Shown here: positions 1-64,000 of the stretch, in pieces
Layout: every line of letters begins with the position of its first letter
How positions within the stretch are numbered: position 1 is the stretch's first letter
Assembly (NCBI GenBank): GCA_027451905.1
Contig: DAIDHV010000001.1
Location: 410,667 to 474,666, forward strand
Source: Armatimonadota bacterium
Lineage (GTDB): Bacteria > Armatimonadota > Fimbriimonadia > Fimbriimonadales > Fimbriimonadaceae
Direction of reading: 5' to 3'
Length of the DNA: 64,000 nucleotides
Program-made: the position numbers and the translations under genes
Notes under the pieces: generated by a model
What the model saw: only the letters and a program-made list of their open reading frames with translations
The model's database searches: none
What the model was told of the DNA's origin: nothing

Positions 1-231
1 AAAGGAAGACATCTCCTTGCCGGCCAAACCGAGTCGAAGCTGTTTTTATATCCTGGCCACGGGTTTAAGCTTGTTGACGGTCTGCTCACGAATTTTCACA
101 TGCCAAACACAACCATGCTTTTGATGGTTGCCGCTTTGGCAGGAAGAGAAAACGTAATGCGAGCCTATGCAGAGGCTATCCAAAATCGGTACCGATTCTT
201 AAGCTTTGGTGATGCCATGTTGATCATTTAA
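1..231 (+). CDS. queA: S-adenosylmethionine:tRNA ribosyltransferase-isomerase, C-terminal part
   Basis: Open reading frame entering from the left edge and ending in TAA at 229-231; 76 codons are visible. The translated end reads [20 protein letters not shown] and then a [11 protein letters not shown]-type ending, which is the highly conserved C-terminus of QueA. The family transfers and isomerises the ribosyl moiety of SAM onto 7-aminomethyl-7-deazaguanine in tRNA, giving epoxyqueuosine. The N-terminal three quarters lie outside the window. No terminator is visible before the next gene 68 bp downstream. Confidence 0.93.
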
Positions 232-298
232 GTCAATTTCTTTGAGTTCATTTGTAGCAATCTAACGTCTAAATTAAGTACAATTCCAAAAAGCCCCA

Positions 299-847
299 AT
301 GCCAAGCAATACCAAAGATTTTGACCCAGTTGCGTACATCGAGAACGCATTTTTAGATCGACAGCAAAAAACAAATGGGGCACCTACAAACGGAAGCACC
401 GCCAAAGCGAAGAAAAAAGCAGCCAGCGAAGATTTAGACGCCCCCCGCCGCAAGTTTCGAAAAACGGAAATGAGCGCACCTCGACCTCGGCGAGCGTCGG
501 TTGGTCAGGATAAAGATTCCGTTATTGATCCTCGCCTTCAGGAAGTTTGGGATTCGCTCCCCAAGAACTTAGAATTTCTTTTCTTTTTTTACGACGATGC
601 GGTCACCGCAAACTACTACCGTGGTGATTTTAAGGAATCTCGTGAAGAGCTGCTTCAGAGGGTCCTCAATCCGGAATTAAACTTGGAAGAAACCAGCCGC
701 CTCTTAGGGGTTTGCCCTGCAACCGTAAGAAGGTACACCAACCGAGGGTGGATTTCACACCACCGCACAAAGGGTGGCCAAAGAAGATTTCGCTTAAGTG
801 ATGTTGCCAAGTTTGTTGAAGAGCACGGCCGCTTCCCAGAGGAGTAA
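299..847 (+). CDS. MerR-like helix-turn-helix DNA-binding protein
   Basis: 182 residues. The first ~70 residues are low-complexity and rich in Lys, Ala, Pro and Arg, as expected for a disordered basic tail. The C-terminal 55 residues form a MerR/excisionase-type winged HTH: ETSRLLGVCPATVRRYTNRG is the recognition-helix region and GGQRRFRLSDVAKFVEEHG the wing, typical of proteins that bind DNA as MerR-like dimers. No effector-binding domain follows; the usual MerR order (HTH first) is reversed. A TACAAT -10-like hexamer sits at about 279-284. The gene ends 20 bp before the glycosyltransferase and may be cotranscribed with it. Its target is unknown. Confidence 0.75.
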   Translation: MPSNTKDFDPVAYIENAFLDRQQKTNGAPTNGSTAKAKKKAASEDLDAPRRKFRKTEMSAPRPRRASVGQDKDSVIDPRLQEVWDSLPKNLEFLFFFYDDAVTANYYRGDFKESREELLQRVLNPELNLEETSRLLGVCPATVRRYTNRGWISHHRTKGGQRRFRLSDVAKFVEEHGRFPEE

Positions 848-867
848 AACACCCACGAGCCGAGCAG

Positions 868-2049
868 ATGAAAATCGCCATTTTTAGCGATAGCGTTTTG
901 CCAGTTATCAATGGGGTTAGCATTAGCGTTGATGCCCTAGTCCAGGCTTTGAGAGAATACGGACACTCTGTTCATATCTTTGGCCCTAGCGTTGGAAGAA
1001 AGTTAGATCACGACCCCAACGTTGTTCGATTCGCAAGCCTTCCCTTGCCGAACGCCAAGGATGTTTGGATTGCCTACCCTCCGTACTTAAAAACCTTGCG
1101 CAAGTTTCGGCGGCACCAGTTTGATTTGATTCACACCCATACCTGTGGGCCGATCGGATTTATTGGCCTGCGGTGGGCCCAATCGCACGAGATCCCAATT
1201 GTCTCGACTTATCACACGTTATACGATCGGTATGCCCATTACTTTGGGATGCTCCCGCGCCGGTATGTGCGCTTTAAAATTGCCAAACATACAAACTTCT
1301 ATTACAATTCCGTTCAGGCCGTGATAACCCCAAGCGAGGCCTCCGAAAAGTGGCTAAGAAGGCACAGCATAGACCGCCCTATCACCGTCATTCCAACTGG
1401 AATAAAGGCGCCTATTCACTACTCAAGAGAAGATGTTCGAGAGCAGCTGGGTATTTCCCCTCAGTTCAAAGTTTGCCTTTTTGTTGGAAGGATCGCCCAA
1501 GAAAAAAACATGGGCACTTTGTTAAAGGCATTTTCTTTGGCCTCTCAGTCAGATCAAGAATTACGGCTGTTGGTGGTTGGAGATGGCCCTTACCGAGAAC
1601 GTTGCATTGACATGGTTCTTGAGCTAAACTTGGGAGACCGAGTGACATTTACCGGGTTCATCGACCCCGCTCTTGTTGGAAAGTACTACACGGCTGCCGA
1701 CTATTTTGTTTTTGCATCACAGACCGAAACCCAAGGACTTGTTGTTAATGAAGCCCTAGCCCATGGCTTACCCACCATTTTAGTGGAAGGAGGCGGTGCA
1801 AGCGCAATGATTCAGCATAATGAAAATGGTCTGATTTCCAACAATACACCTGAGTCCTTAAGTAAAAATCTCCTTCGAGCGGTGACGAGCGAGTCTCTAA
1901 GCGCGAAACTATCAGAAGGAGCACGCGCCACTGCCCGCAAAAATGGGCAAGCGGCCATGGCTCAAAACGTTTTGAATGTCTATCAGTCCGTTCTTGAACT
2001 CAATGGAAGCAACCCCAGCCCTACCCTCAGAATCAAAACCTCGGTTTGA
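868..2049 (+). CDS. Glycosyltransferase family 4 (diacylglycerol glucosyltransferase-like)
   Basis: 393 residues with a two-domain GT-B fold. The N-terminal Rossmann domain begins MKIAIFSDSVLPVINGVSIS, the donor domain contains LFVGRIAQEKNMGTLLKAF, and the nucleotide-sugar acidic motif is seen as SQTETQGLVVNEALAHGLP. The order and the start resemble glycolipid GT4 enzymes that transfer hexose to diacylglycerol or phosphatidylinositol at the inner membrane face; the exact acceptor cannot be told from sequence alone. There is no signal peptide. The 3' end overlaps the next membrane-protein gene by 47 bp, suggesting cotranscription. Confidence 0.85.
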   Translation: MKIAIFSDSVLPVINGVSISVDALVQALREYGHSVHIFGPSVGRKLDHDPNVVRFASLPLPNAKDVWIAYPPYLKTLRKFRRHQFDLIHTHTCGPIGFIGLRWAQSHEIPIVSTYHTLYDRYAHYFGMLPRRYVRFKIAKHTNFYYNSVQAVITPSEASEKWLRRHSIDRPITVIPTGIKAPIHYSREDVREQLGISPQFKVCLFVGRIAQEKNMGTLLKAFSLASQSDQELRLLVVGDGPYRERCIDMVLELNLGDRVTFTGFIDPALVGKYYTAADYFVFASQTETQGLVVNEALAHGLPTILVEGGGASAMIQHNENGLISNNTPESLSKNLLRAVTSESLSAKLSEGARATARKNGQAAMAQNVLNVYQSVLELNGSNPSPTLRIKTSV

Positions 2050-3004
2050 TATTCGCAATCTGGGCCCGTTTTTTGCGGTTCTTGGGCTACTGGCCCTCCT
2101 TGATACCTCGTTAAACTTTATTGCCCTGCCGTTAAAGCAAGCCGCGTGGGCGTCGCTAGCCCTGTCCGTTATCACGGTTGGCGCACCAATCTACGCTTTG
2201 TTCCTAGCTTCTAAGGCGAATTGGACGGCAAAAATGGCAGGGACTGTGTTTGGAGTCGGCATCGTCATTCACTTGGGTCTTCAGCTTGCTTCATCTCATA
2301 TCCCTATCCATTCTAAACTGGGCCTCCTTGGCATTGCCCTTTTAGCCAATCTTTCTCAGATTGGACTCTTAACCTGGTGCCTCGCGCTGGGAGCGTTGAT
2401 TTCTACTCTTCTTAAAGATCGTAATATGATCCTTCCCATTGCGATTTTTCTGGCTGCGTTTGACGCGTTTCTTGTCCTCACCCCCATTGGATTCACCCAT
2501 AAGCTATTAACTGCCCACCCCGAGATCATGCACCATATTGCGTACCAGGTTCCCATGATCCCAACCAAACTGCGCTTAAGCCCCGTGGTTCCGTTTGCAC
2601 GTATTGGCCCTGCCGACTTCTTATTTTTGGGAATGTTCTTTATAGATCTCAACAAATACGGAATGAAGGCAGGTCGCACATTTTTGTGGATTGCTCCGAC
2701 TTTAGTTGGCTACTTACTCTTTGTTTCTATTTTTGGAAGCATCAAAATTGGGCCACTTTCGTTAAATGCTTTGCCGGCCCTGCTTCCTATTGGCCTGGTT
2801 GTCATCCTCGTCAACCGCCATGAGTGGAAGCTAAGCCCCGACGAAAAACGAAGCACCCTTATTATCTGTATTGCAGCCCTAGCTTTGCTTAGCTTTGGGT
2901 TTTGGAAACTCTCGAAAGTGCCGAAAGCTGTGCATGCGCCGCCACTGATTTCTCCAGGACAGAAAGCAACTGCAAAGAAGCCTGCGCTAAAGCACTCTGA
3001 TTAA
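2003..3004 (+). CDS. Polytopic membrane protein of unknown function
   Basis: About 333 residues from the ATG at 2003 (an ATG at 1976 is also in frame). After a short polar start come roughly nine hydrophobic segments, beginning near FFAVLGLLALLDTSLNF and ending with STLIICIAALALLSFGFW, then a basic Lys/Pro tail. No enzymatic motif is recognised. It overlaps the upstream glycosyltransferase gene by 47 bp, so a role in the same envelope-glycolipid process (for example flipping or anchoring) is possible but unproven. Its last 116 bp overlap the 3' end of the convergent HMG-CoA lyase gene, an unusually long convergent overlap. Confidence 0.65.
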   Translation: MEATPALPSESKPRFDIRNLGPFFAVLGLLALLDTSLNFIALPLKQAAWASLALSVITVGAPIYALFLASKANWTAKMAGTVFGVGIVIHLGLQLASSHIPIHSKLGLLGIALLANLSQIGLLTWCLALGALISTLLKDRNMILPIAIFLAAFDAFLVLTPIGFTHKLLTAHPEIMHHIAYQVPMIPTKLRLSPVVPFARIGPADFLFLGMFFIDLNKYGMKAGRTFLWIAPTLVGYLLFVSIFGSIKIGPLSLNALPALLPIGLVVILVNRHEWKLSPDEKRSTLIICIAALALLSFGFWKLSKVPKAVHAPPLISPGQKATAKKPALKHSD

Positions 3005-3800
3005 CCCCCGTCTCAAATCCGGACCTTTCTAAAAAGTAAACAAGATCGTCCGAAGCAAGGTTGCCACCCGCTCCAGGAGCATAAGGACAGCCACCTAAAC
3101 CAGCCGCGCTGCTATCAAACCTTCTGATCCCAAAATTGAGGGATTCACTGACGTTGGCAATGGCGGTGCCGTTTGTATCGTGGAAGTGGCACGCAATCTT
3201 TGACGGATGAAATTGCCCCGTTATATCCCGCAGAAGAGCTTTTGTTTCAACAGGAACCGCGGTGCCAATTGTATCCCCCAATGAGATTTCATCAACCCCC
3301 ATCGAAAACAGTTCAGACGCAACCCTAATCACGCTTTTGGGCTCAATTTTGCCAGCGTAGGGGCATTCAAAGGCAGTGCTGATGTATCCCCTGACGAATT
3401 GCCCGCCATTGGCTCTAAATTGGCTTATAATGCTCCGAAACCTCACAAGGGATTCATCGATGGTCATCCCTATGTTGCGCTCAGTAAACGGGCTGCTGGC
3501 GGCGGTAAACACGGCAATGCGTTTGACGCCAACCGCCAATGCCCTTTCTAACCCTTTTTCGTTGGCCACTAAGGCGGAATAAGCGGGCCCCACCGGCAGT
3601 TGAGGCCATAAGGCATCTGCGTCGGCAAGTTGAGGAATCTGTTTGGGAGACACAAAGCTTGTTGCTTCGATTTCCTTGAGTCCAGCATCAACAAGATGCT
3701 TTATAAAGGCAAGTTTAACTTCCGTCGGAACTGTGATTGGCTCGTTTTGAAGCCCATCTCTTGGGCCGACTTCAATGATGGCAACCCTTTCTTTACTCAT
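2889..3800 (-). CDS. Hydroxymethylglutaryl-CoA lyase
   Basis: 303 residues of the DRE-TIM/HMGL aldolase family. The N-terminus carries EVGPRDGLQNE (residues 10-20), the substrate and metal site; HFHDTNG supplies metal-binding histidines, and GLGGCPYAPGAGGN near the C-terminus contains the catalytic Cys characteristic of HMG-CoA lyase rather than isopropylmalate synthase. The enzyme cleaves HMG-CoA to acetoacetate and acetyl-CoA, the last step of leucine breakdown. It is the last gene of a four-gene minus-strand operon and overlaps the preceding biotin-carrier gene by 8 bp, so translational coupling is likely. Confidence 0.92.
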   Translation of the reverse strand: MSKERVAIIEVGPRDGLQNEPITVPTEVKLAFIKHLVDAGLKEIEATSFVSPKQIPQLADADALWPQLPVGPAYSALVANEKGLERALAVGVKRIAVFTAASSPFTERNIGMTIDESLVRFRSIISQFRANGGQFVRGYISTAFECPYAGKIEPKSVIRVASELFSMGVDEISLGDTIGTAVPVETKALLRDITGQFHPSKIACHFHDTNGTAIANVSESLNFGIRRFDSSAAGLGGCPYAPGAGGNLASDDLVYFLERSGFETGVNQSALAQASLQLLSVLEKSVAAHAQLSALSRVSKTQS

Positions 3801-4233
3801 GAGGCTTAGCTTTCAGAATCTTTATAAGAAGCTGCCCTTCTTGAACCTGATCTCCCTTGGTGGCACCGACCAATTCAACTTCACCATCGAACGGGGCATG
3901 CATGGGCTGCTGGGTTTTCATTGCCTCCAGAACAACAACCTTTTGCCCTGATTGAACCAAATCCCCTTTGCTAACAAGGACATCGGTGATCAGCCCCGGC
4001 ATAGACGCGAGGATTTCGCCGTTGTGGGCAAACTCAACTGGCTTCGTTCCTCCGCTCCTCTCAAATTCAAATACCAAGCCATCAATAGACACAAGGACCT
4101 TGGTGCCTTTGATGACTGCCATTCCCGTGACCAAACCCTGTTTGGTGCGCACCGAAAAACGGTCGCCTAAATTGTAAGCCGACCCTAGCTCCGGCAGCTC
4201 GATTGCCTCTCCGTTGAGGAAAATCTTAGCCAT
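3793..4233 (-). CDS. Biotin carboxyl carrier protein / biotinyl-domain subunit
   Basis: 146 residues. The last ~75 residues form a biotinyl domain: SMPGLITDVLVSKGDLVQ leads to EAMKTQ with the biotinylated Lys at residue 106, then a second half ending in LLIKILKA. The first 65 residues are a linker or beta region as in acyl-CoA carboxylase biotin subunits. Because it sits between the E2 gene and HMG-CoA lyase, a role as carrier subunit of methylcrotonyl-CoA carboxylase (or a related acyl-CoA carboxylase) is the best inference. The biotin carboxylase and carboxyltransferase genes are not in this window. Confidence 0.88.
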   Translation of the reverse strand: MAKIFLNGEAIELPELGSAYNLGDRFSVRTKQGLVTGMAVIKGTKVLVSIDGLVFEFERSGGTKPVEFAHNGEILASMPGLITDVLVSKGDLVQSGQKVVVLEAMKTQQPMHAPFDGEVELVGATKGDQVQEGQLLIKILKAKPHE

Positions 4234-4237
4234 ACGG

Positions 4238-4960
4238 TTAGACTAAAGTCCGCTTTTCTTTTTGGGCTTGGTATCGGATTGCGGCTTGAATGAAGGCTCG
4301 AAAGAGGCTTGCCGTTTCAGGATCATCGGGGGTCCTTTCTGGGTGCCATTGAACGCCAAGGACCCAGTGCCGGCTTGGAACTTCAATCGCTTCGATCGTT
4401 CCATCCTCGTGGTGGGCGGTGGCAATGACTCCACTTCCTAACTTGGCAACCGCCTGGTGGTGAAAACTTTTACCCTTCACAATTGAACCCCCAAGGGCAC
4501 GCTCGGCTAAGGAACCAGGATCAACCACATAGGTTTCCAATTCGCCAACATGGTGAGGGGTCAGCACCTGATCGGGCAAATGCTGGATAAGACTGCCTCC
4601 ACTTGCCACGTTTAGAAACTGGCAGCCATAGCAAATTCCAAGAATTGGCAAATCTGGATCGACCCTGCTAAGCAGTTCCGATTCCATTTGGAACCTCTCT
4701 GGCTCTTGCAACTCCACCTTTTGGTGATTGGATTCACCAAAATGGGAGGCATCCATATCGTTTCCGCCCGGAATCAACCAACCGTCGAGAATCCCCGCCA
4801 TGAGCTTCATGTCTGTGCTGGGGGTTACAATAATGGGGCAGCCACCAGCCTTGGCAACCTGCTCCGCGTAGTTTGACTTTAACGAGATTTCAAGCCGACT
4901 CCGAGAGTCTTTGCCCGCTTTGATGTCTCCAGTGATTCCGATTATGGGTTTTGGGCTCAC
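4238..4960 (-). CDS. Class I glutamine amidotransferase-like hydrolase (peptidase C26, PuuD-like)
   Basis: 240 residues with the class I GATase fold. The nucleophile elbow is GICYG (Cys110), and the His-Glu pair of the triad is in VQWHPE (His206, Glu208). PGGNDMD near residue 65 and the overall length match the gamma-glutamyl-GABA hydrolase (PuuD/YvdE) group, which releases glutamate from gamma-glutamyl conjugates. The start ATG overlaps the E2 stop codon by 4 bp and the stop lies 4 bp before the biotin-carrier start, so it belongs to the operon although its link to branched-chain acid breakdown is not obvious. The natural substrate is unknown. Confidence 0.85.
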   Translation of the reverse strand: MSPKPIIGITGDIKAGKDSRSRLEISLKSNYAEQVAKAGGCPIIVTPSTDMKLMAGILDGWLIPGGNDMDASHFGESNHQKVELQEPERFQMESELLSRVDPDLPILGICYGCQFLNVASGGSLIQHLPDQVLTPHHVGELETYVVDPGSLAERALGGSIVKGKSFHHQAVAKLGSGVIATAHHEDGTIEAIEVPSRHWVLGVQWHPERTPDDPETASLFRAFIQAAIRYQAQKEKRTLV

Positions 4961-6120
4961 GATATGATAGTCCTAACCGATTCTACGTTTATTTTGATCC
5001 GCTGAAGGAACTGGGCGGCGCCAACCCCATTGATAAGCCGGTGATCAAAGGTAATCGCAACGTTGGCGAACCGCCTTGGAGACATTCCGTCGCTTTGGTC
5101 CAGCCCAAAATAAATTTCGCCTAAGAAGACGGTTGCTACTGCCGGTGCCACCACAACCGGTATTGCGTCCCTCAGTCCAAAGTTCTGCATATTGGTAATC
5201 GATACGGTTACCGATTCATTAGCTTGATCCTTACCGGTTCTTGCTTCTTCAATTTGCTTTTTGGCTTCAAGGGCAAAGGTTTTCCAACTTAACGTGTCGG
5301 CATTATCAATCCTTGCAATAACCAGTTCATCTCCGGGCAGCCCTACCGCAATCCCTAGATTGCAATAGTGATAAGTTCGAACAATTTCCTCGCCCACTAA
5401 GGTGCTTCTAAAGGCTGGGAAATCTGCTAGAGCCTTGGCCACACAATAGGCGAACAAAGTAAAGGCAGAAGGGCTAAATTCACTTCCCGACTCCTTGTAT
5501 TCTTTTCGGACGGCTTCGATTTCTTCCCAAAGGACGGCAGACGAGATCGTGCCTGGCACAACCAATTGGCTTCCTCGGACAAGCCTTGAGGAAAGCAATC
5601 GCTGTTTTGAAGCCATTTTTTCTTCAATGAAGGCAGCCGGCTGGCATTCTGGCTTGGATGGCTGGGGGCCTTTTGCGCCAAGAAAAGCATCAATGTCTTC
5701 TGGAAGCAGTTTGCCCTTGCCCGAGGCAAGCCGCTCTAGTTCTGCCTGACTTAATCCCTTTTCTTTGGCATAAGCCCTCGTTCTTGGAGGAATCATCGGC
5801 GCGTTGCCACTAGGGGAGGCTTCCGAACCTCGTTCCGTGGCAGGTTCGGGTTTCATAGCTTCGGCCTCATCCCCGGAGGAAATAATTGCGATTTCGGCGC
5901 CAATGGCAAGGATATCGTCAACCTGAGCACTCCAAGACACTAAAGTTCCATCCACCGGAGATTCCACATCCATAACCGCCTTGTCGGTTTCCATTTGGTA
6001 GATGGGCTCATCTCGTTTGACTGCGTCGCCGGGAGCCTTTAAAAAAGCGACAACGCGGGCTTCTTGAAGCCCTTCTCCAATCTGAGGAATGGTTACGGAA
6101 ACATTTACCATTGAGATCAT
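4957..6120 (-). CDS. Dihydrolipoamide acyltransferase, E2 of a 2-oxo acid dehydrogenase complex
   Basis: 387 residues in the classic E2 order: lipoyl domain at residues 5-80 with the lipoylated Lys47 in METDKAVMD, a peripheral-subunit-binding domain near 108-145 (PRTRAYAKEKGLSQAELERL), and a catalytic domain from about 165. AGAGG at 7 nt from the ATG supports this start. It heads the E2, C26, biotin-carrier, HMG-CoA-lyase operon, so a branched-chain (BCKDH) role is inferred; E1 and E3 genes are not adjacent. Oddity: the catalytic HxxxDG motif reads HRLING (His360, Asn364), replacing the aspartate that is normally conserved. Confidence 0.9.
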   Translation of the reverse strand: MISMVNVSVTIPQIGEGLQEARVVAFLKAPGDAVKRDEPIYQMETDKAVMDVESPVDGTLVSWSAQVDDILAIGAEIAIISSGDEAEAMKPEPATERGSEASPSGNAPMIPPRTRAYAKEKGLSQAELERLASGKGKLLPEDIDAFLGAKGPQPSKPECQPAAFIEEKMASKQRLLSSRLVRGSQLVVPGTISSAVLWEEIEAVRKEYKESGSEFSPSAFTLFAYCVAKALADFPAFRSTLVGEEIVRTYHYCNLGIAVGLPGDELVIARIDNADTLSWKTFALEAKKQIEEARTGKDQANESVTVSITNMQNFGLRDAIPVVVAPAVATVFLGEIYFGLDQSDGMSPRRFANVAITFDHRLINGVGAAQFLQRIKINVESVRTIIS

Positions 6121-6352
6121 TGCAAGCCTCTTTGCTTACCACTCAATTTTGACACACAGGGAGATATCCTAACCTGAGTGGCAAAACGACTAAACCGGCG
6201 ACAGAGACAGAAACTGACAAAAACTTGCGCTATAGTGGGTTGTTTCAAGCTTCAACTGGTATACTTTTGCCGCTCGGGTGAAGCTTCCCTCTCGACCGGG
6301 TTAATTGAAACTTGCGGGGCAATCCATTGCCAGCAGCCTGAAGAGAAAAAAT

Positions 6353-6778
6353 ATGCCAAAAAGAATTTCACAAGTTATCAAGCTTAACATTGCAGCCGGA
6401 AAAGGGACGCCGGCACCTCCAGTTGGAACCGCCCTTGGCCCCGCTGGCATCAACATGATGGAGTTCCTGAAAAAATTCAATGAAATGACAGCTCCCCAGA
6501 TGGGATATGTTTTGCCGGTTGAAATCACGGTCTACGAAGACCGATCCTATAGCTTCATTGTTAAGCAGCCCCTGACTACCGAGTTGATCAAAAGAGCAGC
6601 CGGCATTGATAAGGGAGCCGCCAATCCAAAATCTCAAAAAGTGGGCGTACTTACCAAGGAAAAGCTCCGAGACGTTGCGAAGCAGAAAATGGCGGACCTT
6701 AACACCGATGATATCGAAATGGCAATGAGGATTGTTGCCGGCTCGGCCCGAAACATGGGCGTCCGCATCGAAGACTAA
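6353..6778 (+). CDS. rplK: 50S ribosomal protein L11
   Basis: 141 residues, the normal length. The N-terminal GTPase-centre domain has KLNIAAGKGTPAPPVGTALG, and the rRNA-binding C-terminal half has the KQKMADLNTDDIEMAMRIVAGSARNMG type ending. The protein binds the 1067 region of 23S rRNA and the L10-L12 stalk base. The ATG at 6353 is chosen over an in-frame upstream ATG (6305) because homologues begin MPKRISQVIKLN. Unusually, neither secE-nusG upstream nor rplA-rplJ-rplL downstream is present; a terminator follows at once, so it is a one-gene unit. Confidence 0.97.
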   Translation: MPKRISQVIKLNIAAGKGTPAPPVGTALGPAGINMMEFLKKFNEMTAPQMGYVLPVEITVYEDRSYSFIVKQPLTTELIKRAAGIDKGAANPKSQKVGVLTKEKLRDVAKQKMADLNTDDIEMAMRIVAGSARNMGVRIED

Positions 6779-6793
6779 TTTCTTCATTGGAAG

Positions 6794-6825
6794 CTGGCTC
6801 TAAGGAACAACTTAGGGCCAGTTTT
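6794..6825 (+). terminator. Rho-independent terminator after rplK
   Basis: A 10-bp stem (6794-6803 with 6812-6821, one G-U pair) and an 8-nt loop are followed by TTTT. It lies 16 nt after the rplK stop codon and shows that rplK is not cotranscribed with the nucleotidase-like gene downstream. Confidence 0.8.
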
Positions 6826-6919
6826 GGGTTGAAGACTATAAGGATTAAGATTCAGACATCAACCCTGCAAAAAGAACCGAAAATAAAAGTTGAACGTCCG
6901 ATAATAAAGTCAAGAAGAC

Positions 6920-7504
6920 ATGAAGAATTTGATCAAGGTTTTAGCAATGACCGTGCTTTTTGCTGCGATGATTGCTTTTGGGCAAACCACGGCGATGGAG
7001 AAAGGTGCTTGGGCGCCAGGACAAGCCGCTGCCGATGCTTTGAAAACTTATGCATCAACTGATGGCGCGTTTCTTGCCGCCGGTTTACTGAAACCTGGCT
7101 ATCAAAAATCTGCTGACCTAAGCACGATGCTCCTTTATCCTGATGATCAAGTTTTGGTGCTGGCATTAACCGGAGCCCAAATTCGGCAGGCCTTTGAAAG
7201 GTCAGTGTCTTTGTATCCTCAACCCAATGCAAGCTTCTTGCAGATTTCAGGTTTCAACGTCACTTTTAACAAAAATGGTGCTGTAGGCAAAAGAATTGTC
7301 AACGTGACGGTGAATGGCTCGCCACTCAATGACGGGCAAACCTACATGATTGCCATGCCATCGTCTTTAGGACATGGCGGATTGGGATACTTTAGAATAT
7401 GGGACAACTCGGACATCAAAAAAACATTGCCAGGCACAATCGAAGCCGCTCTCAAAGGAAAACCCTTTGTCACTTCGCAGCCACGCTGGTCTGTACAGCT
7501 TTAG
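6920..7504 (+). CDS. Secreted protein with 5'-nucleotidase C-terminal domain only
   Basis: 194 residues. A signal peptide (MKNLIKVLAMTVLFAAMIAF then GQT) is followed by a domain resembling the substrate-binding C-terminal domain of UshA/5'-nucleotidases: DDQVLVLALTGAQIRQAFER, then FLQISGFNVTFN and NDGQTYMIAMPSSL. In that family this domain binds the nucleobase and accompanies an N-terminal metallophosphatase, which is missing here. The product may bind nucleosides or act with a separate catalytic protein. The 3' end overlaps the M28 peptidase reading frame by up to 106 bp, so the two genes are probably cotranscribed. Confidence 0.75.
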   Translation: MKNLIKVLAMTVLFAAMIAFGQTTAMEKGAWAPGQAAADALKTYASTDGAFLAAGLLKPGYQKSADLSTMLLYPDDQVLVLALTGAQIRQAFERSVSLYPQPNASFLQISGFNVTFNKNGAVGKRIVNVTVNGSPLNDGQTYMIAMPSSLGHGGLGYFRIWDNSDIKKTLPGTIEAALKGKPFVTSQPRWSVQL

Positions 7505-8403
7505 CCGCTGCTGGTTTAGCCGCCCCTCAGGCGCCAAAACCCCATTTTAGCAAGTCAGAAGCTTGGTCTTACCTTGTCAAACAATGTTCCTACGGGCCCC
7601 GCGTGCCGGGCACAAAAGCGCATCTGCTATGCCGCAAGTATATAGTTGACACAATTAAGCCCTATTGTGATTCCGTCACCCTCCAGCAATTCACTCACTT
7701 TTGGTCAGTCTCCCAATCCACTCTGACCATGCACAACATTATTGCAACCCAAAACTGGAAGGATGCAAAAGAGCGTGTTTTGCTTCTTGCCCACTGGGAT
7801 AGCCGACCCTTTGCCGACCAAGATAAAAATCCTGCCAATCATGACAAGCCGATTTTGGGAGCCGATGATGGCGCAAGCGGAGTCGCCGTCTTGATGGAAC
7901 TTGCCAAGGCTTTGCAAAACCACCACCCAGGGCTTGGAATCATGTTTTTCTTCACCGATGGTGAAGACCTCGGACCCAATATCGATGAAATGCTGCTTGG
8001 AACTGACTATTTTGCCGATCATTTGCCAAGCCCTAAGCCCAATTACGGCATCTTGCTAGATATGATTGGCAACAAGGGGGTCAAGGTGCCCATCGAGCAA
8101 GAAGGCTACAACTCGAACCCAAGGTTCGTCAACGATTTTTACTCGTTTGTGGACAAAAATGGCTTTTCCGGAACCTTCCCCGATAAGTTTGGATACGACA
8201 TGGAAGACGATCATATTCCTTTAATCCAAAAAGGAATTCCAACCATGGATCTCATTGATTTTGACTACGCACCATGGCATACCTTGGGTGACACTGTTGA
8301 CAAATGCTCGGCTGAATCTCTTGGCAAAATCGGAGACGCCTTAACCCTTTGGTTAACTCAAAAGCCGGTCTATAAAGTAGTACCGATGGGTCCAACTGGC
8401 TAA
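7399..8403 (+). CDS. Secreted M28-family zinc peptidase / glutaminyl-peptide cyclotransferase-like
   Basis: 334 residues from the ATG at 7399; the true start may be later because the frame overlaps the previous gene. A basic stretch and ATLVCTALAAAGLAAPQA form a signal peptide. Zinc-ligand motifs of M28 follow in order: LLLAHWDSRP, GADDGASG, FFTDGEDLG, and WHTLGDT near the end. The DDHIPLIQKGIPTMDLIDF segment resembles secreted glutaminyl cyclases, which cyclise N-terminal glutamine, so the function could be cyclase or aminopeptidase. It acts outside the cytoplasm. No close paralogue is in the window. Confidence 0.85.
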   Translation: MGQLGHQKNIARHNRSRSQRKTLCHFAATLVCTALAAAGLAAPQAPKPHFSKSEAWSYLVKQCSYGPRVPGTKAHLLCRKYIVDTIKPYCDSVTLQQFTHFWSVSQSTLTMHNIIATQNWKDAKERVLLLAHWDSRPFADQDKNPANHDKPILGADDGASGVAVLMELAKALQNHHPGLGIMFFFTDGEDLGPNIDEMLLGTDYFADHLPSPKPNYGILLDMIGNKGVKVPIEQEGYNSNPRFVNDFYSFVDKNGFSGTFPDKFGYDMEDDHIPLIQKGIPTMDLIDFDYAPWHTLGDTVDKCSAESLGKIGDALTLWLTQKPVYKVVPMGPTG

Positions 8404-8477
8404 TTTGGGGGCAGAACATTGAGGGCCTCGCAAGGCGAAGTTCTCACCTTGCGCCTACATTGGACCCCATCCTAACG

Positions 8478-8483
8478 TAATAT
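8478..8483 (+). promoter_or_regulatory. -10 element of a probable leaderless transcript
   Basis: TAATAT lies 6 nt before the ATG of the proteasome-alpha-like gene, and no Shine-Dalgarno sequence fits between them. The transcript would start at or next to the start codon. Confidence 0.5.
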
Positions 8484-8489
8484 CCAAGC

Positions 8490-9173
8490 ATGTACACGCC
8501 GTTTGATTGGCAAGAGGCCATCGGCAACCGAGCCGAATACGCGGAACAGCGCCTGAAACAAGGAGCTCCTGTTTTGGGGCTATCGATCGATGTGGGAGTT
8601 CTGCTATTCTCTTTTCGAAGGCAGTCGCCAAAATTGTTCGAAATCTACGATCGATTGGCGATGGGCGCGATTGGCCAGCAAGCCGATATTGAATCTGTTC
8701 GAGTGGCAGCGGTTGAATTTGCAAGCCGAGAAGGGTATCAGCGCAGTGAATCAGACGTCACCATCCAGCGGGTGGTCACCACAATTTCCAGCCCCGTGAA
8801 AAGAGCATTCAGCGATTTCAGCTCTTCTCCGTTTTTAATGAGGACCGTTTTTGCGGAAGTAAATTCCTCACCGGATGAAGACATCTATTTTCTATTGAAT
8901 TACGACGGGGACTATAACCTCTCTAAGAAGTTTGCGATTGCGTCGGGATATGGAGAAGAGTCCGAGGCGTTGCCCAAAGCCCTCGAAAAAATCAGCAAGT
9001 CTTTAACTCCGACAAAGGCCATTGCTAAGTTGGAAGAGGCTTGGCGAGATCATGCCAAGGAACAAGAAATTGAGCCTGCATCATTAGAAGGATTGGTTTG
9101 GGAAGCGCTGCTCATCGAAAGAAGCAGTTCTAAGGAAAATCGGTTTCAGGTCTTTACGCAGCCTGCAAAGTAA
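8490..9173 (+). CDS. Proteasome alpha-subunit-like protein
   Basis: 227 residues that align by eye with actinobacterial PrcA. The N-terminus YTPFDWQEAIGNRAEYAEQR matches the H0 helix region (PEQAMRERSELARKGIARA in Mycobacterium), followed by VGVLLFSFRRQSPKLFEIYD, GAIGQQADIESVRVAAVEFA and EGYQRSESDV, each with a clear PrcA counterpart. Like alpha subunits it keeps an N-terminal helix and has no propeptide or catalytic Thr1. In the family, rings of seven form the gate of the 20S core. No prcB, Pup, ligase or ATPase gene lies beside it; neighbours are an M28 peptidase and galT. The start is preceded closely by TAATAT. Confidence 0.82.
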   Translation: MYTPFDWQEAIGNRAEYAEQRLKQGAPVLGLSIDVGVLLFSFRRQSPKLFEIYDRLAMGAIGQQADIESVRVAAVEFASREGYQRSESDVTIQRVVTTISSPVKRAFSDFSSSPFLMRTVFAEVNSSPDEDIYFLLNYDGDYNLSKKFAIASGYGEESEALPKALEKISKSLTPTKAIAKLEEAWRDHAKEQEIEPASLEGLVWEALLIERSSSKENRFQVFTQPAK

Positions 9174-9176
9174 AAC

Positions 9177-10163
9177 CTAATCTATAAGAACTTCAATCTT
9201 TCGCAAAGCGACGGCAGAAGCTTCCGGCAAGGTGTCGTTGATAAAAGTCCCTGCGCCAGATTCACTTCCCGCAAGATATTTGATCTTTTCTTTGGTGCGG
9301 TAAATCGGATAGAATTCGGTGTGAAACCAAGTCCACTCGTAGCCAGCTTTCGTTGGCTCTTGATGGGTCACCATCAGGTAGGGCATAGAAATCCCAAACA
9401 ACTGGTCCAGCTTTTTGGCAACGACTAGCAAAACTTCCGCATAGGCATCTAAGGTTTTCTCGTCAAACTGGGCAATAGAAGACAGATGAGCTTTAGGAAC
9501 CACGTAAGTTTCGTACGGATAGCGGGCAAAAAACGGAATGAAAGCAACAAACAGCTCATTCTCCCAAATCTTAGGCGAGCTTTCTTCTGGCGCAGACTGA
9601 ACCGAGTCCAGCACGCTTCTCATCAGGGGTTGACCGTGTTTTTCTAAGTGCTCTCGTTCTTTACTCAGCTCTTTTTGAGGCGTTGGCGGAATAAACGGAT
9701 AGGCATAAATCTGCCCATGAGGATGGTTAAGGGTAACGCCGATCTCTTTGCCTTTATTTTCAAAAATAAAGATGTACTCCACTTCGGGAATCTCTTTCAA
9801 GCAACAATAGCGATCTTTCCATACGCGGACAAGTTTTCTAACCTGGCTATAGGGCAGTTCAGCAAAGCTTCCTTTGACGTTCGATGTATAGCTAACCACC
9901 TCGCACAGCCCTCCCGACGGCATGACCGGCATGACTTCGCTTCCTTGCACTGCTGGTGTCTGAGGAGGAAGGGACAAGGCAGGAAACTTATTTTCGAAGA
10001 CAACAAGGTCGTAATCTTCTAAAGGGACTTCAGTTGGAAATCCGCCCGGTTTGGTTGGCGAAAGGGGGTCAAAATCGTCCGGTGGAAGAAATGTCCGATC
10101 TTGACGGTGGGTTGCGGTAACAACCCATTGATCCAAAAAAGGATGAAACCGCAGTTCCGACAT
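9177..10163 (-). CDS. galT: Galactose-1-phosphate uridylyltransferase
   Basis: 328 residues of the HIT superfamily. The nucleophile motif is NHPHGQ with catalytic His149; the second-half motif TKAGYEWTWFHTEFYP matches the C-terminal GalT domain, and the N-terminus (LRFHPFLDQWVVTATHRQDR) is typical of GalT. The enzyme exchanges UMP between UDP-glucose and galactose-1-phosphate in the Leloir pathway. galK and galE are not adjacent. It converges with the proteasome-like gene with only 3 nt between the stop codons. TAACTT 8 nt upstream of the ATG may be a -10 element. Confidence 0.93.
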   Translation of the reverse strand: MSELRFHPFLDQWVVTATHRQDRTFLPPDDFDPLSPTKPGGFPTEVPLEDYDLVVFENKFPALSLPPQTPAVQGSEVMPVMPSGGLCEVVSYTSNVKGSFAELPYSQVRKLVRVWKDRYCCLKEIPEVEYIFIFENKGKEIGVTLNHPHGQIYAYPFIPPTPQKELSKEREHLEKHGQPLMRSVLDSVQSAPEESSPKIWENELFVAFIPFFARYPYETYVVPKAHLSSIAQFDEKTLDAYAEVLLVVAKKLDQLFGISMPYLMVTHQEPTKAGYEWTWFHTEFYPIYRTKEKIKYLAGSESGAGTFINDTLPEASAVALRKIEVLID

Positions 10164-10323
10164 TTCGATAAAAGTTACCTTGTGAATAGAATCTGCGCCA
10201 AACCCCGCTCATAAAGGAGTAGAAATGGGGCAAGTTTCTTGCCAGCCGGGGGCATGCACTCTCTCTTTTTATCGCCGTTTCAAATAAGTTCTGTTCGAAC
10301 TCTGATATTCTTTTGGAAAACCA

Positions 10324-11445
10324 ATGGCAACCAACTCAAAGGAAGAAAGGTCCCTCTGGAGTTTTCAGATTCTAAGGGTTTCTGGGATTCCGATCAAGGT
10401 TCATCTCACCTTTCTTTTATTTCTGGTTTGGATTTTATTTGCCCTCGGAGAAAATGCCCTAAAAACGGTGGGGTTTATCCTTGCCTTGTTTTTATGCGTT
10501 GCCCTTCACGAGCTAGGACATGCCCTTGCCGCCCGTCATTACGGCATCGAAACGAGTTCAATTACGCTTTATCCGATTGGCGGCCTTGCCATCATAGAAA
10601 AGCGACCGAAACCAGCCGCCGAAATTTGGATTGCCCTTGCCGGGCCCCTTGTCAATATTGTCATTGCCTTTTTCTTAGCCCTTGGCCAAACCGCTAAAAC
10701 CGGCAAACTGCCAGGGCTCGAAATCCAAGGGGCAGGCGTTTCCTTTATCCAAGCCATGTTTGCTGCCAACTTGGTTCTTGCCCTCTTTAACCTCATTCCT
10801 GCTTTTCCTATGGACGGAGGTAGAGTTTTGCGCGCCCTTGTCTCTCTAAGAGTGGAAGAGCCAAGGGCAACCTCAATCGCGGTCGGCATCGGCCAATCCT
10901 TGGCGGTTTTTCTGTTTTTCGGGGGAATGCTCGAGCAAAACTGGATTTTAGTTTTGGTTGCGGCTTTGGTCTTTATAGCTGCCTCCCAAGAACTTGCGGT
11001 GACAACCGCCCAGAGCCTGATGGAAGGTAAAGCGGCATCTGATGCCATGATCACAGAGGTTGTTATCGTTGGCAGTGGTGAAACGATCGAAGATGTCGCC
11101 AAACACCTCATTCATGGCTCTCAACATGATTTTCCGGTGAAATTAGGAGACGATATTTTAGGTGTGATTACTCATGCCCAAATTGTGCAGGCCCTTGCCC
11201 TGGATCTTGGCTCCGATTATGTTGCGGGCCACATGTCTCGTGATTTTGCGTCGTGCAAGCCCACCGATGATCTAGAACTCATCTCAGAGCAGATTCAAAC
11301 CGGATCGCAGTTGCCAATCATTGTCATAGACGCCGACGGTCGGTTCCAGGGCATGGTAACTAAGGAAAGCGTGAGTGAATATGTGATGCTGGCTCACGCT
11401 CGGTCGCGCCAGCGCTCGAAAAAGACTCCTTCTTTAATGCCTTAA
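10324..11445 (+). CDS. Site-2 protease family membrane metallopeptidase (M50) with CBS domains
   Basis: 373 residues. Transmembrane segments flank HELGH (residues 62-66), the zinc motif of M50 rhomboid-unrelated intramembrane proteases; the third ligand is in NLIPAFPMDGGRVLRAL. The C-terminal ~125 residues (from about 240, after SLMEGKAASDAMITEVVIVG) form a CBS pair, a layout known from SpoIVFB-like/Rip3-type enzymes whose CBS domains sense adenine nucleotides. It probably cleaves a membrane-bound regulator, substrate unknown. The 3' end overlaps the mnmG 3' end by 86 bp on the opposite strand. Confidence 0.9.
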   Translation: MATNSKEERSLWSFQILRVSGIPIKVHLTFLLFLVWILFALGENALKTVGFILALFLCVALHELGHALAARHYGIETSSITLYPIGGLAIIEKRPKPAAEIWIALAGPLVNIVIAFFLALGQTAKTGKLPGLEIQGAGVSFIQAMFAANLVLALFNLIPAFPMDGGRVLRALVSLRVEEPRATSIAVGIGQSLAVFLFFGGMLEQNWILVLVAALVFIAASQELAVTTAQSLMEGKAASDAMITEVVIVGSGETIEDVAKHLIHGSQHDFPVKLGDDILGVITHAQIVQALALDLGSDYVAGHMSRDFASCKPTDDLELISEQIQTGSQLPIIVIDADGRFQGMVTKESVSEYVMLAHARSRQRSKKTPSLMP

Positions 11446-13327
11446 TCCTCCCCATCACAAGCAAGACATCGGTAACCCGGATTCCGGGGATGCGCAGGGC
11501 TTGGCCGACGGTTTGAGGCCGCTGGTTGCCGAGCTTTTCTCGACTTTCGTAGCTCAAACTGGGGATTGCCTCGTAGTCAAAAGCACTTGGAATTTTAATC
11601 GCATCGAGGGCTTCAGTGGACTTGACTTGCCTTTCTTGGATCGCCAGATACCCCTTGTAAAGGGCGCCTAATTCGATTTGCTCAATAACCTCTCGGGGAA
11701 AAGTCTCGATCATCGGCGTCCCTATAAGTTCAGCAAGCTTTTGAGCCTTTAAAAAGTTCATGCTTGGGCGTCTCATCAAATCGAGCAAAGAAATCTTGTC
11801 TGATACTGGAGATTCACCTTGCTCGCTCAAAAACGGCTCGTGGCCAGCATGAACCTCAATGTTTTCAAGAACCTGCTTGCCTTTGGCAATGGATTCTTGC
11901 TTTTGGTAAAACCTCTCTGTTCGAATAGGATCGGCAAGACCCACTTCAATCGCAATTGGGGTGAGCCTTGCGTCGGCGTTGTCATTGCGCAAATGGAGCC
12001 GATGTTCTGCCCTTGCCGTTAACATTCGATAGGGGTCATCAACCCCCTTGGTAACAAGATCATCAACCATTACCCCAATAAAACTGTTGGCTCTAGAAAA
12101 CTCCACCCAAGGTTTGTTTTGCGCATACCGCGCCGCCTGAATTCCGGCGACTATGCCCTGACCAGCCGCTTCTTCGTATCCACTTGTGCCGTTCAGCTGA
12201 CCGGCTAAGAACAGCCCGTCCATCTGCCGGCTCATCAGCTGAGGTGTCAATTGAGTGGGATCGGCAACATCATACTCCACCGCATATCCGGGCCGAATCA
12301 TTTCGACTTGTTCCAACCCGGGGATTGTTTTGAGAGCGCTCAACTGCACATCGGCAGGAAGGGAAGTTGAGAAGCCCTGAACGTAGACTTCGGGCCCGTC
12401 CCAGGTTTCAATTTCCAAAAAGATGGGATGGCTGGTTTTTTCGGCAAACTTAACAACTTTGTCTTCAACGCTTGGGCAGTACCGTGGTCCAATTCCGGTT
12501 ATCGCTCCCGAGAACATCGCGCTCTCACTAAGATGGTCACGAATAAAATCGTGGGTGACCTCGGTGGTGCGAGTTTGGTAGCAAGGGAGCAAATCTCTTT
12601 GGACGGGAAGCTCAGTGTGAAGGTAAGAAAATGTCCCACAATTTTGCTCTGGCTCCATCACGCTGCAGCGGCTTAGATCAATCGAGTGCAGACGGATTCG
12701 GGGGGTGGTGCCCGTTTTGAACCTTTTGAGCCTGACTCCAATGGCCCCCAGAAACTGGCTGAGGCCATAGGTAGTGAGTTCACCGACCCGAGATTCCGCG
12801 GTTTGGATTTTGCCAGTGTGGCAGACGCTGCTGAGGAACGTCCCGGTTGTTAACACTACACACGAAGCCCTAATGATTGAACCATCGGCTAGCACGACTC
12901 CTGACAAGCGGTTGCCGACAACCTGCACCGATTCCACTGCCGATTCTATCACCACCAAGTTCGGGGTGGTCTCTAAACACCGGCTCATCAGCCGCGGATA
13001 CAAATCCTTGCACACATGAGCGCGGATCGTGCGAACGCTGGGCCCCTTTCCGGTTGCAACCCGCCTGATGTGGGTTGCGGCGAGGTCAGCAGAGATCCCC
13101 ATCTGGCCGCCGAGCGCATCCACTTCTCTTGCCATATGCCCTTTGGCAGGCCCACCTATGCTACAGTTGCAAGGCAAGTGGCCGATTTTGGCTTTGCTTA
13201 AGGTGATGCACGCCGTTCTGCAACCTAACCTAGCCGAAGCAAGGGCGGCTTCAATACCGGCGTGGCCCCCACCGACAACAAGAACATCAAAATCAGGCAG
13301 AGCCCTGGTCCTCCCAGTGCTGAGCAA
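11360..13327 (-). CDS. mnmG: tRNA uridine-5-carboxymethylaminomethyl modification enzyme MnmG
   Basis: Core of about 655 residues from a TTG at 13327; the frame stays open to an ATG at 13402 (680 codons), and the start is uncertain because it overlaps the upstream reductase gene. Motifs: FAD-binding VVGGGHAGIEAALASARLG near the N-terminus, CNCSIGGPAKGHMAREVDALGG (split here by a conserved Gly-Pro turn), and the C-terminal helical domain that contacts MnmE and tRNA. With MnmE the enzyme installs the cmnm5 group at wobble U34. mnmE is not in the window. The 3' end overlaps the M50 gene. Confidence 0.95.
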   Translation of the reverse strand: MLSTGRTRALPDFDVLVVGGGHAGIEAALASARLGCRTACITLSKAKIGHLPCNCSIGGPAKGHMAREVDALGGQMGISADLAATHIRRVATGKGPSVRTIRAHVCKDLYPRLMSRCLETTPNLVVIESAVESVQVVGNRLSGVVLADGSIIRASCVVLTTGTFLSSVCHTGKIQTAESRVGELTTYGLSQFLGAIGVRLKRFKTGTTPRIRLHSIDLSRCSVMEPEQNCGTFSYLHTELPVQRDLLPCYQTRTTEVTHDFIRDHLSESAMFSGAITGIGPRYCPSVEDKVVKFAEKTSHPIFLEIETWDGPEVYVQGFSTSLPADVQLSALKTIPGLEQVEMIRPGYAVEYDVADPTQLTPQLMSRQMDGLFLAGQLNGTSGYEEAAGQGIVAGIQAARYAQNKPWVEFSRANSFIGVMVDDLVTKGVDDPYRMLTARAEHRLHLRNDNADARLTPIAIEVGLADPIRTERFYQKQESIAKGKQVLENIEVHAGHEPFLSEQGESPVSDKISLLDLMRRPSMNFLKAQKLAELIGTPMIETFPREVIEQIELGALYKGYLAIQERQVKSTEALDAIKIPSAFDYEAIPSLSYESREKLGNQRPQTVGQALRIPGIRVTDVLLVMGRIKALKKESFSSAGATEREPASHIHSRFP

Positions 13328-13757
13328 TGATTTGTGCCATCTCTTCCAAAAAGGCTCGATCAGTCTCATCAAATTGGTTTGGCAAGTGGCCATCAACATC
13401 AATTTGCCCTAGAACTGTATTGCCTTTTCGAATCAAAACTACAATCTCGCTTCTTGTGAAAGCGCTACAAGAGAGATAGTTCACGACGGTTCGAACGTCG
13501 GCAACAACCACGTCCCGATCCTCCGCTACTGCGGTCCCGCAAACGCCAACCCCAACCGGTATTTTGGTGTGCTCTGTTGGCTCACCTACAAAGGCATCCA
13601 ACAGCAAATGATCTCCCTCTAAGCGGTAGATGCCGCTCCAATCGTATCCCGGAAGTTGGCTAAGGAGCCTCACCGCAGCCTCTCGAAAATGACGTCCTTT
13701 GATAGAAACAAGGCGAAGGGCGTTCAGAAGTTCTGCGGCTGTATCTTGCTCAATCAT
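13293..13757 (-). CDS. Free methionine-(R)-sulfoxide reductase (GAF domain)
   Basis: 154 residues, a single GAF domain. Conserved features of the fRMsr (YebR/MsrC) family are present: DWSGIYRLEGDHLLLDAFVG, VGVGVCGTAVAE with Cys73, and NYLSCSAFTRSEIVV with Cys97, which matches the catalytic cysteine. The enzyme reduces free methionine-R-sulfoxide with thioredoxin as donor. TAAAGT ends 7 nt before the ATG, consistent with a leaderless transcript. It is followed in overlap by mnmG, so both are likely in one transcript. Together with msrA in this window it suggests active repair of oxidised methionine. Confidence 0.85.
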   Translation of the reverse strand: MIEQDTAAELLNALRLVSIKGRHFREAAVRLLSQLPGYDWSGIYRLEGDHLLLDAFVGEPTEHTKIPVGVGVCGTAVAEDRDVVVADVRTVVNYLSCSAFTRSEIVVLIRKGNTVLGQIDVDGHLPNQFDETDRAFLEEMAQIIAQHWEDQGSA

Positions 13758-13881
13758 AGTTAAAACTTTACCGTCTCAACGGGGTTTGAACCCAGTCCTT
13801 ACGTCATTCCTTTGCTGCCATTCCAATTTTGCGTACACTATTGAGACCACGTTCAATGGTGTACGGCGGCAACATGTGAAC

Positions 13882-14859
13882 ATGGATACAGTTGACATCA
13901 CTATCATTGGCGGAGGACCATGCGGGCTTTTCGCTGCTTTTTACGCTGGACTGCGAGGCATGTCCGTTCGGATTATTGATTCCCTCTACGAATTAGGCGG
14001 ACAATTAACCGCCCTGTACCCAGAGAAATACGTTTATGATATGCCCGGCTTTCCCAAGGTCCTTGCTAAAGATTTAGCGGCGAGCCTTGCCAAGCAAGGT
14101 ACTCAATTTGATCCTGAAGTGATCTTAGGAGTCACCGCTCAAGATCTAGAAAAGCATCCCGATGGCTATCTGATTCGAAGCTCTGATGGCCGAGAATTTC
14201 CAACCAGAACCCTTGTGATTTCAGCCGGCGCCGGAGCCTTTTCACCCACTAAGATGGGAGTTGCCAGAGAAGAAGAATTTGAAGGCAAAGGGGTTTATTA
14301 TGGAGTCAAAGATAAATCTGTCTTTCGAGACAAGCGCATTGCGATTGTTGGCGGAGGCGATAGCGCGTTTGACTGGTGCCTGAACCTGATGGACACTGCC
14401 GAACACATTCATCTGATCCATCGCAGGGATGTTTTTAGGGCCCACGAGGACAGCGTCGAAAAAGTGAAAGCAAGCCGTGTAGAATTTCACCTTTGGCATG
14501 GCGTCCATGAACTGCACGGGGCCGATGGCCTAGAAAAAATCTCTTTGATGAATCTGCAATCTAAAGAGGCATCCGATATTGAATTAGATGCCTTAATTGT
14601 CAATATTGGGTTTAAGTCTTCTTTGGGTCCCATCAAAAATTGGGGATTAGATTTGGAAAAGAATGCAATTAAAGTGAGCGACCATTACGAAACCAATCTT
14701 CCGGGAGTCTTTGCGGTTGGCGACGTCTGCCACTATGGCAAGAAACTGAAACTTATTGCAACCGGAGTTGGGGAAGCGGCAACCGCCGTTTGCTACGCCA
14801 AAACGGTTCTTGATCCGGAATCAAAGTTATTTCCTGGTCACAGCAGCGATCGGGAATAG
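13882..14859 (+). CDS. Ferredoxin/flavodoxin-NADP+ reductase, type 2 (thioredoxin-reductase-like)
   Basis: 325 residues from the ATG at 13882 (GTG at 13876 also possible). The FAD motif ITIIGGGPCGLFAAFYAGLRG is followed by SLYELGGQLTALYPEKYVYD, a signature of YumC-type FNRs. The second Rossmann motif IAIVGGGDSAFDWCLNL binds NADPH, and there is no CxxC redox pair as in true thioredoxin reductase. It transfers electrons between NADPH and ferredoxin or flavodoxin. The longer upstream frame beginning at 13699 lacks family similarity and overlaps the opposite-strand gene, so the internal start is used. Confidence 0.9.
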   Translation: MDTVDITIIGGGPCGLFAAFYAGLRGMSVRIIDSLYELGGQLTALYPEKYVYDMPGFPKVLAKDLAASLAKQGTQFDPEVILGVTAQDLEKHPDGYLIRSSDGREFPTRTLVISAGAGAFSPTKMGVAREEEFEGKGVYYGVKDKSVFRDKRIAIVGGGDSAFDWCLNLMDTAEHIHLIHRRDVFRAHEDSVEKVKASRVEFHLWHGVHELHGADGLEKISLMNLQSKEASDIELDALIVNIGFKSSLGPIKNWGLDLEKNAIKVSDHYETNLPGVFAVGDVCHYGKKLKLIATGVGEAATAVCYAKTVLDPESKLFPGHSSDRE

Positions 14860-14943
14860 TCTTGGCGGTTGTTCGAAAACCGATCAATCCAGTAAACTCT
14901 TCTTTGTTGCCAAAGATGGTTACAAAGGAGAAGCTCCAAAGCA

Positions 14944-16065
14944 TTGGGTAGCGCGTACACGCCGGGTTTAACCGTCAGTTCCGATATAGTTGTGAGGCGG
15001 CTCCGTCGACTTCCCATCAAGGGAGAAGTCCTAGTTGCTGATGGCGAATTAGTCCAACCCGATCAAATTGTGGCCCGTGCCAATTTACCAGGCGCCCTCC
15101 AAACCATTAAACTGGCGGAGCAGCTTGGGATTGACGCCCAAGACCTTCCTGCAAGATCGCCAGTTCAAGTTGGAGATCAAGTCTCGAAGGGGCAAGTTCT
15201 CTTTCAAAGCAAGGGGATCATGGGGATGTTCAAGCGGGAGGTTATTTCTGACTACTCAGGAACGATTGAGGCGCTATCGGAGGTCACTGGCAATGCTCTT
15301 GTGAGAGAAGCTCCAATCCCCGTCGAAATTTCGGCTTATATTCAAGGCAAAGTCATCAACGTCATGCCGGAAGAAGGGGCTTCTATTGAAGTGAGATGCG
15401 CAATGGTCCAAGGAATTTTTGGGGTTGGCGGCGAGCGCAACGGAGAAGTCAAAGTCATTGCCAATCAGCCGGATGAATTGATTGATGCCAGTCAGATTTC
15501 CTCGGCCCTTGCGGGAAAGATCATCATTGGCGGCCGTGGGATTAGCTACGACGCGCTTGTGAAGGCAGGAGAAGTAGGGGTGGTTGGCGTTCTTGTGGGG
15601 GGAATCATGGACGAAGACCTTGTACGGTTCCTTGGTTACGATATTGGAGTTGCCATTACCGGATCCGAGAAGATCCCGTTGACCCTCATTGCAACCGAAG
15701 GCTTTGGCTCTTTGACGATGGCAACAAGAACTTTTGAACTTCTCAAAACTTTGGAGGGCCAAATGGGAAGCATCAACGGTGCAACTCAAATTCGGGCTGG
15801 AGTGATCCGTCCTGAACTGATTGTTCCTCTTGCCAATGATGCGGCTTCGTCACATATCGCGGGGCAAGTCTTTGAACTCGTTGTAGGAGCGTCTATCCGA
15901 ATCATCAGAGAGCCCTACTTTGGTGCTCTGGGGGTTGTTTCTGGCCTTCCTGCTCAGTTGGTGAAGCTAGAATCTGGCACCGAAGTGCGCGTTTTGAATG
16001 CTAAACTGAACTCTGGAGAAGTTGTTACCGTACCTCGAGCCAACGTAGAAATCGTTGCCAATTAA
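14944..16065 (+). CDS. Conserved protein of unknown function
   Basis: 373 residues from a TTG start with AAAGGAG upstream. The N-terminal half is beta-rich with carrier-domain-like turns (DYSGTIEALSEVTGNALVRE); the C-terminal half includes GVVGVLVGGIMDEDLVRFLG and ATEGFGSLTMATRTFELLK, then a short barrel-like end (LESGTEVRVLNAKLNSGEVV) suggestive of a small KOW/SH3-like domain. There is no signal peptide or membrane segment. I recall similar uncharacterised proteins in Chloroflexota and related phyla but cannot name a function. It lies between the ferredoxin reductase and a response regulator, in the same direction. Confidence 0.6.
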   Translation: MGSAYTPGLTVSSDIVVRRLRRLPIKGEVLVADGELVQPDQIVARANLPGALQTIKLAEQLGIDAQDLPARSPVQVGDQVSKGQVLFQSKGIMGMFKREVISDYSGTIEALSEVTGNALVREAPIPVEISAYIQGKVINVMPEEGASIEVRCAMVQGIFGVGGERNGEVKVIANQPDELIDASQISSALAGKIIIGGRGISYDALVKAGEVGVVGVLVGGIMDEDLVRFLGYDIGVAITGSEKIPLTLIATEGFGSLTMATRTFELLKTLEGQMGSINGATQIRAGVIRPELIVPLANDAASSHIAGQVFELVVGASIRIIREPYFGALGVVSGLPAQLVKLESGTEVRVLNAKLNSGEVVTVPRANVEIVAN

Positions 16066-16134
16066 AATTTCACAATTCCTTAACCTTAAAAAGCTATAAC
16101 AAACTGATCGCATGCGATCCACCCCCAGAGAGTT

Positions 16135-16854
16135 ATGGCAGCATCACCATCAGTTCAAACTGAAGTCAAATCATCGAATTTCATGAAAATTCTTGTTGTG
16201 GATGACGAAAACGCAATCCTTGAAACCCTTGAAGCTAAATTTAGGAGAGAAGGCTTTACGGTTTTTTGCGCGTCAACTGCCGAAGATGGCATGAGGCTTT
16301 TCCGCAAGGTCAAGCCCGACCTTGTCATTCTTGATATCATGCTTCCCCAGAGGTCTGGTTACGATTTTTGCGTAACTGCCCGAAAAGAGTCTTCAATCCC
16401 CATCATTTTTTTATCGGCCAAGGCGGATGAGGCTAATCGAATCCAGGGCCTTGAACTTGGTGCCGACGACTATGTGACCAAGCCCTTTCATCTTAACGAA
16501 TTGGCAGCAAGGGTCCGTGCCGTGTTGCGCCGCTCAACTGGCGAGCCAGTTCAGGAAGTCGTCGAAAAAGGCAATTTGAAGATCGATCCACTGAGTCATG
16601 TTGCAACTTTGGATGGCAATCCAATGGACTTGTCTCCTCGAGAGTTCGCCCTTCTTTACTTTTTAGTTCGCAACGCCGGCAAAGTCTTTTCCAGAGATAC
16701 CTTGCTGGATCGGGTTTGGGGCCATGATGCCTACATTGCGGCGCGGACGGTGGATGTCCATGTTCGATGGCTCCGCACAAGAATCGAAAAGAACCCTGAT
16801 AGCCCAGAGCGCCTCGTAACAGTGCGCGGTGTCGGCTATAAATTTGTTGGCTAA
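16135..16854 (+). CDS. OmpR/PhoB-family response regulator (orphan)
   Basis: 239 residues. The receiver domain begins MKILVVDDENAILETLEAKF after a 16-residue extension; the phospho-acceptor Asp is in PDLVILDIMLP and the conserved Lys in DDYVTKPFHLNEL. The C-terminal winged helix contains LSPREFALLYFLVRNAGKVF and ends RGVGYKFVG, typical of OmpR/PhoB. The protein binds DNA as a dimer on phosphorylation. The next gene is on the other strand and no histidine kinase is nearby, so its partner is elsewhere. An inner ATG at 16183 is an alternative start. Confidence 0.93.
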   Translation: MAASPSVQTEVKSSNFMKILVVDDENAILETLEAKFRREGFTVFCASTAEDGMRLFRKVKPDLVILDIMLPQRSGYDFCVTARKESSIPIIFLSAKADEANRIQGLELGADDYVTKPFHLNELAARVRAVLRRSTGEPVQEVVEKGNLKIDPLSHVATLDGNPMDLSPREFALLYFLVRNAGKVFSRDTLLDRVWGHDAYIAARTVDVHVRWLRTRIEKNPDSPERLVTVRGVGYKFVG

Positions 16855-17279
16855 CTCCTAACTTCCCCTTTCCTTTCCACCTTGTTGGATAGGATAAGTT
16901 AGGAGACGAGAGCAATTTTGAACCTATTCCCCTCTTTGGAGGGGTGCCCCGTTCAAACTGGGCGGGGTGGTCCGATCAAGAATTAACCCCCTCAATTTCT
17001 TGATCGGCGGAACCTTGCAACATAACTACTTCATAAAAGACTCTTCGTAAAACTCCCTGTTTATTCTTCAACCACTCCGCCTTTTGCTTTTGCGAGGTGC
17101 ACCGCTCCACCGGCGGGGAATGGCTACCGCTCTCCATCCCCGACCTCCCTTCCTTTCATCGCTTCGCGATGAAAGGAAGGGAGGTCGGTTCCCCGCCCAG
17201 GAGCAAAAAAGTTGCCCTCCTTTCCGACTTGTTAGATAGGGCAAAGGAAAGCAGCCACGATGAACGCCTCAACTTGAAC
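16855..17279. repeat. Palindrome-rich non-coding segment bounded by 22-bp imperfect repeats
   Basis: No gene is seen in these 425 bases. They hold, in order, an inverted repeat 16855-16864 / 16896-16905 (10 bp, perfect), a CCCCTC/GAGGGG hairpin near 16929, an 11-bp inverted repeat 16972-16982 / 16997-17007, and a long hairpin at 17140-17188 with an outer 9-bp stem 17112-17120 / 17189-17197. A 22-bp motif at 16872-16893 recurs with 19 identities at 17219-17240, on either side of the hairpins. The look is of a mobile intergenic palindromic repeat (REP/MITE-like) or a structured RNA. Confidence 0.6.
17140..17188. repeat. Perfect 23-bp inverted repeat with 3-nt loop
   Basis: 17140-17162 is the exact reverse complement of 17166-17188, with loop TTC. 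The stem is too long for an ordinary terminator and no T-run follows. A second outer stem (GGCGGGGAA with TTCCCCGCC) encloses it. Confidence 0.85.
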
Positions 17280-20200
17280 CTAATCCGTCTCGAACTTCAC
17301 AGTAATGATTTCGAACGGTTTGTACTCAATCATAACTTGATCTTCAACCGCTTCTAGCTCCTCAATTGGCTTTTCATCTAAGCTGCACAGCCATGCCGAT
17401 CGAAAACTCTTGATGATGGATAACGGAGCCTTCCCTTTGGCATTGTGAGATTCGTAAAGCCGCACAATCATTCCCGTTCCGTCTTCCGCTCTCTTTACGG
17501 TCTCAACAACAAGGTTTCGGTCCTCGCAAAAAACAAAGGGCGGTAGTTTTCCAGACTCACCCTTTGAAGGGGCCAGATGGGCCGACCTCGTTTCGGCGTT
17601 AATGGCATAAGAAGTTTGGACAACTTCCCCAAGATTCAATCCTCCAAAATGGGGATACAAAACATAGGTGAACCGATGCTCTCCCATGTCACATTCAGGA
17701 TCAGGAGCCTTCGGCGAACGGAGGAGGCTTAACCTCATTACCCCATTTTTGACGTCATAACCATATTTGCCGGTATTGATCAAAGCCACGCCATGATCGG
17801 CCTCGCTTAAATCAGCCCATTTCTGAGCGCAGACTTCAAATTTAGCCATATCCCAAGTTGTGTTGTCGTGGGTGGGCCGCTCAACGTGACCAAATTGAAT
17901 TTCAAAGGCAGCTCGCGCGCTGTTGATGTTGAGAGGAAATGCCACTTTGAGCATTTTGTCTTCTTCGTGCCAGTCCACCCAAGTGTCAAACCGAATGCCA
18001 GGTGTTGGGCCAAGCGAAATGCGCTGCTTAATCGTTGACTTCCCAAATGTCTTCACCACTTCGACCGCAACTCGAACCGGACCCCGCTCCACCACTTCGA
18101 AGCTCTCGCTCTTAATCAGAGGCTTAGCGGTTTCACCGGAATAGACATCCACATCCCAAGCCGACCAGAACAAAGGATGGTCATCTAAGATTTGGAACAT
18201 GTTGGCAAGTTCTCCCGGCGCAATAAATTCAGAACCATCATCAAGACTTTGGATGCTGACAATGTTTCCGTTAGAGTCAAACCGTACCGACCACTCGTCG
18301 TTTTCCAACTTGCGTGAATTGGCTTTGAGGCGGGCCCTTGTTGAAACACTTTGTCTCCGAAAATCGGCTATGGCCACCGAGCCCATAGCCGCAGCGGGAG
18401 TTTCGAAGATCACCTGTTTGTCTCCCCACAAGTCAACCACCTGAACGGGAAACGTGTCATCTCCACACACAACCGATTCTGGGAATTGGCCCTCCTTAAA
18501 GTGGTGCGCACTCACCTGGCTTTGGGTTGTTAGGGTTGTGTTGTGGAACAAGGCCATCGGCTTTTCACACTGATTCGTATCCAGTTTCGCACCAATTTGG
18601 GCCAAGGATTTTTCGATAAGGGCGTTGCCTTTTTCTAAGATTTCGGCATAGTCACGATCTGAATCTCGATACACTTCATTGACAGACGAACCAGGAATAA
18701 TATCGTGAAACTGGTTCAACAGCACTAATTTCCAGAGTCGCTCTAGTTCATCGCTTGGGTACTTCGCGGTTGAAAAGGAGGCAAGCCATTCTGCGTCTCT
18801 TAGTAAAAACTCGCTGAAGCGGTTACCACGTTTGTTGGCGGCTTGGCTTGTGTAGGTGCCTCGGTGAAGTTCCAGATAAAGTTCTCCAACCCAAGTCATC
18901 AAGTCTTTGCTCTTTTCGTATGATTCTTTAAAGAAGTCAAGGGCATGCTTGCCAAAATTGATTTCTGGATAACTTGGTGCAAGTCTTCCTCGCTTTAAGA
19001 GGGCAAGATGCCTTTCAGTTGGGCCTCCGCCTCCATCGCCAAACCCAAAGGCGTACAGAGATTGGTCAGCGCGTGAATGGTCTTTGTAATTCCTTACCGA
19101 GAATACAATTTCCTTTGGCTCTGCACTGCCGCAGTAGGTGTCGGACGGCAAAAAGTGGCTCCAGACCTTGGTTCCATCAATGCCCTGCCACCAAAATGTG
19201 TGGTGGGGAAACTTGTTGAACTGATTCCAAGAGATTTTTTGAGTGAGAAAGTACTTAATTCCAAACTTGGTGAGAATCTGAGGCAGAGCTGCCGAATACC
19301 CAAAGACGTCGGGAAGCCACATGTCTTTGGTCTCCACCCCAAGCTTTTTACGGAAGTACTCCATGCCGTACAAGAACTGGCGGATTAATGATTCGCCGCC
19401 CGTGAGATTGCAGTCGGCTTCCACCCACATCGAGCCAACCACTTCCCACTGCCCTTTCTTAATGGCAGATTTGACCTCTTCGAACAATTTGGGATACTCG
19501 TTCTCTAACCACTCATATTGGGAAGCCTGGGAATGCACAAAAACATACTCGGGATGCTTTTCCATCAGCCGCAGCTGGTTTGCAGCGGTATGGGCCATCT
19601 TGAGATGAGTAATGGATAGAGGCCATAGCCATGCGGTGTCTAAGTGGGCATGACCGACCGGTGTCACCGCGTGCTTAAATTCTCCGTTGAGTTGGCCGAG
19701 GCAATCTTTGATTGCTTTTCTGCTCTTCTGAATGGATTCTGGCACCTCAAAATTGAAGGCATTAATCGCGTCGTTTAACCCCCGAAGAATGATGGTGTAA
19801 GCAGGGTCTTTTTCATCAATCGTGTCTAGCAAACTCTTGGCAAAGTCAAAATCGTAAACAAGCTCTTGGATTGGTCTTCTAAAGACAACCAATTTAGCTT
19901 CCTTAACCTCCTCTGCCATCGGAGTCCGAGGCTTTTCTTTTCCATGAACGGTTGTTTGGGGGTTTCTGGTGTACACCTGAATGTACTCTTCAACCTTCGC
20001 TCCTGCCGTCGAGGCGGGGCTTAGGGCTACGTTCCTGCCCTCCAACCAACCAAAGTCGGAATGCTCCACGTCAATCCCACAATAAGGGCTGTTGTCTCTC
20101 CACACGGTTCTTTCGCCTCCAACTTCTGCGCGGATGACGGTTTCGAGTCCTGCCATGCTTTGGGGGACTTTACCGGAGACCCGAAACCAAAAGACGGTGT

Positions 20201-20390
20201 AAGCGGGTCCATACTTGTAGCCGGATTCAACCTCTTGCCAGGTCCCTTTTTTGGCCTCATTTTGGGTGGCACAGGAACTTTCGTTGATTTCTATTTTCAG
20301 GGGATGCTCTTCCCCATAAATCAGCTGCTTGAGCTGGTGCTGCACGAATGAATCGATTCGGCGACGAGTTATGGATGTGTGCTTAAGCAT
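17280..20390 (-). CDS. Alpha-mannosidase, glycoside hydrolase family 38
   Basis: 1036 residues, standard for bacterial/class II GH38. The zinc motif GHAHLDTAWLWP (His247, His249, Asp251) opens the catalytic barrel; the nucleophile is Asp326 in WVEADCNLTGG. Large beta domains follow, with the SLGPTPGIRFDTWVDWHEED segment typical of the C-terminal half. No signal peptide is seen, so it acts in the cytoplasm, probably on mannosides taken up from outside or on alpha-mannans turned over in the cell. It stands alone. TACACT lies 18 nt upstream of the ATG. Confidence 0.93.
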   Translation of the reverse strand: MLKHTSITRRRIDSFVQHQLKQLIYGEEHPLKIEINESSCATQNEAKKGTWQEVESGYKYGPAYTVFWFRVSGKVPQSMAGLETVIRAEVGGERTVWRDNSPYCGIDVEHSDFGWLEGRNVALSPASTAGAKVEEYIQVYTRNPQTTVHGKEKPRTPMAEEVKEAKLVVFRRPIQELVYDFDFAKSLLDTIDEKDPAYTIILRGLNDAINAFNFEVPESIQKSRKAIKDCLGQLNGEFKHAVTPVGHAHLDTAWLWPLSITHLKMAHTAANQLRLMEKHPEYVFVHSQASQYEWLENEYPKLFEEVKSAIKKGQWEVVGSMWVEADCNLTGGESLIRQFLYGMEYFRKKLGVETKDMWLPDVFGYSAALPQILTKFGIKYFLTQKISWNQFNKFPHHTFWWQGIDGTKVWSHFLPSDTYCGSAEPKEIVFSVRNYKDHSRADQSLYAFGFGDGGGGPTERHLALLKRGRLAPSYPEINFGKHALDFFKESYEKSKDLMTWVGELYLELHRGTYTSQAANKRGNRFSEFLLRDAEWLASFSTAKYPSDELERLWKLVLLNQFHDIIPGSSVNEVYRDSDRDYAEILEKGNALIEKSLAQIGAKLDTNQCEKPMALFHNTTLTTQSQVSAHHFKEGQFPESVVCGDDTFPVQVVDLWGDKQVIFETPAAAMGSVAIADFRRQSVSTRARLKANSRKLENDEWSVRFDSNGNIVSIQSLDDGSEFIAPGELANMFQILDDHPLFWSAWDVDVYSGETAKPLIKSESFEVVERGPVRVAVEVVKTFGKSTIKQRISLGPTPGIRFDTWVDWHEEDKMLKVAFPLNINSARAAFEIQFGHVERPTHDNTTWDMAKFEVCAQKWADLSEADHGVALINTGKYGYDVKNGVMRLSLLRSPKAPDPECDMGEHRFTYVLYPHFGGLNLGEVVQTSYAINAETRSAHLAPSKGESGKLPPFVFCEDRNLVVETVKRAEDGTGMIVRLYESHNAKGKAPLSIIKSFRSAWLCSLDEKPIEELEAVEDQVMIEYKPFEIITVKFETD

Positions 20391-20534
20391 GATTGACGTG
20401 AACTTTTAAGTGTAACCTACCCAGGGCAATGGCTTGAAAGGTCCACCAGAAATGGCAAAGGCATTGCCTTTCTGCTAGGATATCAAGTTCCCGGAAGCAG
20501 TTCTGAGGCAGAGAAGCTTTCTCCTGATCTTTTT

Positions 20535-20562
20535 AGGTACTTTAGTATAGACTTTAGTACCT
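20535..20562 (+). promoter_or_regulatory. Possible operator: repeated ACTTTAGTA with palindromic ends
   Basis: ACTTTAGTA occurs at 20539-20547 and again at 20551-20559, a 12-bp period, and the block is framed by AGGTACT (20535-20541) and AGTACCT (20556-20562). It ends 7 nt before the ATG of the DprA-like gene and would overlap its promoter. Confidence 0.5.
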
Positions 20563-20569
20563 TATTCCT

Positions 20570-21919
20570 ATGAAAATGTTTCAGCTTAGCCACCCTATTC
20601 AGCCAGAAGCTAAAACCTTCTTCTTGAACAGGCACCAGAAAGAGATTTCGGAGCCGCAGGGGATTCCGGATAGGGCTAGGTTTCCTGCGGTTCAAAGCTC
20701 GTTACCCCCCCGCTTGCCCCAAGCTGAAGCCTCACTTGGATCCCCCTCAGAAACCCTTCTTTTTGAGTGCCTACTCAACTCCCCGCAACTCAGCCTACAT
20801 CCATTGAACGCAAGGCATTTGGCCCACGCCTGTCTGATTCAATTGTATTTACCTGGGCTCAATCGCCCCGTGACGCTCGCTCGGCAAGAGTCCTTTCGGT
20901 GCGCAAACATCATCTTAAGCCAAGCCCCCAAGGGCTTCGAATCCATTGTACAAGAGCTCAAGAAAGATGGCTTGGGCAACGAAGCCTACATTTTGCAAAA
21001 TTGGGCTTCACAAAAAAGTATTCAATGCGCAGATGCTGGTTTAGTACCCTCTGGTTGCGAAAATGGCTGCACAAACCGTGCTTCGGTCATCACAAGGGCG
21101 GACGGCTACTTTCCAGCCGCCTGGAATTCTCGTCGTAGAGTGTTGAGCCTGCCTGCCTTCTTTGCCCGAGGCAACGTGGACCACCTTTTGCTCCATACTT
21201 CGGTTCCGTTTCTCGAAGACTGTCTTGGTTCTGATTGCCCATTCGCTAGCTGTGATAGCAATCTCACCTTTAGCCAACAGATTGTCGCCATCGTTGGCAG
21301 CACAAGGCCAACGCGGGCTTCTGCAAACCTCGCTTCACAGCTTGCCAAAGAGCTTGCCGATCAATCAGCGTGTGTGATATCGGGCGGGGCTCCTGGGATT
21401 GACCTCATTACCGAGTCAACCGCCTTGCAGAATGGAGGCAGTGCCATCGAAATCCGCCCTTGCGGACTCAGCCAACCTTGGGGCATTTCAAATCTTGACT
21501 TCCGTCTCAACAAATCCAGTGCCAATGATGGGTTGGAAAGTAACTGCCAATCACTACTTGAAATCTCTTGTTTTCCTGATCGGGCCCCGTTTGCTACCGC
21601 TGCCGCAATGGAGAGAAATGCCCTCATTTATAGTCTTGGTGCTATCACTTTTGCCATCCAGCCCCAACTCAAAACAGGAGGAACTTGGCACGGTGCGGTT
21701 CGTGCCCTCCGAAGCCAGCTTGGAGTTGTCGCCGTTACCACCGAAAATTCAGTTGCCAATTTCGCTCTGAGAAACCTCGGCGCATGGACGTTCTGGTTAG
21801 AAGGCTCAACTCAAGATCGGCAAATCAACGATTTAGTCGCCACAAGCCCTTGTGCGGTGGTCCTTAGGTTTGGAAGAATCCGCCTCATGCCTCCAAGCAC
21901 GCTATTTCATACGATTTAG
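20570..21919 (+). CDS. DprA/Smf-like SLOG-fold protein, divergent
   Basis: 449 residues. The C-terminal half has the DprA Rossmann-like fold: a pre-fold strand region (DGYFPAAWNSRRRVLSLPAF then FARGN), the GS motif in IVAIVGSTRPTRAS, VISGGAPGIDLITESTALQN, ERNALIYSLG and TGGTWHGAVRAL. In DprA these bind single-stranded DNA and load RecA during transformation. The residues are less conserved than in typical DprA (GAPGID for GARGID, no FPxRNRI) and the N-terminal 190 residues are not recognised. A function in DNA uptake or an altered SLOG role is possible. It has its own operator-like repeat and no SD sequence. Confidence 0.7.
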   Translation: MKMFQLSHPIQPEAKTFFLNRHQKEISEPQGIPDRARFPAVQSSLPPRLPQAEASLGSPSETLLFECLLNSPQLSLHPLNARHLAHACLIQLYLPGLNRPVTLARQESFRCANIILSQAPKGFESIVQELKKDGLGNEAYILQNWASQKSIQCADAGLVPSGCENGCTNRASVITRADGYFPAAWNSRRRVLSLPAFFARGNVDHLLLHTSVPFLEDCLGSDCPFASCDSNLTFSQQIVAIVGSTRPTRASANLASQLAKELADQSACVISGGAPGIDLITESTALQNGGSAIEIRPCGLSQPWGISNLDFRLNKSSANDGLESNCQSLLEISCFPDRAPFATAAAMERNALIYSLGAITFAIQPQLKTGGTWHGAVRALRSQLGVVAVTTENSVANFALRNLGAWTFWLEGSTQDRQINDLVATSPCAVVLRFGRIRLMPPSTLFHTI

Positions 21920-22019
21920 CGGTTTAGAACAGACCTGCAGAGAACAAACACCGAGGGATTGATAAACGCAAGAAGGGATTTTATCAAATTTCTCAACCAA
22001 CGCAAGTAAACTTTATTCA

Positions 22020-23051
22020 GTGCAAGCCATCGCCAAAGCGCATCCCCAGCCAGGATTCGACCTAATCCCATTTCAGGAAGTTTCACCGCCTCCTGGCTCC
22101 GTGAAAATCCAGGTTACAGCCGGATCAGTTTGCGGCACCGACCTCCATATCTACAAATGGGATGATTGGGCATCGAGCCGCATCGTTCCACCCCGAATCG
22201 TTGGGCATGAGTTCTGCGGGACCATCGTTGAAGTTGGTGAAGGCGTGCCCGCTTCCAGAATCGGAGAGTTTGTCTCTAGTGAATCTCATATCGTCTGCGG
22301 CCATTGCCGACAGTGCCTAGCCGGACAAAAGCATGTGTGCATCAATACAAAGATCTTAGGAGTTGATGTCGACGGAGGCTTTGCCCCTTTTGCAGTCATT
22401 CCGCAAGAAAATGCAAGAACCACCAATCCCTCGATCCCTCCAAAATTAGCCTGCTTTCAGGACGCGCTTGGCAACGCGGTTCATACCGTCCATGATGGTC
22501 CCACTGAAGGGCAGACCCTGCTGATTACAGGCATGGGCCCCATTGGACTCTTTGCGGTTTCGGTGGCAAAGGCCCTTGGCGCCGCAAAAATCATCGTGAC
22601 GGAAGTCTCGGATTTTAGGATTGACCTTGCCGCTCAAATCGGGGCTGATATTTTGTTACAACCCGGCAAAGACGATGTCGAAGCGGCCTTGCGCGCGATC
22701 GCTCCTCTTGGCGTTGATGGAACCTTGGAAATGTCTGGTCACCCTTCCTCGCTTCGGCTTGCCGTGAACCACACCAGACCTGGAGGAAGGATTTCCCTTT
22801 TGGGTGTCTATCCCACCAAAATGATTGACATTGACATGGACCAGGTTATTTTCAAGGGCCTCAAGATTCAGGGCATCGTGGGTCGGCGACTCTGGGAAAC
22901 TTGGGATCTTATGGGCCAGTTGCTGGCAGAAAATAAATTGCATTTAGACCCCATCGTAACCCACGAGTTGCCTTATCAGGACGTTCAGGCAGGCATGGAC
23001 TTGCTGGCAGCTGGCAAAGCGGGCAAGGTTGTTTTTCATTTCGGAAATTGA
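22020..23051 (+). CDS. tdh: L-threonine 3-dehydrogenase
   Basis: 343 residues from GTG at 22020, close to the family length. The catalytic zinc site is Cys38 in SVCGTDLHIYKWD plus His63-Glu64 in GHEFCG; the structural zinc cysteines are 93, 96, 99 and 107. GMGPIGLFAVSVAKALGAAK is the NAD-binding motif. The CGTDLHIYKWDDW string is specific to threonine dehydrogenase within zinc MDRs. It oxidises threonine to 2-amino-3-ketobutyrate; the usual partner kbl is not adjacent. TAAACT lies 7 nt before the GTG and there is no SD. Confidence 0.9.
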   Translation: MQAIAKAHPQPGFDLIPFQEVSPPPGSVKIQVTAGSVCGTDLHIYKWDDWASSRIVPPRIVGHEFCGTIVEVGEGVPASRIGEFVSSESHIVCGHCRQCLAGQKHVCINTKILGVDVDGGFAPFAVIPQENARTTNPSIPPKLACFQDALGNAVHTVHDGPTEGQTLLITGMGPIGLFAVSVAKALGAAKIIVTEVSDFRIDLAAQIGADILLQPGKDDVEAALRAIAPLGVDGTLEMSGHPSSLRLAVNHTRPGGRISLLGVYPTKMIDIDMDQVIFKGLKIQGIVGRRLWETWDLMGQLLAENKLHLDPIVTHELPYQDVQAGMDLLAAGKAGKVVFHFGN

Positions 23052-23157
23052 TGGACCTGAGGATTAAGAACATCACCCCTTGCTCAAAAAAGAGATGAAG
23101 AAGTCACCAACTCTGTTTCTTAAATTTACGGCAGACGGGTAATCTGCAAGCCAAGTT

Positions 23158-25023
23158 ATGAAGCTCGCAGTATTGCCCTTTGCCGCTGTGGACGGCGCAT
23201 CTCCCGAACTCGGTCGGCAGATAGCAAATTTTGCCGCTGAGGCGGTGAGGTCGGCAACCGAATCAGACATCCAACAGGTTAATTTCTTGGCTCAAATTGA
23301 TCAGGGTGGCATACCCCGAGTTCAGATTTTAAACCTTGCCGAGGGACTCGCCGAAAAGCAGATGCTCGATCAGCTTTTCTCCCAGTCTCCGGTGGATATG
23401 GTTATGGATGGCGCTCTGCGCCAAACCGGAGACAAGGGATTCAGCATTGAACTGCGCTTCTCGAAGCGGGGAGAATCAGAACCGGTTTATCACGAAACCC
23501 ACGAATTTGCCGTGATGGGCTTATTTGCGGTTCTACGCACAATCATGGCCGAAATCGCAGCCCAAATGGAGCTTCCTTGGCCGCCGGCTCCTCGTGAAGC
23601 CACCGAAACACAACCCGAAATCGGGCCGGACGGCCCCGTCTTTGGGACGGATTCTGCCGAAGCCTTTATAAACTTTTTGCAGGGCTATGATGCTCTGATT
23701 TACATTCAGCAAGCTCAAGGCAGGGTTGTGCAAGAATTCAATCCTGATGACTCCATTGAAGTCCTTTTGACTTCTGTAAGGGCCGATCCTGAATTTGAAG
23801 GCTCTTACCAAGCCCTAATCGCCTTGGCAAGAATGCTTGCCGGCAACCAAATTGGATCCTTTGAAAAGACAAGAGACGCCCTAAAGGAACTTGAAGCGAT
23901 CCGTCCCGATGATTTCACCGCCTATTTTGCCTTAGGAGAAGTTTATCAAGCGGTAGGAGACATGAATCATGCTGCCGATGAGTATGAGAAAGCAGTTCAG
24001 AGAAGCCCGTTCGATCCTGCCCTTTACGTTAGGCTCGGGATTGCCCAAATGCAGGGCAATATGCCGGTCAACGCAGAGAGAAACTTCCGCAAGGCGTTTG
24101 ACCTCGAAGGAGAAGACAAGCCTTCTGGCGATTACCTCGCGATGGTTTTGGCCCAAACCAACCGCGGCCATGAGATACCTGCCCTGTGGAAATCAATCAT
24201 TGATGCCCACCCAAATAATGCGGTGGCCCATGCCAAGTACGCAATGGCTTTGTTCCAGAATGGGCAAGAGGATGCTGCCGACGCCGCCTTTGAATCTGCG
24301 CTTGCCACGGTTGAAGAAAAATCTCCCGTCAAAAGGTTCTATGCCCCAAGGCTAGCCGCCAAGGGTGAACTCGATCGAGCGATGGATTTCTATGAGGACG
24401 TGCTAGACGAGGCTCCCAATGACATCCCAACTCTGTTGGAGTATGCCCAAACTCTGCAAAAGGCAGACCGAGAGTTTGAAGTTCCTCAAGTGCTTCAGAA
24501 AGTGCTCAATAGCAATCCAGACCCCAATACAAGGGCCCAGGCGATGTCTTGGCTCATCGAAATTGAGCAGCCAAAGCGGGTGGAGAGCGTCTTAAATGCA
24601 GAAAAGAAGATTAATGACGGCGATCCTGCTGGCGCAGCACGAGAACTCAAACCCCTCAAAAACTGGATGGCAGATTACTGGAAGTTTTGGGCTCTGTATG
24701 CCAGCGCCCTGAATTCTGCTGAGGAATACCCAGAAGGCGAGGAAGCAGCGAGAAAACTTCTTGAAATCTTCCCAGGCTGCGAACCAGGTTACGGAGAGCT
24801 GGTGAGGGCGCTGAGTGGCCAAGATAAGCACGAGGAAGCCTATTTGATCTTGCAGAACGCGGCTCGACAATTGCCGCAATCCCTTTCTATTCGAATTAAC
24901 TATGCGCTTGCTGCCAAAAGATCGGGGCATGTTGATGAAGCGCGTGAACTTGCAAAGTTTTTGAGGGAAGCCATCGGTCCTAATGATGAATTAGAACCGG
25001 TCTTTGCTGAAATCGAAAGTTAA
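23158..25023 (+). CDS. Tetratricopeptide-repeat protein
   Basis: 621 residues. The first ~115 residues (MKLAVLPFAAVDGASPELGR onward) resemble the FlgO/CsgG-like nucleotide-free domain that often precedes TPRs. From about 220 there are at least six TPR-like helical pairs, for example DDFTAYFALGEVYQAVGDMN and LYVRLGIAQMQGNMPVNAER. There is no signal peptide or membrane span, so it is cytoplasmic. TPRs bind partner proteins; no partner is evident. It is not in an obvious operon, being followed 40 bp later by the HTTM pair on the same strand. Confidence 0.8.
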   Translation: MKLAVLPFAAVDGASPELGRQIANFAAEAVRSATESDIQQVNFLAQIDQGGIPRVQILNLAEGLAEKQMLDQLFSQSPVDMVMDGALRQTGDKGFSIELRFSKRGESEPVYHETHEFAVMGLFAVLRTIMAEIAAQMELPWPPAPREATETQPEIGPDGPVFGTDSAEAFINFLQGYDALIYIQQAQGRVVQEFNPDDSIEVLLTSVRADPEFEGSYQALIALARMLAGNQIGSFEKTRDALKELEAIRPDDFTAYFALGEVYQAVGDMNHAADEYEKAVQRSPFDPALYVRLGIAQMQGNMPVNAERNFRKAFDLEGEDKPSGDYLAMVLAQTNRGHEIPALWKSIIDAHPNNAVAHAKYAMALFQNGQEDAADAAFESALATVEEKSPVKRFYAPRLAAKGELDRAMDFYEDVLDEAPNDIPTLLEYAQTLQKADREFEVPQVLQKVLNSNPDPNTRAQAMSWLIEIEQPKRVESVLNAEKKINDGDPAGAARELKPLKNWMADYWKFWALYASALNSAEEYPEGEEAARKLLEIFPGCEPGYGELVRALSGQDKHEEAYLILQNAARQLPQSLSIRINYALAAKRSGHVDEARELAKFLREAIGPNDELEPVFAEIES

Positions 25024-25063
25024 AAGCCGCCTAAAATCTACTGAATACGACGTTATGTAAGAA

Positions 25064-25747
25064 ATGAGTGCCGTTGCCCAAACCCAGAATTTGGTGGACC
25101 TGCCATTGAGCAGCAAACCTGAAAGGGTCAAATTTTGGGTCAAGGCATTCGTTTTTTTTCATGTGGCGGCCATTACCATTTGGTCAATTCCTGCCCCACC
25201 GGACTCTTTTGTCAAAAAGCCGCAATTTCAGGACAATTCGGTTCAAAACTTCAGCCGCTCTCTCAATTTCGAAATTCGGCTCTTCGATCAAAACTACTTA
25301 AAATCTTCAATTGTGAGGCTCTATTTGCTCCCAACCGGATTTTGGCAGTATTGGGACATGTTTGCCCCAAACCCCGCCAATACCGATATGTGGTGCGATG
25401 CAATCGTGAAGTATCGAAACGGCCAAGAAAAGATTTACCAATATCCAAGGATCTACTTGCTGCCGATCCCAGAAAAGTACGAGAAGGAGCGGTATCGAAA
25501 GTATTACGAAAGGGCACATCTGGATAGCTACTCTTACGTGTGGCCCCAATTTGCTCAAAGGATCGCCCACCTCATGGATAACCCAAAGAATCCTCCGGTA
25601 GAGGTGAGTCTGCGTCGCCATTGGGAAGCCATCGCCCCTCCTGGCAAGGCCCAACCTAAGCATTACAACAGTTTTGTTTACTTTAACTATGTTGTTAACC
25701 AACAGACCTTGAAAGACCAAAGGAGCAGCGTTTTTGACTCAAACTAA
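25064..25747 (+). CDS. Membrane-anchored partner of the HTTM protein, unknown function
   Basis: 227 residues. One hydrophobic segment near residue 30 (KFWVKAFVFFHVAAITIWSI) is followed by a polar domain containing FWQYWDMFAPNPANTDMWCD and several Tyr-rich stretches. The WDMFAPNP motif occurs in proteins encoded next to HTTM (vitamin-K-carboxylase-like) genes. It overlaps that gene by 14 bp, and the HTTM start uses an AGGAG inside this gene, so the pair is coupled. TTATGT lies 5 nt before the ATG, pointing to a leaderless start. No catalytic residues are recognised. Confidence 0.65.
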   Translation: MSAVAQTQNLVDLPLSSKPERVKFWVKAFVFFHVAAITIWSIPAPPDSFVKKPQFQDNSVQNFSRSLNFEIRLFDQNYLKSSIVRLYLLPTGFWQYWDMFAPNPANTDMWCDAIVKYRNGQEKIYQYPRIYLLPIPEKYEKERYRKYYERAHLDSYSYVWPQFAQRIAHLMDNPKNPPVEVSLRRHWEAIAPPGKAQPKHYNSFVYFNYVVNQQTLKDQRSSVFDSN

Positions 25748-27014
25748 ATCCTCCTCAACTCCGCCTAGCGACCAAAGTTTTTGGTTTGGATTTGGATCGC
25801 CAGTTGCCCTTGGAGTTTTCCGAATTCTTGGCACCACTTGGATTTTGTTTAACCTATTTTTGCTGTCTTTTGATTTCTCCGCATGGTTTACAGAGCGTGG
25901 ATTTGTGCCCCTAGCCCTCAACGATAAGGCAAACCCGCCCATCTACCCTGGCTTTAACATTGGCAAAATTTCGGTTCATGTTCCGTTTTCGATCCCAAGA
26001 ATCAACCTGTTGGAACATGTCACCGATCCCAAAGTCACTTTGCTGTTCTACATTGCCCTTGTAGTCGTCACGATCATGACTCTGGTTGGCTATAAAACCA
26101 GGTTTAGCAGCATTGCTATGGCAGTGGGTGTTGTGACCCTTCAACACCGAAATATCCTGATTCTTCACGGTGGAGACAGTGTTCAAAGGATTACTGCCCT
26201 CTATATCGCCTTGGCGCCCTCGGGGGCAGCCTGTTCCTTAGATCGTATCTTGGACCTTTGGAAAGGCAAACAAAAGGGTCCGCCCCGCCGCGTTTCCCTT
26301 TGGCCACAAAGGATCATTCAATTCAATTTGGCTCTGATTTACTTCACCACCTGGTGGTACAAGATGGACGGGAATAACTGGCGAAATGGGACCGCAATTT
26401 GGTACACGTCTCGCCTCAAAGAGTTTTACCGCTTCCCTTATCCCGATTTCATTCGGAGCCTTGCCGTCAGCAGGGTTTTAAGCTACACGACCCTTGCAAT
26501 TGAGCTTTCACTGGGAACCCTCGTCTTCTATAAACCAGCCCGAAAGTACGTTCTTCTGGGTGGATTGCTGCTCCACGCCACCATCGAGTACACCATGAAC
26601 ATTCCCTTGTTCTCGGTTTCGATTTGCTCAATGTATATTTGCTTTTACGAAGGGGAGGAAATCTCGGCATGGGCAACCCGCGTGCGATACTGGATCGAAG
26701 ATCATTGGCCCAAAACGAGACGGATTGTGAAATGTCCAGAGGGCATGACCTACCAACCAGAAAAGCTTGCTGCCATTGAAGCATGCCACCCCTTTGCTCA
26801 AGTCTCCTACGAGACTGGCGAAGGTCCCGCCCTAAAAATCTTGAACGGAGCCGGAAAACCAGTGGGCTGGTTTGATCCGGTTGCCAAACCGGTAGGCGCA
26901 ATTCCGTTCTTATGGAAGAAGCTTGTGCGGGCTTCTTTAACTCTCCAATCAGATTCTCAGCCAGAAGAATCTTCAACCAAAAAGGGCAGAAAACAGCTGA
27001 CCGTAAGTTCATGA
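25734..27014 (+). CDS. HTTM-domain membrane protein
   Basis: 426 residues from TTG at 25734, with AGGAG 10 nt upstream. The HTTM core (horizontally transferred transmembrane domain, related to vitamin K-dependent gamma-carboxylase) is visible from VALGVFRILGTTWILFNLFL through LALIYFTTWWYKMDGNNWRN and a histidine-containing LLGGLLLHATIEYTMNIPLF. About six membrane helices are followed by a cytoplasmic or periplasmic tail. Whether it carboxylates anything is unknown. It forms a two-gene unit with the upstream membrane protein. Confidence 0.85.
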   Translation: MTQTKSSSTPPSDQSFWFGFGSPVALGVFRILGTTWILFNLFLLSFDFSAWFTERGFVPLALNDKANPPIYPGFNIGKISVHVPFSIPRINLLEHVTDPKVTLLFYIALVVVTIMTLVGYKTRFSSIAMAVGVVTLQHRNILILHGGDSVQRITALYIALAPSGAACSLDRILDLWKGKQKGPPRRVSLWPQRIIQFNLALIYFTTWWYKMDGNNWRNGTAIWYTSRLKEFYRFPYPDFIRSLAVSRVLSYTTLAIELSLGTLVFYKPARKYVLLGGLLLHATIEYTMNIPLFSVSICSMYICFYEGEEISAWATRVRYWIEDHWPKTRRIVKCPEGMTYQPEKLAAIEACHPFAQVSYETGEGPALKILNGAGKPVGWFDPVAKPVGAIPFLWKKLVRASLTLQSDSQPEESSTKKGRKQLTVSS

Positions 27015-27064
27015 GGCTTTTTTCTAAACCCAGACCCATCTTGACCCTCTCCAAAGGGTTCTAC

Positions 27065-27874
27065 ATGACCGTGTTTTCCACAACCCCGATCATGCCCCCA
27101 ATTATTGATGTCATTCATCCCCGTCGGATGAGCCACGCGGTTGTTGGCATGGGTGCGCCGCTCAAAGGGCACGCCGATCCCGAATCACTTGCAGAACCGA
27201 TGAAAACCGGCCCCTATGCGCTGGTGACGATGAACCGGAAAACCGTTATCAAAACCTTAGTCATGCCCATTGATGAGTGCGACATCGATATCAACGCGAT
27301 TGCCGCAGAACAAGCCGCCATTGGAGTTGATTTTGAAGCCCTTTCACGGCTGCGAGCCGCCTGGTTTGTGACTCAGTTTTCCTTTGAATCGTACGACCCG
27401 CAAATCTTTGCCTCAATTCGTTTTCTATACCGTTTAACCGACCGCCTCGCCGAGCTAACCAACGGAATCATAGCCGACCCGCTTGCACAGCGTTATGTTA
27501 TGCCTGGCAGCCTGTTTCGAGAATCCTACGATGAAGATCCCCTCCACCCTCATGAGCTAATCTCAATCGCAGAACTTCCCGGAAAAGACGGCCCTCGCCT
27601 GAGAACCCTTGGCATGGCAAAATTTGATCACCCTGATTTTGCAGTTGAACTTCCTCATCAAGATCACCTGCAAAGCGGCCAAGTCCTGCTGACAGAAACT
27701 GTAAAATCCATGCTTCATGGCCGCGCGGCTCACCTTTCTCTTGGTAGCGACTTCTTGGGAGAAATCATTCAAGAAGAACCAGAAATCATGGTTCTAAAGC
27801 ACAAACACCCTCATACCGACTTCATTTCCGCTTATGCAGCTTGGCATCGAAGCCGATCGACTAAAGAATCATAA
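27065..27874 (+). CDS. Protein of unknown function
   Basis: 269 residues from the ATG at 27065, supported by AAAGGG 8 nt upstream; an in-frame ATG at 27011 is possible but has no SD. There is no signal peptide or membrane segment. The sequence contains an unusual number of His and Asp residues near the middle and end (DEDPLHPHELISIAELPG, KHKHPHTDF), which might bind metal, but no family is recognised. It lies between the HTTM pair and dxs on the same strand, with 63 bp before dxs. Confidence 0.55.
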   Translation: MTVFSTTPIMPPIIDVIHPRRMSHAVVGMGAPLKGHADPESLAEPMKTGPYALVTMNRKTVIKTLVMPIDECDIDINAIAAEQAAIGVDFEALSRLRAAWFVTQFSFESYDPQIFASIRFLYRLTDRLAELTNGIIADPLAQRYVMPGSLFRESYDEDPLHPHELISIAELPGKDGPRLRTLGMAKFDHPDFAVELPHQDHLQSGQVLLTETVKSMLHGRAAHLSLGSDFLGEIIQEEPEIMVLKHKHPHTDFISAYAAWHRSRSTKES

Positions 27875-27937
27875 ACAACATGGAAATTGTCCAATTTTTA
27901 GCAACAAGACTCCTGATTTCTTCGTTCTGAATAGGTA

Positions 27938-29902
27938 ATGGGACGTTCGCTTGAAAAGCAGCCAACCTTATCTTCTCATCCTGAACTCTATCCAATTCTT
28001 GCTTCATTAAGTTCACCTGCCGAGATCAGAAAACTCGACACGAAATCCCTCATTGAGTTGGCTGCCGAAGTCCGCCATGCGATATTGAATGAAGTCAGTA
28101 AAACCGGTGGCCATTTTAGCTCTAATCTTGGCGCGGTGGAAATTGCAGTGGCGCTGTTTGCGGTTTACGATCAGCCCAAAGACAAGGTTGTGTGGGATAC
28201 CGGTCATCAAGCGTATGCTCACAAGATTTTGTCTGGTCGGCTGGATCGATTTGGAACCCTCCGGAAGCACAAGGGCCTCAGCGGCTTTTTAAGAAGGGAA
28301 GAAAGCGAGTACGACAGCTTTGGGGCTGGCCACGCCGGTACTGCCATTTCGGCAGCCTTGGGCTTTGCCCTTGCAAGAGATACCCTTGGGCAGAATCACC
28401 ATGTGGTTGCCGTCACCGGTGACGCAGCAATTGCAAGCGGCATGAGCTGGGAGGCCCTGAATCATGGAGGATCCCTTCAAACTCCGTTCACAGTGGTCCT
28501 CAACGACAACCGAATGTCAATTGCTCCCAATGTGGGGGCCCTCACCAACTATCTTGCCAAATTAAGAAGTCGACCATCTTTGCAATCCATGGCCAAACAA
28601 GCCAAGTCGGTTGTCGAAAAAATGCCAGACCCGCTGACAAAAGTGGCAGCTGGATTGCGGCATGGAATCACTCACTATTTAGCCCCCGACCCAACGGGCA
28701 CCATCTTTGAGGAACTAGGTTTTGAATACATTGGCCCCGTTGATGGCCATGATCTTGCCACACTCATCGAGGTTCTCCGCAACGTGAAGAACCTTGAAGG
28801 TCCTACCTTTGTTCATGCGATGACAGTCAAAGGAAAGGGATATGAGGTCAGCGAAGATGATGCCAGAAAGTGGCACGCCGTCATACCCTTTGACCTCAGT
28901 GCCAACGAAATGGTGAAGTCCCTCGGCGCCAAAACTTACACCCAGGCGTATGGTGAAGCGGCTTGCGAATGTGCAGTATTGGATGAAAAAGTGGTGGTCC
29001 TTACCGCAGGGATGCCAGATGGCACTGGCCTTACCGAATTTAGCAATCGGTTTTCAGACCGTTTCCATGACGTTGGCATTGCCGAGCAGCATGCGGTTAC
29101 CTTGGCGGCAGGGATGGCGGCTGGTGGCTTAAAGCCATTCTGCACCATCTACTCAACGTTCTTGCAGCGCGGGTACGACCAAGTTGTCCATGACGTTGCC
29201 TTGCAAAACTTGCCGGTTCGATTCTTCTTGGACCGAGCCGGACTCGTAGGCGACGATGGGCCAACTCATCACGGCGCCCTCGATCTTTCTTTTCTGACCT
29301 CGATCCCCAATATGGTGGTCCTTGCTCCCAAAGATACCGAGGAGCTCAAGGCAATGGTTCATTGGATGGCGAATTACGATGCTCACCCCACCGCGGTGCG
29401 ATATCCGCGAGGTGCGTCTGGCATGGAAGCCAATTCCAGGATAAGTGATCCGATTCAACTTGGCAAAGCCGAGATTCTCCGAGAAGGCTCCGACATAGCC
29501 CTGATTGGGATTGGATCGACTGTGAGTTCCTGCATTGAAGCCGCAAACGCGCTGGAAGACATTGGAATTCTTGCCACCGTGATTAATTCTCGTTTTGCCA
29601 AGCCTCTAGATTCTTCGACCCTCTTAACCCAAGTGATGAAAGCTGGGCGGGCTGTGATTGTTGAAGAAAACTCAAAACGTGGAGGGTTTGGAGAAGCTGT
29701 TGCCGCTACCCTTTCTGTCGGAGGGTTCAATCTTGCCTCCGTTGACCATCTTGGCCTCCCTGATCACTTTGTTGAACATGGCACGCAATCTCTGCTGCGC
29801 CATGAAACCAAAATTGATGCCGATGCGATTGTCGCCGCAAGTTTAGAACTTTGCGGCAAAGAGCGACGAAAGGTTGCGGAACTTCGCCCATCCAGTGGTT
29901 AG
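27938..29902 (+). CDS. dxs: 1-deoxy-D-xylulose-5-phosphate synthase
   Basis: 654 residues. Thiamine-diphosphate enzyme with the substrate-side DTGHQAYAHKILSGR, the diphosphate motif starting GDAAIASGMSWEALNHGG and closing in LNDN, and the transketolase Pyr domain with DVGIAEQHAVTLAAGMA and DRAGLVGDDGPTHHG. It condenses pyruvate and glyceraldehyde-3-phosphate to DXP, first step of the MEP isoprenoid pathway. The GDA in place of GDG occurs in other Dxs proteins. The stop codon is 50 bp upstream of the left direct repeat that bounds the accessory region; its last 52 bp overlap a signal-peptide-like frame. Confidence 0.96.
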   Translation: MGRSLEKQPTLSSHPELYPILASLSSPAEIRKLDTKSLIELAAEVRHAILNEVSKTGGHFSSNLGAVEIAVALFAVYDQPKDKVVWDTGHQAYAHKILSGRLDRFGTLRKHKGLSGFLRREESEYDSFGAGHAGTAISAALGFALARDTLGQNHHVVAVTGDAAIASGMSWEALNHGGSLQTPFTVVLNDNRMSIAPNVGALTNYLAKLRSRPSLQSMAKQAKSVVEKMPDPLTKVAAGLRHGITHYLAPDPTGTIFEELGFEYIGPVDGHDLATLIEVLRNVKNLEGPTFVHAMTVKGKGYEVSEDDARKWHAVIPFDLSANEMVKSLGAKTYTQAYGEAACECAVLDEKVVVLTAGMPDGTGLTEFSNRFSDRFHDVGIAEQHAVTLAAGMAAGGLKPFCTIYSTFLQRGYDQVVHDVALQNLPVRFFLDRAGLVGDDGPTHHGALDLSFLTSIPNMVVLAPKDTEELKAMVHWMANYDAHPTAVRYPRGASGMEANSRISDPIQLGKAEILREGSDIALIGIGSTVSSCIEAANALEDIGILATVINSRFAKPLDSSTLLTQVMKAGRAVIVEENSKRGGFGEAVAATLSVGGFNLASVDHLGLPDHFVEHGTQSLLRHETKIDADAIVAASLELCGKERRKVAELRPSSG

Positions 29903-29991
29903 TAGCTTGTTTTACTCTTGGCCCCTCCCTTGCCCAAGTGCTAGAGTTTCCCAATTCTTTAGAAATGGTCGTGGTGACCGGCTCCCCTTAA
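29851..29991 (+). pseudogene. Signal-peptide stump, possibly of a TonB-dependent receptor
   Basis: A frame from TTG at 29851 translates to 46 residues: a basic start (MRQRATKG), a hydrophobic core (WLVACFTLGPSLA, then Q) and EMVVVTGSP, after which it stops exactly where the IS3-type left end begins. VVVTGS after a signal peptide is the hallmark start of TonB-dependent outer-membrane receptors. The simplest reading is a receptor gene cut off by insertion. It is short, starts inside dxs and could be coincidence. Confidence 0.35.
29950..29975 (+). repeat. Left copy of a 26-bp direct repeat bounding the accessory region
   Basis: 26 bases that match 37059-37084 at 24 positions (core TTCTTTA-N-AAATGGTCGTGGT). 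The left IS3-type end begins at its last base. The two copies are 7.1 kb apart and enclose the IS elements and the RHS gene. Confidence 0.6.
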
Positions 29992-30812
29992 ATTGACCCT
30001 TTTGGAGTGTCTGTATCGTCAAGAAGAGACATTGATGAAAGGAAATAGATATTCAGAAGATCAAATTATCGGCATTTTGAAAGAGATCGAGGGCGGGGCG
30101 AGCATTGCAAGCGTTTGCCGGGCTCATGGGGTAAGCGACAAAACGGTGCATCGATGGCGTGAGAAATATGCGGGGATGACGAAAAGCGAAGTCGCCGAAC
30201 TCAAGCGCCTGCAAGCGGAAAACGTTCGTCTTGGCCGCCTTGTAACTCGCCTTTCACTGGAGAAGGAGGCATACCGGGAGATTGCGGAGGGAAAATGGTG
30301 AGCCCGGGCGCAAAGCGGGCTGCTTTCAATCTCTTGCGCAAGAAAGGTTGTTCGATCCGCCTGAGTTCAAGAATGGCTGGCATTTCTCGTAACACCGCGA
30401 AACGGCCTGTACAGGAGCGGCGCCCTCATTTGAGGGAGGAGATTGTGCTTCTAGCCGAGCGGTTTCCCAGCTACGGCTATCGGCGCATAGGGGCTCTTAT
30501 GCCTGGGGTGAACCACAAATCGGTTCATCGAATCTGGAAAGATGAAGGTCTTTCCCAGCTCGTTCGCAAAGTGAGGAAGGTGGTGGTACAAAAGCATCCT
30601 CAGAAACCTCTAAGTAAACCAAACGAGGTTTGGTCGATCGATTTTTGCACAGCGAATAACCGTCCTATGCGCATTTTAGCGGTTTTGGACGGTTACACAC
30701 GCTATGGGCTGACCCTCAAGTCCTCACCATCGTTTCGCGCCTGCGACCTCGTGGAAGAGCTGAAATGGCTGTTTCTCGTAAGCGGCAAGCCCCAGGCTGT
30801 TCGCACCGACAA
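29975..30812 (+). mobile_element. Truncated IS3-family element (copy 1)
   Basis: Left end TGACCGGCTCCCCTTAAATT matches the left end of copy 2 base by base at most positions (shared TCCCC-N-TAAA core). It contains an intact orfA and an orfB that is broken at 30812, inside its second DDE aspartate motif, by the left end of copy 2. The rest of orfB, including the catalytic Glu, is absent, so copy 1 cannot move itself. Confidence 0.75.
30035..30301 (+). CDS. IS3-family transposase OrfA (copy 1)
   Basis: 88 residues from the ATG at 30035. RYSEDQIIGILKEIEGGASI leads into the HTH (SVCRAHGVSDKTVHRWREKY), followed by a leucine-zipper-like heptad segment that in IS3 OrfA proteins mediates dimerisation. 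It ends overlapping orfB by 7 bp at an AAAATGGTGA junction, the usual site for a frameshift or restart giving OrfAB. It is full length but its orfB is truncated. Confidence 0.85.
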   Translation: MKGNRYSEDQIIGILKEIEGGASIASVCRAHGVSDKTVHRWREKYAGMTKSEVAELKRLQAENVRLGRLVTRLSLEKEAYREIAEGKW

Positions 30813-30840
30813 TGGTCCTGGCTGGTTCCCCGTAAAATAA
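30295..30840 (+). pseudogene. IS3-family transposase OrfB, truncated (copy 1)
   Basis: 181 codons. The N-terminal HTH_21 region (YGYRRIGALMPGVNHKSVHR) and the rve integrase core are present, with the first catalytic Asp in VWSIDFCTA and the second in RTDNGP. After that the frame runs into the next insertion sequence and ends in unrelated residues. The third catalytic residue (Glu) and the C-terminus are missing. Confidence 0.85.
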
Positions 30841-30842
30841 TC
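30813..30842 (+). repeat. Left inverted repeat of IS copy 2
   Basis: 30 bases beginning TGGTCCTGGCTGG; its reverse complement matches 31934-31962 with one gap and five or so mismatches. Confidence 0.7.
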
Positions 30843-30892
30843 AATCGAGAGTGTTATGTTTTTCGTCTTCATTCAGGAAGGAAAAAACGAAC

Positions 30893-31162
30893 ATGTCCAA
30901 ATCAAGTAGGTACTCCGATGAGCAGATCGTCGGGATTTTAAAAGAAATTGACTCGGGATCAAGCATTGCGAGCGTCAGTCGCAAGCATGGTGTGAATGTG
31001 CAGACGATCTATCGCTGGCGAGAAAAGTACGCAGGTATGACGAAGAGCGACCTAGCCGAGTACAAGGCCTTGCAAGAAGAAAACCGTCGTTTACGTCACA
31101 TTGTGAGCGAACTTAGCCTTGACAATGCCGCCTTAAAAGAGGTGGTCAAGGGGAAATGGTGA
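30893..31162 (+). CDS. IS3-family transposase OrfA (copy 2)
   Basis: 89 residues from the ATG at 30893, about 70 percent identical by eye to copy 1 OrfA (SRYSDEQIVGILKEIDSGSS, then SRKHGVNVQTIYRWREKYAG). The HTH and zipper are intact. It overlaps orfB by 7 bp at the same GGAAATGGTGA junction as in copy 1. The copies diverge enough that they are different IS isoforms rather than a recent duplication. Confidence 0.85.
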   Translation: MSKSSRYSDEQIVGILKEIDSGSSIASVSRKHGVNVQTIYRWREKYAGMTKSDLAEYKALQEENRRLRHIVSELSLDNAALKEVVKGKW

Positions 31163-31987
31163 GCCTCGCTTCAAGGCTTCGGGCTGCAAAAGCCCTCATG
31201 GAGCGAGGCGTTTCAAGGTCAAGGTCATGCCGAGTCGTCAATGTCTCTCGTCAAGCATGTGGGCGCCACAAGGAGCGCAATCCCGACCTCCGAGAGCAGG
31301 TTCTTCGCCTCGCCCACGAACATCCTCGCTATGGTTTTAGGCGTGTGCAAGCCCTGCTCCCTGGAGTTAATCTCAAGGCGGTTCACAGAATATGGCTCTC
31401 TCTCAAGGTGCGTCGCCGACTTAAAGGTGCGCCGATACCGAATTTGGTACCTACTGCTCCAAACCAGGCATGGTGCATGGACTTTGCTTGCGAGCGACTA
31501 GCCAACGGTCGCCAAGCCCGAATTCTCGCCGTATTGGACTGTTTTACCAGAGAGTGCCTTGTTCTCAAGGCCCGGTTTTGAGGTTCAACGAGAACTTGCA
31601 TGGCTTTTCCTTTTGCACGGCAAACCCGGCAAGATCGTCTCAGATAACGGACCCGAATTTCGAGCTGTTCAGTTGCCTGAAGATGTAGAACCTGCCTTTA
31701 TTGAGCCAGGCAAGCCATGGCAAAACGGGAGAGTTGAAAGCTTCTTCGACAAACTCAGAGATGAACTTCTAAATGGACAGATGTACTCAACTGGGGCAGA
31801 ACTCCAAAGTGATCTTGATGACTTTCAAGATCATTACAACACCCGTAGGCCGCACCGAAGTTTGCCCCGTTGCCGACGGCGCAAACTTCGTCCAGCAGCT
31901 GTCAATAGGAGGTCAATACGGACATTGACCATTGATCATATAATGGGGACTAGCCAGGACCAAGGCATTAGAACCTCCAGCCCTTAG
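31156..31987 (+). pseudogene. IS3-family transposase OrfB with internal frameshift (copy 2)
   Basis: The reading frame from 31156 carries HTH_21 (YGFRRVQALLPGVNLKAVHR) and the first catalytic Asp (WCMDFACERL) and stops at 31581. The rest continues in another frame from about 31570, with the second Asp in VSDNGPEF and the Glu in WQNGRVESF, then YNTRRPHRSL. Compared with copy 1 a dozen or so bases are missing at the junction, so a small deletion inactivated it. Confidence 0.85.
31934..31962 (+). repeat. Right inverted repeat of IS copy 2
   Basis: 29 bases ending GCCAGGACCA, pairing with the left inverted repeat at 30813-30842. Confidence 0.7.
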
Positions 31988-31994
31988 GCTAAGC

Positions 31995-32480
31995 TCATTT
32001 AGAGGCACCGCTGCTGGATTCGAGTATTGAATCGCCCCTGCCTTTTTCAGAGCACTTAAACCAGCGAATTGCCATTTTTTGGTTTCCCAGCTCCTGATAG
32101 GCAAGACCAATGTATTCCATCAAGGCTCTTCTCCTTGGAAATACTCTGAGAGCCTTTTTGCCCTCAGATATACACCTTCGCAATTGCCTAGACTCCAGCA
32201 AAGAATCAATGTACAGCTGACGAAGAAGATCTTCTCCTTCATCTAAATTGACCGCCCTCTCTAGGCAGTTGGATGCGATAATATGCTCACCATGCATCTC
32301 TGCAATTTGCGCTAGGGTGCCCCAGTTGTAGGGATTTTCTGGCTCCAAAGCAACGGAAGCAATCCCCGCAAGTAGAGATTCACGTGCAGTTGGCTTGCCT
32401 TTAAGTGAAATAGCTAAGTTGCCCCACTGGTACGCGAGCATTTTGTTTGAATTGCCCCTTTTTCTCACAATTTTCAACAT
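31995..32480 (-). CDS. TPR-like protein, possibly a fragment
   Basis: 161 residues with about three TPR-like helical pairs, for example NPYNWGTLAQIAEMHGEHII and RRALMEYIGLAYQELGNQKM. It starts with a basic MLKIVRKRGNSNK and has no signal peptide. It lies directly downstream of the RHS gene on the same strand, where an immunity protein would sit, but TPR repeats are not specific for immunity. It ends 33 bp from the IS right end, so its C-terminus may have been remodelled. Confidence 0.55.
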   Translation of the reverse strand: MLKIVRKRGNSNKMLAYQWGNLAISLKGKPTARESLLAGIASVALEPENPYNWGTLAQIAEMHGEHIIASNCLERAVNLDEGEDLLRQLYIDSLLESRQLRRCISEGKKALRVFPRRRALMEYIGLAYQELGNQKMAIRWFKCSEKGRGDSILESSSGASK

Positions 32481-32504
32481 TCTTGGGTACTCGCTCCCCT
32501 CTTG

Positions 32505-32562
32505 TAGCCCCTTAAAATGTCTGACGTGAAATTAGTGGAACAGTTGGCTCCCCTAAAATTAG
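32505..32562. other. Extra IS3-end-like sequences without a transposase
   Basis: TAGCCCCTTAAAATG near 32505-32519 and TGGCTCCCCTAAAATTAG at 32545-32562 resemble the element ends at 29975 and 30819 (CTCCCC-N-TAAA core). No transposase gene is attached. They may be leftovers of a third element. Confidence 0.35.
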
Positions 32563-32791
32563 GGCCCCGGTTCGCAATATCATCAGTGACGTTGAGGAAG
32601 AGCATCTTTGTTTGACGAGAATTTGCCAATGTCATTACGTTCCGGGCTTGCGATTCGCGCCAAGTATATCTACGCATAACTTTCGTCCTTTCGCAACTGA
32701 CAGCCAGAATTAGGATATTCTAGAGAGCGAGGTTAGCACACCAATGGTAACTTGCTACCGAGGGATCTTACCAAGTTCCGCCGCCCTCAAC

Positions 32792-35700
32792 TTATTCGAG
32801 GAGAATTGCGATGATGTCGATAAGGATATCCCCAGCGGCAAGGTCTGAGGACCCTGAATCGTTGTCTACTAATCCAGCGGCACGAGCTTGAGCCTGCGTA
32901 AGCATGGCACGTGGGCCCGTCGGCCAGTCCCTCTTGTGCTTTTTCGGTTTCTTTTCGGGCTTTGGAGCAGGACCTTCTCCCTGCTCAAATCTTCTCCTTT
33001 TGCGCTCATTGTGAGCATCCCACTTATTTGGATTCTGTTGCTTCTTTGCTGTCCCTTGCCCACTTGTGTGTTTATCGTGAGTCGAGCCCCTTGCTCCCTT
33101 CCTATGACCTTTAGTAAGCCCGGAGCCATCAATCCACTGTAAAGGATTGTTTCTGCAGTAGTCGTACCAATTCTCACCGTCCTTGGCGGGGTCCCGCGTG
33201 AGGAAGCGGCCGGTGGATGGGTCATAGTACCGATGCCCAAGAAGTTGGAATCCGGTGTCTTGGTCAGATTGGTACCCATACTGCCCATTGAAGCCTAATG
33301 GTCCCTGCGGTGCGCCGGTTGAAGAGACCAAATTCCCAAACGCATCATATTGAGTGGTCGAACTCACGTTTTGGGAGGAATCCGTCTGCATCACGTTCGA
33401 CCCCATCCTATCTGAACCATAAAAAAGTGTTGATCCTCCTGCCGTTCTGGAAATCCCAGGGGTGTATTCAGCAGTCCCATCATTCAGTAAAGAATCGGTC
33501 ACTCCAACCCCATCTCTGCGGTAAACATGGCTGCCTGAACTATCCACTTTCCCAACCCTTGTATCCAACCCATTATAGCTGAAAGTATCAGAAAGGCCAT
33601 TGGGCCCCGTGATTGACGTCAACCGGTTCTCATAGTCGTAGCTCAAATTGGTGGTTCCAGCCGAGGTTGTGATGGACGTTGTTCTTCCTGCCGCATCATA
33701 AGTGAAGCTTTTGATGGTGCTTGAGCCTTCTGTAATCGACTCTAGTTTATCAGCCGAGCCGTAGTTATAGGTTTGCACCACCCCGTTCAGGGTTTCCGAA
33801 GCTCGGTTGTGATTGCCATCATAGGTGAAGGATTCTGAGTAATTGGGACCAATCTCTGAAGTAAGTTGGTTATCAGCATCATAGCCGTAGCTGGTGACGG
33901 CACCATTCACGGATTTGCTACCGAGATTTCCAGCCCCATCATACACATCAGATTCTGAATACAAAGAAGTTCCAGTGGAAGTTTTAGTCTGCTCGGCGAT
34001 CGTGCGCCCCCGTGAATCATAAGTGGACGATTCCACGGTTCCATTGGCAAAGGTGGTTGAAGTTAGATGACCATCGGCATCGTAAGAAAGAGCGGTAGAC
34101 TGCCCTTCGGGATTCGTCTCCGAAATCAGTCTATCGGCCGCATTGTAGGTGTAGCCAAACGAGCCAGTTCCATCGGTGAGGCTGGATTTACGCCCATCAT
34201 TGTCATACGAATAACTCATGTTGCCCTGAGGGGTGTTGAGATTTGTGACCTGGCCAAGAGCATTGTAGCTCCAAGATGTGGTTCCGGTGGAATCGGTCAT
34301 CTGGGTCATTCGAGAAGCCGCATCATAGGTGAATCCAACGCCCACCCCGGCGGGGTAAGTGATGCCAGTTCTTTCGTCAGCACCATCGTAGGAATACGAG
34401 TTGGTTTGATTGAGGGGATTGGTGTAGCCAGTGGTATTGCCATCTCCATCGTAGCTCCATTTTTCTTCGGAGCCGTCGGCTAGGGTGAGGCTGGTGACTT
34501 CGCCTCTGGCATCATAGGCATAGGTCCTTGTTTGGTTATTGCCGGTTGTTACCGAGGAAAGTCTCTCGGCGGCGTCATAGGCAAAAGAGGTCGTGTTACC
34601 GTCGGCATCTGTTTTTGAGGTCTTTGAGCCATCGGCATCATAGGTCCACGTGGTTTCATGGCCAAGCTCATCGGTTGTGCTGGTGACGTTGCCGTTCCCA
34701 TCGTAGGCGGTTTCCGTGGTGGTTCCATCTGGGTTTGTGGTCTTTATCGGTCTTTCCCACGCATCATAGCTGGTGAGGGTCGTGTTGTTGAGGGCATCTG
34801 CTGAGGATATTGGATTCCCAAAAACATCATATTCAAACTGATCTTTATTGCCAAGGGGATCGGTTGCCGAAAGTAGGTTTCCAGCTGAGTCATAGGTAAA
34901 GCTTGTTGTATTGCCATAGGCATCGGCAGTTGTCGCCATCTCTCCAAGGCCGTTGTAGGTATTCGTCTCTACCGTATTGCCCAACGGATTCTTGACCTGG
35001 AGAAGGTTGCCATGAGAGTCGTAGCCAAGACTTGTGACGTTTCCAAGCCCATCCGTGTAGGAGGTCTCCTCGCTAAAGCCATTGTAGATCGCAGAAACCG
35101 TTCTGCCAAGGGGATCTTTGGCGGAGGTTGTGTTGCCTAGGGAATCATAGGCGTACGTCCAGGTTTTGCCATTTTCATCCACGATTGTGGTTGGGTTATG
35201 GTTGGCATCGCGTGTTGTGTAGCTGACGCTAAATCCGGCTGGATCGACCTCGCTGGCAAGTAATCCGGAGGCGTAGTTATCGGTAGTGGTGTGACCAAGA
35301 GGATCGGTAAAGGTTGTTGCGCTTGAGGAGTAGCTGACGGTGGTTGTTTTGCCGTTCCCGTCGGTCATGCTCTCAACCGAGCCGTCGGAGTTGTAAGCAA
35401 CCGAGTCCACATTGCCATCCCGATCCGTGTGGCTGAGGATTTGCCCAGTCGTATTATAGGTGAAGGAATCTGTGTTGCCGTCGCCGGGGATGGTTGGTCT
35501 GGTTACAGAGGTGAGGTTGTTGTTGCTGTCGTAGGTGAACGTGTACACATTACCGGAAGGATCGGTCACGGACTGCCACTGATTATTGGCATTGAGGGCA
35601 ATGCTAATGGTTCTGTGATCGGGGGTTATGATTGAGGTGATATAGTTGGCAGAGTTCTTGGTGAAACCGGTTGCGTTGCCATTGCGGTCCACGATTGCAC

Positions 35701-36400
35701 TGATGAAGCCGTTGACGTCGAAATCGTACGTTGTGCCGTGTTTGGTCACAAGGGTCCATGTTCCATCGCTGTTTTTGGTGAGGGAGTCGTAAATTCCAGC
35801 AGGCGGTGTGTAGGAACTTCCTCCACCACCGGTGCCAGGAGAGCCAGGGCTGCTTACTGTGAAGGGCACGGCAAGACCATCGCCCCAGTGGACGATAGGA
35901 CTGCCGGTGAGGTTGTTGATATAGATGTCATAAGACCAAGTCCAACCGTTGCCAAGTTCGTCGGAATAGCTGGTCTCCGAGTTGTGAAAAAGAGTCAGAT
36001 CGACCGATCTGCCATCAATGATCCCAACCTTAAAGAGGTTCAGTTTGGTAAGAAGGTCTCCATTGCCCGTGTTAGTTGACCCAGTTGGGGCTCCATAGCT
36101 TCCTTCCCACGGATAGGTGCTTCCTGGCGAGGACTCGACTGCTAACGTGTGGATTGAGCCAGGTAATAAGGCGGCAACAAGGCTGCGACTGAGATAAGGC
36201 TGCTCCAACAGAAGCTGTTTTGACCATACGCCGCCTCGGCTTGCTTCCTTGCCAATTCCATCCGGCTTGAAAGGCTTTTGAGGAAGAGTGGTAAAGACGC
36301 CTGGGTAAGATGTCTTTGCCTTTTTGGTGAGGGTTTTCACCAGCTTTTCTCCCGACTTCACCCCTGCCGCAATCGCCTGAGAACTGGCAGAAAGGACCAT
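32792..36400 (-). CDS. RHS/YD-repeat protein with variable C-terminal tip
   Basis: 1202 residues from the ATG at 36400. Dozens of YD repeats (pattern YDxxGxxxxxTDxxGxxTxxxYD) fill residues ~200-1040, followed by the RHS core end YGYQSDQDTGFQLLGHRYYD and PSTGRFLTRDP, which marks the cleavage point before the tip. The last ~110 residues are unlike the rest: basic (NERKRRRFEQGEG, KPEKKPKKHKRD) then acidic-hydrophobic; no toxin family is recognised. Upstream in frame the DNA encodes a signal-peptide-like stretch (SLIFRVIAFGIAGVMVLSA), so the true start lies further out, separated by the C10 tract. It probably forms a secreted or surface shell. Confidence 0.85.
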   Translation of the reverse strand: MVLSASSQAIAAGVKSGEKLVKTLTKKAKTSYPGVFTTLPQKPFKPDGIGKEASRGGVWSKQLLLEQPYLSRSLVAALLPGSIHTLAVESSPGSTYPWEGSYGAPTGSTNTGNGDLLTKLNLFKVGIIDGRSVDLTLFHNSETSYSDELGNGWTWSYDIYINNLTGSPIVHWGDGLAVPFTVSSPGSPGTGGGGSSYTPPAGIYDSLTKNSDGTWTLVTKHGTTYDFDVNGFISAIVDRNGNATGFTKNSANYITSIITPDHRTISIALNANNQWQSVTDPSGNVYTFTYDSNNNLTSVTRPTIPGDGNTDSFTYNTTGQILSHTDRDGNVDSVAYNSDGSVESMTDGNGKTTTVSYSSSATTFTDPLGHTTTDNYASGLLASEVDPAGFSVSYTTRDANHNPTTIVDENGKTWTYAYDSLGNTTSAKDPLGRTVSAIYNGFSEETSYTDGLGNVTSLGYDSHGNLLQVKNPLGNTVETNTYNGLGEMATTADAYGNTTSFTYDSAGNLLSATDPLGNKDQFEYDVFGNPISSADALNNTTLTSYDAWERPIKTTNPDGTTTETAYDGNGNVTSTTDELGHETTWTYDADGSKTSKTDADGNTTSFAYDAAERLSSVTTGNNQTRTYAYDARGEVTSLTLADGSEEKWSYDGDGNTTGYTNPLNQTNSYSYDGADERTGITYPAGVGVGFTYDAASRMTQMTDSTGTTSWSYNALGQVTNLNTPQGNMSYSYDNDGRKSSLTDGTGSFGYTYNAADRLISETNPEGQSTALSYDADGHLTSTTFANGTVESSTYDSRGRTIAEQTKTSTGTSLYSESDVYDGAGNLGSKSVNGAVTSYGYDADNQLTSEIGPNYSESFTYDGNHNRASETLNGVVQTYNYGSADKLESITEGSSTIKSFTYDAAGRTTSITTSAGTTNLSYDYENRLTSITGPNGLSDTFSYNGLDTRVGKVDSSGSHVYRRDGVGVTDSLLNDGTAEYTPGISRTAGGSTLFYGSDRMGSNVMQTDSSQNVSSTTQYDAFGNLVSSTGAPQGPLGFNGQYGYQSDQDTGFQLLGHRYYDPSTGRFLTRDPAKDGENWYDYCRNNPLQWIDGSGLTKGHRKGARGSTHDKHTSGQGTAKKQQNPNKWDAHNERKRRRFEQGEGPAPKPEKKPKKHKRDWPTGPRAMLTQAQARAAGLVDNDSGSSDLAAGDILIDIIAILLE

Positions 36401-36477
36401 GACACCGGCAATGCCAAAGGCAATGACCCTAAAAATAAGGGATTTGGAACGATGGTTGCCAAATAGTATACCTCTGT

Positions 36478-36561
36478 CTACAAAATGGGGGGGGGGCAGC
36501 CAACAGTCTTAAGCAGATGATTTGCCAAACGGCGAAACTTGAACGATGTGAAATCCCTCAT
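36478..36561 (-). other. Upstream ATG frame that a +1 slip would fuse to the RHS gene
   Basis: ATG at 36561, with GAGAG 9 nt upstream, opens a 27-codon frame that reads through the 10-C tract and stops at 36478. One extra C (11, or 8) removes the stop and joins it to the RHS frame 54 codons upstream of the ATG at 36400, restoring a signal-peptide-bearing N-terminus. Confidence 0.5.
36487..36496 (-). repeat. Homopolymeric C10 tract (G10 on the plus strand)
   Basis: Ten consecutive C on the coding strand of the RHS gene, 87 bp before its first in-frame ATG. It is the only tract of this kind noticed in the window. Such tracts change length by slipped-strand mispairing. Confidence 0.95.
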
Positions 36562-36618
36562 TTCCAACTCTCTTCAGCTTTGCAACAAGAATTGCTTCTT
36601 TGCAAACCTGTGAAAAAT

Positions 36619-36624
36619 ACTATA
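36619..36624 (-). promoter_or_regulatory. Candidate -10 element for the RHS gene
   Basis: TATAGT on the minus strand in an AT-rich stretch, 58 nt before the ATG at 36561. A transcript from here would include that ATG and the C10 tract. No clear -35 box is present. Confidence 0.4.
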
Positions 36625-37259
36625 ACACACTTTAATCAAAACGTGACTATTTTCAGAAACCTTTTGTGATAATTTTTAAATTCTTAACATTTGAACCAAG
36701 AAATCATTCTTTGCAACCCAATCCACGCCCATTGCGCATTAGGAATTAATTCAGGCATTTTAGAGTCAGCATTAGGGCTAATACCTTGCTCTGACCGCAT
36801 GAACAAGAAGAGTGGTTGCTGCTGAACGGCAGGGCATCATATGTTGCAGTGCGATGACCGAGGATCCGGTTCTTGAGGTTGGTCTTGAGAAATTAAAAGG
36901 GGTGGGCAGCCTTGGTGCCCTTCCTATTGCCTATCCAAATCCGAACCCTTGCACGCAAAAGACCACCCTGCCTCGGCAAGGAATCCGCGCAACTAGCTTG
37001 TTATTGTCAAGCAAAACCACACCAATCTCTCTTCCATCCTGGCACATTCCGTCCATCTCCCCATTCTTTACAAATGGTCGTGGTAATCCCTTTTTACCTT
37101 GCCCATCTAGCCAAAGAGTTCATTGACTTGGGTCGTCACAAATTGATAGCAACAGGGAGCCAAGCCTGACATTGATCAATACATTGGAGACAGTGAGGAG
37201 ACGAGTCCTTCGGGCAGGTAACCTCAAAAGCCAAAACCTCGTAGAGAGAAAAAGGAACC
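36625..37259. other. Intergenic region without a recognised gene
   Basis: This 635-bp stretch runs from the RHS promoter region to the superoxide dismutase gene. The first ~120 bp are AT-rich. Small frames at 36812 and 36912 have no recognisable product. It contains the right copy of the 26-bp direct repeat at 37059-37084, beyond which sequence looks like normal chromosome leading to AAAGGA and the sod start. Confidence 0.6.
37059..37084 (+). repeat. Right copy of the 26-bp direct repeat
   Basis: Matches 29950-29975 at 24 of 26 positions. It lies 176 bp before the superoxide dismutase start. Confidence 0.6.
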
Positions 37260-37874
37260 ATGGAAGTTAAACTTGTCCGCGTACCAGAAGAATCTGACCT
37301 CAACAAAGCCCTGAACACAGCCGTAAACGGCATCTCGGAGGCGACCCACAAAGAGCATCTCAAACTTTGGCAAGGATATGCCAACAAAACCAATGAAATT
37401 CGAAAGGCTCTTGCCGAATTGGACACCGATCCCGCAAAAGCCAACCAAATTTACTCGCCAATGCGGGCGCTAAAAGCCAATTACGCCTTTGCATACGGCG
37501 GATACCTCAATCACAACGTCTATTTTGAGACGATAGGCGGATCAGGCGGCGCTCCTGAAGGTAAGTTGGCAGACCTTATTGCAGAGTCTTTTGGCTCGTT
37601 TGAAGCGTGGGCGGCAGACTGGAAAGCAACCGGAATCTCGGCAAGAGGCTGGGCCTATCTAGGTTATGACCTTGAAGAAAAAAGAGTTCACACTTATCTT
37701 GGGGACGGTCAGGATACATACCCTGCTTGGAACAATGTCTTGCTACTTGCAATGGATGTGTATGAGCATGCGTATTACTTGGACTTCCAAACCGCACGTG
37801 CCAAATACATCGACGCCTATATGAAGTCGATTGACTGGCATGCTGCCGCCAAAAGGCTTTCTCAGGTCTTGTAA
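37260..37874 (+). CDS. Superoxide dismutase, Fe/Mn family
   Basis: 204 residues; AAAGGA precedes the ATG. Ligands of the family are visible: His33 in ISEATHKEHLKLWQGYANKT, a second His in GGYLNHNVYFE, and Asp/His in AMDVYEHAYYLDF. The N-terminal helix is shorter than in E. coli enzymes and the His-x-Tyr spacing is one residue less, as in some Deinococcus/Chloroflexota-type SODs. There is no signal peptide, so it is cytoplasmic. It dismutates superoxide; whether Fe or Mn is used cannot be told. It stands alone just outside the right direct repeat. Confidence 0.9.
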   Translation: MEVKLVRVPEESDLNKALNTAVNGISEATHKEHLKLWQGYANKTNEIRKALAELDTDPAKANQIYSPMRALKANYAFAYGGYLNHNVYFETIGGSGGAPEGKLADLIAESFGSFEAWAADWKATGISARGWAYLGYDLEEKRVHTYLGDGQDTYPAWNNVLLLAMDVYEHAYYLDFQTARAKYIDAYMKSIDWHAAAKRLSQVL

Positions 37875-37899
37875 GCACTTAGAGATTGTTATTAGCGGC

Positions 37900-39414
37900 T
37901 TAGTCTGAAGCGGCTGCCGCGTCTGAATGTGTCGGGGCGCATTTTTCGATCATAACCCGAAGAATGCGCCTCCCGTCTGTATCCGCAACTTCAAACTTAA
38001 ATCCGTCGGCTTCAATTGACTCACCTTTGCGCGGTTGGCGGCCAAACAGACCGAAGACAAGACCTCCAATCGTGTCAAATTCCTCATCTTCCGCCTCAAA
38101 TCCAGTGACCTTAGAAATGTCATCAACATGAGTCCGACCGTCAACCAACCAGCCTGAACCAGTAGGCACAATCTCTTGGACTTCTTGGTCATATTCGTCA
38201 ACAATATCACCAACAACTTCCTCAACAATGTCTTCAATCGTCACAAGGCCCGAAGTTCCCCCAAACTCGTCTTGAACGATCGCCATTTGGTTTCTGGTTT
38301 GCCTCATCTCCCGCAATAGATCGTGGAGATCTTTATTTTCGGGGACGAACATGGGGGTCCGCATCAGTTTTTGGAGCTTCACTGGCTTATCGGATAGCAT
38401 CGCCATCAGAAGGTCTTTCGCGTGGACAATCCCGACGATGGCGTCATCGGTTTGCTCGAAAAGAGGGATCCTAGAGTGGCCTGTCTCTTTGATCATCGTA
38501 AGAACTTGATCCGGAGATGAATCCACGCTCAGTGCGTCAATATCCACTCTTGGCGTCATCACCTCTCTCACAACCGTATCCGTGAACTCAAAAACGGAGT
38601 GAAGCATTTCTCGTTCTTCATCTTCGATCTCGCCTGTTTCCTGAGCTGATTCCACAATCGTCTTGATTTCTTCTTCTGCTTGATTGGATAAAGCAAAACT
38701 GGCATTTCCTCCAAACCTGCCGGTCAGCAGATTAGCCACAGCAGTAATCAACCAGGCTGGCACCGCAAAAATGATGGTGGACACGGTGATAAACCGATAG
38801 AGCGCCAACCCAACCTTTGCCGGATGCAATGACGCGAAGCTTTTTGGAACTAACTCAACAATAAGGTTCAGGATCAAAAGAGGGATGGCAATGATTAAGG
38901 TCCCTGCGAAAATGCCTCTCATTCCCTGCCAACCAAAGCTATCTGCAATGGAAGGAGCCCCCATAAACGCCATCGCCACAAGCAAAAACTTAGAGGCTTG
39001 CATGCCAATGGTGGTGGCGGAAACAAAACTGGACCTCCGATCAATTATCTTTTGAAGCCGTCGACTTTTCTCTAACTCATCAGCATCTTTGTAGTACTTG
39101 GCAAAATGAGGTCGCATGCACTCGATTGCAGTTTCTGCTGCCACATAAAGCCCGTTCGAAATGATGAAGAGCAGGATCGCAAAACCTAAATCTGCCCACG
39201 GCATGGCAAGGGTAACTGAGCTAGGATCGGCAGATCCTGAGACAACACCAACCGACGGAGATGTGGCAAAAAAGCGAATAACAAAAACACCTGCAAACAG
39301 CAGTACCGCGCCAAGCGAGAATCCCTTGATTTGTATGAAATCTGGCTTTTTTGCTGCCGCTACGGATGGCTGCGTACGGCGCCTCCGTAAATCAGGTTCT
39401 GAAGAACGCTTCAT
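37900..39414 (-). CDS. CNNM/CorC-type (DUF21-CBS-CorC_HlyC) membrane transporter
   Basis: 504 residues. An N-terminal hydrophobic segment precedes the DUF21 domain (LLFIISNGLYVAAETAIECM and three more membrane helices), then a CBS pair starting REVMTPRVDIDALSVDSSPD with DEFGGTSGLVTIEDIVEEVV between, and the C-terminal transporter-associated domain ending in RRILRVMIEK. Members export Mg2+ or Co2+ and bind ATP at the CBS pair. It is the last gene of the rpsU-ybeY-dgkA cluster and overlaps the previous gene by 4 bp. Confidence 0.92.
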   Translation of the reverse strand: MKRSSEPDLRRRRTQPSVAAAKKPDFIQIKGFSLGAVLLFAGVFVIRFFATSPSVGVVSGSADPSSVTLAMPWADLGFAILLFIISNGLYVAAETAIECMRPHFAKYYKDADELEKSRRLQKIIDRRSSFVSATTIGMQASKFLLVAMAFMGAPSIADSFGWQGMRGIFAGTLIIAIPLLILNLIVELVPKSFASLHPAKVGLALYRFITVSTIIFAVPAWLITAVANLLTGRFGGNASFALSNQAEEEIKTIVESAQETGEIEDEEREMLHSVFEFTDTVVREVMTPRVDIDALSVDSSPDQVLTMIKETGHSRIPLFEQTDDAIVGIVHAKDLLMAMLSDKPVKLQKLMRTPMFVPENKDLHDLLREMRQTRNQMAIVQDEFGGTSGLVTIEDIVEEVVGDIVDEYDQEVQEIVPTGSGWLVDGRTHVDDISKVTGFEAEDEEFDTIGGLVFGLFGRQPRKGESIEADGFKFEVADTDGRRILRVMIEKCAPTHSDAAAASD

Positions 39415-40130
39415 TTTGGAATTAGCACAAACAGCAAAAGTCCGACAAGGGTACCGGCGGTTGCGCCCAAAGCAAGTTCAAACACGCTGTGGATTTTTGC
39501 TTCCCATCGACTCTGAGCCACAATTGCAGCCAAGACAAGCGCCAATCCGCTAACTAGCCACCGATCGGATAGAGCCATGATTCCGATCGCAATAAAAAAC
39601 GCAAAGGCGGCATGCCCACTCACTAAACCACCTCTAAGAACCTGACCGCGTTTACCCAATCCCTTACCAATCACGACGATGAAGAAGAGAATAAGGATTC
39701 CAACGATCAACCTAAAGACAAAGGGAGGGCCAAATCCTCCGACGGCAAGGTTGGCCTTAATGCTTTCCCATCGTGAATCGCCAAAAATGAGGAGCCCACC
39801 CACAACCAGCGCAAAAATGGTTGTAATCAGCACCGCACCAGCTGCAATGTCTTTTGCCGTCTTGGCAAGGGGATGGTAGGTCGGCTGAACAAGGTCAACA
39901 ACTGCCTCAATGGCAGAGTTAAACATCTCTGCAATCAAAACAAGGGAAATTGTAAAGAGAAGAGTGAGAACTTCCCTCAGTCCGAAGTTCAAAAGGCTTG
40001 CCAACATGATGACGGCAAGCACAACATAGAGGTGGAACCGCATGTGGCGCTGAGTTCTAAAGGTCAGTGCAACCCCGCTCATCGCAACTCGAAACGGCTC
40101 TAACCAGTTCTTCTTGGGAGGGTGGCTCAA
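39411..40130 (-). CDS. Diacylglycerol/undecaprenol kinase fused to PAP2 phosphatase
   Basis: 239 residues from TTG at 40130, which overlaps the ybeY stop as TTGA (a longer frame to 40187 would overlap by 61 bp). Residues 10-120 are DgkA-like: MRFHLYVVLAVIMLASLLNF and the catalytic AEMFNSAIEAVVDL. Residues ~140-235 are a PAP2 phosphatase domain with GKRGQVLRGG, SGHAAFAF and SRWEAKIHSVFELALG. The two halves would phosphorylate and dephosphorylate a lipid alcohol such as undecaprenol, the carrier of cell-wall synthesis. The fusion ties both steps to one membrane protein. Confidence 0.85.
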   Translation of the reverse strand: MSHPPKKNWLEPFRVAMSGVALTFRTQRHMRFHLYVVLAVIMLASLLNFGLREVLTLLFTISLVLIAEMFNSAIEAVVDLVQPTYHPLAKTAKDIAAGAVLITTIFALVVGGLLIFGDSRWESIKANLAVGGFGPPFVFRLIVGILILFFIVVIGKGLGKRGQVLRGGLVSGHAAFAFFIAIGIMALSDRWLVSGLALVLAAIVAQSRWEAKIHSVFELALGATAGTLVGLLLFVLIPK

Positions 40131-40624
40131 CGGACTGCCTCTCTTTTCTTCACTTGGCTGCTCCAATTTGCGTCGGTGGGAATGCAAACTTGAACTGCAA
40201 TTTGGTTCATCACATCTAGCATTTCCGCTCTTTGAGATTCCGTTTCGTCATCAAGTCCCGCAAGATGAAGGGCACCATGAATTGCCAGCATCACAATCTC
40301 GTCCCTAGCCGGAACCTTCCTCAATTGGGCTTGGAATACGGCCTGATCATAGCTAATGCTGATGTCACCCAATGGAACTGGCTTCTGACCAGGGAAATTA
40401 GGAGCCGCTGGAAAAGTCAGGACATCGGTTGTGGTAGGTATGCCCCGAAAATTGAGGTTCAGAGCCTTTTGCTCTTCATCGGTTGTGATGAGAACGGAAA
40501 CAGCACCCTCGTTGATTTGGAATTGCCCAAGTGCGCATTGAATTGCCTTTCGAATCTTTGCTGAAGGCGCAATTCGCTGGCTTCGATTAAGGATTGAGAC
40601 TTTTAGTTGACTGGGAGGTTCCAT
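40127..40624 (-). CDS. ybeY: Endoribonuclease YbeY (16S rRNA maturation)
   Basis: 165 residues. The motif H-x3-H-x5-H is here HGALHLAGLDD: His116 and His120 are present but the third position (126) is Asp. The upstream TTTDVLTFPA and PLGDISIS segments are conserved in YbeY. The protein takes part in 16S rRNA 3'-end processing and ribosome quality control, a zinc-dependent role. It lies 50 bp after rpsU and overlaps the kinase-phosphatase gene by 4 bp, a classic arrangement next to dgkA and corC. Confidence 0.9.
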   Translation of the reverse strand: MEPPSQLKVSILNRSQRIAPSAKIRKAIQCALGQFQINEGAVSVLITTDEEQKALNLNFRGIPTTTDVLTFPAAPNFPGQKPVPLGDISISYDQAVFQAQLRKVPARDEIVMLAIHGALHLAGLDDETESQRAEMLDVMNQIAVQVCIPTDANWSSQVKKREAVR

Positions 40625-40674
40625 AAAGAATGCCGATTAGGTTCAAATCGCCCCAACCGGCATGATGATTATCT

Positions 40675-40854
40675 TTAAACCTTGTTGAAGCGCGATGGCC
40701 GACGCATACGTGCCTTTCGTCTTTTTTCGCTTGGTTTTACGTAATGGCTGTGATCCTTCAAATCTCGAAGGACTCCGCTTTGCTGAATCTTCTGAGAAAA
40801 TCGCTTGACTGCGCTATCAATTGATTCATTGGGTTGAACGCTTACATAGATCAT
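40675..40854 (-). CDS. rpsU: 30S ribosomal protein S21
   Basis: 59 residues, absent from a simple long-ORF list because it is so short. The translation begins MIYVSVQPNESIDSAVKRFS, then a middle that is rich in Lys and Arg (KPSEKRRKARMRRPSRF) and ends NKV. This is the bS21 pattern (VxVxxNESIDxAxRRFKR). The protein binds near the anti-Shine-Dalgarno region of 16S rRNA. It is the first gene of a minus-strand cluster rpsU-ybeY-dgkA/PAP2-CNNM. Confidence 0.92.
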   Translation of the reverse strand: MIYVSVQPNESIDSAVKRFSQKIQQSGVLRDLKDHSHYVKPSEKRRKARMRRPSRFNKV

Positions 40855-40927
40855 TGACTAAATTCCTAACTGTTCATTATGGCTGATTTGTTTGCAATTG
40901 CGATATGGCAGCCTGCAAATTGTGGTC

Positions 40928-41866
40928 CTAGTGTACAAAATGCATGTTATGATACACGTCATAGATGATCCCAAGGCAAGTCAAGAGGATCAAAATGGCA
41001 AAAACCAACCTAAGGTATCGGTTGCGCACTTTGGTTGTGATTTCTGTTCCAATGATCGTCCCAAACCCCGATCCCGCCAAAATGGCAAGGGAAAGTGGCA
41101 AGTACACAAAACCGTGCATGGATGCCTCAAAGGTGGCAAAAGAAACCGTCACAAACAGCAACATAATGCCGGTGCCAGCCGCATGCCGGGCAGAAAGACC
41201 ATAGCCGTACATCAAAATGGGAGTAAAGACCACGCCTCCGCCGATGCCAAGCAGGGATGTAAGAATCCCAAGGACAAACGCCAAGTAGACGATGCCAGGC
41301 AACGAAACCTTTTTTAACCCCACATTAGGCAAATCCACGTACGGCGGAATAGGAATCTTAGCAAGGGGGCCAGGGATTGTGACATCACCCCTCACCACAT
41401 TAGACTTCATTGCTTTGATGGCATCCTTGCCCATATAAAGCCCAGTGATGGAGAGCATGATGAAGAACAAAATGTCCACCCACAACTGATCGGCTCGGAT
41501 CTCCCAATTTGGTCCGAAATGAATGTTGGGCGCCCGAGAAAGCATGACTTCGATTCGGGTGCCAAGGTCGGCTCCCATTAAACTGCCTCCGATCATAAGC
41601 AGATCAAATCTTGGCTCACCAAGCCCTACTTTCCTAAACTTTAAAAAAGAAGAAATTGAGGTCCCGCACTTTTGACTGAGAGCCGATCCAACCGCAACTT
41701 CTGGCGGAATCCCCAGCGCGTACATCAAAAAAGGAGTTAAAAAGAAGCCGCCTCCCACCCCAAACATCCCCGCGATAACGCCGGTAGCTAGGCCCACAAA
41801 AGCAGTTGGCCAAAATCCAATATTGTATTGATGACCTTGGAAGAAAAAACGAACTGCCAGATTCAC
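40928..41866 (-). CDS. TauE/SafE-family sulfite exporter (DUF81)
   Basis: 312 residues from GTG at 41866, overlapping the upstream small gene as GTGA. Eight hydrophobic segments include two inverted halves, each with a GGG motif: MFGVGGGFFLTPFLMYALGI and LLGIGGGVVFTPILMYGYGL. Family members export sulfite, sulfoacetate or other organosulfur anions; the substrate here is not known. An extracellular/cytoplasmic loop of ~70 residues separates the halves. It is last in the pair with the 49-residue protein. Confidence 0.9.
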   Translation of the reverse strand: MNLAVRFFFQGHQYNIGFWPTAFVGLATGVIAGMFGVGGGFFLTPFLMYALGIPPEVAVGSALSQKCGTSISSFLKFRKVGLGEPRFDLLMIGGSLMGADLGTRIEVMLSRAPNIHFGPNWEIRADQLWVDILFFIMLSITGLYMGKDAIKAMKSNVVRGDVTIPGPLAKIPIPPYVDLPNVGLKKVSLPGIVYLAFVLGILTSLLGIGGGVVFTPILMYGYGLSARHAAGTGIMLLFVTVSFATFEASMHGFVYLPLSLAILAGSGFGTIIGTEITTKVRNRYLRLVFAILILLTCLGIIYDVYHNMHFVH

Positions 41867-42012
41867 TTTTCGGAGTTGGTCTCCGTTTTTTCAGGTTTTG
41901 CTTTTCTGTGGAGAGCAGCTTGAACCGCCATCGAAATCCACATAATGACCATCCCCCATGCCATGGGGACAAAAACGCACTCTAAGGCGTACCGGATATC
42001 TCCCTCTTTCAT
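41863..42012 (-). CDS. Small single-span membrane protein upstream of the TauE exporter
   Basis: 49 residues: MKEGDIRYALECVFVPMAWG then a hydrophobic stretch (MVIMWISMAVQAAL) and a charged tail (HRKAKPEKTETNSEK). The stop codon overlaps the exporter's GTG start by 4 bp, so the gene is translated with it; GAAAGAGGGAGATATC lies at its own start. It may be a small regulatory or assembly subunit of the exporter. No homologue is named. Confidence 0.65.
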   Translation of the reverse strand: MKEGDIRYALECVFVPMAWGMVIMWISMAVQAALHRKAKPEKTETNSEK

Positions 42013-42054
42013 AATAGCTTTCTTAGCAGAATACCAAGCAATCCCAAATCTAAC

Positions 42055-43614
42055 CTAGCGGTGGTGATGAGGAGGTTTTCTGCCCCCTCTTCCCTGGTGC
42101 CGACTGGTTAGCTCAACTGAGTCTGATGGCTGACTAAGAGCGGTGTCGTTGAGATAATTCTGCCTGTACTTCATCTTCAGGATGATTTCTGATTCATATT
42201 GAGCAAGCTGAGAAGGATCTTGCACTTGATGCTCGGTGGCGACATCGGTTAGGACCTTGCCTAAGCCCCAATCTTTACCAGTGTTGACTTTTCGGTCCAT
42301 CAAGGTGGCAATTCCAGCTTCGCTGTGGATAATGTCTCCCACTCTTACCTGCACCGGTTCTCCATTAAGTTGGAAGGTGCAAACATCATTGATCGGATCA
42401 AACATCCGCACCGCCATCGCAATCTGCTCGGCTCGAAATTGATCGCTGAGTGTGCCCGCTCTTTGAAACACGGCAATGAGCCGCTTGTCATTGATGATTT
42501 CCGCGTTGGCATAGGGTCCAACAAGTTCTACACCGGTCGAGGGATCAAGGACGTCCAAAGAGCAGTCAGGCTGAACATCAATTCCGTACTGGTGGAAATC
42601 TTTATTAAAATCAAAAGGGTCCCTTTGCTTAAAATCTAGGAGCAGCTCTCCAAGCGATCCCGCCCCCTCTTTTAGGGACGCAAATTGAATGAGCCCAACC
42701 GAGACAAAGCCTGTATCGTAGGTATTGATCGCATCAAATCCGCCTTCTTGGCCCGAAACTGCCATTACAATTTTGCCGGTTGCGGGGTCAACTCCTGCGA
42801 TCTTGAGCAGCTTTGCGTACTCATTTGGGTCAACCTTTCTAGCCGCTAGACCTTCAAAATCCACCCCACTGGAAAATCGGTAGTAGGGATAATCTGGCCG
42901 GACCTGAACGTGATCATGATACTTGACGTCAAAATCGCCAAAATTGACTTCATAGGTGCTGATTGGCACCGCTTCGGCAAGGGCAGGAGGGTCACCAGCT
43001 GCGGTGGCAAGCCCAGGTGGGCACGGTCCCGGCGGCTCCACAGTCGGGAAAACCTTCATTGGGTCCGAGTGGTTAATGGCGGCATTGAATTGGCTGCATG
43101 TTTCGGCGGCAAGAAAGCGGTCATAGGCCAATTTGTTCTTCACCCAGGCCCTCCACCCTTGGTGAGAACCCGGAGCCGAGGATTGCAATGAATCCACAGT
43201 GGGGATAAGGGAAGCCTTGATCGCGTGTAAATACTTCATGAGCCATAAGGATCCCGCCACCGTTTCTCGAACCTGAAACATCCCGTCTTGGGCCCACGGC
43301 TTCACAATCAACCGACCAGGTTGAGCCCAAAAGTTGACGATTGAGTCTCGATCTGCCTCAGAGAACAGATTTGCATATTGAATGGTTGAACCCGGAGTTT
43401 GGCCAAGGTTCCCTTTCTTAGAAAGGGGAGAATTTGAACTGAGAGGCACGTCTTGGGCAAACGCCAGTTGGTGCCAAGCCAGCGCCAAGACCATCCCAAA
43501 CGCAAGCTGCTTTTTGACAGACCAATTTTTACGGTCTTGCCGAGGGTGTCGGTACCCGCCTTTTGAGGCAAGATCCGAGGGTTTGAAAATTGAATTTGAA
43601 CTCATGTCGCCCAT
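42055..43614 (-). CDS. Secreted protein with a lysozyme-like (muramidase/chitosanase-type) segment
   Basis: 519 residues. A basic N-terminus (KNWSVKKQ) and LAFGMVLALAWHQLAFAQ form a late signal peptide near residues 35-55. Around residue 265 the segment VSGQEGGFDAINTYDTGFVS then VGLIQFA matches the Glu-x-n-Asp-TYD-GxIQF pattern seen in lysozyme-fold peptidoglycan hydrolases and similar phage endolysins; the Glu in GQEGG would be catalytic. The rest is unassigned, and the tail is His/Arg-rich (HQGRGGRKPPHHHR). It probably acts on cell wall outside the cell. Confidence 0.6.
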   Translation of the reverse strand: MGDMSSNSIFKPSDLASKGGYRHPRQDRKNWSVKKQLAFGMVLALAWHQLAFAQDVPLSSNSPLSKKGNLGQTPGSTIQYANLFSEADRDSIVNFWAQPGRLIVKPWAQDGMFQVRETVAGSLWLMKYLHAIKASLIPTVDSLQSSAPGSHQGWRAWVKNKLAYDRFLAAETCSQFNAAINHSDPMKVFPTVEPPGPCPPGLATAAGDPPALAEAVPISTYEVNFGDFDVKYHDHVQVRPDYPYYRFSSGVDFEGLAARKVDPNEYAKLLKIAGVDPATGKIVMAVSGQEGGFDAINTYDTGFVSVGLIQFASLKEGAGSLGELLLDFKQRDPFDFNKDFHQYGIDVQPDCSLDVLDPSTGVELVGPYANAEIINDKRLIAVFQRAGTLSDQFRAEQIAMAVRMFDPINDVCTFQLNGEPVQVRVGDIIHSEAGIATLMDRKVNTGKDWGLGKVLTDVATEHQVQDPSQLAQYESEIILKMKYRQNYLNDTALSQPSDSVELTSRHQGRGGRKPPHHHR

Positions 43615-43774
43615 CCGTGGACTAAGTCGTCTCCATCCAACATTATAGGCGCAAAAGGAGGTCCCTTGTTAAAAAGTTCACTTGATAAGAAGTTTTCTTT
43701 GTCAATTCAAAGTCAGCGGCAGCCCAGTTGTGCCTAGATGGAACCAAACCGTGCTGGAAAGCGTAAATAGTTGC

Positions 43775-44206
43775 ATGAGCAACTATCGTATTGGGCACGC
43801 CCATTTGAAAGTGAGAGACCTCAACAAGTCAGTAGATTTCTACACCAGCTTGCTTGGGTTCCACGTTACGGAAAGGATGGGTAGCCATTTCGCGTTTCTG
43901 ACCGGTGGAGACATGCACCATGAGCTTGCCTTGCAAGAGGTTGGAGCCGATGCTCCGAGCCCTCATCCCTTTGGAGTTGGGCTCTACCACATAGCCTTTG
44001 AAGCCGTTGATGAGCAAGCCCTGAAAAGCATGGTGGAAAAACTCGATGCGAGCCATATTCGCAACTCTTTGGTCGACCACGGAATTTCGAAAGCCGTCTA
44101 TTTTTCAGATCCTGATGGCAATGGCCTTGAGGTCTATTTAGACACAAGAAATCGGGTTGGAGGCAGAGACCAATGGGGTGGAGCAACTACCAAAGCAACC
44201 GTATAA
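43775..44206 (+). CDS. VOC-family dioxygenase/glyoxalase-like protein
   Basis: 143 residues from the ATG at 43775; the frame extends upstream to 43682 but homologues start near YRIGHAHLKVRDLNKSVDFY. Metal-site pattern: HAHLKV (first His), HELALQE, GLYHIAFE, and Glu in LEVYLD, as in extradiol-type vicinal-oxygen-chelate enzymes (CatE-like). Substrate unknown. A 13-bp hairpin starts just after the stop codon. Confidence 0.8.
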   Translation: MSNYRIGHAHLKVRDLNKSVDFYTSLLGFHVTERMGSHFAFLTGGDMHHELALQEVGADAPSPHPFGVGLYHIAFEAVDEQALKSMVEKLDASHIRNSLVDHGISKAVYFSDPDGNGLEVYLDTRNRVGGRDQWGGATTKATV

Positions 44207-44207
44207 A

Positions 44208-44239
44208 CGCATATTGCGTATAGATCTACGCAATATGCG
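44208..44239 (+). repeat. 13-bp perfect hairpin after the VOC gene
   Basis: 44208-44220 pairs with 44227-44239 (CGCATATTGCGTA and its complement, loop TAGATC). It lacks a T-run, so it may stabilise the 3' end or be a protein site rather than a terminator. Confidence 0.75.
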
Positions 44240-44302
44240 CTCCCTTTGGGTTGCCGAAATGACCCTCGGCTAAACCCTTCGACAAGATAAATTTTTGAAT
44301 CG

Positions 44303-44950
44303 ATGCGAAACCAATTTCTGATCAAAACCCATCCTGCAAAATCAAAGACGGATAATCCTGTCCACTTGATTCTGCTCCATGGCCATGGCTCCAACGAGGA
44401 CGACCTTTTGAGTTTGGCGCCGGAGTTTCCAGAGAACTTCACCTTCTCTGCGATTCGGTCACCCATAACGCTTGGCTACGGCTCTTACACTTGGTATCAC
44501 CTGCAAATCGGGGCGGATGGAACCTTAGTGGCAGAGTCATCCGCACTTGAAAACGCACGAAAGCTATTTGCCAATGCCATTTCTCAGGCGGTCGAGGCAT
44601 CCGGTATTGATCCGGGCCAGGCAATTCTGCTTGGATTTAGCCAAGGAGCCATTATGAGTTATGGGTATGGACTGGATGGCGACCTTGCCGTTAAAGGCGT
44701 CATAGCCCTATCTGGCCGAATGCCGGCTCATCTGAAATCTGTCAAGGATGTTACCAATCGGTCCACCAAGTTTTTTATTGGCCATGGACTGCAAGATCCA
44801 GTATTGCCAGCAAGCGGCTCTCAAGCGATGGCCGATTTCTTGCTGGAACTTGGAATGAGTGTTGAATTTCATACCTATCCAATCCCCCACACGATCTCTG
44901 CCCAAGAACTTGCCGACGTCAAATCGTGGCTGAATAAGTTAGTTTCCTGA
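44303..44950 (+). CDS. Alpha/beta-hydrolase of the carboxylesterase/phospholipase (YpfH-like) family
   Basis: 215 residues. The nucleophile elbow is ILLGFSQGAIMSYGYG and the N-terminal strand-loop VHLILLHGHGSNEDDLLSLA fits the oxyanion hole of the family. The Asp is in GHGLQDPVLPASG and the catalytic His in TYPIPHTISAQE. There is no signal peptide. Members hydrolyse short-chain esters or lysophospholipids; the substrate is unknown. Confidence 0.85.
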   Translation: MRNQFLIKTHPAKSKTDNPVHLILLHGHGSNEDDLLSLAPEFPENFTFSAIRSPITLGYGSYTWYHLQIGADGTLVAESSALENARKLFANAISQAVEASGIDPGQAILLGFSQGAIMSYGYGLDGDLAVKGVIALSGRMPAHLKSVKDVTNRSTKFFIGHGLQDPVLPASGSQAMADFLLELGMSVEFHTYPIPHTISAQELADVKSWLNKLVS

Positions 44951-45070
44951 TCAGACAATTTTAGGAACCTTATGAGCCAGGCCTCAAAGATTTCCTCAGA
45001 AAAAGCCCTACTCGGCCAGCGAGTTGGGTCTTGCTACAGCCGAGATTGTAAAAATATTTTGGCTAACCCC

Positions 45071-45100
45071 TTGACGTACATGGGAGGACTAGGTTCATAT
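45071..45100 (+). promoter_or_regulatory. Sigma-70-type promoter for a leaderless gene
   Basis: TTGACG at 45071-45076 and TCATAT at 45095-45100 are 18 bp apart. TCATAT ends 6 nt before the ATG at 45107, so transcription would begin at the start codon. Confidence 0.6.
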
Positions 45101-45106
45101 TAAAGA

Positions 45107-45820
45107 ATGGATTCTTCACCCGATCAAAGCGGCGAACCCTTAACGGTAGCCGAAACAGCCGCAAAGCCCAAAAACTTGGCGCTTTTAGCGGCTCAGGGAT
45201 TATTAACCTTGCTTTTGCTTGCCGCCATTGTTAAATTTGGATTCGGGTTTTTCAAAAAGAACATCGGCCCCACCTCTCAGAAGGATGTCGTGCTTAAATT
45301 TTCGCCCCGCAAAGTTGAGGCCAATGGAAACCGACTGTTTGGAACCGGAACCGAACCCTACACTTTGGTTGAATTTATGGATTTTGAATGTCCGCCTTGC
45401 CGGGCTACCGCCCCTCAAATTGCATCCCTCCTTCAGAAGAATCCAGGGAAAATGGGCTTGATCATTCGCAATTTTCCACTGTCTATTCATCCGATGGCGT
45501 TTCAGTTGGCTTGCTACATGGAAGCCGCTTCTGAGCTTGGCAAGTACATTCCCTTCCACGACGCGGTCCTTAGCCCCAATTTTATTTTTAGCGACGAAGG
45601 ATTAAAAACCGCAGCAAAGCAATGCGGCATCAATTGGCAAAAGCTATCGGCCCTTGCCAAGTCAAAGAAGGTTTTTACAAGCATCAAGGTTGATTTAGAC
45701 GCTGCAAGTCAATTTCAACTGCCAGGAACCCCGACTTTCATCTTAATCGGACCCCATCATCACTGCACCCGATTGGCCTCACTGCAAAAGGTTTCCCAGG
45801 TCTTAGGTTCAAATTCTTAG
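45107..45820 (+). CDS. Membrane-anchored DsbA-like thiol-disulfide oxidoreductase
   Basis: 237 residues. One membrane span near 28-47 (LLAAQGLLTLLLLAAIVKFG) is followed by a thioredoxin-fold domain with FECPPCRA (Cys95, Cys98), the cis-proline in QLPGTPTFIL, and an insert of helices as in DsbA/DsbG-type Thioredoxin_4 proteins. The active domain faces the periplasm and probably oxidises or isomerises protein disulfides. The C-terminus has unusual His residues (GPHHHCTRLA). The promoter reads straight into the ATG, with no SD. Confidence 0.85.
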   Translation: MDSSPDQSGEPLTVAETAAKPKNLALLAAQGLLTLLLLAAIVKFGFGFFKKNIGPTSQKDVVLKFSPRKVEANGNRLFGTGTEPYTLVEFMDFECPPCRATAPQIASLLQKNPGKMGLIIRNFPLSIHPMAFQLACYMEAASELGKYIPFHDAVLSPNFIFSDEGLKTAAKQCGINWQKLSALAKSKKVFTSIKVDLDAASQFQLPGTPTFILIGPHHHCTRLASLQKVSQVLGSNS

Positions 45821-45939
45821 AATCATAGCCTCATTACGATTCTGTCGGTCCGCTCCAAGGGTCACCAAACAGAGCCAGCTCAAAAGCTAAATTCGCTCAG
45901 TGAGTGCCTCTCAGAGGTGATCGGGCCACCGACAGAAGA

Positions 45940-46437
45940 CTACTTTTTTTGATTCTCTTTTGATTCCAAGTAAGTTTGGATGTTCGATGGAGAGACAACA
46001 ATGACATTGGGGCTTGCTAGCCTAACAAACTCTTCCATCGAAACCTCGTTAAGTTCACCCGTCTCTTTAAATTCATCGTAAATGGCTTTGAGAACCTGGG
46101 CTGGGGTCGGCTCTGAAAGGTAAGCATCCACCCAGACGCCGGGAGATTTCTTGTCACTTTTGTAGGCAACCGCTGCAATGTAGAGCTGAGTGCGCCACGA
46201 TTCTATGATATCCTCCGACTCTTGCCAGTGCCCTTCATAGGCACCAATTCCGGCGGGGGTAAGGTTCCCAATCGTTTCCTCCAGACCCAAGGGAAACTCT
46301 GCCTCAAGAAAGTGGTTGGAACTGGGCAGCAAACCATTCACAAGGGTTGACCCATCCTTTGGCAAGCAATAAACTTCCGTGACGCCGAGGCGCTTGGCGG
46401 TTTCTACAAATTCAGGATAGGGCACTTTAAGAATCAA
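45940..46437 (-). CDS. Protein of unknown function
   Basis: 165 residues, soluble, no signal peptide. It begins MILKVPYPEFVETAKRLGVT and has a mixed alpha/beta pattern; the C-terminal end (SPNVIVVSPSNIQTYLESKE) is polar. No family is recognised. It is divergent to acs, with start codons about 70 bp apart, and convergent with the DsbA-like gene. Confidence 0.5.
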   Translation of the reverse strand: MILKVPYPEFVETAKRLGVTEVYCLPKDGSTLVNGLLPSSNHFLEAEFPLGLEETIGNLTPAGIGAYEGHWQESEDIIESWRTQLYIAAVAYKSDKKSPGVWVDAYLSEPTPAQVLKAIYDEFKETGELNEVSMEEFVRLASPNVIVVSPSNIQTYLESKENQKK

Positions 46438-46505
46438 TCCGTGATCTCCTTAAGGAATGGAGATTACTCTACCTAGCCGATTTGGATACACTCAAACTGA
46501 ATCCT

Positions 46506-48500
46506 ATGTCTGACTCGACTCCGCTTGAAACATTGCTCAAAGAAGATCGCAGTTTCACACCGTCTGCTGCCTTTCAACAGCGGTCTAAGTACGCAAACCC
46601 TTCTCTTTACCAAGAGGCACAATCTGATCCCTTTGCCTTCTGGGAGAAATTTGCCAACCAATTGGACTGGATGGAACCCTTTTCAGAAGTTTGCACTTGG
46701 AAGCCTTCCGATCCTGATTTCTCAGAAGCGAAATGGTTTGTGGGAGGCAAAATCAATGCTTGCTATAACTGTGTTGACCGTCATGCAGCCGGAAGCCGTG
46801 CCGATAAAATTGCGATTATTGCGGAGGGAGAGCCGGGAGAAGTGGTCAAGCTCACCTATCAAGATCTAAAAGTTGAAGTTTGTAAAGTCGCTAATGCCCT
46901 CAAAGAGTTGGGGATTAAAAAGGGCGACCGCGTCTGCATTTATATGCCCATGGTTGCCGAACTTCCGATAGCCATGCTAGCGTGCGCCAGAATCGGCGCC
47001 ATGCACAACGTTGTCTTTGGAGGGTTCAGTGCCAACAGCCTTCATGAAAGGATTTGCGATTCTCAGGCCAAAGTGCTTATCACTGCCGATGGAGGATTTA
47101 GGCGGGGCAATGTGGTGCCCCTCCTGAAGATATCAAGAGAAGCAGTAGAAATGGGCACTTCCTCTTTAGAGAAAGTGCTGGTTCTTGAAAGGGTTGGCAG
47201 CAAAATGCCAGAAACCACGCAACTTGACTCCAAGCTAGAAGTCTGGTGGCACGATTTAGTCACCAGTCAATCTTCTGAATGCCCTTGCGAACCGATGGAA
47301 AGTGAAGATTTGTTATACATGCTATACACAAGCGGTAGCACAGGCAAACCAAAGGGAATTGTCCACTCTACAGGCGGCTATTTGGTGGGCACCTACACTA
47401 CCACCCAAATAGTTTTTGACCTTCAAGAAGACGATATTTACTTCTGCACTGCCGATTGCGGATGGGTGACTGGTCATAGCTACACCGTTTATGGTCCAAT
47501 GGCCAATGGAGCGACCGTCGTCGTTTATGAGGGCGCGCCCGATACGCCAGACAAGGACCGTTTTTGGCGAATGATCGAAAAGCATAAGGTCACGATCCTT
47601 TACACGGCCCCTACTGCCATAAGGTCTTTTATGAAGTGGGGAACCGAGTATCCCAACCGATGTGATTTAAGTAGCTTAAGGCTCTTAGGCTCGGTGGGAG
47701 AGCCGATTAACCCCGAGGCTTGGATTTGGTACCACGAGGTTATTGGAACGGAGAGATGCCCAATTGTGGACACCTGGTGGCAAACTGAAACTGGCGCCAT
47801 CATGGTCACGCCCCTGCCAGCCATAACTGCCACCAAGCCAGGATCAGCAACCCATCCCTTCCCAGGAATCCAAGTTGGAATTTTGGATGAAGCTGGCCAT
47901 GACATTTCTCAAGAGCATTCTGGCGGTGAAATCGGAGGCTACTTAGCAATCACAAAGCCATGGCCAAGCCTCACCAGAGGGATTTATGGAGACCCCGAGC
48001 GGTTTAAGCAAGTTTATTGGAGCCGATTCCCCGGCAAATACTTCCCAGGAGACGGGGTGAAGAGAGACGAAGAAGGTTATTTGTGGCTGCTAGGACGGGT
48101 AGACGACATCATGCTGGTGGCAGGGCATAACATTTCTACCATGGAAGTGGAAAGCGCCCTAGTTGACCACCATAGCGTGGCAGAAGCAGCCGTGATTGGC
48201 AAAAAGAGTGACATCAAAGGGCAATCTATCGCTGCTTTTGTCATTCTTAAATCTGGAATTGAATCTGGTCCGCAGTTAATTGCCGATCTGAAAACTCACG
48301 TTGCCGCAAAAATTGGAGCCCTTGCCAGGCCGGACGATATTTTCATAACCGCCGAGCTACCCAAAACGAGAAGCGGCAAAATCATGAGAAGGCTCCTCAG
48401 AGACGTGGCAGAGGGTCGCGCCCTTGGCGATACAACCACCCTCGCCGATCCTGCCATCGTGAACAGCCTTAAGGCCCAGTATGAAGATAAAGAAGGTTAG
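46506..48500 (+). CDS. acs: Acetyl-CoA synthetase
   Basis: 664 residues from the ATG at 46506 (a TTG 24 bp upstream is possible). ANL-family motifs: DLLYMLYTSGSTGKPKGIVH (P-loop-like A3), the ADP-forming region LWLLGRVDDIMLVAGHNIST, and the acetylation site PKTRSGKIMRR near the C-terminus. The WWQTETGA motif fits acetate specificity. It activates acetate to acetyl-CoA through acetyl-AMP. TACACT lies 13 nt before the ATG. Confidence 0.96.
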   Translation: MSDSTPLETLLKEDRSFTPSAAFQQRSKYANPSLYQEAQSDPFAFWEKFANQLDWMEPFSEVCTWKPSDPDFSEAKWFVGGKINACYNCVDRHAAGSRADKIAIIAEGEPGEVVKLTYQDLKVEVCKVANALKELGIKKGDRVCIYMPMVAELPIAMLACARIGAMHNVVFGGFSANSLHERICDSQAKVLITADGGFRRGNVVPLLKISREAVEMGTSSLEKVLVLERVGSKMPETTQLDSKLEVWWHDLVTSQSSECPCEPMESEDLLYMLYTSGSTGKPKGIVHSTGGYLVGTYTTTQIVFDLQEDDIYFCTADCGWVTGHSYTVYGPMANGATVVVYEGAPDTPDKDRFWRMIEKHKVTILYTAPTAIRSFMKWGTEYPNRCDLSSLRLLGSVGEPINPEAWIWYHEVIGTERCPIVDTWWQTETGAIMVTPLPAITATKPGSATHPFPGIQVGILDEAGHDISQEHSGGEIGGYLAITKPWPSLTRGIYGDPERFKQVYWSRFPGKYFPGDGVKRDEEGYLWLLGRVDDIMLVAGHNISTMEVESALVDHHSVAEAAVIGKKSDIKGQSIAAFVILKSGIESGPQLIADLKTHVAAKIGALARPDDIFITAELPKTRSGKIMRRLLRDVAEGRALGDTTTLADPAIVNSLKAQYEDKEG

Positions 48501-48571
48501 GTTCATTCCCGAACCTCTGGTTTGAAGCCTGCCGGTTTCCTTGTGGCTTGGTAAGCGAGCAAGATTTTTAC

Positions 48572-48600
48572 TTGACGAAGATAGAACGGCTTGCTAAACT
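48572..48600 (+). promoter_or_regulatory. Sigma-70-type promoter
   Basis: TTGACG at 48572-48577 and TAAACT at 48595-48600, exactly 17 bp apart. It precedes the 202-residue membrane-anchored gene, giving a ~125-nt leader. Confidence 0.6.
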
Positions 48601-48731
48601 ACAAAGGGACCAAATAAAATATTCAAGAATCTCAATTAAATCCCTGAGATTGGGGCGCTGTAATCAGAGTCAAAAACAGAGGTGCTTCCCCGAATCAATG
48701 AGACAAACGAAGCCTCAATCGAGCCAATAAA

Positions 48732-49340
48732 ATGAAATCTACACTTAAGGAATTTTTCAATAGCAAGTGGGCGGTGTGGGTCCTTGGACCCTTGCTAGGC
48801 ATTATTTTTGGAATGGTCCTTGTTAAGAGCTACGCAGCCTATCGTAACCGTCCCAACTACAGCCAGTATGTTGGCAAGGGAAAATTTAAGAGCTCAAGTG
48901 AGTACCTTTCTGCCACTCATCTCATTTTTCACTTTAAAGTCTCTAAGGATTCCAACGGAAAAATCGTTGCATCTATGTCCGATAAAACCGTTTCTCGATT
49001 CACCAAGCTGATTTCAGGTTCAGAGCAAGCTCGTATATTGGCGCTCAACGACGTCACCCAGATCAATGATCTCACCACAATTCTTAAACTAGCCCAAGCC
49101 ATTGTCAATCAAAATAATTGGTCAACTGAAGATACCGAGCCTTTGGCTCGCCTTGTCGAACAGTGGAACGCAGTGCCGGGCGGGTCTAAAGCCGCCGCTT
49201 TATTTGGGCAGTCCACCAATCCAGTCCTCCAAGGCGCGTACCATCTGTACTCTCAATTTGAAGCTAAATTAGCCTCTCCAAGCCCGAGTTCAAAGGCAAA
49301 AACGACTCATAAGAAAGCCGCCGGGAAGCCGAAAGGTTAA
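48732..49340 (+). CDS. Membrane-anchored protein of unknown function
   Basis: 202 residues. A single signal-anchor (WAVWVLGPLLGIIFGMVLVK) near residues 14-33 is followed by a soluble domain rich in Ser and Lys, ending in a low-complexity KAKTTHKKAAGKPKG tail. No family is recognised. It has its own promoter (48572-48600). The C-terminal Ser/Lys/Pro-rich stretch suggests an extended linker outside the cytoplasm, but the function is unknown. Confidence 0.6.
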   Translation: MKSTLKEFFNSKWAVWVLGPLLGIIFGMVLVKSYAAYRNRPNYSQYVGKGKFKSSSEYLSATHLIFHFKVSKDSNGKIVASMSDKTVSRFTKLISGSEQARILALNDVTQINDLTTILKLAQAIVNQNNWSTEDTEPLARLVEQWNAVPGGSKAAALFGQSTNPVLQGAYHLYSQFEAKLASPSPSSKAKTTHKKAAGKPKG

Positions 49341-49500
49341 TCGCCAAACTCCTCACATAAAGTGACCGCTCGTAGATGTTGCTAGCAAGACGTATCTGTG
49401 ATCGTTCTGCAAAAATAGCTAACAAACCACTTGAACATCTTTGACGGAAATGGTTCATAAGTTATGCAATTTTAAAAAATTAACACAATTTATTCTTCAT

Positions 49501-49529
49501 TTGACATATCTTCACCGTCTTGATATAAT
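49501..49529 (+). promoter_or_regulatory. Consensus sigma-70 promoter
   Basis: TTGACA (49501-49506), 17-bp spacer, TATAAT (49524-49529): a perfect consensus, with AT-rich sequence upstream that could act as an UP element. It drives the cysteine-rich gene 25 bp downstream. Confidence 0.85.
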
Positions 49530-49553
49530 GACCGAAGAGGAGCTATTCAAAAC

Positions 49554-49901
49554 ATGTTAAAGCATCGTTTTTTCATCACTTTCGCCATTTTTGCACTATT
49601 GTCAACGACAATTTTTGCAAGTTCATACGATGGAGTCTGGCCTCCCGGCACAAGTTGCTCGGACTGCGGGCCCGGTTCTACAGACTGCAATCCGACCGGA
49701 ACCAACGTGATTCCATGCACCGATCAAAACCACGGCTTGTGCCAAGAGATTTGTACTCATTGTTGCTTCCAGGATGCTGAAACCTATCACTGGACGGTCA
49801 GTACCCTTGATCAGTGCTATGCGTGTTGCAACGCCTACAACTATGGCAACCCACAGCCTGCCCACTGCACGCTTCCAGTTGTTTCACCTCCCACAAACTA
49901 A
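49554..49901 (+). CDS. Secreted cysteine-rich miniprotein
   Basis: 115 residues. A signal peptide (MLKHRFFITFAIFALLSTTI then FASS) is followed by a mature part of ~90 residues with 12 cysteines, including two CC pairs, in the order C-x2-C-x6-C-x9-C-x7-C-x3-C-x2-CC-x16-C-x2-CC-x12-C. Such density indicates disulfide bonding or metal binding outside the cytoplasm. GAGGAG (SD) stands 11 nt from the ATG, below a consensus promoter and before a strong terminator, so expression should be high. No family is recognised. Confidence 0.75.
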   Translation: MLKHRFFITFAIFALLSTTIFASSYDGVWPPGTSCSDCGPGSTDCNPTGTNVIPCTDQNHGLCQEICTHCCFQDAETYHWTVSTLDQCYACCNAYNYGNPQPAHCTLPVVSPPTN

Positions 49902-49922
49902 GCCCTTCTCAGGTAGAAACAT

Positions 49923-49952
49923 GGCCCTGCCAGTCATTTGGCAGGGCCTTTT
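49923..49952 (+). terminator. Rho-independent terminator
   Basis: A perfect 10-bp GC-rich stem (49923-49932 with 49939-49948) with a 6-nt loop and TTTT follows the cysteine-rich gene. It could also serve lspA reading from the other side. Confidence 0.9.
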
Positions 49953-49955
49953 CAT

Positions 49956-50516
49956 TTATGGCATGTCTGGAATTTTTTCTGAGGCAACCGGGACGGAACT
50001 GTTGCTTGGTTCATTTGAAGACGAGGATTTGGACGAATCGAGTGTCCACAAAATCATCAGGAGGATGGCAGAAACCGTGATGCATGCGTCGGCAACATTA
50101 AAAACCGGGAAATTAATGAGCCTAAAGTAAAACAGGTCCGTGACTCTGCCTTCAAAGAGACGGTCGTACAAGTTACCAAGCGCACCGGCCGCCAACAGTC
50201 CCATCGCAATCTGAATCCCTAGGTGCCCTTTGGGGATCTTAAACGAATAAAATCCTGCCATTGCCGCCATAAAGATGGCAACCGGGGTTAGCATGACCCC
50301 GTGACCCTGAAACAGCCCAAAGGCGATTCCTCGATTGTAAGTTAGAGTCAATTCAAAAATGCCCGGAAACGGCTTGCCTTGCAAGGCAGCAAGATTCTGA
50401 GAAAACGTGTTCCGAGCCCAAGCCTTCACTAGTTGATCAATGACAATCATCACAACCGTGATAAAGCCAAACACCCAACGGTAATCCTTTGACGGCTTTT
50501 GTGAAGGTGAAGTCAT
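49956..50516 (-). CDS. lspA: Lipoprotein signal peptidase (SPase II)
   Basis: 186 residues with four membrane segments. Catalytic aspartates are Asp118 (GNLYDR) and Asp143 (FNVADA), in the usual order. NRGIAFGLFQG is also conserved. The enzyme cleaves prolipoproteins after lipidation. It lies 8 bp downstream of ileS on the same strand, the classic ileS-lspA pair. Its substrates may include the TlpA-like lipoprotein in this window. Confidence 0.95.
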   Translation of the reverse strand: MTSPSQKPSKDYRWVFGFITVVMIVIDQLVKAWARNTFSQNLAALQGKPFPGIFELTLTYNRGIAFGLFQGHGVMLTPVAIFMAAMAGFYSFKIPKGHLGIQIAMGLLAAGALGNLYDRLFEGRVTDLFYFRLINFPVFNVADACITVSAILLMILWTLDSSKSSSSNEPSNSSVPVASEKIPDMP

Positions 50517-50524
50517 AGTCTTGC

Positions 50525-53302
50525 TCAGGTCGCTAAGCCGAGTACCTTTTGGTCTCGAAGTGAAAGCGCAGTCCCATCAATCATTTTAACGTCTGGCCGG
50601 CGCAATCTTGACCGCTCGCACTTCAAATAAGGGCTGGCTTCAAACTGAACCGTAACTTCTCCCTGGCTCAATTCAACCCAGCTGACTTTAAGCATCGTTG
50701 CAAGTTCGTGGATTCCAAAGGAAGCAAGAGCCAACAAATCCTCACTGCTCACGCTTATTTTGGCAATAAAATCTTGACTATCCTTGGCTTCCGTACTCTT
50801 CTTAAACTCTTCAAAGCCAGCGTTGACTGCCTTCCTTACCGCCAGCAGAACCGCGAAATGGGATTGAAGCGGACTCGCTTCGATTTCGGTTAAACGATCT
50901 TCGCTAGGCTCTTCAAAAAGCTGCAGATGGATGGACTGACAGCAATCAATCTGGGGGTTGCGGCACAGTTTTTGCCATGTCTCTTCGCAGGTGTAGGGCA
51001 AAAGGGGAGCCAAAAGCTTGAGCAGCTTTCTGAGCACCAAATAGCAAGCGGTTTGAGCAGAACGCCTTTTGGGCCAATCTTTTCCTTCGCAATACAGACA
51101 ATCTTTGCTAACGTCCAGATAGAAACTGCTTAACTCAGTTCTGCAGAAGTTATGGATTGCGCTTAAGACCGCCCCAAACTCATAATCTCGGTACATTCTC
51201 ACGCAGTCATTGCAGAGCAGCTCCGTTTGCTCAACAATCCATTCATCAAGAGGAAGCAGGCTTGCCACTTCCATAGAAGGATCAAAGTCGTACAGGTTAG
51301 AAAGCAAAAACCGGAGGGTGTTGCGGACGTTCCTATAGTTGTCTCCAAAAACCTGCAAAAGGGCATCTGAACAAGGCACGTCGTTTTCGTAATCAACCGA
51401 TGCGGTCCAGTACCGAATGATATCAGCCCCAAATTTATCGCAGGCTGCAACCGGATCAACCACGTTTCCAAGCCGCTTACTCATTTTTGCGCCCTTGTCG
51501 TCGGTCACAAAGCCGCACGTCATGACCGCCTTATAGGGGGCTGAACCTTTGACCGCTGTTGCCAGTATCAGGGAGGAATTAAACCATCCACGATGCTGAT
51601 CGGAACCTTCTAGGTACATATCGGCTGGCCACTCTTCAGCCCATTCTGGTTCAACACTGCCTTCAAGAACGCACATTGAGGTTGAGCCAGAATCAAACCA
51701 AACATCCAGCACATCGGTCTCTTTTCGAAACTCGGTCTCACCAGTTGTGGGATGCCGGTACCCCTCCGGCAAAATCTCCGCCGCCGGCAAATCAAACCAT
51801 GCGTCTGATCCTTTTTCTTCAATAAGTTTGGCAACCGATTCAATTGCGATTGGATCCAACACCGGCTCGTTGCTCGGCACTCCATAAAAAATGGGAATAC
51901 CAACCCCCCACGGACGCTGACGCGAAATGCACCAATCAGGCCGATTGGTAATCATTGCCGTGATCCTTGCCTTGCCTGATTCTGGCAACCAATCCACTTT
52001 CTCGATTTCGGACAGCATTTTGGATCTTAAATGCTTGTGCTCTAGGCCAACAAACCACTGTTCGGTGGCACGGAAGATGACTGGCTGTTCATCCCTTTCT
52101 GCGTAAGGGTAGCTGTGGGAGTAATCGTAAACTTTGAGCAAATTTCCGACTTCGGCAAGGCGGTTGACGACTACCGTATCGCAGTCTTTATAAGAAACGC
52201 CCTTAAATTCCCCCGCTTCTTCGGTTAGAATTCCTCGCTCGTCAACGGGGGTCAAAACTGGCAGATTGTACCGCTGACCGGTGTAGAAGTCATCCCTTCC
52301 GTGCCCTGGTGCGGTATGAACAACCCCGGTTCCGTCTTCCATCGTGACGTAATCGGCAAGGACCGCCAAAGAGTCTCTTCCAAAGATCGGATGGGCAAAG
52401 GTAGACCCTTCAATAGAGGCTCCGAGATCAATCCACTCAATCGAATAGTTTGTCCAGCCCAAAGCTTCCGCAACCTTGGTCACCAATTTATTGGCGATCA
52501 AATAATGGTCATTTTGGACTTTAACCACCGCATACTCTTCGGCTGGATTAAAGGCAACCGCAAGGTTCGCGGGAATTGTCCACGGAGTTGTAGTCCAAAT
52601 GATTGTGTAAAAATTGGGGGCTTTCTTGCTAAACCCGTTCAAATCATTCTTAAGCGGAAACCGTACATAAATGGCTTTGCTGACGTGGTCTCGATAGACA
52701 ATTTCCGTGTCGGCTAACGCGGTCCTGCTAGTTGGGCTCCAGAGGGTTGGGCGCAGCCCCTTGTAAACATAGCCCTCCTCGACCAGCCGCTTAAAGACTC
52801 TGATGATCTCGGCTTCGAATCTAAAGTCCATGGTTGCATACGGCTTTTCCCACAAACCAAAAACGCCCAACCTCCGGAACTGCTCAACTTGGATTTCTAG
52901 GTACTTTTTGGCATGTTCTCGACAAGCTGCCCTGAGCTCAATCACGGAAGGAGATTGCTTTTTCTCGTGAAATGCCCTCATTACCGCTTGCTCTATGGGA
53001 AGGCCATGATTATCAAATCCCGGTACATACGGGGCCCGATAACCCATCATAGACCTTGTTTTGACTACAAAATCCTTTAGGATCTTGTTAAGTGCGGTGC
53101 CGATGTGGATGGGGCTGTTGGTGTAAGGTGGTCCGTCATGCAAAACAAAACTAGGCGAATCTAGTCGGGCATTTTGGATGAGGTGGTAAAGACCAGAATC
53201 GTTCCATGCCTGCATTAGTTGCGGCTCTAGTGACGGCAAATTCGCCTTCATCGGAATGGTTGCGTCTGCATCCGGCAAATTCAACGAAGCGCGAAGATCC
53301 AT
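50525..53302 (-). CDS. ileS: Isoleucine-tRNA ligase
   Basis: 925 residues, bacterial type. The HIGH-type motif is HIGTALNKILKD and the KMSKS motif is GAKMSKRLGNV; the CP1 editing domain has the conserved TTPWTIPANLA. It charges tRNA-Ile and edits valine. The C-terminal zinc finger is degenerate: only one Cys (LKCERSRLRRP) remains of the usual four. TACACT sits 5 nt upstream of the ATG, consistent with a leaderless start. It is the first gene of the ileS-lspA unit. Confidence 0.96.
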   Translation of the reverse strand: MDLRASLNLPDADATIPMKANLPSLEPQLMQAWNDSGLYHLIQNARLDSPSFVLHDGPPYTNSPIHIGTALNKILKDFVVKTRSMMGYRAPYVPGFDNHGLPIEQAVMRAFHEKKQSPSVIELRAACREHAKKYLEIQVEQFRRLGVFGLWEKPYATMDFRFEAEIIRVFKRLVEEGYVYKGLRPTLWSPTSRTALADTEIVYRDHVSKAIYVRFPLKNDLNGFSKKAPNFYTIIWTTTPWTIPANLAVAFNPAEEYAVVKVQNDHYLIANKLVTKVAEALGWTNYSIEWIDLGASIEGSTFAHPIFGRDSLAVLADYVTMEDGTGVVHTAPGHGRDDFYTGQRYNLPVLTPVDERGILTEEAGEFKGVSYKDCDTVVVNRLAEVGNLLKVYDYSHSYPYAERDEQPVIFRATEQWFVGLEHKHLRSKMLSEIEKVDWLPESGKARITAMITNRPDWCISRQRPWGVGIPIFYGVPSNEPVLDPIAIESVAKLIEEKGSDAWFDLPAAEILPEGYRHPTTGETEFRKETDVLDVWFDSGSTSMCVLEGSVEPEWAEEWPADMYLEGSDQHRGWFNSSLILATAVKGSAPYKAVMTCGFVTDDKGAKMSKRLGNVVDPVAACDKFGADIIRYWTASVDYENDVPCSDALLQVFGDNYRNVRNTLRFLLSNLYDFDPSMEVASLLPLDEWIVEQTELLCNDCVRMYRDYEFGAVLSAIHNFCRTELSSFYLDVSKDCLYCEGKDWPKRRSAQTACYLVLRKLLKLLAPLLPYTCEETWQKLCRNPQIDCCQSIHLQLFEEPSEDRLTEIEASPLQSHFAVLLAVRKAVNAGFEEFKKSTEAKDSQDFIAKISVSSEDLLALASFGIHELATMLKVSWVELSQGEVTVQFEASPYLKCERSRLRRPDVKMIDGTALSLRDQKVLGLAT

Positions 53303-53307
53303 AGGAA

Positions 53308-53313
53308 AGTGTA
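53308..53313 (-). promoter_or_regulatory. -10 element of the ileS promoter (leaderless)
   Basis: TACACT on the minus strand, 5 nt before the ATG. No SD sequence fits. Confidence 0.5.
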
Positions 53314-53356
53314 ATTTTACCTTCCGCCCCTTGTTTCAAGAGTAAAATTGGGGAAA

Positions 53357-53563
53357 GTGGCAGATCCCAAGGTCAATTCTAGGCAAACTGATGAGAAACG
53401 CCCCCCAAAATCTCCACTTTGGTTATGCCTCGTTTTTCCTCCGTTAGTGGCTTGGAAGCACGGCTGGATCCCGTTTTTACTGACGTCCCTCCTGTTTTTA
53501 TATGGATGGGCCCCTGCAATCCCCGCTGCTTTGTACTACAACGGAAATTGCAAGGGCACCTAG
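53357..53563 (+). CDS. YqaE/Pmp3-family small membrane protein
   Basis: 68 residues from GTG at 53357 (TTG at 53348 also in frame). Two hydrophobic spans, LWLCLVFPPLVAWKHGWIPF and LLTSLLFLYGWAPAIPAALY, carry the FPPL and P-x-I-x-ALY pattern of Pmp3/YqaE proteolipids. These modulate membrane potential in yeast and are stress induced; the bacterial role is unclear. The N-terminus is longer and polar. Confidence 0.65.
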   Translation: MADPKVNSRQTDEKRPPKSPLWLCLVFPPLVAWKHGWIPFLLTSLLFLYGWAPAIPAALYYNGNCKGT

Positions 53564-53595
53564 TGGAATCTGGCAAGCCTAGGTACTACAAGGGG

Positions 53596-54165
53596 CTAGA
53601 ACCGAAATACGGTGTAGGAAAGACTGATATTCAGTCCCGAAAAATTAAATCCATCGGTTGATCCCAGCCAATCATAAGCCAAAGAAAGTTCGTAATTTTT
53701 GTCAAAGATGATTCCTGCTTTCAGCTGGGCAATCGGCAAAAGCTTTTTGGCGGCATAGTGGCTTCCTGCATAGTTAAAGGTGTAGTCGGCATAAGCCCCT
53801 CCTAAGCCAGCTTTGACATACGGCTCAAAGTTCTTATTGAGTTCAGGAATAGGAAAGTTATAGGAAATCATCCCCGCAAGGACTGTGATGTTTTGGCCAC
53901 CGTTCGAGATGCTCAAAGCGGCCAATGATGGGCCAAACCTGCCATCGGAAATTTTTGGGGCTGGACCCAAATCAAGGCCGAACTTAAAGATATCCTTGCC
54001 AAGTACGGATTGAATTTTCGTATCGCTTGGCAAAAAGTAGCCTGCAGAAACTCCAACTCCAAACTCGTTATGGTTAGCATCAAAATGAGCCAAATCTTGG
54101 GCGCTTGCAATCGAGGCGCCGACGAACAACAAACCAACAATAGGAAGCGCAGGGCTAAACTTCAT
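53596..54165 (-). CDS. Outer-membrane beta-barrel-like protein
   Basis: 189 residues. A signal peptide (ALPIVGLLFVGASIASA) is followed by alternating amphipathic beta-strands (EFGVGVSAGYFLPSD, FEPYVKAGLGGAYADY, YELSLAYDWLG) and a C-terminal aromatic strand (LNISLSYTVFRF), as expected for an 8-stranded barrel assembled by BAM. Function not assigned. Its presence supports a diderm envelope. Confidence 0.75.
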   Translation of the reverse strand: MKFSPALPIVGLLFVGASIASAQDLAHFDANHNEFGVGVSAGYFLPSDTKIQSVLGKDIFKFGLDLGPAPKISDGRFGPSLAALSISNGGQNITVLAGMISYNFPIPELNKNFEPYVKAGLGGAYADYTFNYAGSHYAAKKLLPIAQLKAGIIFDKNYELSLAYDWLGSTDGFNFSGLNISLSYTVFRF

Positions 54166-54254
54166 TGGAACTTGTTTTACCAGATTCAGGGTCCCGTAAA
54201 TAAGAGGCAGAAATACACCGTTCCTGCCAGCCCAAATTCCCGACTAAAGCAAGG

Positions 54255-54980
54255 TCACAGAGTGAGACCGCCATCAACCGTGATGACCTGACCCGTAACA
54301 TAGCCGCTTGTTGGTGAGCATAGGAAGGAAACAACCGAAGCAACATCAGCACCAGAACCAAGCCGACCGGCTGGTGCTGTCTTCACTACATACTCCTTCA
54401 TTTCCGCTGGCAAATGCTCTGTCATGTCCGATTCAATAAATCCGGGGGCTACCGCATTGCATGTGATGCCTCGAGAACCATACTCCTTGGCCACCGAACG
54501 TGTTAATCCTTCAATCCCTGCCTTCGAGGCCGCGTAATTTGACTGCCCCGCCGCGCCGGTTGAAGCAATAATGGAGGAGATATTAACTATTCGACCGTAC
54601 CTTGCCTTCATCATAACCTTGGAAAAAGCACGGATCATGTAAAACGTGCCCGACAAATTGGTTTGAATCACAGATTGCCAATCTTCATCCTTCATCCTAA
54701 GGATCAACGTGTCATGAGTTATTCCTGCATTGTTGACAAGGGCAGAGGGCGTTCCGATCTGCTCAACCACCGCCAAAGCAAGGGCATCCACAGATGCGGC
54801 ATCAGCAATGTTGCATCCAAAACCAACGTGTCCTTGCCCCGGCAGCTCGCCAGCAACTGCCTGAGATCTTTCCGCGTTTGTCGAAACGCAGGCAACCTTA
54901 AAACCAGATTCGGCCAAGCTTAAGGCTATTGCCTTTCCAATACCGCGGCTTGCTCCTGAAACAACTGCAATCGGGTCCAT
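54255..54980 (-). CDS. fabG: 3-oxoacyl-[acyl-carrier-protein] reductase
   Basis: 241 residues of the short-chain dehydrogenase family. NADPH motif [17 protein letters not shown] near the start, catalytic Ser and Tyr-x3-Lys in [11 protein letters not shown], and the C-terminal [16 protein letters not shown] typical of FabG. It reduces beta-ketoacyl-ACP in fatty acid elongation. The ATG starts [11 protein letters not shown]. It lies downstream of fabD on the same strand with a 190-bp gap; no acpP is seen between. Confidence 0.93.
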
Positions 54981-55172
54981 GATTTCATTTTGCCAGATAT
55001 CACGGCACTACGAGGATGTTGAACAATTGCTGATCCATGGCAAGTGTTCAAGGTAACCGTCTGATTTGCGCGGAAACCAGCCGGTTACCGGCGATGTTCA
55101 GGTTCAAAGAACATTCACATCGCTTCCCCGCTCCTGCCGGACCAGGTGGGTTTTGAGTTCCTCAACATCTGC

Positions 55173-56114
55173 CTAGGGTCTGATGGAAGCCACCGTTGTT
55201 TCCAAAGAATCAAGATCAGTAACCCTGAGGCACGAAGCCTCGCTGGAAATTCTTTTGATAAGTCCAGAAAGAACACTGCCTGTACCGCATTCAACAAAGG
55301 TTGTCATTTCATCTCTTATCATGTTCTGGACAAGTTCGGTCCATTTCACCGTTGATTTCAGCCCCTCCTGAAGCAAACCCTTCATCGCTGTCGGTCTGCC
55401 TACTGCTTCCGCAGTGACGTTGGAATAGATCGGTCCTCCCGCGGTCGGGCTTTGAAACTCCAGATCATCAAGTCCCTCAAACAACTCCTTTGCCGCCTGG
55501 TCCATAAGCGGGCTATGAAAGGCTCCGCTCACATTAAGGGGCAAAACCCGCTTGGCACCATTGGCAGAGGCTAATTGACACGCAGATTGAACCGCTTCCA
55601 CTTCACCAGACAAAACAAGCTGGCCCGGGCAATTGTCATTGGCAATCACAACAATTCCATCAATTTGGCTAAGCAGCCCTTGCAAAACATCTTTACTCAA
55701 CCCGAGAACTGCTGCCATCATCCCAGGTGCCGCCTGGCCCGCTTGGGCCATCAACAGGCCCCTTCTTTGCACCAGTCTTGCCCCATCCGCAATCGACAAC
55801 ATTCCGCTGACGGCAAGAGCCGCATATTCGCCAACGCTGTGGCCCGCAAATCCTGCGATTCGGACTTGACCAGCTAAGTGAGACTGAAGACACTTTGCCG
55901 CCGCAACCGAGGTTGTAAACAATGCCAACTGGGCATTTTCAGTTTTTCTTAGTTCATTTTCCGAAGCCTTAAAGCAAAGCTGTGCCATGTCCACCCCCGT
56001 GATGGATGTCACGAGTTCAAACACTTCCCTTGCCTCGGACCTAACTTCAAAGAGCTCTTGTCCCATGCCCGGACTTTGTGAACCCTGCCCGGGAAAGACT
56101 AATGCGACTGCCAT
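55173..56114 (-). CDS. fabD: Malonyl-CoA:ACP transacylase
   Basis: 313 residues from the inner ATG at 56114 (the outer at 56138 adds 8 residues). FPGQGSQSPGMG opens the domain, the catalytic Ser is in GHSVGEYAAL and the His in GAFHSPLM. TACGAT lies 9 nt upstream of the inner ATG, favouring it. It loads malonate onto ACP. The pair fabD-fabG is a partial fab cluster; fabH and plsX are not present. Confidence 0.93.
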   Translation of the reverse strand: MAVALVFPGQGSQSPGMGQELFEVRSEAREVFELVTSITGVDMAQLCFKASENELRKTENAQLALFTTSVAAAKCLQSHLAGQVRIAGFAGHSVGEYAALAVSGMLSIADGARLVQRRGLLMAQAGQAAPGMMAAVLGLSKDVLQGLLSQIDGIVVIANDNCPGQLVLSGEVEAVQSACQLASANGAKRVLPLNVSGAFHSPLMDQAAKELFEGLDDLEFQSPTAGGPIYSNVTAEAVGRPTAMKGLLQEGLKSTVKWTELVQNMIRDEMTTFVECGTGSVLSGLIKRISSEASCLRVTDLDSLETTVASIRP

Positions 56115-56240
56115 GTTCAAAAGATCGTACCGCCTCATTTCCTCGTTCGGTGAATTGAAGGGATCAAAAAAAAATCGTGGGGTTGATGTCAGATTTGTCT
56201 AAAATCAAGGCCGACGGCGTAGAATAGGAGTAAAGATCCT

Positions 56241-56999
56241 ATGAAAGTTTTTGAAAATCACAAAGGTCAGTTCATTGCCTTAGGAGTCACATTATTGGCA
56301 ATTGGTGCGGGATGCGCCCATCCAACCAAAATGATCAACGGAACCACTAGCGGAATTTCTGGCAGCGGGACTGGCTCCCAGGATGTTGCAGGAGATCAGC
56401 CAGCTCAAAACCCATCCAACGCCTCACCAGACTCATCTTCCTCCGAAACTTCTTCAGCCTCTCAAGCCTCAAACGGCGGATCAGTTCCCCAATTTGGGCC
56501 CGACGCAGCTGCTTCATTGGCTCCCAAAGTTCCTACTGGAACGTTTGTTGGTTTGGACGGCAAGAAATATGATCTGGCCAAGCTAAAAGGTCAGGTAGTT
56601 GTCATCGACTACTGGGCGCCTTGGTGTCCACCCTGCAGACTAGGGCTTCCCTTCACTCAACGAATGGCAGACACTTTCAAGGGCAAAGGGCTAACCGTGA
56701 TTGCAGCCACAACCGATCCTAAAGTTCCTGGCGCAGGAGACACTCTTGCCAGCATTCAGCAATTCGTTAAGACCAACCACTATTCGATGAATGTTGCTCT
56801 AGACAAAGGAGCTAAATTTGCCCAAGAAATGCAAATTACTGAACTACCCACCACTTTGTTTATAAACAAAAAGGGAGAAGTGGTTGCTAGGGAAGTGGGC
56901 TTGTACCCTCAATCAGATTCTATAGCTAATCTCCAGAAAGCAGGGTTGAATGTTGGTTCTTTTGCCCCACAGAATGACCCCACAACCAATTCTCAGTAA
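56241..56999 (+). CDS. TlpA/ResA-like thioredoxin-domain lipoprotein
   Basis: 252 residues. An N-terminal hydrophobic stretch ends at Cys25 (LAIGAGC), a plausible lipobox, followed by a Ser/Gly/Pro-rich linker of ~75 residues. The thioredoxin domain (~100-240) has WAPWCPPCR with Cys129 and Cys132, and cis-proline in TELPTTLF. It reduces periplasmic disulfides, for example in cytochrome or enzyme maturation. AGGAG precedes the ATG. Confidence 0.88.
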   Translation: MKVFENHKGQFIALGVTLLAIGAGCAHPTKMINGTTSGISGSGTGSQDVAGDQPAQNPSNASPDSSSSETSSASQASNGGSVPQFGPDAAASLAPKVPTGTFVGLDGKKYDLAKLKGQVVVIDYWAPWCPPCRLGLPFTQRMADTFKGKGLTVIAATTDPKVPGAGDTLASIQQFVKTNHYSMNVALDKGAKFAQEMQITELPTTLFINKKGEVVAREVGLYPQSDSIANLQKAGLNVGSFAPQNDPTTNSQ

Positions 57000-57050
57000 C
57001 TGAACAGTCAGGTCAGCGAGGGCACTCGTTCGGATAAAGCCTTCTTGGCA

Positions 57051-57090
57051 AAAAACCCACGGAGAAATGATTCCTTCGTGGGTTTAGTTA
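57051..57090. terminator. Bidirectional terminator
   Basis: A 9-bp stem (57053-57061 with 57077-57085) with A-run on the left and TTT on the right sits between the convergent TlpA-like and msrA genes. Confidence 0.75.
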
Positions 57091-57105
57091 TTTGTCATTC
57101 AGCTC

Positions 57106-57588
57106 TTACAGATGGCAAGAACTGAGGCCACGCTTGGCAAGATACTTTTGGTGATAATCTTCCGCTGGCCAGAAGTCGGGAGCAGGCTCAATCGAGGTTG
57201 CAATTGGCTTTTTGAAGCGTCCGCTTTGGTCTAGAGACGCTTTGATCTGCTCGGCAACTGCTTTCTGTTGCTCATCGTGATAAAAAACCACCGACCGGTA
57301 TTGAGTACCCACATCCGGCCCCTGACGATTCACCTGGGTTGGATCGTGAAGCTTAAAGAACATTTCTACTAAGGCTTCGTAGGGGATTTGGTCTGCATCA
57401 AATTCAACTTCCACAACTTCGGCATGGCCAGTTAAGTCACCGCAAACATCTTTGTAGGTTGGATTTTGCAAATGGCCGCCGGCATAGCCAACTTTGGTCT
57501 CGATCACTCCAGGAAGGACTCGAAAAGCCTCCTCAACGCCCCAAAAACAACCGGCTCCGAAAGTAGCCTTCTTCAAATTTTCGCTCAT
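57106..57588 (-). CDS. msrA: Peptide methionine-(S)-sulfoxide reductase MsrA
   Basis: 160 residues. The active-site GAGCFWGVEE has the nucleophile Cys14; KVGYAGG, GHAEVVEV and EPAPDFWPAEDYHQ are conserved. A C-terminal Cys (LSSCHL) can act as resolving cysteine. It repairs methionine-S-sulfoxide. TACATA lies 4 nt before the ATG. With the fRMsr gene in this window it covers both free and bound Met oxidation. Confidence 0.96.
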   Translation of the reverse strand: MSENLKKATFGAGCFWGVEEAFRVLPGVIETKVGYAGGHLQNPTYKDVCGDLTGHAEVVEVEFDADQIPYEALVEMFFKLHDPTQVNRQGPDVGTQYRSVVFYHDEQQKAVAEQIKASLDQSGRFKKPIATSIEPAPDFWPAEDYHQKYLAKRGLSSCHL

Positions 57589-57648
57589 GTCTTATGTACG
57601 TAAATCAATGCAAAAGGAAGACAGTTTGTTCCCAATTTTTCGGTCTCG

Positions 57649-58101
57649 TCAGTTTGCCTGTGCCTGAGCTGCCAGAGCCAAGGCATCGGCTTTTAGCATT
57701 TTCACCATGTTGCTAAGCCCAAGGTTCTTCCCCATTGAAAGTTCTTTCCCAAAGATTTCTAGGGCAATATCGTTGGGAATGTTCTGCACTTCGACAGGTG
57801 TTGCGCCTGCTAACCCTTCTTTCAGAATTACGGCTAGGGCCATTGCCGAGATGCCCTGAGGGTTATCCACTGCAAATTCAAATTCCAGCTTTCCAAGCGG
57901 TGAAAGCTCCGTACCTAGATAGACTTCACTTTCACATCCTGGAACCCGATTGCCATCCGTCCTTAAAACTCCCACGGAAGACTCATGGCGGTATCGGCGG
58001 CCGTAGTCAACCAAGACTTCTATGCGCTCCGAACGGTCTTCATAAAGGCTGAGGTCTTCAAGGAGGCTCGCTAATTTTGGAAGGGCAGCTAAAGAACTCA
58101 A
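57649..58101 (-). CDS. sufE: SufE-like sulfur acceptor
   Basis: 150 residues from TTG at 58101, which overlaps the upstream rhodanese stop as TTGA (an ATG at 58140 would overlap by 43 bp). The conserved RVPGCESEV has the acceptor Cys at residue 56 and the rest of the SufE fold follows ([20 protein letters not shown]). SufE takes sulfur from SufS and passes it to SufB. The rhodanese pair suggests a shared persulfide pathway. sufBCDS are not here. Confidence 0.88.
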
Positions 58102-58979
58102 GGGCCCGTTTCTATTGGGACCTTGACCGAGTTGCCCCATTCCGTCCAGCTGCCATCATAATTACGAACCGAGTTGTACCCAAGCAAGTACTTCAAGACA
58201 AACCATGTATGGCTAGACCGCTCTCCGATCCTGCAATACGCAATCACCTCATCGCTTGAGTTCAATCCGGCTTCGTTTTCGTAGATTGCCCTCAAATCAG
58301 ATGCAGACCGAAACGTTCCGTCTTCGGGATTGATTGCCCTTGCCCAAGGAACGTTTTTTGCGGTTGGGATATGACCACCGCGAAGGGCGCCCTCATTGGG
58401 ATATCCCTCCATATGAAGGATTTCTCCCGAAAACTCTTTGGGAGAGCGTACGTCGACCAACTTGCCTCCCGCTTGCAGATGGCTCAGAACCTCGTCCTTG
58501 AACGCCCGGGCTTGTGTATCGTTTCGGGCCATGGCCGTAAAGTGGGAAGTCTGCGAAACGGGAACGTCCCGAACCATGGGTCGCTTTTCTTGTTCCCACT
58601 TCAGCCTGCCACCGTCTAAAATTCGCGTATTTGTGATTCCGAAGAGTTCAAAGACCCACAAAGCGTAAGTAGCCCACCAGTTATTTTTGTCGCCATAAAA
58701 AATAATCGTTGTCTTTTCATCGGCACCAAGTCGGCGCATTAGAGTCTGAAATGGCTCTTGCTGAATGTAATCCCTTGTGATTTTGTCATTCAGGTCCGAG
58801 GTCCAATCCACTTCAAATGCCCCCGGAATGTGGCCCAAAGTGTAGAGCAGTGGATCTTCATTCGATTCAATCAAGCAAACTTGAGGGTCATTAAGGTGAT
58901 CGGCAAGCCAATCGGTGTCTACAAGTTTTTCTGGCCGAACATACCCGCGAGCTTGGATGGATTCGATCGCCGTTTTCAT
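58098..58979 (-). CDS. Thiosulfate/3-mercaptopyruvate sulfurtransferase (two-domain rhodanese)
   Basis: 293 residues. Two rhodanese domains; the C-terminal active loop is [12 protein letters not shown] with Cys249, and the first domain lacks a catalytic Cys as usual. The CRIGERS loop is the type seen in thiosulfate sulfurtransferases (CRxGxR). GGAAAGAC precedes the ATG. It is translationally coupled to sufE, suggesting it supplies sulfur for Fe-S assembly or cyanide detoxification. Confidence 0.92.
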
Positions 58980-59110
58980 GTCTTTCCAACTACTACGATG
59001 CCTCGCCTTAGCCTATTGCCAACTGAAGCGGGATCACGCTGAAGTCGGGCGCTTTGAGGCATTTCAAAGGCAGAAACCGAGCCCAGAATCAATCCTCATG
59101 ATGACTATCG

Positions 59111-59116
59111 TATAGT
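59111..59116 (+). promoter_or_regulatory. -10 element of the uvrB promoter (leaderless)
   Basis: TATAGT, 6 nt before the ATG at 59123, with no SD. Confidence 0.5.
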
Positions 59117-59122
59117 AGAAGT

Positions 59123-61198
59123 ATGGCTATCGTTCCTTTTGATTTACCCCTCAAGCTAGCCCAAGATTTTGCGCCGAAAGGTGATCAGGCGAGTGCGATC
59201 AAAAGGCTAGTTGAAGGGCTCAGCTCTGGCTACCGATTTCAAACCTTGCTTGGCGCAACCGGAACCGGAAAAACCTACACGATGGCTAGCGTGATTCAAG
59301 AAACTCAGCGCCCTGCCTTGATCCTTGCCCATAACAAAACTTTAGCCGCTCAGCTTTGCCAAGAATTTCGCGCATTTTTCCCCGAAAATTCCGTGCAGTA
59401 CTTCATCAGCTATTACGATTACTATCAGCCGGAAGCCTATGTGCCTGGCTCTGACCTGTATATCGAAAAAGATTCGAGCGTGAACGATGAAATCGAAAGG
59501 CTGCGGCATGCCGCAACCCATGCCTTGCTAGAGCGACGAGATGTTGTGATTGTAGCCAGCGTTAGCTGCATTTATGGACTAGGATCACCTTCTGAGTACG
59601 CGGAAGCAGTTGTCAGCTTTGTTGTCAATGAACCGTTTGACCTGCAAGAAGCGATTCAAAAGCTTGTTGCCATGCAATTTACAAGAAATGAAATGGTGCT
59701 TGAAAGGGGCACATTTCGAGTTCGGGGCGATACCTTGGAAATTCAACCAAAGGATGAAGAAGTCATCACCCGTATCGAGTTTTTTGGAGATACGGTGGAA
59801 AGGATTCGTCTTTTTGACCCATTAACCCAGGAAGTTGTGGATCAGCCGGCTCGCATCTCTATCTTTCCTGCAACCCATTACGTCACGCCGTGGGAACGGT
59901 TGGATGAAGTGATTGAATTGATCCGAGAAGAGCAAACCAACCAGGTAAAGCTGTTTCAATCTCAAAACAAGTTGTTAGAGGCACAAAGAATCCAGCAAAG
60001 AGTGGATTTTGATTTGGAAATGATGAGAGAACTGGGCTACTGCAATGGCATCGAAAACTACTCGCGATACTTTGACGGAAGAGAGCCAGGTATGCCTCCC
60101 TACACCTTGCTGGACTTCTTGCCAAGCGATTCTCTTGTTTTCATTGACGAAAGTCATGTCACCCTGCCTCAGGTTCGAGCCATGTACAACGGGGACCGAC
60201 AAAGAAAGTCGGTCTTGGTGGATTACGGCTTTCGTCTGCCCTCGGCGTTGGATAATCGCCCCCTTAAATTTGAAGAGTTTTTGACCAGAGTTCCCCAAGT
60301 GGTGTTTGTTTCGGCAACACCGGGCCCATTTGAAAAGGCAAATCAAGCCCAGGTGGTGGAACAGATCATTAGGCCCACCTACATTCTTGATCCAGAAGTT
60401 GTTGTCAGGCCGACCAAAGGTCAAATTGATGACCTCATTAATGAAATTCAGCGGCGAGTGGAGTTGAAACAAAGGACTCTTGTGACAACCCTCACCAAGA
60501 AAATGGCAGAAGACCTCAGCAGTTATTTGCAAGATCTCAATGTGAAGGTTCAGTACATCCACAGCAACGTCCACTCCTTGGATCGACCCGAGATTCTGAG
60601 AGATTTGAGGCTTGGCGTGTACGATGTTCTGATTGGAGTCAACCTGCTTAGAGAAGGACTCGACCTGCCAGAAGTCACTTTGGTTGCCATTCTCGACGCC
60701 GATAAGGAAGGGTTTTTGCGGTCGGAAACCACCCTTGTTCAGACAATAGGACGGGCGGCGAGAAACACGGAAGGTGCCGTGATTCTCTATGCCGACACGA
60801 TAACTCAATCGATGGCTGCCGCCATTGACGAAACAAACCGGCGTCGGCAAATTCAGGCCCAATACAACGAGGAGCACGGGACTTTCCCAACGACGATCAA
60901 GAAAGAAGTCCGAGAGACAGTGCGCTCTTATGATGCGGTGGCAGAAGTGATCAATCAGTACAGCGTTGAGACGGAAACAGAACTCAAGAACTTGGGACAA
61001 GACATGCGAGTTGAGGATATTCCACTCCTCATCAATCAACTTGAAAAGAAGATGAAGGACCTCGCAAAATCGATGGATTTTGAAAAGGCGGCGGAGGTTC
61101 GGGACGAAATACAAAGCCTAAGAGGATTTTTAGGTTCCAGCTCAGGAAAAATCGGTCAAGATCGGCGCCGAAACCGTCAAATGGCCCGCAAACGATAA
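59123..61198 (+). CDS. uvrB: UvrABC system protein B
   Basis: 691 residues. Walker A GATGTGKTYT, the beta-hairpin region YYDYYQPEAYVPGSDLYIEK, DESHVTLPQ (motif II), the helicase motifs of the C-terminal half (GVNLLREGLDLPEVTLVAIL) and a UVR domain ending KAAEVRDEIQSLRG. It loads on damaged DNA with UvrA, then recruits UvrC. It stands alone; a 126-bp gap with an operator leads to the Rrf2 gene on the same strand. Confidence 0.97.
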   Translation: MAIVPFDLPLKLAQDFAPKGDQASAIKRLVEGLSSGYRFQTLLGATGTGKTYTMASVIQETQRPALILAHNKTLAAQLCQEFRAFFPENSVQYFISYYDYYQPEAYVPGSDLYIEKDSSVNDEIERLRHAATHALLERRDVVIVASVSCIYGLGSPSEYAEAVVSFVVNEPFDLQEAIQKLVAMQFTRNEMVLERGTFRVRGDTLEIQPKDEEVITRIEFFGDTVERIRLFDPLTQEVVDQPARISIFPATHYVTPWERLDEVIELIREEQTNQVKLFQSQNKLLEAQRIQQRVDFDLEMMRELGYCNGIENYSRYFDGREPGMPPYTLLDFLPSDSLVFIDESHVTLPQVRAMYNGDRQRKSVLVDYGFRLPSALDNRPLKFEEFLTRVPQVVFVSATPGPFEKANQAQVVEQIIRPTYILDPEVVVRPTKGQIDDLINEIQRRVELKQRTLVTTLTKKMAEDLSSYLQDLNVKVQYIHSNVHSLDRPEILRDLRLGVYDVLIGVNLLREGLDLPEVTLVAILDADKEGFLRSETTLVQTIGRAARNTEGAVILYADTITQSMAAAIDETNRRRQIQAQYNEEHGTFPTTIKKEVRETVRSYDAVAEVINQYSVETETELKNLGQDMRVEDIPLLINQLEKKMKDLAKSMDFEKAAEVRDEIQSLRGFLGSSSGKIGQDRRRNRQMARKR

Positions 61199-61282
61199 TG
61201 CGAAGTATTTTTCGTCAAAACAGATTAACTTTCATACAAAAATCAGTAACAAACGCAACTATGTAACGGGTACTTCATTAAG

Positions 61283-61313
61283 ATTGGAATAAAATTCCGC
61301 TTTTTATTCCAAT
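61283..61313 (+). promoter_or_regulatory. Palindromic operator upstream of the Rrf2 regulator
   Basis: 12-bp arms ATTGGAATAAAA (61283-61294) and TTTTATTCCAAT (61302-61313), 7 nt apart, end 11 nt before the ATG. The size and position suit binding by a dimeric regulator, most simply the Rrf2 protein itself. Confidence 0.6.
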
Positions 61314-61324
61314 TTGAGGGAAAA

Positions 61325-61789
61325 ATGAGGCTTACTTTGCAAACCGACTTTGCGATTAGGGTGTTGGTTTATGTTGCGGTTAACAAGGAAGGTCGCTCAA
61401 CAATCCATGACCTTGCCAAACGGTATGGAATATCGGAAAACCACTTGATGAAAGTGGTTAATAAGTTAACCAAGCTGGGATTTTTGGGAGCGGTGCGGGG
61501 AAGGACGGGAGGTCTAAAAATGAACCCAGATACCCTTGACTTGCCATTGGGTGACTTAATCAAGGCGATTGAAATTGATCTCGCTATGGTGCCATGCTTC
61601 AAAGATTCAGACACTTGCGTCATCCGTAAAGCTTGTGTCTTTAGAACCGCAATCGAAGAGGCCCAAGACGCCTTCTTTGACAGCCTAAACCGCTACACTT
61701 TTGCCCACCTTGTTGAACCAGAACAAAGGCTCTCCAAGGCACTGAAGCTAATTTCTGACCCAAGCAATCGCGGTTTAGAAGCCAATTAA
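61325..61789 (+). CDS. Rrf2-family transcriptional regulator, NsrR-like
   Basis: 154 residues. The winged HTH begins MRLTLQTDFAIRVLVYVAVN; the sensor Cys residues are 91, 98 and 104 (spacing x6 and x5), close to the C-x8-C-x5-C of NsrR that binds an Fe-S cluster. GAGGG lies 5 nt before the ATG. A palindrome just upstream suggests autoregulation. It may respond to nitric oxide or Fe-S status and control genes elsewhere. Confidence 0.88.
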   Translation: MRLTLQTDFAIRVLVYVAVNKEGRSTIHDLAKRYGISENHLMKVVNKLTKLGFLGAVRGRTGGLKMNPDTLDLPLGDLIKAIEIDLAMVPCFKDSDTCVIRKACVFRTAIEEAQDAFFDSLNRYTFAHLVEPEQRLSKALKLISDPSNRGLEAN

Positions 61790-61804
61790 GTTCCGTTCGG
61801 AATC

Positions 61805-63319
61805 TTAATAAGCCTTTGCAAAAACAACCCGCTGACGGCTAGGCTTTCCGGTTTTGACGCACTTGCCGGGCAAGGCATCTGACTCCTCTAAGGGATGACT
61901 GAGCAGACATCGGATGGTCGCCTTGGTTTCTTCGGCAATAAGATCCTCGGTCTCTTGAGTGCCGTCCCAATGGGCAAGCACAAAACCGGGGGCGTCCTCA
62001 CCTTCGAAGGCGGCACGAAAATCCTCCCAAGTGTCTACTCGAACCGTGTTTGCGGTGCGGAAAGCGAGGGCCCTTTGATACATCTCCTGCTGAATGGTTT
62101 CTAGCAAGTCAACAAGGACTCCGCTTAGATTTTCATCAAGTTGGACACTGCTCTTGTTTCCGGTATCTCGCCGACAAACCGGTACAACTCCGTTTTCAAG
62201 ATCCCTTGGGCCAATTTCCACCCTAACGGTGGCTCCATGCAGCTCCCAATGGTTGAATTTGAACCCAGGACTTTCTTTTTCTCGATCATCAATCGTGACT
62301 CTGATTGGCAATCCCCAAGCCGATTTCGAGGCCAACTCTTCTTTGAGCCGGGTTGCTGCTCCCACTGTCTTAGACCTTGTTTCTGCATCTCGTCCCATTG
62401 GAATCAAAACGATCTGAACCGGCGCCAATCGAGGGGGCGGAACAAACCCTTTGTCATCGGAGTGGGCCATGATGAGGGCACCAATCAGCCGAGTCGAGAC
62501 TCCCCAACTGGTTGCGTAGACGTAATCTCGCTTGCCTTCTGGGGTCTGAAACTGTACGTCAAAAGCCTTGGCAAAATTTTGGCCGAGGTGGTGGGAGGTC
62601 CCTGCTTGGATCGCTCTTAAATCTTGGGTTAGAGCTTCAATGCAGTAGGTGTGGTCTGCCCCTGCAAACTTCTCTCCTTCCGATTTCAGCCCCACCAAAA
62701 CCGGCACAGCCATCCACTCTTCGGCAAATCTCCGATAGATGTTGAGAATCGTGAGGGCTTCCGCTTCCGCTTCATCATAAGTGGCGTGAGCGGTATGGCC
62801 CTCTTGCCATAGGAACTCCGACGTTCTTAAGAACAGTCGCGTTCTCATTTCCCACCTCATAACATTAGCCCATTGATTGATAAGAAGCGGCAGGTCTCGG
62901 TAGCTTTGGATCCAGTTTCGATAGGTGTTCCAGATGATCGTTTCGGAAGTAGGGCGAATGATAAATTCTTCTTCTAACTTCGCTTCGGGATCAACAACAA
63001 CCCCGGCGACAGGATCACTCTTCAGACGGTAATGCGTAACAACCGCGCACTCTTTGGCAAAACCATCCACGTGGGCTGCTTCTTTGGCCAGATAAGATTT
63101 GGGGATCAAAAGCGGAAAATAAGCATTGCTGTGGCCGGTGTCTTTGAACATATCATCCAGCCCTCTTTGCATTAGCTCCCAAACACGGTAGCCGTGAGGC
63201 TTGATGACCATGCAGCCTCTCACGGAGGAGTGGTCGGCAAGGTTGGCTTTTACAACAAGCTCGTTGTACCAATCCGAGTAGTTTTCTGCCCTTGATGTAA
63301 TTCCTAAATCTGATGCCAT
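61805..63319 (-). CDS. proS: Proline-tRNA ligase, archaeal/eukaryote-like type
   Basis: 504 residues, the shorter ProS type with a C-terminal zinc-like domain and no bacterial INS editing domain. Motif 1 to 3 of class [40 protein letters not shown] and [20 protein letters not shown]. The C-terminus ends in Lys-Ala-Tyr, typical of this type. It charges tRNA-Pro. It is convergent with the Rrf2 gene, 15 bp apart. Confidence 0.95.
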
Positions 63320-63444
63320 AAGTTCAATTCTGCTTTGAACTTCAAATTATGAAAGAATTATAGAAACTTGACAAGACTGAACCCTAATTCGGCATCAGAA
63401 GCAGCCAACGGCAAGAACCTGACCTGCGATTTATACGTCAAAAA

Positions 63445-64000
63445 ATGCGGAGCCTTAGCCAAATGATCAGTTCCCTTTTTCTGCTTGCCTTGCCGCGCCT
63501 GGCAGCTTTGCAGGGAATCCCAGGTTGGGTCAAACACGGAAACCGGACCCTCTACGAAATTGACGTCAACGCATGCAGTACTCGAAGCCACCTTCGCAAC
63601 CGGATCAATGCCCTTGATGACCAAATGCCCTACCTGCAGAGCCTTGGCGCAAAAGGATTTATTCTTGATGGCGTTCCTAAGGAATTAAGCCTTTCAAAAG
63701 AGGCCCGCTCCAGCTTAGATCACCTAGCCTTTGACCTTCACTCTCAGGATTTTGAAGTGTTGATCAACGTTGGCCAACAGAAATTGGATGGATTAAAACG
63801 GTTTGATGGGCAGGTGGTTACAGGCGATCAGAGCTACGCTTATTTCCCAAACTCTGGGCGAAAAAAAGTAAGTGCGGCCACTGATTCTAAGTGGCCGATC
63901 TCTAGCCTTGAGCCGTCAGATTGGAAGGCATTCTTAGAGCCTGCCGCCCAAAAACATCCCACATGGCCGGCAAGTTTAACCTCTGCCGAAGGATGGATTC
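63445..64000 (+). CDS. Secreted protein, possibly GH13-like, C-terminus beyond the window
   Basis: 185 codons are visible from the ATG at 63445 (ATG at 63463 also possible). MISSLFLLALPRLAAL looks like a signal peptide. GNRTLYEIDVNACS with a following LQSLGAKGFILDG resembles the start of an alpha-amylase-family barrel (a YEI strand, then LGxxxIxLxG), but the usual catalytic regions lie beyond the edge and the similarity is weak. TTATAC 8 nt upstream may be a -10 element. Confidence 0.5.
   Translation, partial: MRSLSQMISSLFLLALPRLAALQGIPGWVKHGNRTLYEIDVNACSTRSHLRNRINALDDQMPYLQSLGAKGFILDGVPKELSLSKEARSSLDHLAFDLHSQDFEVLINVGQQKLDGLKRFDGQVVTGDQSYAYFPNSGRKKVSAATDSKWPISSLEPSDWKAFLEPAAQKHPTWPASLTSAEGWI

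What the first reader, a model, noticed from the sequence alone, without database searches (positions are those of the whole stretch)
36478..36561. A C10 tract puts the RHS gene one base out of frame with a plausible upstream start: candidate phase switch
The frame from the annotated ATG (36400) stays open upstream and encodes a signal-peptide-like run (SLIFRVIAFGIAGVMVLSA), but no ATG/GTG/TTG exists in that frame before a stop. An ATG at 36561 with GAGAG in front, on the transcript from a TATAGT at 36619-36624, runs into the tract of ten C and stops at 36478. With 11 (or 8) C the two frames join and the full secreted protein is made. So the sequenced state would be OFF. Slipped-strand switching of surface proteins is well known; for an RHS shell it would be unusual.
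Basis: partly seen in the sequence, partly recalled or inferred. Interest (0 to 1): 0.75.

Follow-up and report, generated by a model that had tools for sequence, protein, structure and literature searches.

The report
C-tract phase switch for RHS gene
A run of ten C bases near the start of a secreted RHS (toxin-shell-like) gene puts it one base out of frame, and similar runs at the starts of other secreted-protein genes in this genome and its relatives suggest a slippage-based on/off switching system not previously reported, as far as I could find, in this group (Fimbriimonadaceae-like, Armatimonadota).

Summary
A C10 tract (36487-36496, minus strand) lies between an ATG (36561), whose frame stops at TAG 36478, and the open RHS frame that contains the signal peptide and has no ATG/GTG/TTG before its own stop.

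It is more than chance. Genome-wide, maximal G/C runs number 41 (length 7), 3 (8), 3 (9), 3 (10) and 2 (11): a steep fall, then an unexpected plateau. Seven of the eight tracts of 9 or more sit within about 120 nt of a gene start; the three C8 tracts lie inside intact genes. Two tandem paralogs have G9 breaking a textbook signal peptide. Several relatives have tracts between a TTGACA -35 and a -10 before secreted proteins; in one, three near-identical leaders (two before RHS genes) carry C10, C11 and C12. The RHS paralog in this genome has C7 at the same place.

Not shown: length variation at this locus, the true start codon, and hence the OFF state. C7 and C10 share one register, so a CTG/TTG start at the tract, a consensus undercall, a decayed gene or programmed frameshifting remain possible. 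The mechanism is a known kind; gene class and lineage appear new.

The parts
32792..36400 (-). RHS/YD-repeat gene, 1202 aa from the first ATG in its frame; Rhs-associated core at residues 1018-1095, then a 107-aa variable tip without a family match
36401..36508 (-). upstream extension of the RHS frame, open, without ATG/GTG/TTG, containing the n-region and most of the h-region of the signal peptide
36365..36457 (-). signal-peptide-like segment NHRSKSLIFRVIAFGIAGVMVLSASSQAIAA
   Evidence: hydropathy maximum 2.05 over 15 residues; Ala-X-Ala end
36487..36496 (-). C10 tract, the candidate slippage site (C7 at the same place in the own-genome paralog)
36478..36561 (-). short frame from ATG 36561 through the tract to TAG 36480-36478 (27 codons plus stop); same ATG-to-TAG frame in the paralog leader
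36568..36575 (-). GAAGAGAG, weak Shine-Dalgarno-like sequence before ATG 36561
   Evidence: -4.9 kcal/mol, not exceptional against random positions (25% quantile -4.2, 10% quantile -6.1)
36619..36624 (-). TATAGT, extended -10 (TGTTATAGT), conserved in all four leader copies of the genome
31995..32480 (-). small TPR-repeat protein downstream of the RHS gene; possible immunity or accessory gene (guess)

Best explanation
The C10 tract is a contingency (phase-variation) site. Slippage of the tract during replication changes its length by one or two C and so joins or separates the upstream start (most likely ATG 36561, on the transcript from TATAGT 36619-36624) and the RHS frame with its signal peptide. 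In a cell population the secreted RHS protein is thus made by some cells and not by others. With ATG 36561 as start, the sequenced C10 state is OFF. Shown: tract, frames, protein-like extension, paralog leader with a different tract length, and a genome-wide and family-wide set of similar tracts at starts of secreted-protein genes. Inferred: that the tract changes length at this locus, the start codon, the OFF state, and the function of the RHS protein (probably competition with other bacteria).
For: Frame anatomy. Coding signal between tract and 36400 in the RHS frame only. Genome run lengths 7/8/9/10/11 = 41/3/3/3/2, a plateau unlike a random tail (P about 7e-5 for 8 of 11 tracts at continuation 0.17). 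7 of 8 tracts of 9 or more lie within about 120 nt of a gene start (P about 3e-4); the three C8 tracts are in the middle of intact genes. Tandem paralogs on C2 read MKNILI-(G9)-signal peptide out of frame. The own paralog of the RHS gene has C7 in the same leader. Relative G012 has C10, C11 and C12 in three copies of one leader, in a TTGACA promoter spacer, two of them before RHS genes. Relatives have the same TTGACA-tract-(-10)-ATG-secreted-protein layout, e.g. a perfect TATAAT with C16 or G9 in the spacer, and signal peptides cut by tracts. Excess of tracts of 10 or more over exactly 9 in its family (79 to 56) but not in another family of the order (2 to 29).
Against: No read data or second strain: length variation at this locus itself is not observed. 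C10 and the paralog C7 differ by three and share one register, and the two C2 tracts are both G9, so all four are out of frame in the same sense; a systematic cause is not excluded. The 35 nt between the conserved leader and the tract differ at roughly 40% of positions between the two copies and carry no protein-like conservation, so translation through them is not supported by comparison. The Shine-Dalgarno at 36561 is weak. Most RHS genes of the family have no long tract at their start.
Confidence: 0.62

Rival explanations
1. Same slippage switch but with the opposite sign: translation starts at the CTG touching the tract (TTG in the paralog), so that C10 and C7 are both ON and other lengths are OFF.
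For: Both copies are in frame from that codon and share the register; the open RHS frame reaches the codon with no stop.
Against: No Shine-Dalgarno in front; CTG is a rare start; the 35 nt upstream differ widely between copies.
Confidence: 0.12
2. The tract is really one base longer (consensus or assembly undercall) and the gene is simply intact and constitutive, or it is a fixed frameshift in a decaying gene.
For: All four frame-type tracts of the genome are off by one in the same sense; the paralog RHS gene also carries an in-frame TAG; the genome is probably a metagenome bin, to judge from its fragmentation and its relatives.
Against: 36 runs of 6 or more lie inside intact ORFs of the window, and all three C8 tracts lie inside intact genes, so general homopolymer errors are rare; the RHS body of 1202 codons is intact; even an intact gene one base longer would carry a hypermutable tract.
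Confidence: 0.14
3. Programmed -1 ribosomal frameshifting (or transcriptional slippage) on the C tract makes a fixed fraction of full-length protein without any DNA change.
For: C10 and C7 both need a -1 shift and both are followed by ATTTTGTAG, as in slippery sites with a nearby stop.
Against: No conserved downstream stem: the predicted fold in the window (z -2.1) is not seen in the paralog (z 0.05); no internal Shine-Dalgarno; the promoter-spacer tracts of the same kind cannot be explained by frameshifting.
Confidence: 0.06
4. Chance homopolymer in an untranslated leader, with the RHS protein starting at ATG 36400 without a normal signal peptide.
For: ATG 36400 exists in frame; shuffles give about 3.5 C8 matches in a window of this composition.
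Against: The genome avoids runs of 8 and has a plateau at 9-11; the stretch before 36400 has coding signal and completes a signal peptide; ATG 36400 has no Shine-Dalgarno.
Confidence: 0.06

Closest known systems
Translational phase variation by homopolymeric G/C tracts within the 5' coding region of surface-protein genes (Neisseria, Campylobacter, Helicobacter contingency loci; general knowledge)
   Same: A G/C homopolymer of 9-11 between start codon and signal peptide or body; one-base changes join or split the frame; several such loci in one genome, mostly exported proteins
   Different: Lineage (Fimbriimonadaceae-like, Armatimonadota) and gene (secreted RHS protein); no measured switching here
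Promoter-spacer phase variation (Neisseria porA/opc type; general knowledge)
   Same: In relatives, and at C5:9327 of this genome, a G/C tract lies between TTGACA and a -10-like hexamer just before a secreted-protein gene
   Different: At the window locus the tract lies downstream of the promoter and within the frame, not in the spacer
Rhs elements with C-terminal displacement and orphan tips (PMC2935791; orphan Rhs toxin selection in Salmonella LT2, PMC3967940)
   Same: RHS core with variable tip; arrays of displaced core-plus-tip fragments elsewhere in the genome (C1:172-189 kb, C5:31-34 kb)
   Different: Sec-type signal peptide at the N-terminus and a slippage tract at the start; no report of homopolymer switching of an rhs gene was found
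Meningococcal TpsA/tpsC cassettes (PMC3848433)
   Same: Secreted competition protein with exchangeable 3' cassettes in a genome that also uses slipped-strand switching
   Different: In that paper slipped-strand switching is measured for other proteins (NalP, Opa), not for the competition protein

Membership tests
Slipped-strand phase-variable (contingency) locus | Homopolymer long enough to be hypermutable (about 8 or more G/C) placed so that its length decides frame or promoter spacing | tested here: met
   C10 between ATG 36561 and the RHS frame
Slipped-strand phase-variable (contingency) locus | Tracts over-represented against the genome's own run-length tail and located at gene starts | tested here: met
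   41/3/3/3/2 runs of 7/8/9/10/11; 7 of 8 near starts
Slipped-strand phase-variable (contingency) locus | Tract length differs among copies or relatives | tested here: inconclusive
   C10 against C7 in the paralog (same register); C10, C11, C12 in the leaders of relative G012; nothing from another strain at this very locus
Slipped-strand phase-variable (contingency) locus | Mixed lengths within a population and reversible switching of the product | not testable with these tools
   no reads, no culture
RHS/YD-repeat protein | RHS repeats and Rhs-associated core domain followed by a variable tip | tested here: met
   PF05593 E 9e-106, 15 stretches; TIGR03696 above cut-off, residues 1018-1095
RHS polymorphic toxin | Tip with a known toxin domain and a cognate immunity gene | tested here: inconclusive
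   107-aa tip has no NCBIfam match, and the whole protein has no Pfam match beyond RHS_repeat and DUF6531; a TPR gene lies downstream
Secreted (Sec) protein | N-terminal signal peptide reached by a start codon in the sequenced state | tested here: not met
   Signal-peptide-like segment present, but no ATG/GTG/TTG in frame upstream in the C10 state

The most novel reading that the evidence does not exclude
Fimbriimonadaceae and some relatives use a genome-wide set of G/C-tract contingency loci, both in promoter spacers and within signal-peptide frames, to switch secreted proteins, RHS proteins among them, so that an RHS gene with exchangeable tips is also turned on and off by slippage.
Probability: 0.5. 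Interest if true: 0.72.

Novelty: new member of a known kind. Interest (0 to 1): 0.6.

Why it matters
Homopolymer phase variation is known mainly from host-adapted bacteria. A repertoire of such loci in what appears to be a free-living Armatimonadota lineage, with an RHS competition-type protein among the switched genes, would extend it to a new phylum and to bacterial conflict proteins, and would explain why the protein appears broken in the assembly. It also predicts a defined list of tracts that can be checked in any deep metagenome of these organisms.

Tried and rejected
1) 'The paralog shows the gene ON': rejected; C7 and C10 are in the same register. 2) Truncated leader copies before orphan RHS fragments as proof of the ATG: not usable; in C1:189.1 kb and C5:31.7 kb the leader fuses to the RHS core at or just before the ATG, at a GGAAA-like microhomology; they only support the promoter. 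3) G19 in the RHS gene of relative G014 (L040): set aside as a probable scaffold/poly-G artefact because it abuts N; several other very long tracts in relatives lie at contig ends and are also suspect. 4) A general link of tracts with RHS genes across the family: not found; of about 50 RHS leader regions (some of them duplicates) only the G012 pair, apart from the window and paralog, has a convincing tract. 5) RNA structure for programmed frameshifting: not conserved. 7) Paper searches for phase variation in Armatimonadetes/Armatimonadota, homopolymers with Fimbriimonadaceae, or phase variation with Rhs gave nothing relevant.

Full report
Observation. The minus strand reads ATG at 36561, with the tract of ten C at 36496-36487, then ATTTTGTAG, so the ATG frame stops at 36478. 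The RHS gene (32792-36400, 1202 aa; RHS repeats E 9e-106, Rhs-associated core at residues 1018-1095) is open upstream of its first ATG for 36 codons, through the tract, to a TAA. In that stretch there is no ATG, GTG or TTG, only ATT, ATA and a CTG that touches the tract.

Is the upstream stretch translated? Codon usage favours the RHS frame between tract and 36400 (+4.9 against -3.3 and -11.8). Against the paralog, 9 substitutions fall at codon positions 1, 2 and 3 as 5, 0 and 4; the amino-acid changes are mild. The stretch supplies the basic and hydrophobic parts of a signal peptide ending in AIAA, which the annotated ATG cuts off. So a start upstream of 36400, reached through or at the tract, is likely. 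ATG 36561 is the natural candidate, with a weak Shine-Dalgarno-like GAAGAGAG (-4.9 kcal/mol, not outstanding) and TGTTATAGT upstream, conserved in all four leader copies in the genome.

The paralog. On contig C10 an RHS gene of about 50% identity (with one in-frame TAG in its body) carries the same leader, 86% identical in DNA, with C7 instead of C10. Its ATG frame ends at the same TAG. The tract length has therefore changed between copies, but by three, leaving the register the same. The 35 nt just before the tract differ at about 40% of positions (my count on the alignment), while the 30 nt from the ATG are identical; I have no explanation for this patch.

Is the tract special? The genome (2.87 Mb, 37 contigs, 98% complete; a named relative is a Fimbriimonadaceae MAG) holds 41 G/C runs of exactly 7, 3 of 8, 3 of 9, 3 of 10 and 2 of 11. 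The fall from 7 to 8 is fourteenfold; then the numbers stay level, which a random tail does not do (P about 7e-5 with a continuation rate of 0.17). The three runs of 8 lie in the middle of intact genes. Of the eight runs of 9-11, seven lie within about 120 nt of a gene start (P about 3e-4): the RHS gene; two tandem paralogs on C2 whose frame reads MKNILI, then G9, then AIFALFLLPLSAFAQ in a different frame; C5:9327, TTGACA-(11 nt)-G11-TAGTCT-6 nt-ATG of a signal-peptide protein; C2:225658, TTGACT-9 nt-G10 before a 157-aa protein; C6:8864, C11 directly after a signal peptide; and C1:568940, G9 about 90 nt before an acyl-CoA-dehydrogenase-like gene. The eighth (C5:191560) follows TTGACA but no clear gene follows it.

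Relatives. In one relative (G012) three copies of a leader on one contig have TTGACATA followed by C10, C11 and C12, then AAGTCCT or TGGTCCT and TATCCT; two precede RHS genes about 47% identical to the one in the window. There the tract is in the promoter spacer, while in the window it is in the reading frame. Other relatives have TTGACA, tract, a -10 and a secreted protein in a row: TTGACA-AA-G9-ATATGC-TATAAT (spacer 17), TTGACA-CG-C16-GCGA-TATAAT (spacer 22), and G10, G12 and G13 examples; or signal peptides cut by tracts (L162, L164, L167, L170). TTGACA followed by G8 or C8 within 14 nt occurs at about 31 distinct places in 41 genomes, against 13 matches of the reversed pattern, so the enrichment is about twofold. 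In the window's family, tracts of 10 or more outnumber tracts of exactly 9 (79 to 56), while another family of the same order shows 2 to 29 (P 4e-8). Some very long tracts in relatives are at contig ends or next to N and may be artefacts. A sample of 28 tracts of relatives is near gene starts in 13 cases (24% expected; P 0.007) and inside genes in 17 (90% expected).

Mechanism. The best reading is slipped-strand phase variation of a secreted RHS protein: replication slippage changes the tract, and the start and the signal peptide come into or out of one frame. The sign depends on the start: with ATG 36561 the sequenced state is OFF; with the CTG/TTG touching the tract, C10 and C7 are both ON. 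I prefer the first because of the promoter, the spacing and the lack of any ribosome site before the CTG, but the second is not excluded. A consensus undercall is the main technical rival: all four frame-type tracts of the genome are off by one in the same sense. Against it, 36 runs of 6 or more in the window and the three C8 runs of the genome sit inside intact genes. Programmed frameshifting lacks a conserved structure and does not account for the promoter tracts.

The RHS gene itself. The tip after residue 1095 (107 aa) has no NCBIfam match. Fragments of the RHS core with other tips lie in arrays on C1:172-189 kb and C5:31-34 kb, mostly 82-91% identical over the core, two of them behind copies of the same promoter, as in C-terminal displacement of enterobacterial rhs genes (PMC2935791) and orphan Rhs toxins (PMC3967940). 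A role in competition between bacteria is likely by family, not shown.

Known or new. Slipped-strand switching by G/C tracts in frames and in promoter spacers is a known kind of mechanism. I found no paper on it in Armatimonadetes/Armatimonadota or on an rhs gene under such control; the library holds only open-licence papers, so this is weak evidence of absence. I file the locus as a new member of a known kind, in a new lineage and gene class.

Noticed in passing
L011 (own genome C2:417577 and C2:420274): Tandem paralogs of about 500 aa without family match, each with a G9 tract that breaks the signal peptide MKNILI..AIFALFLLPLSAFAQ; each is followed by a secreted protein ending in KYTGPEK. 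Candidate phase-variable pair.
   Followed up: partly
L055 (own genome C1:172-189 kb) and L147 (C5:31-34 kb): Arrays of displaced RHS core-plus-tip fragments; two carry copies of the RHS promoter/leader fused to the core at a short microhomology near the ATG.
   Followed up: partly
window 36497-36531 against L046: 35-nt patch between conserved leader and C tract that differs at roughly 40% of positions from the paralog although both flanks are nearly identical; cause unknown.
   Followed up: no
L069, L084, L065, L067, L072, L079 (relatives and own genome): Secreted-protein genes with G/C tracts between TTGACA and the -10 hexamer, some with a perfect TATAAT; candidate promoter-spacer switches across the order.
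   Followed up: partly
L128 (G012:C16:61999): Third copy of the G012 RHS leader, with C12, now in front of a different secreted protein.
   Followed up: partly
L010, L014 (own genome C2:225658, C6:8864): Prepilin-like genes (type IV pilin/pseudopilin-type N-terminus) lie directly downstream of the tract-bearing small genes at both sites; a similar gene also lies near the tract at C5:191560 (L013).
   Followed up: no
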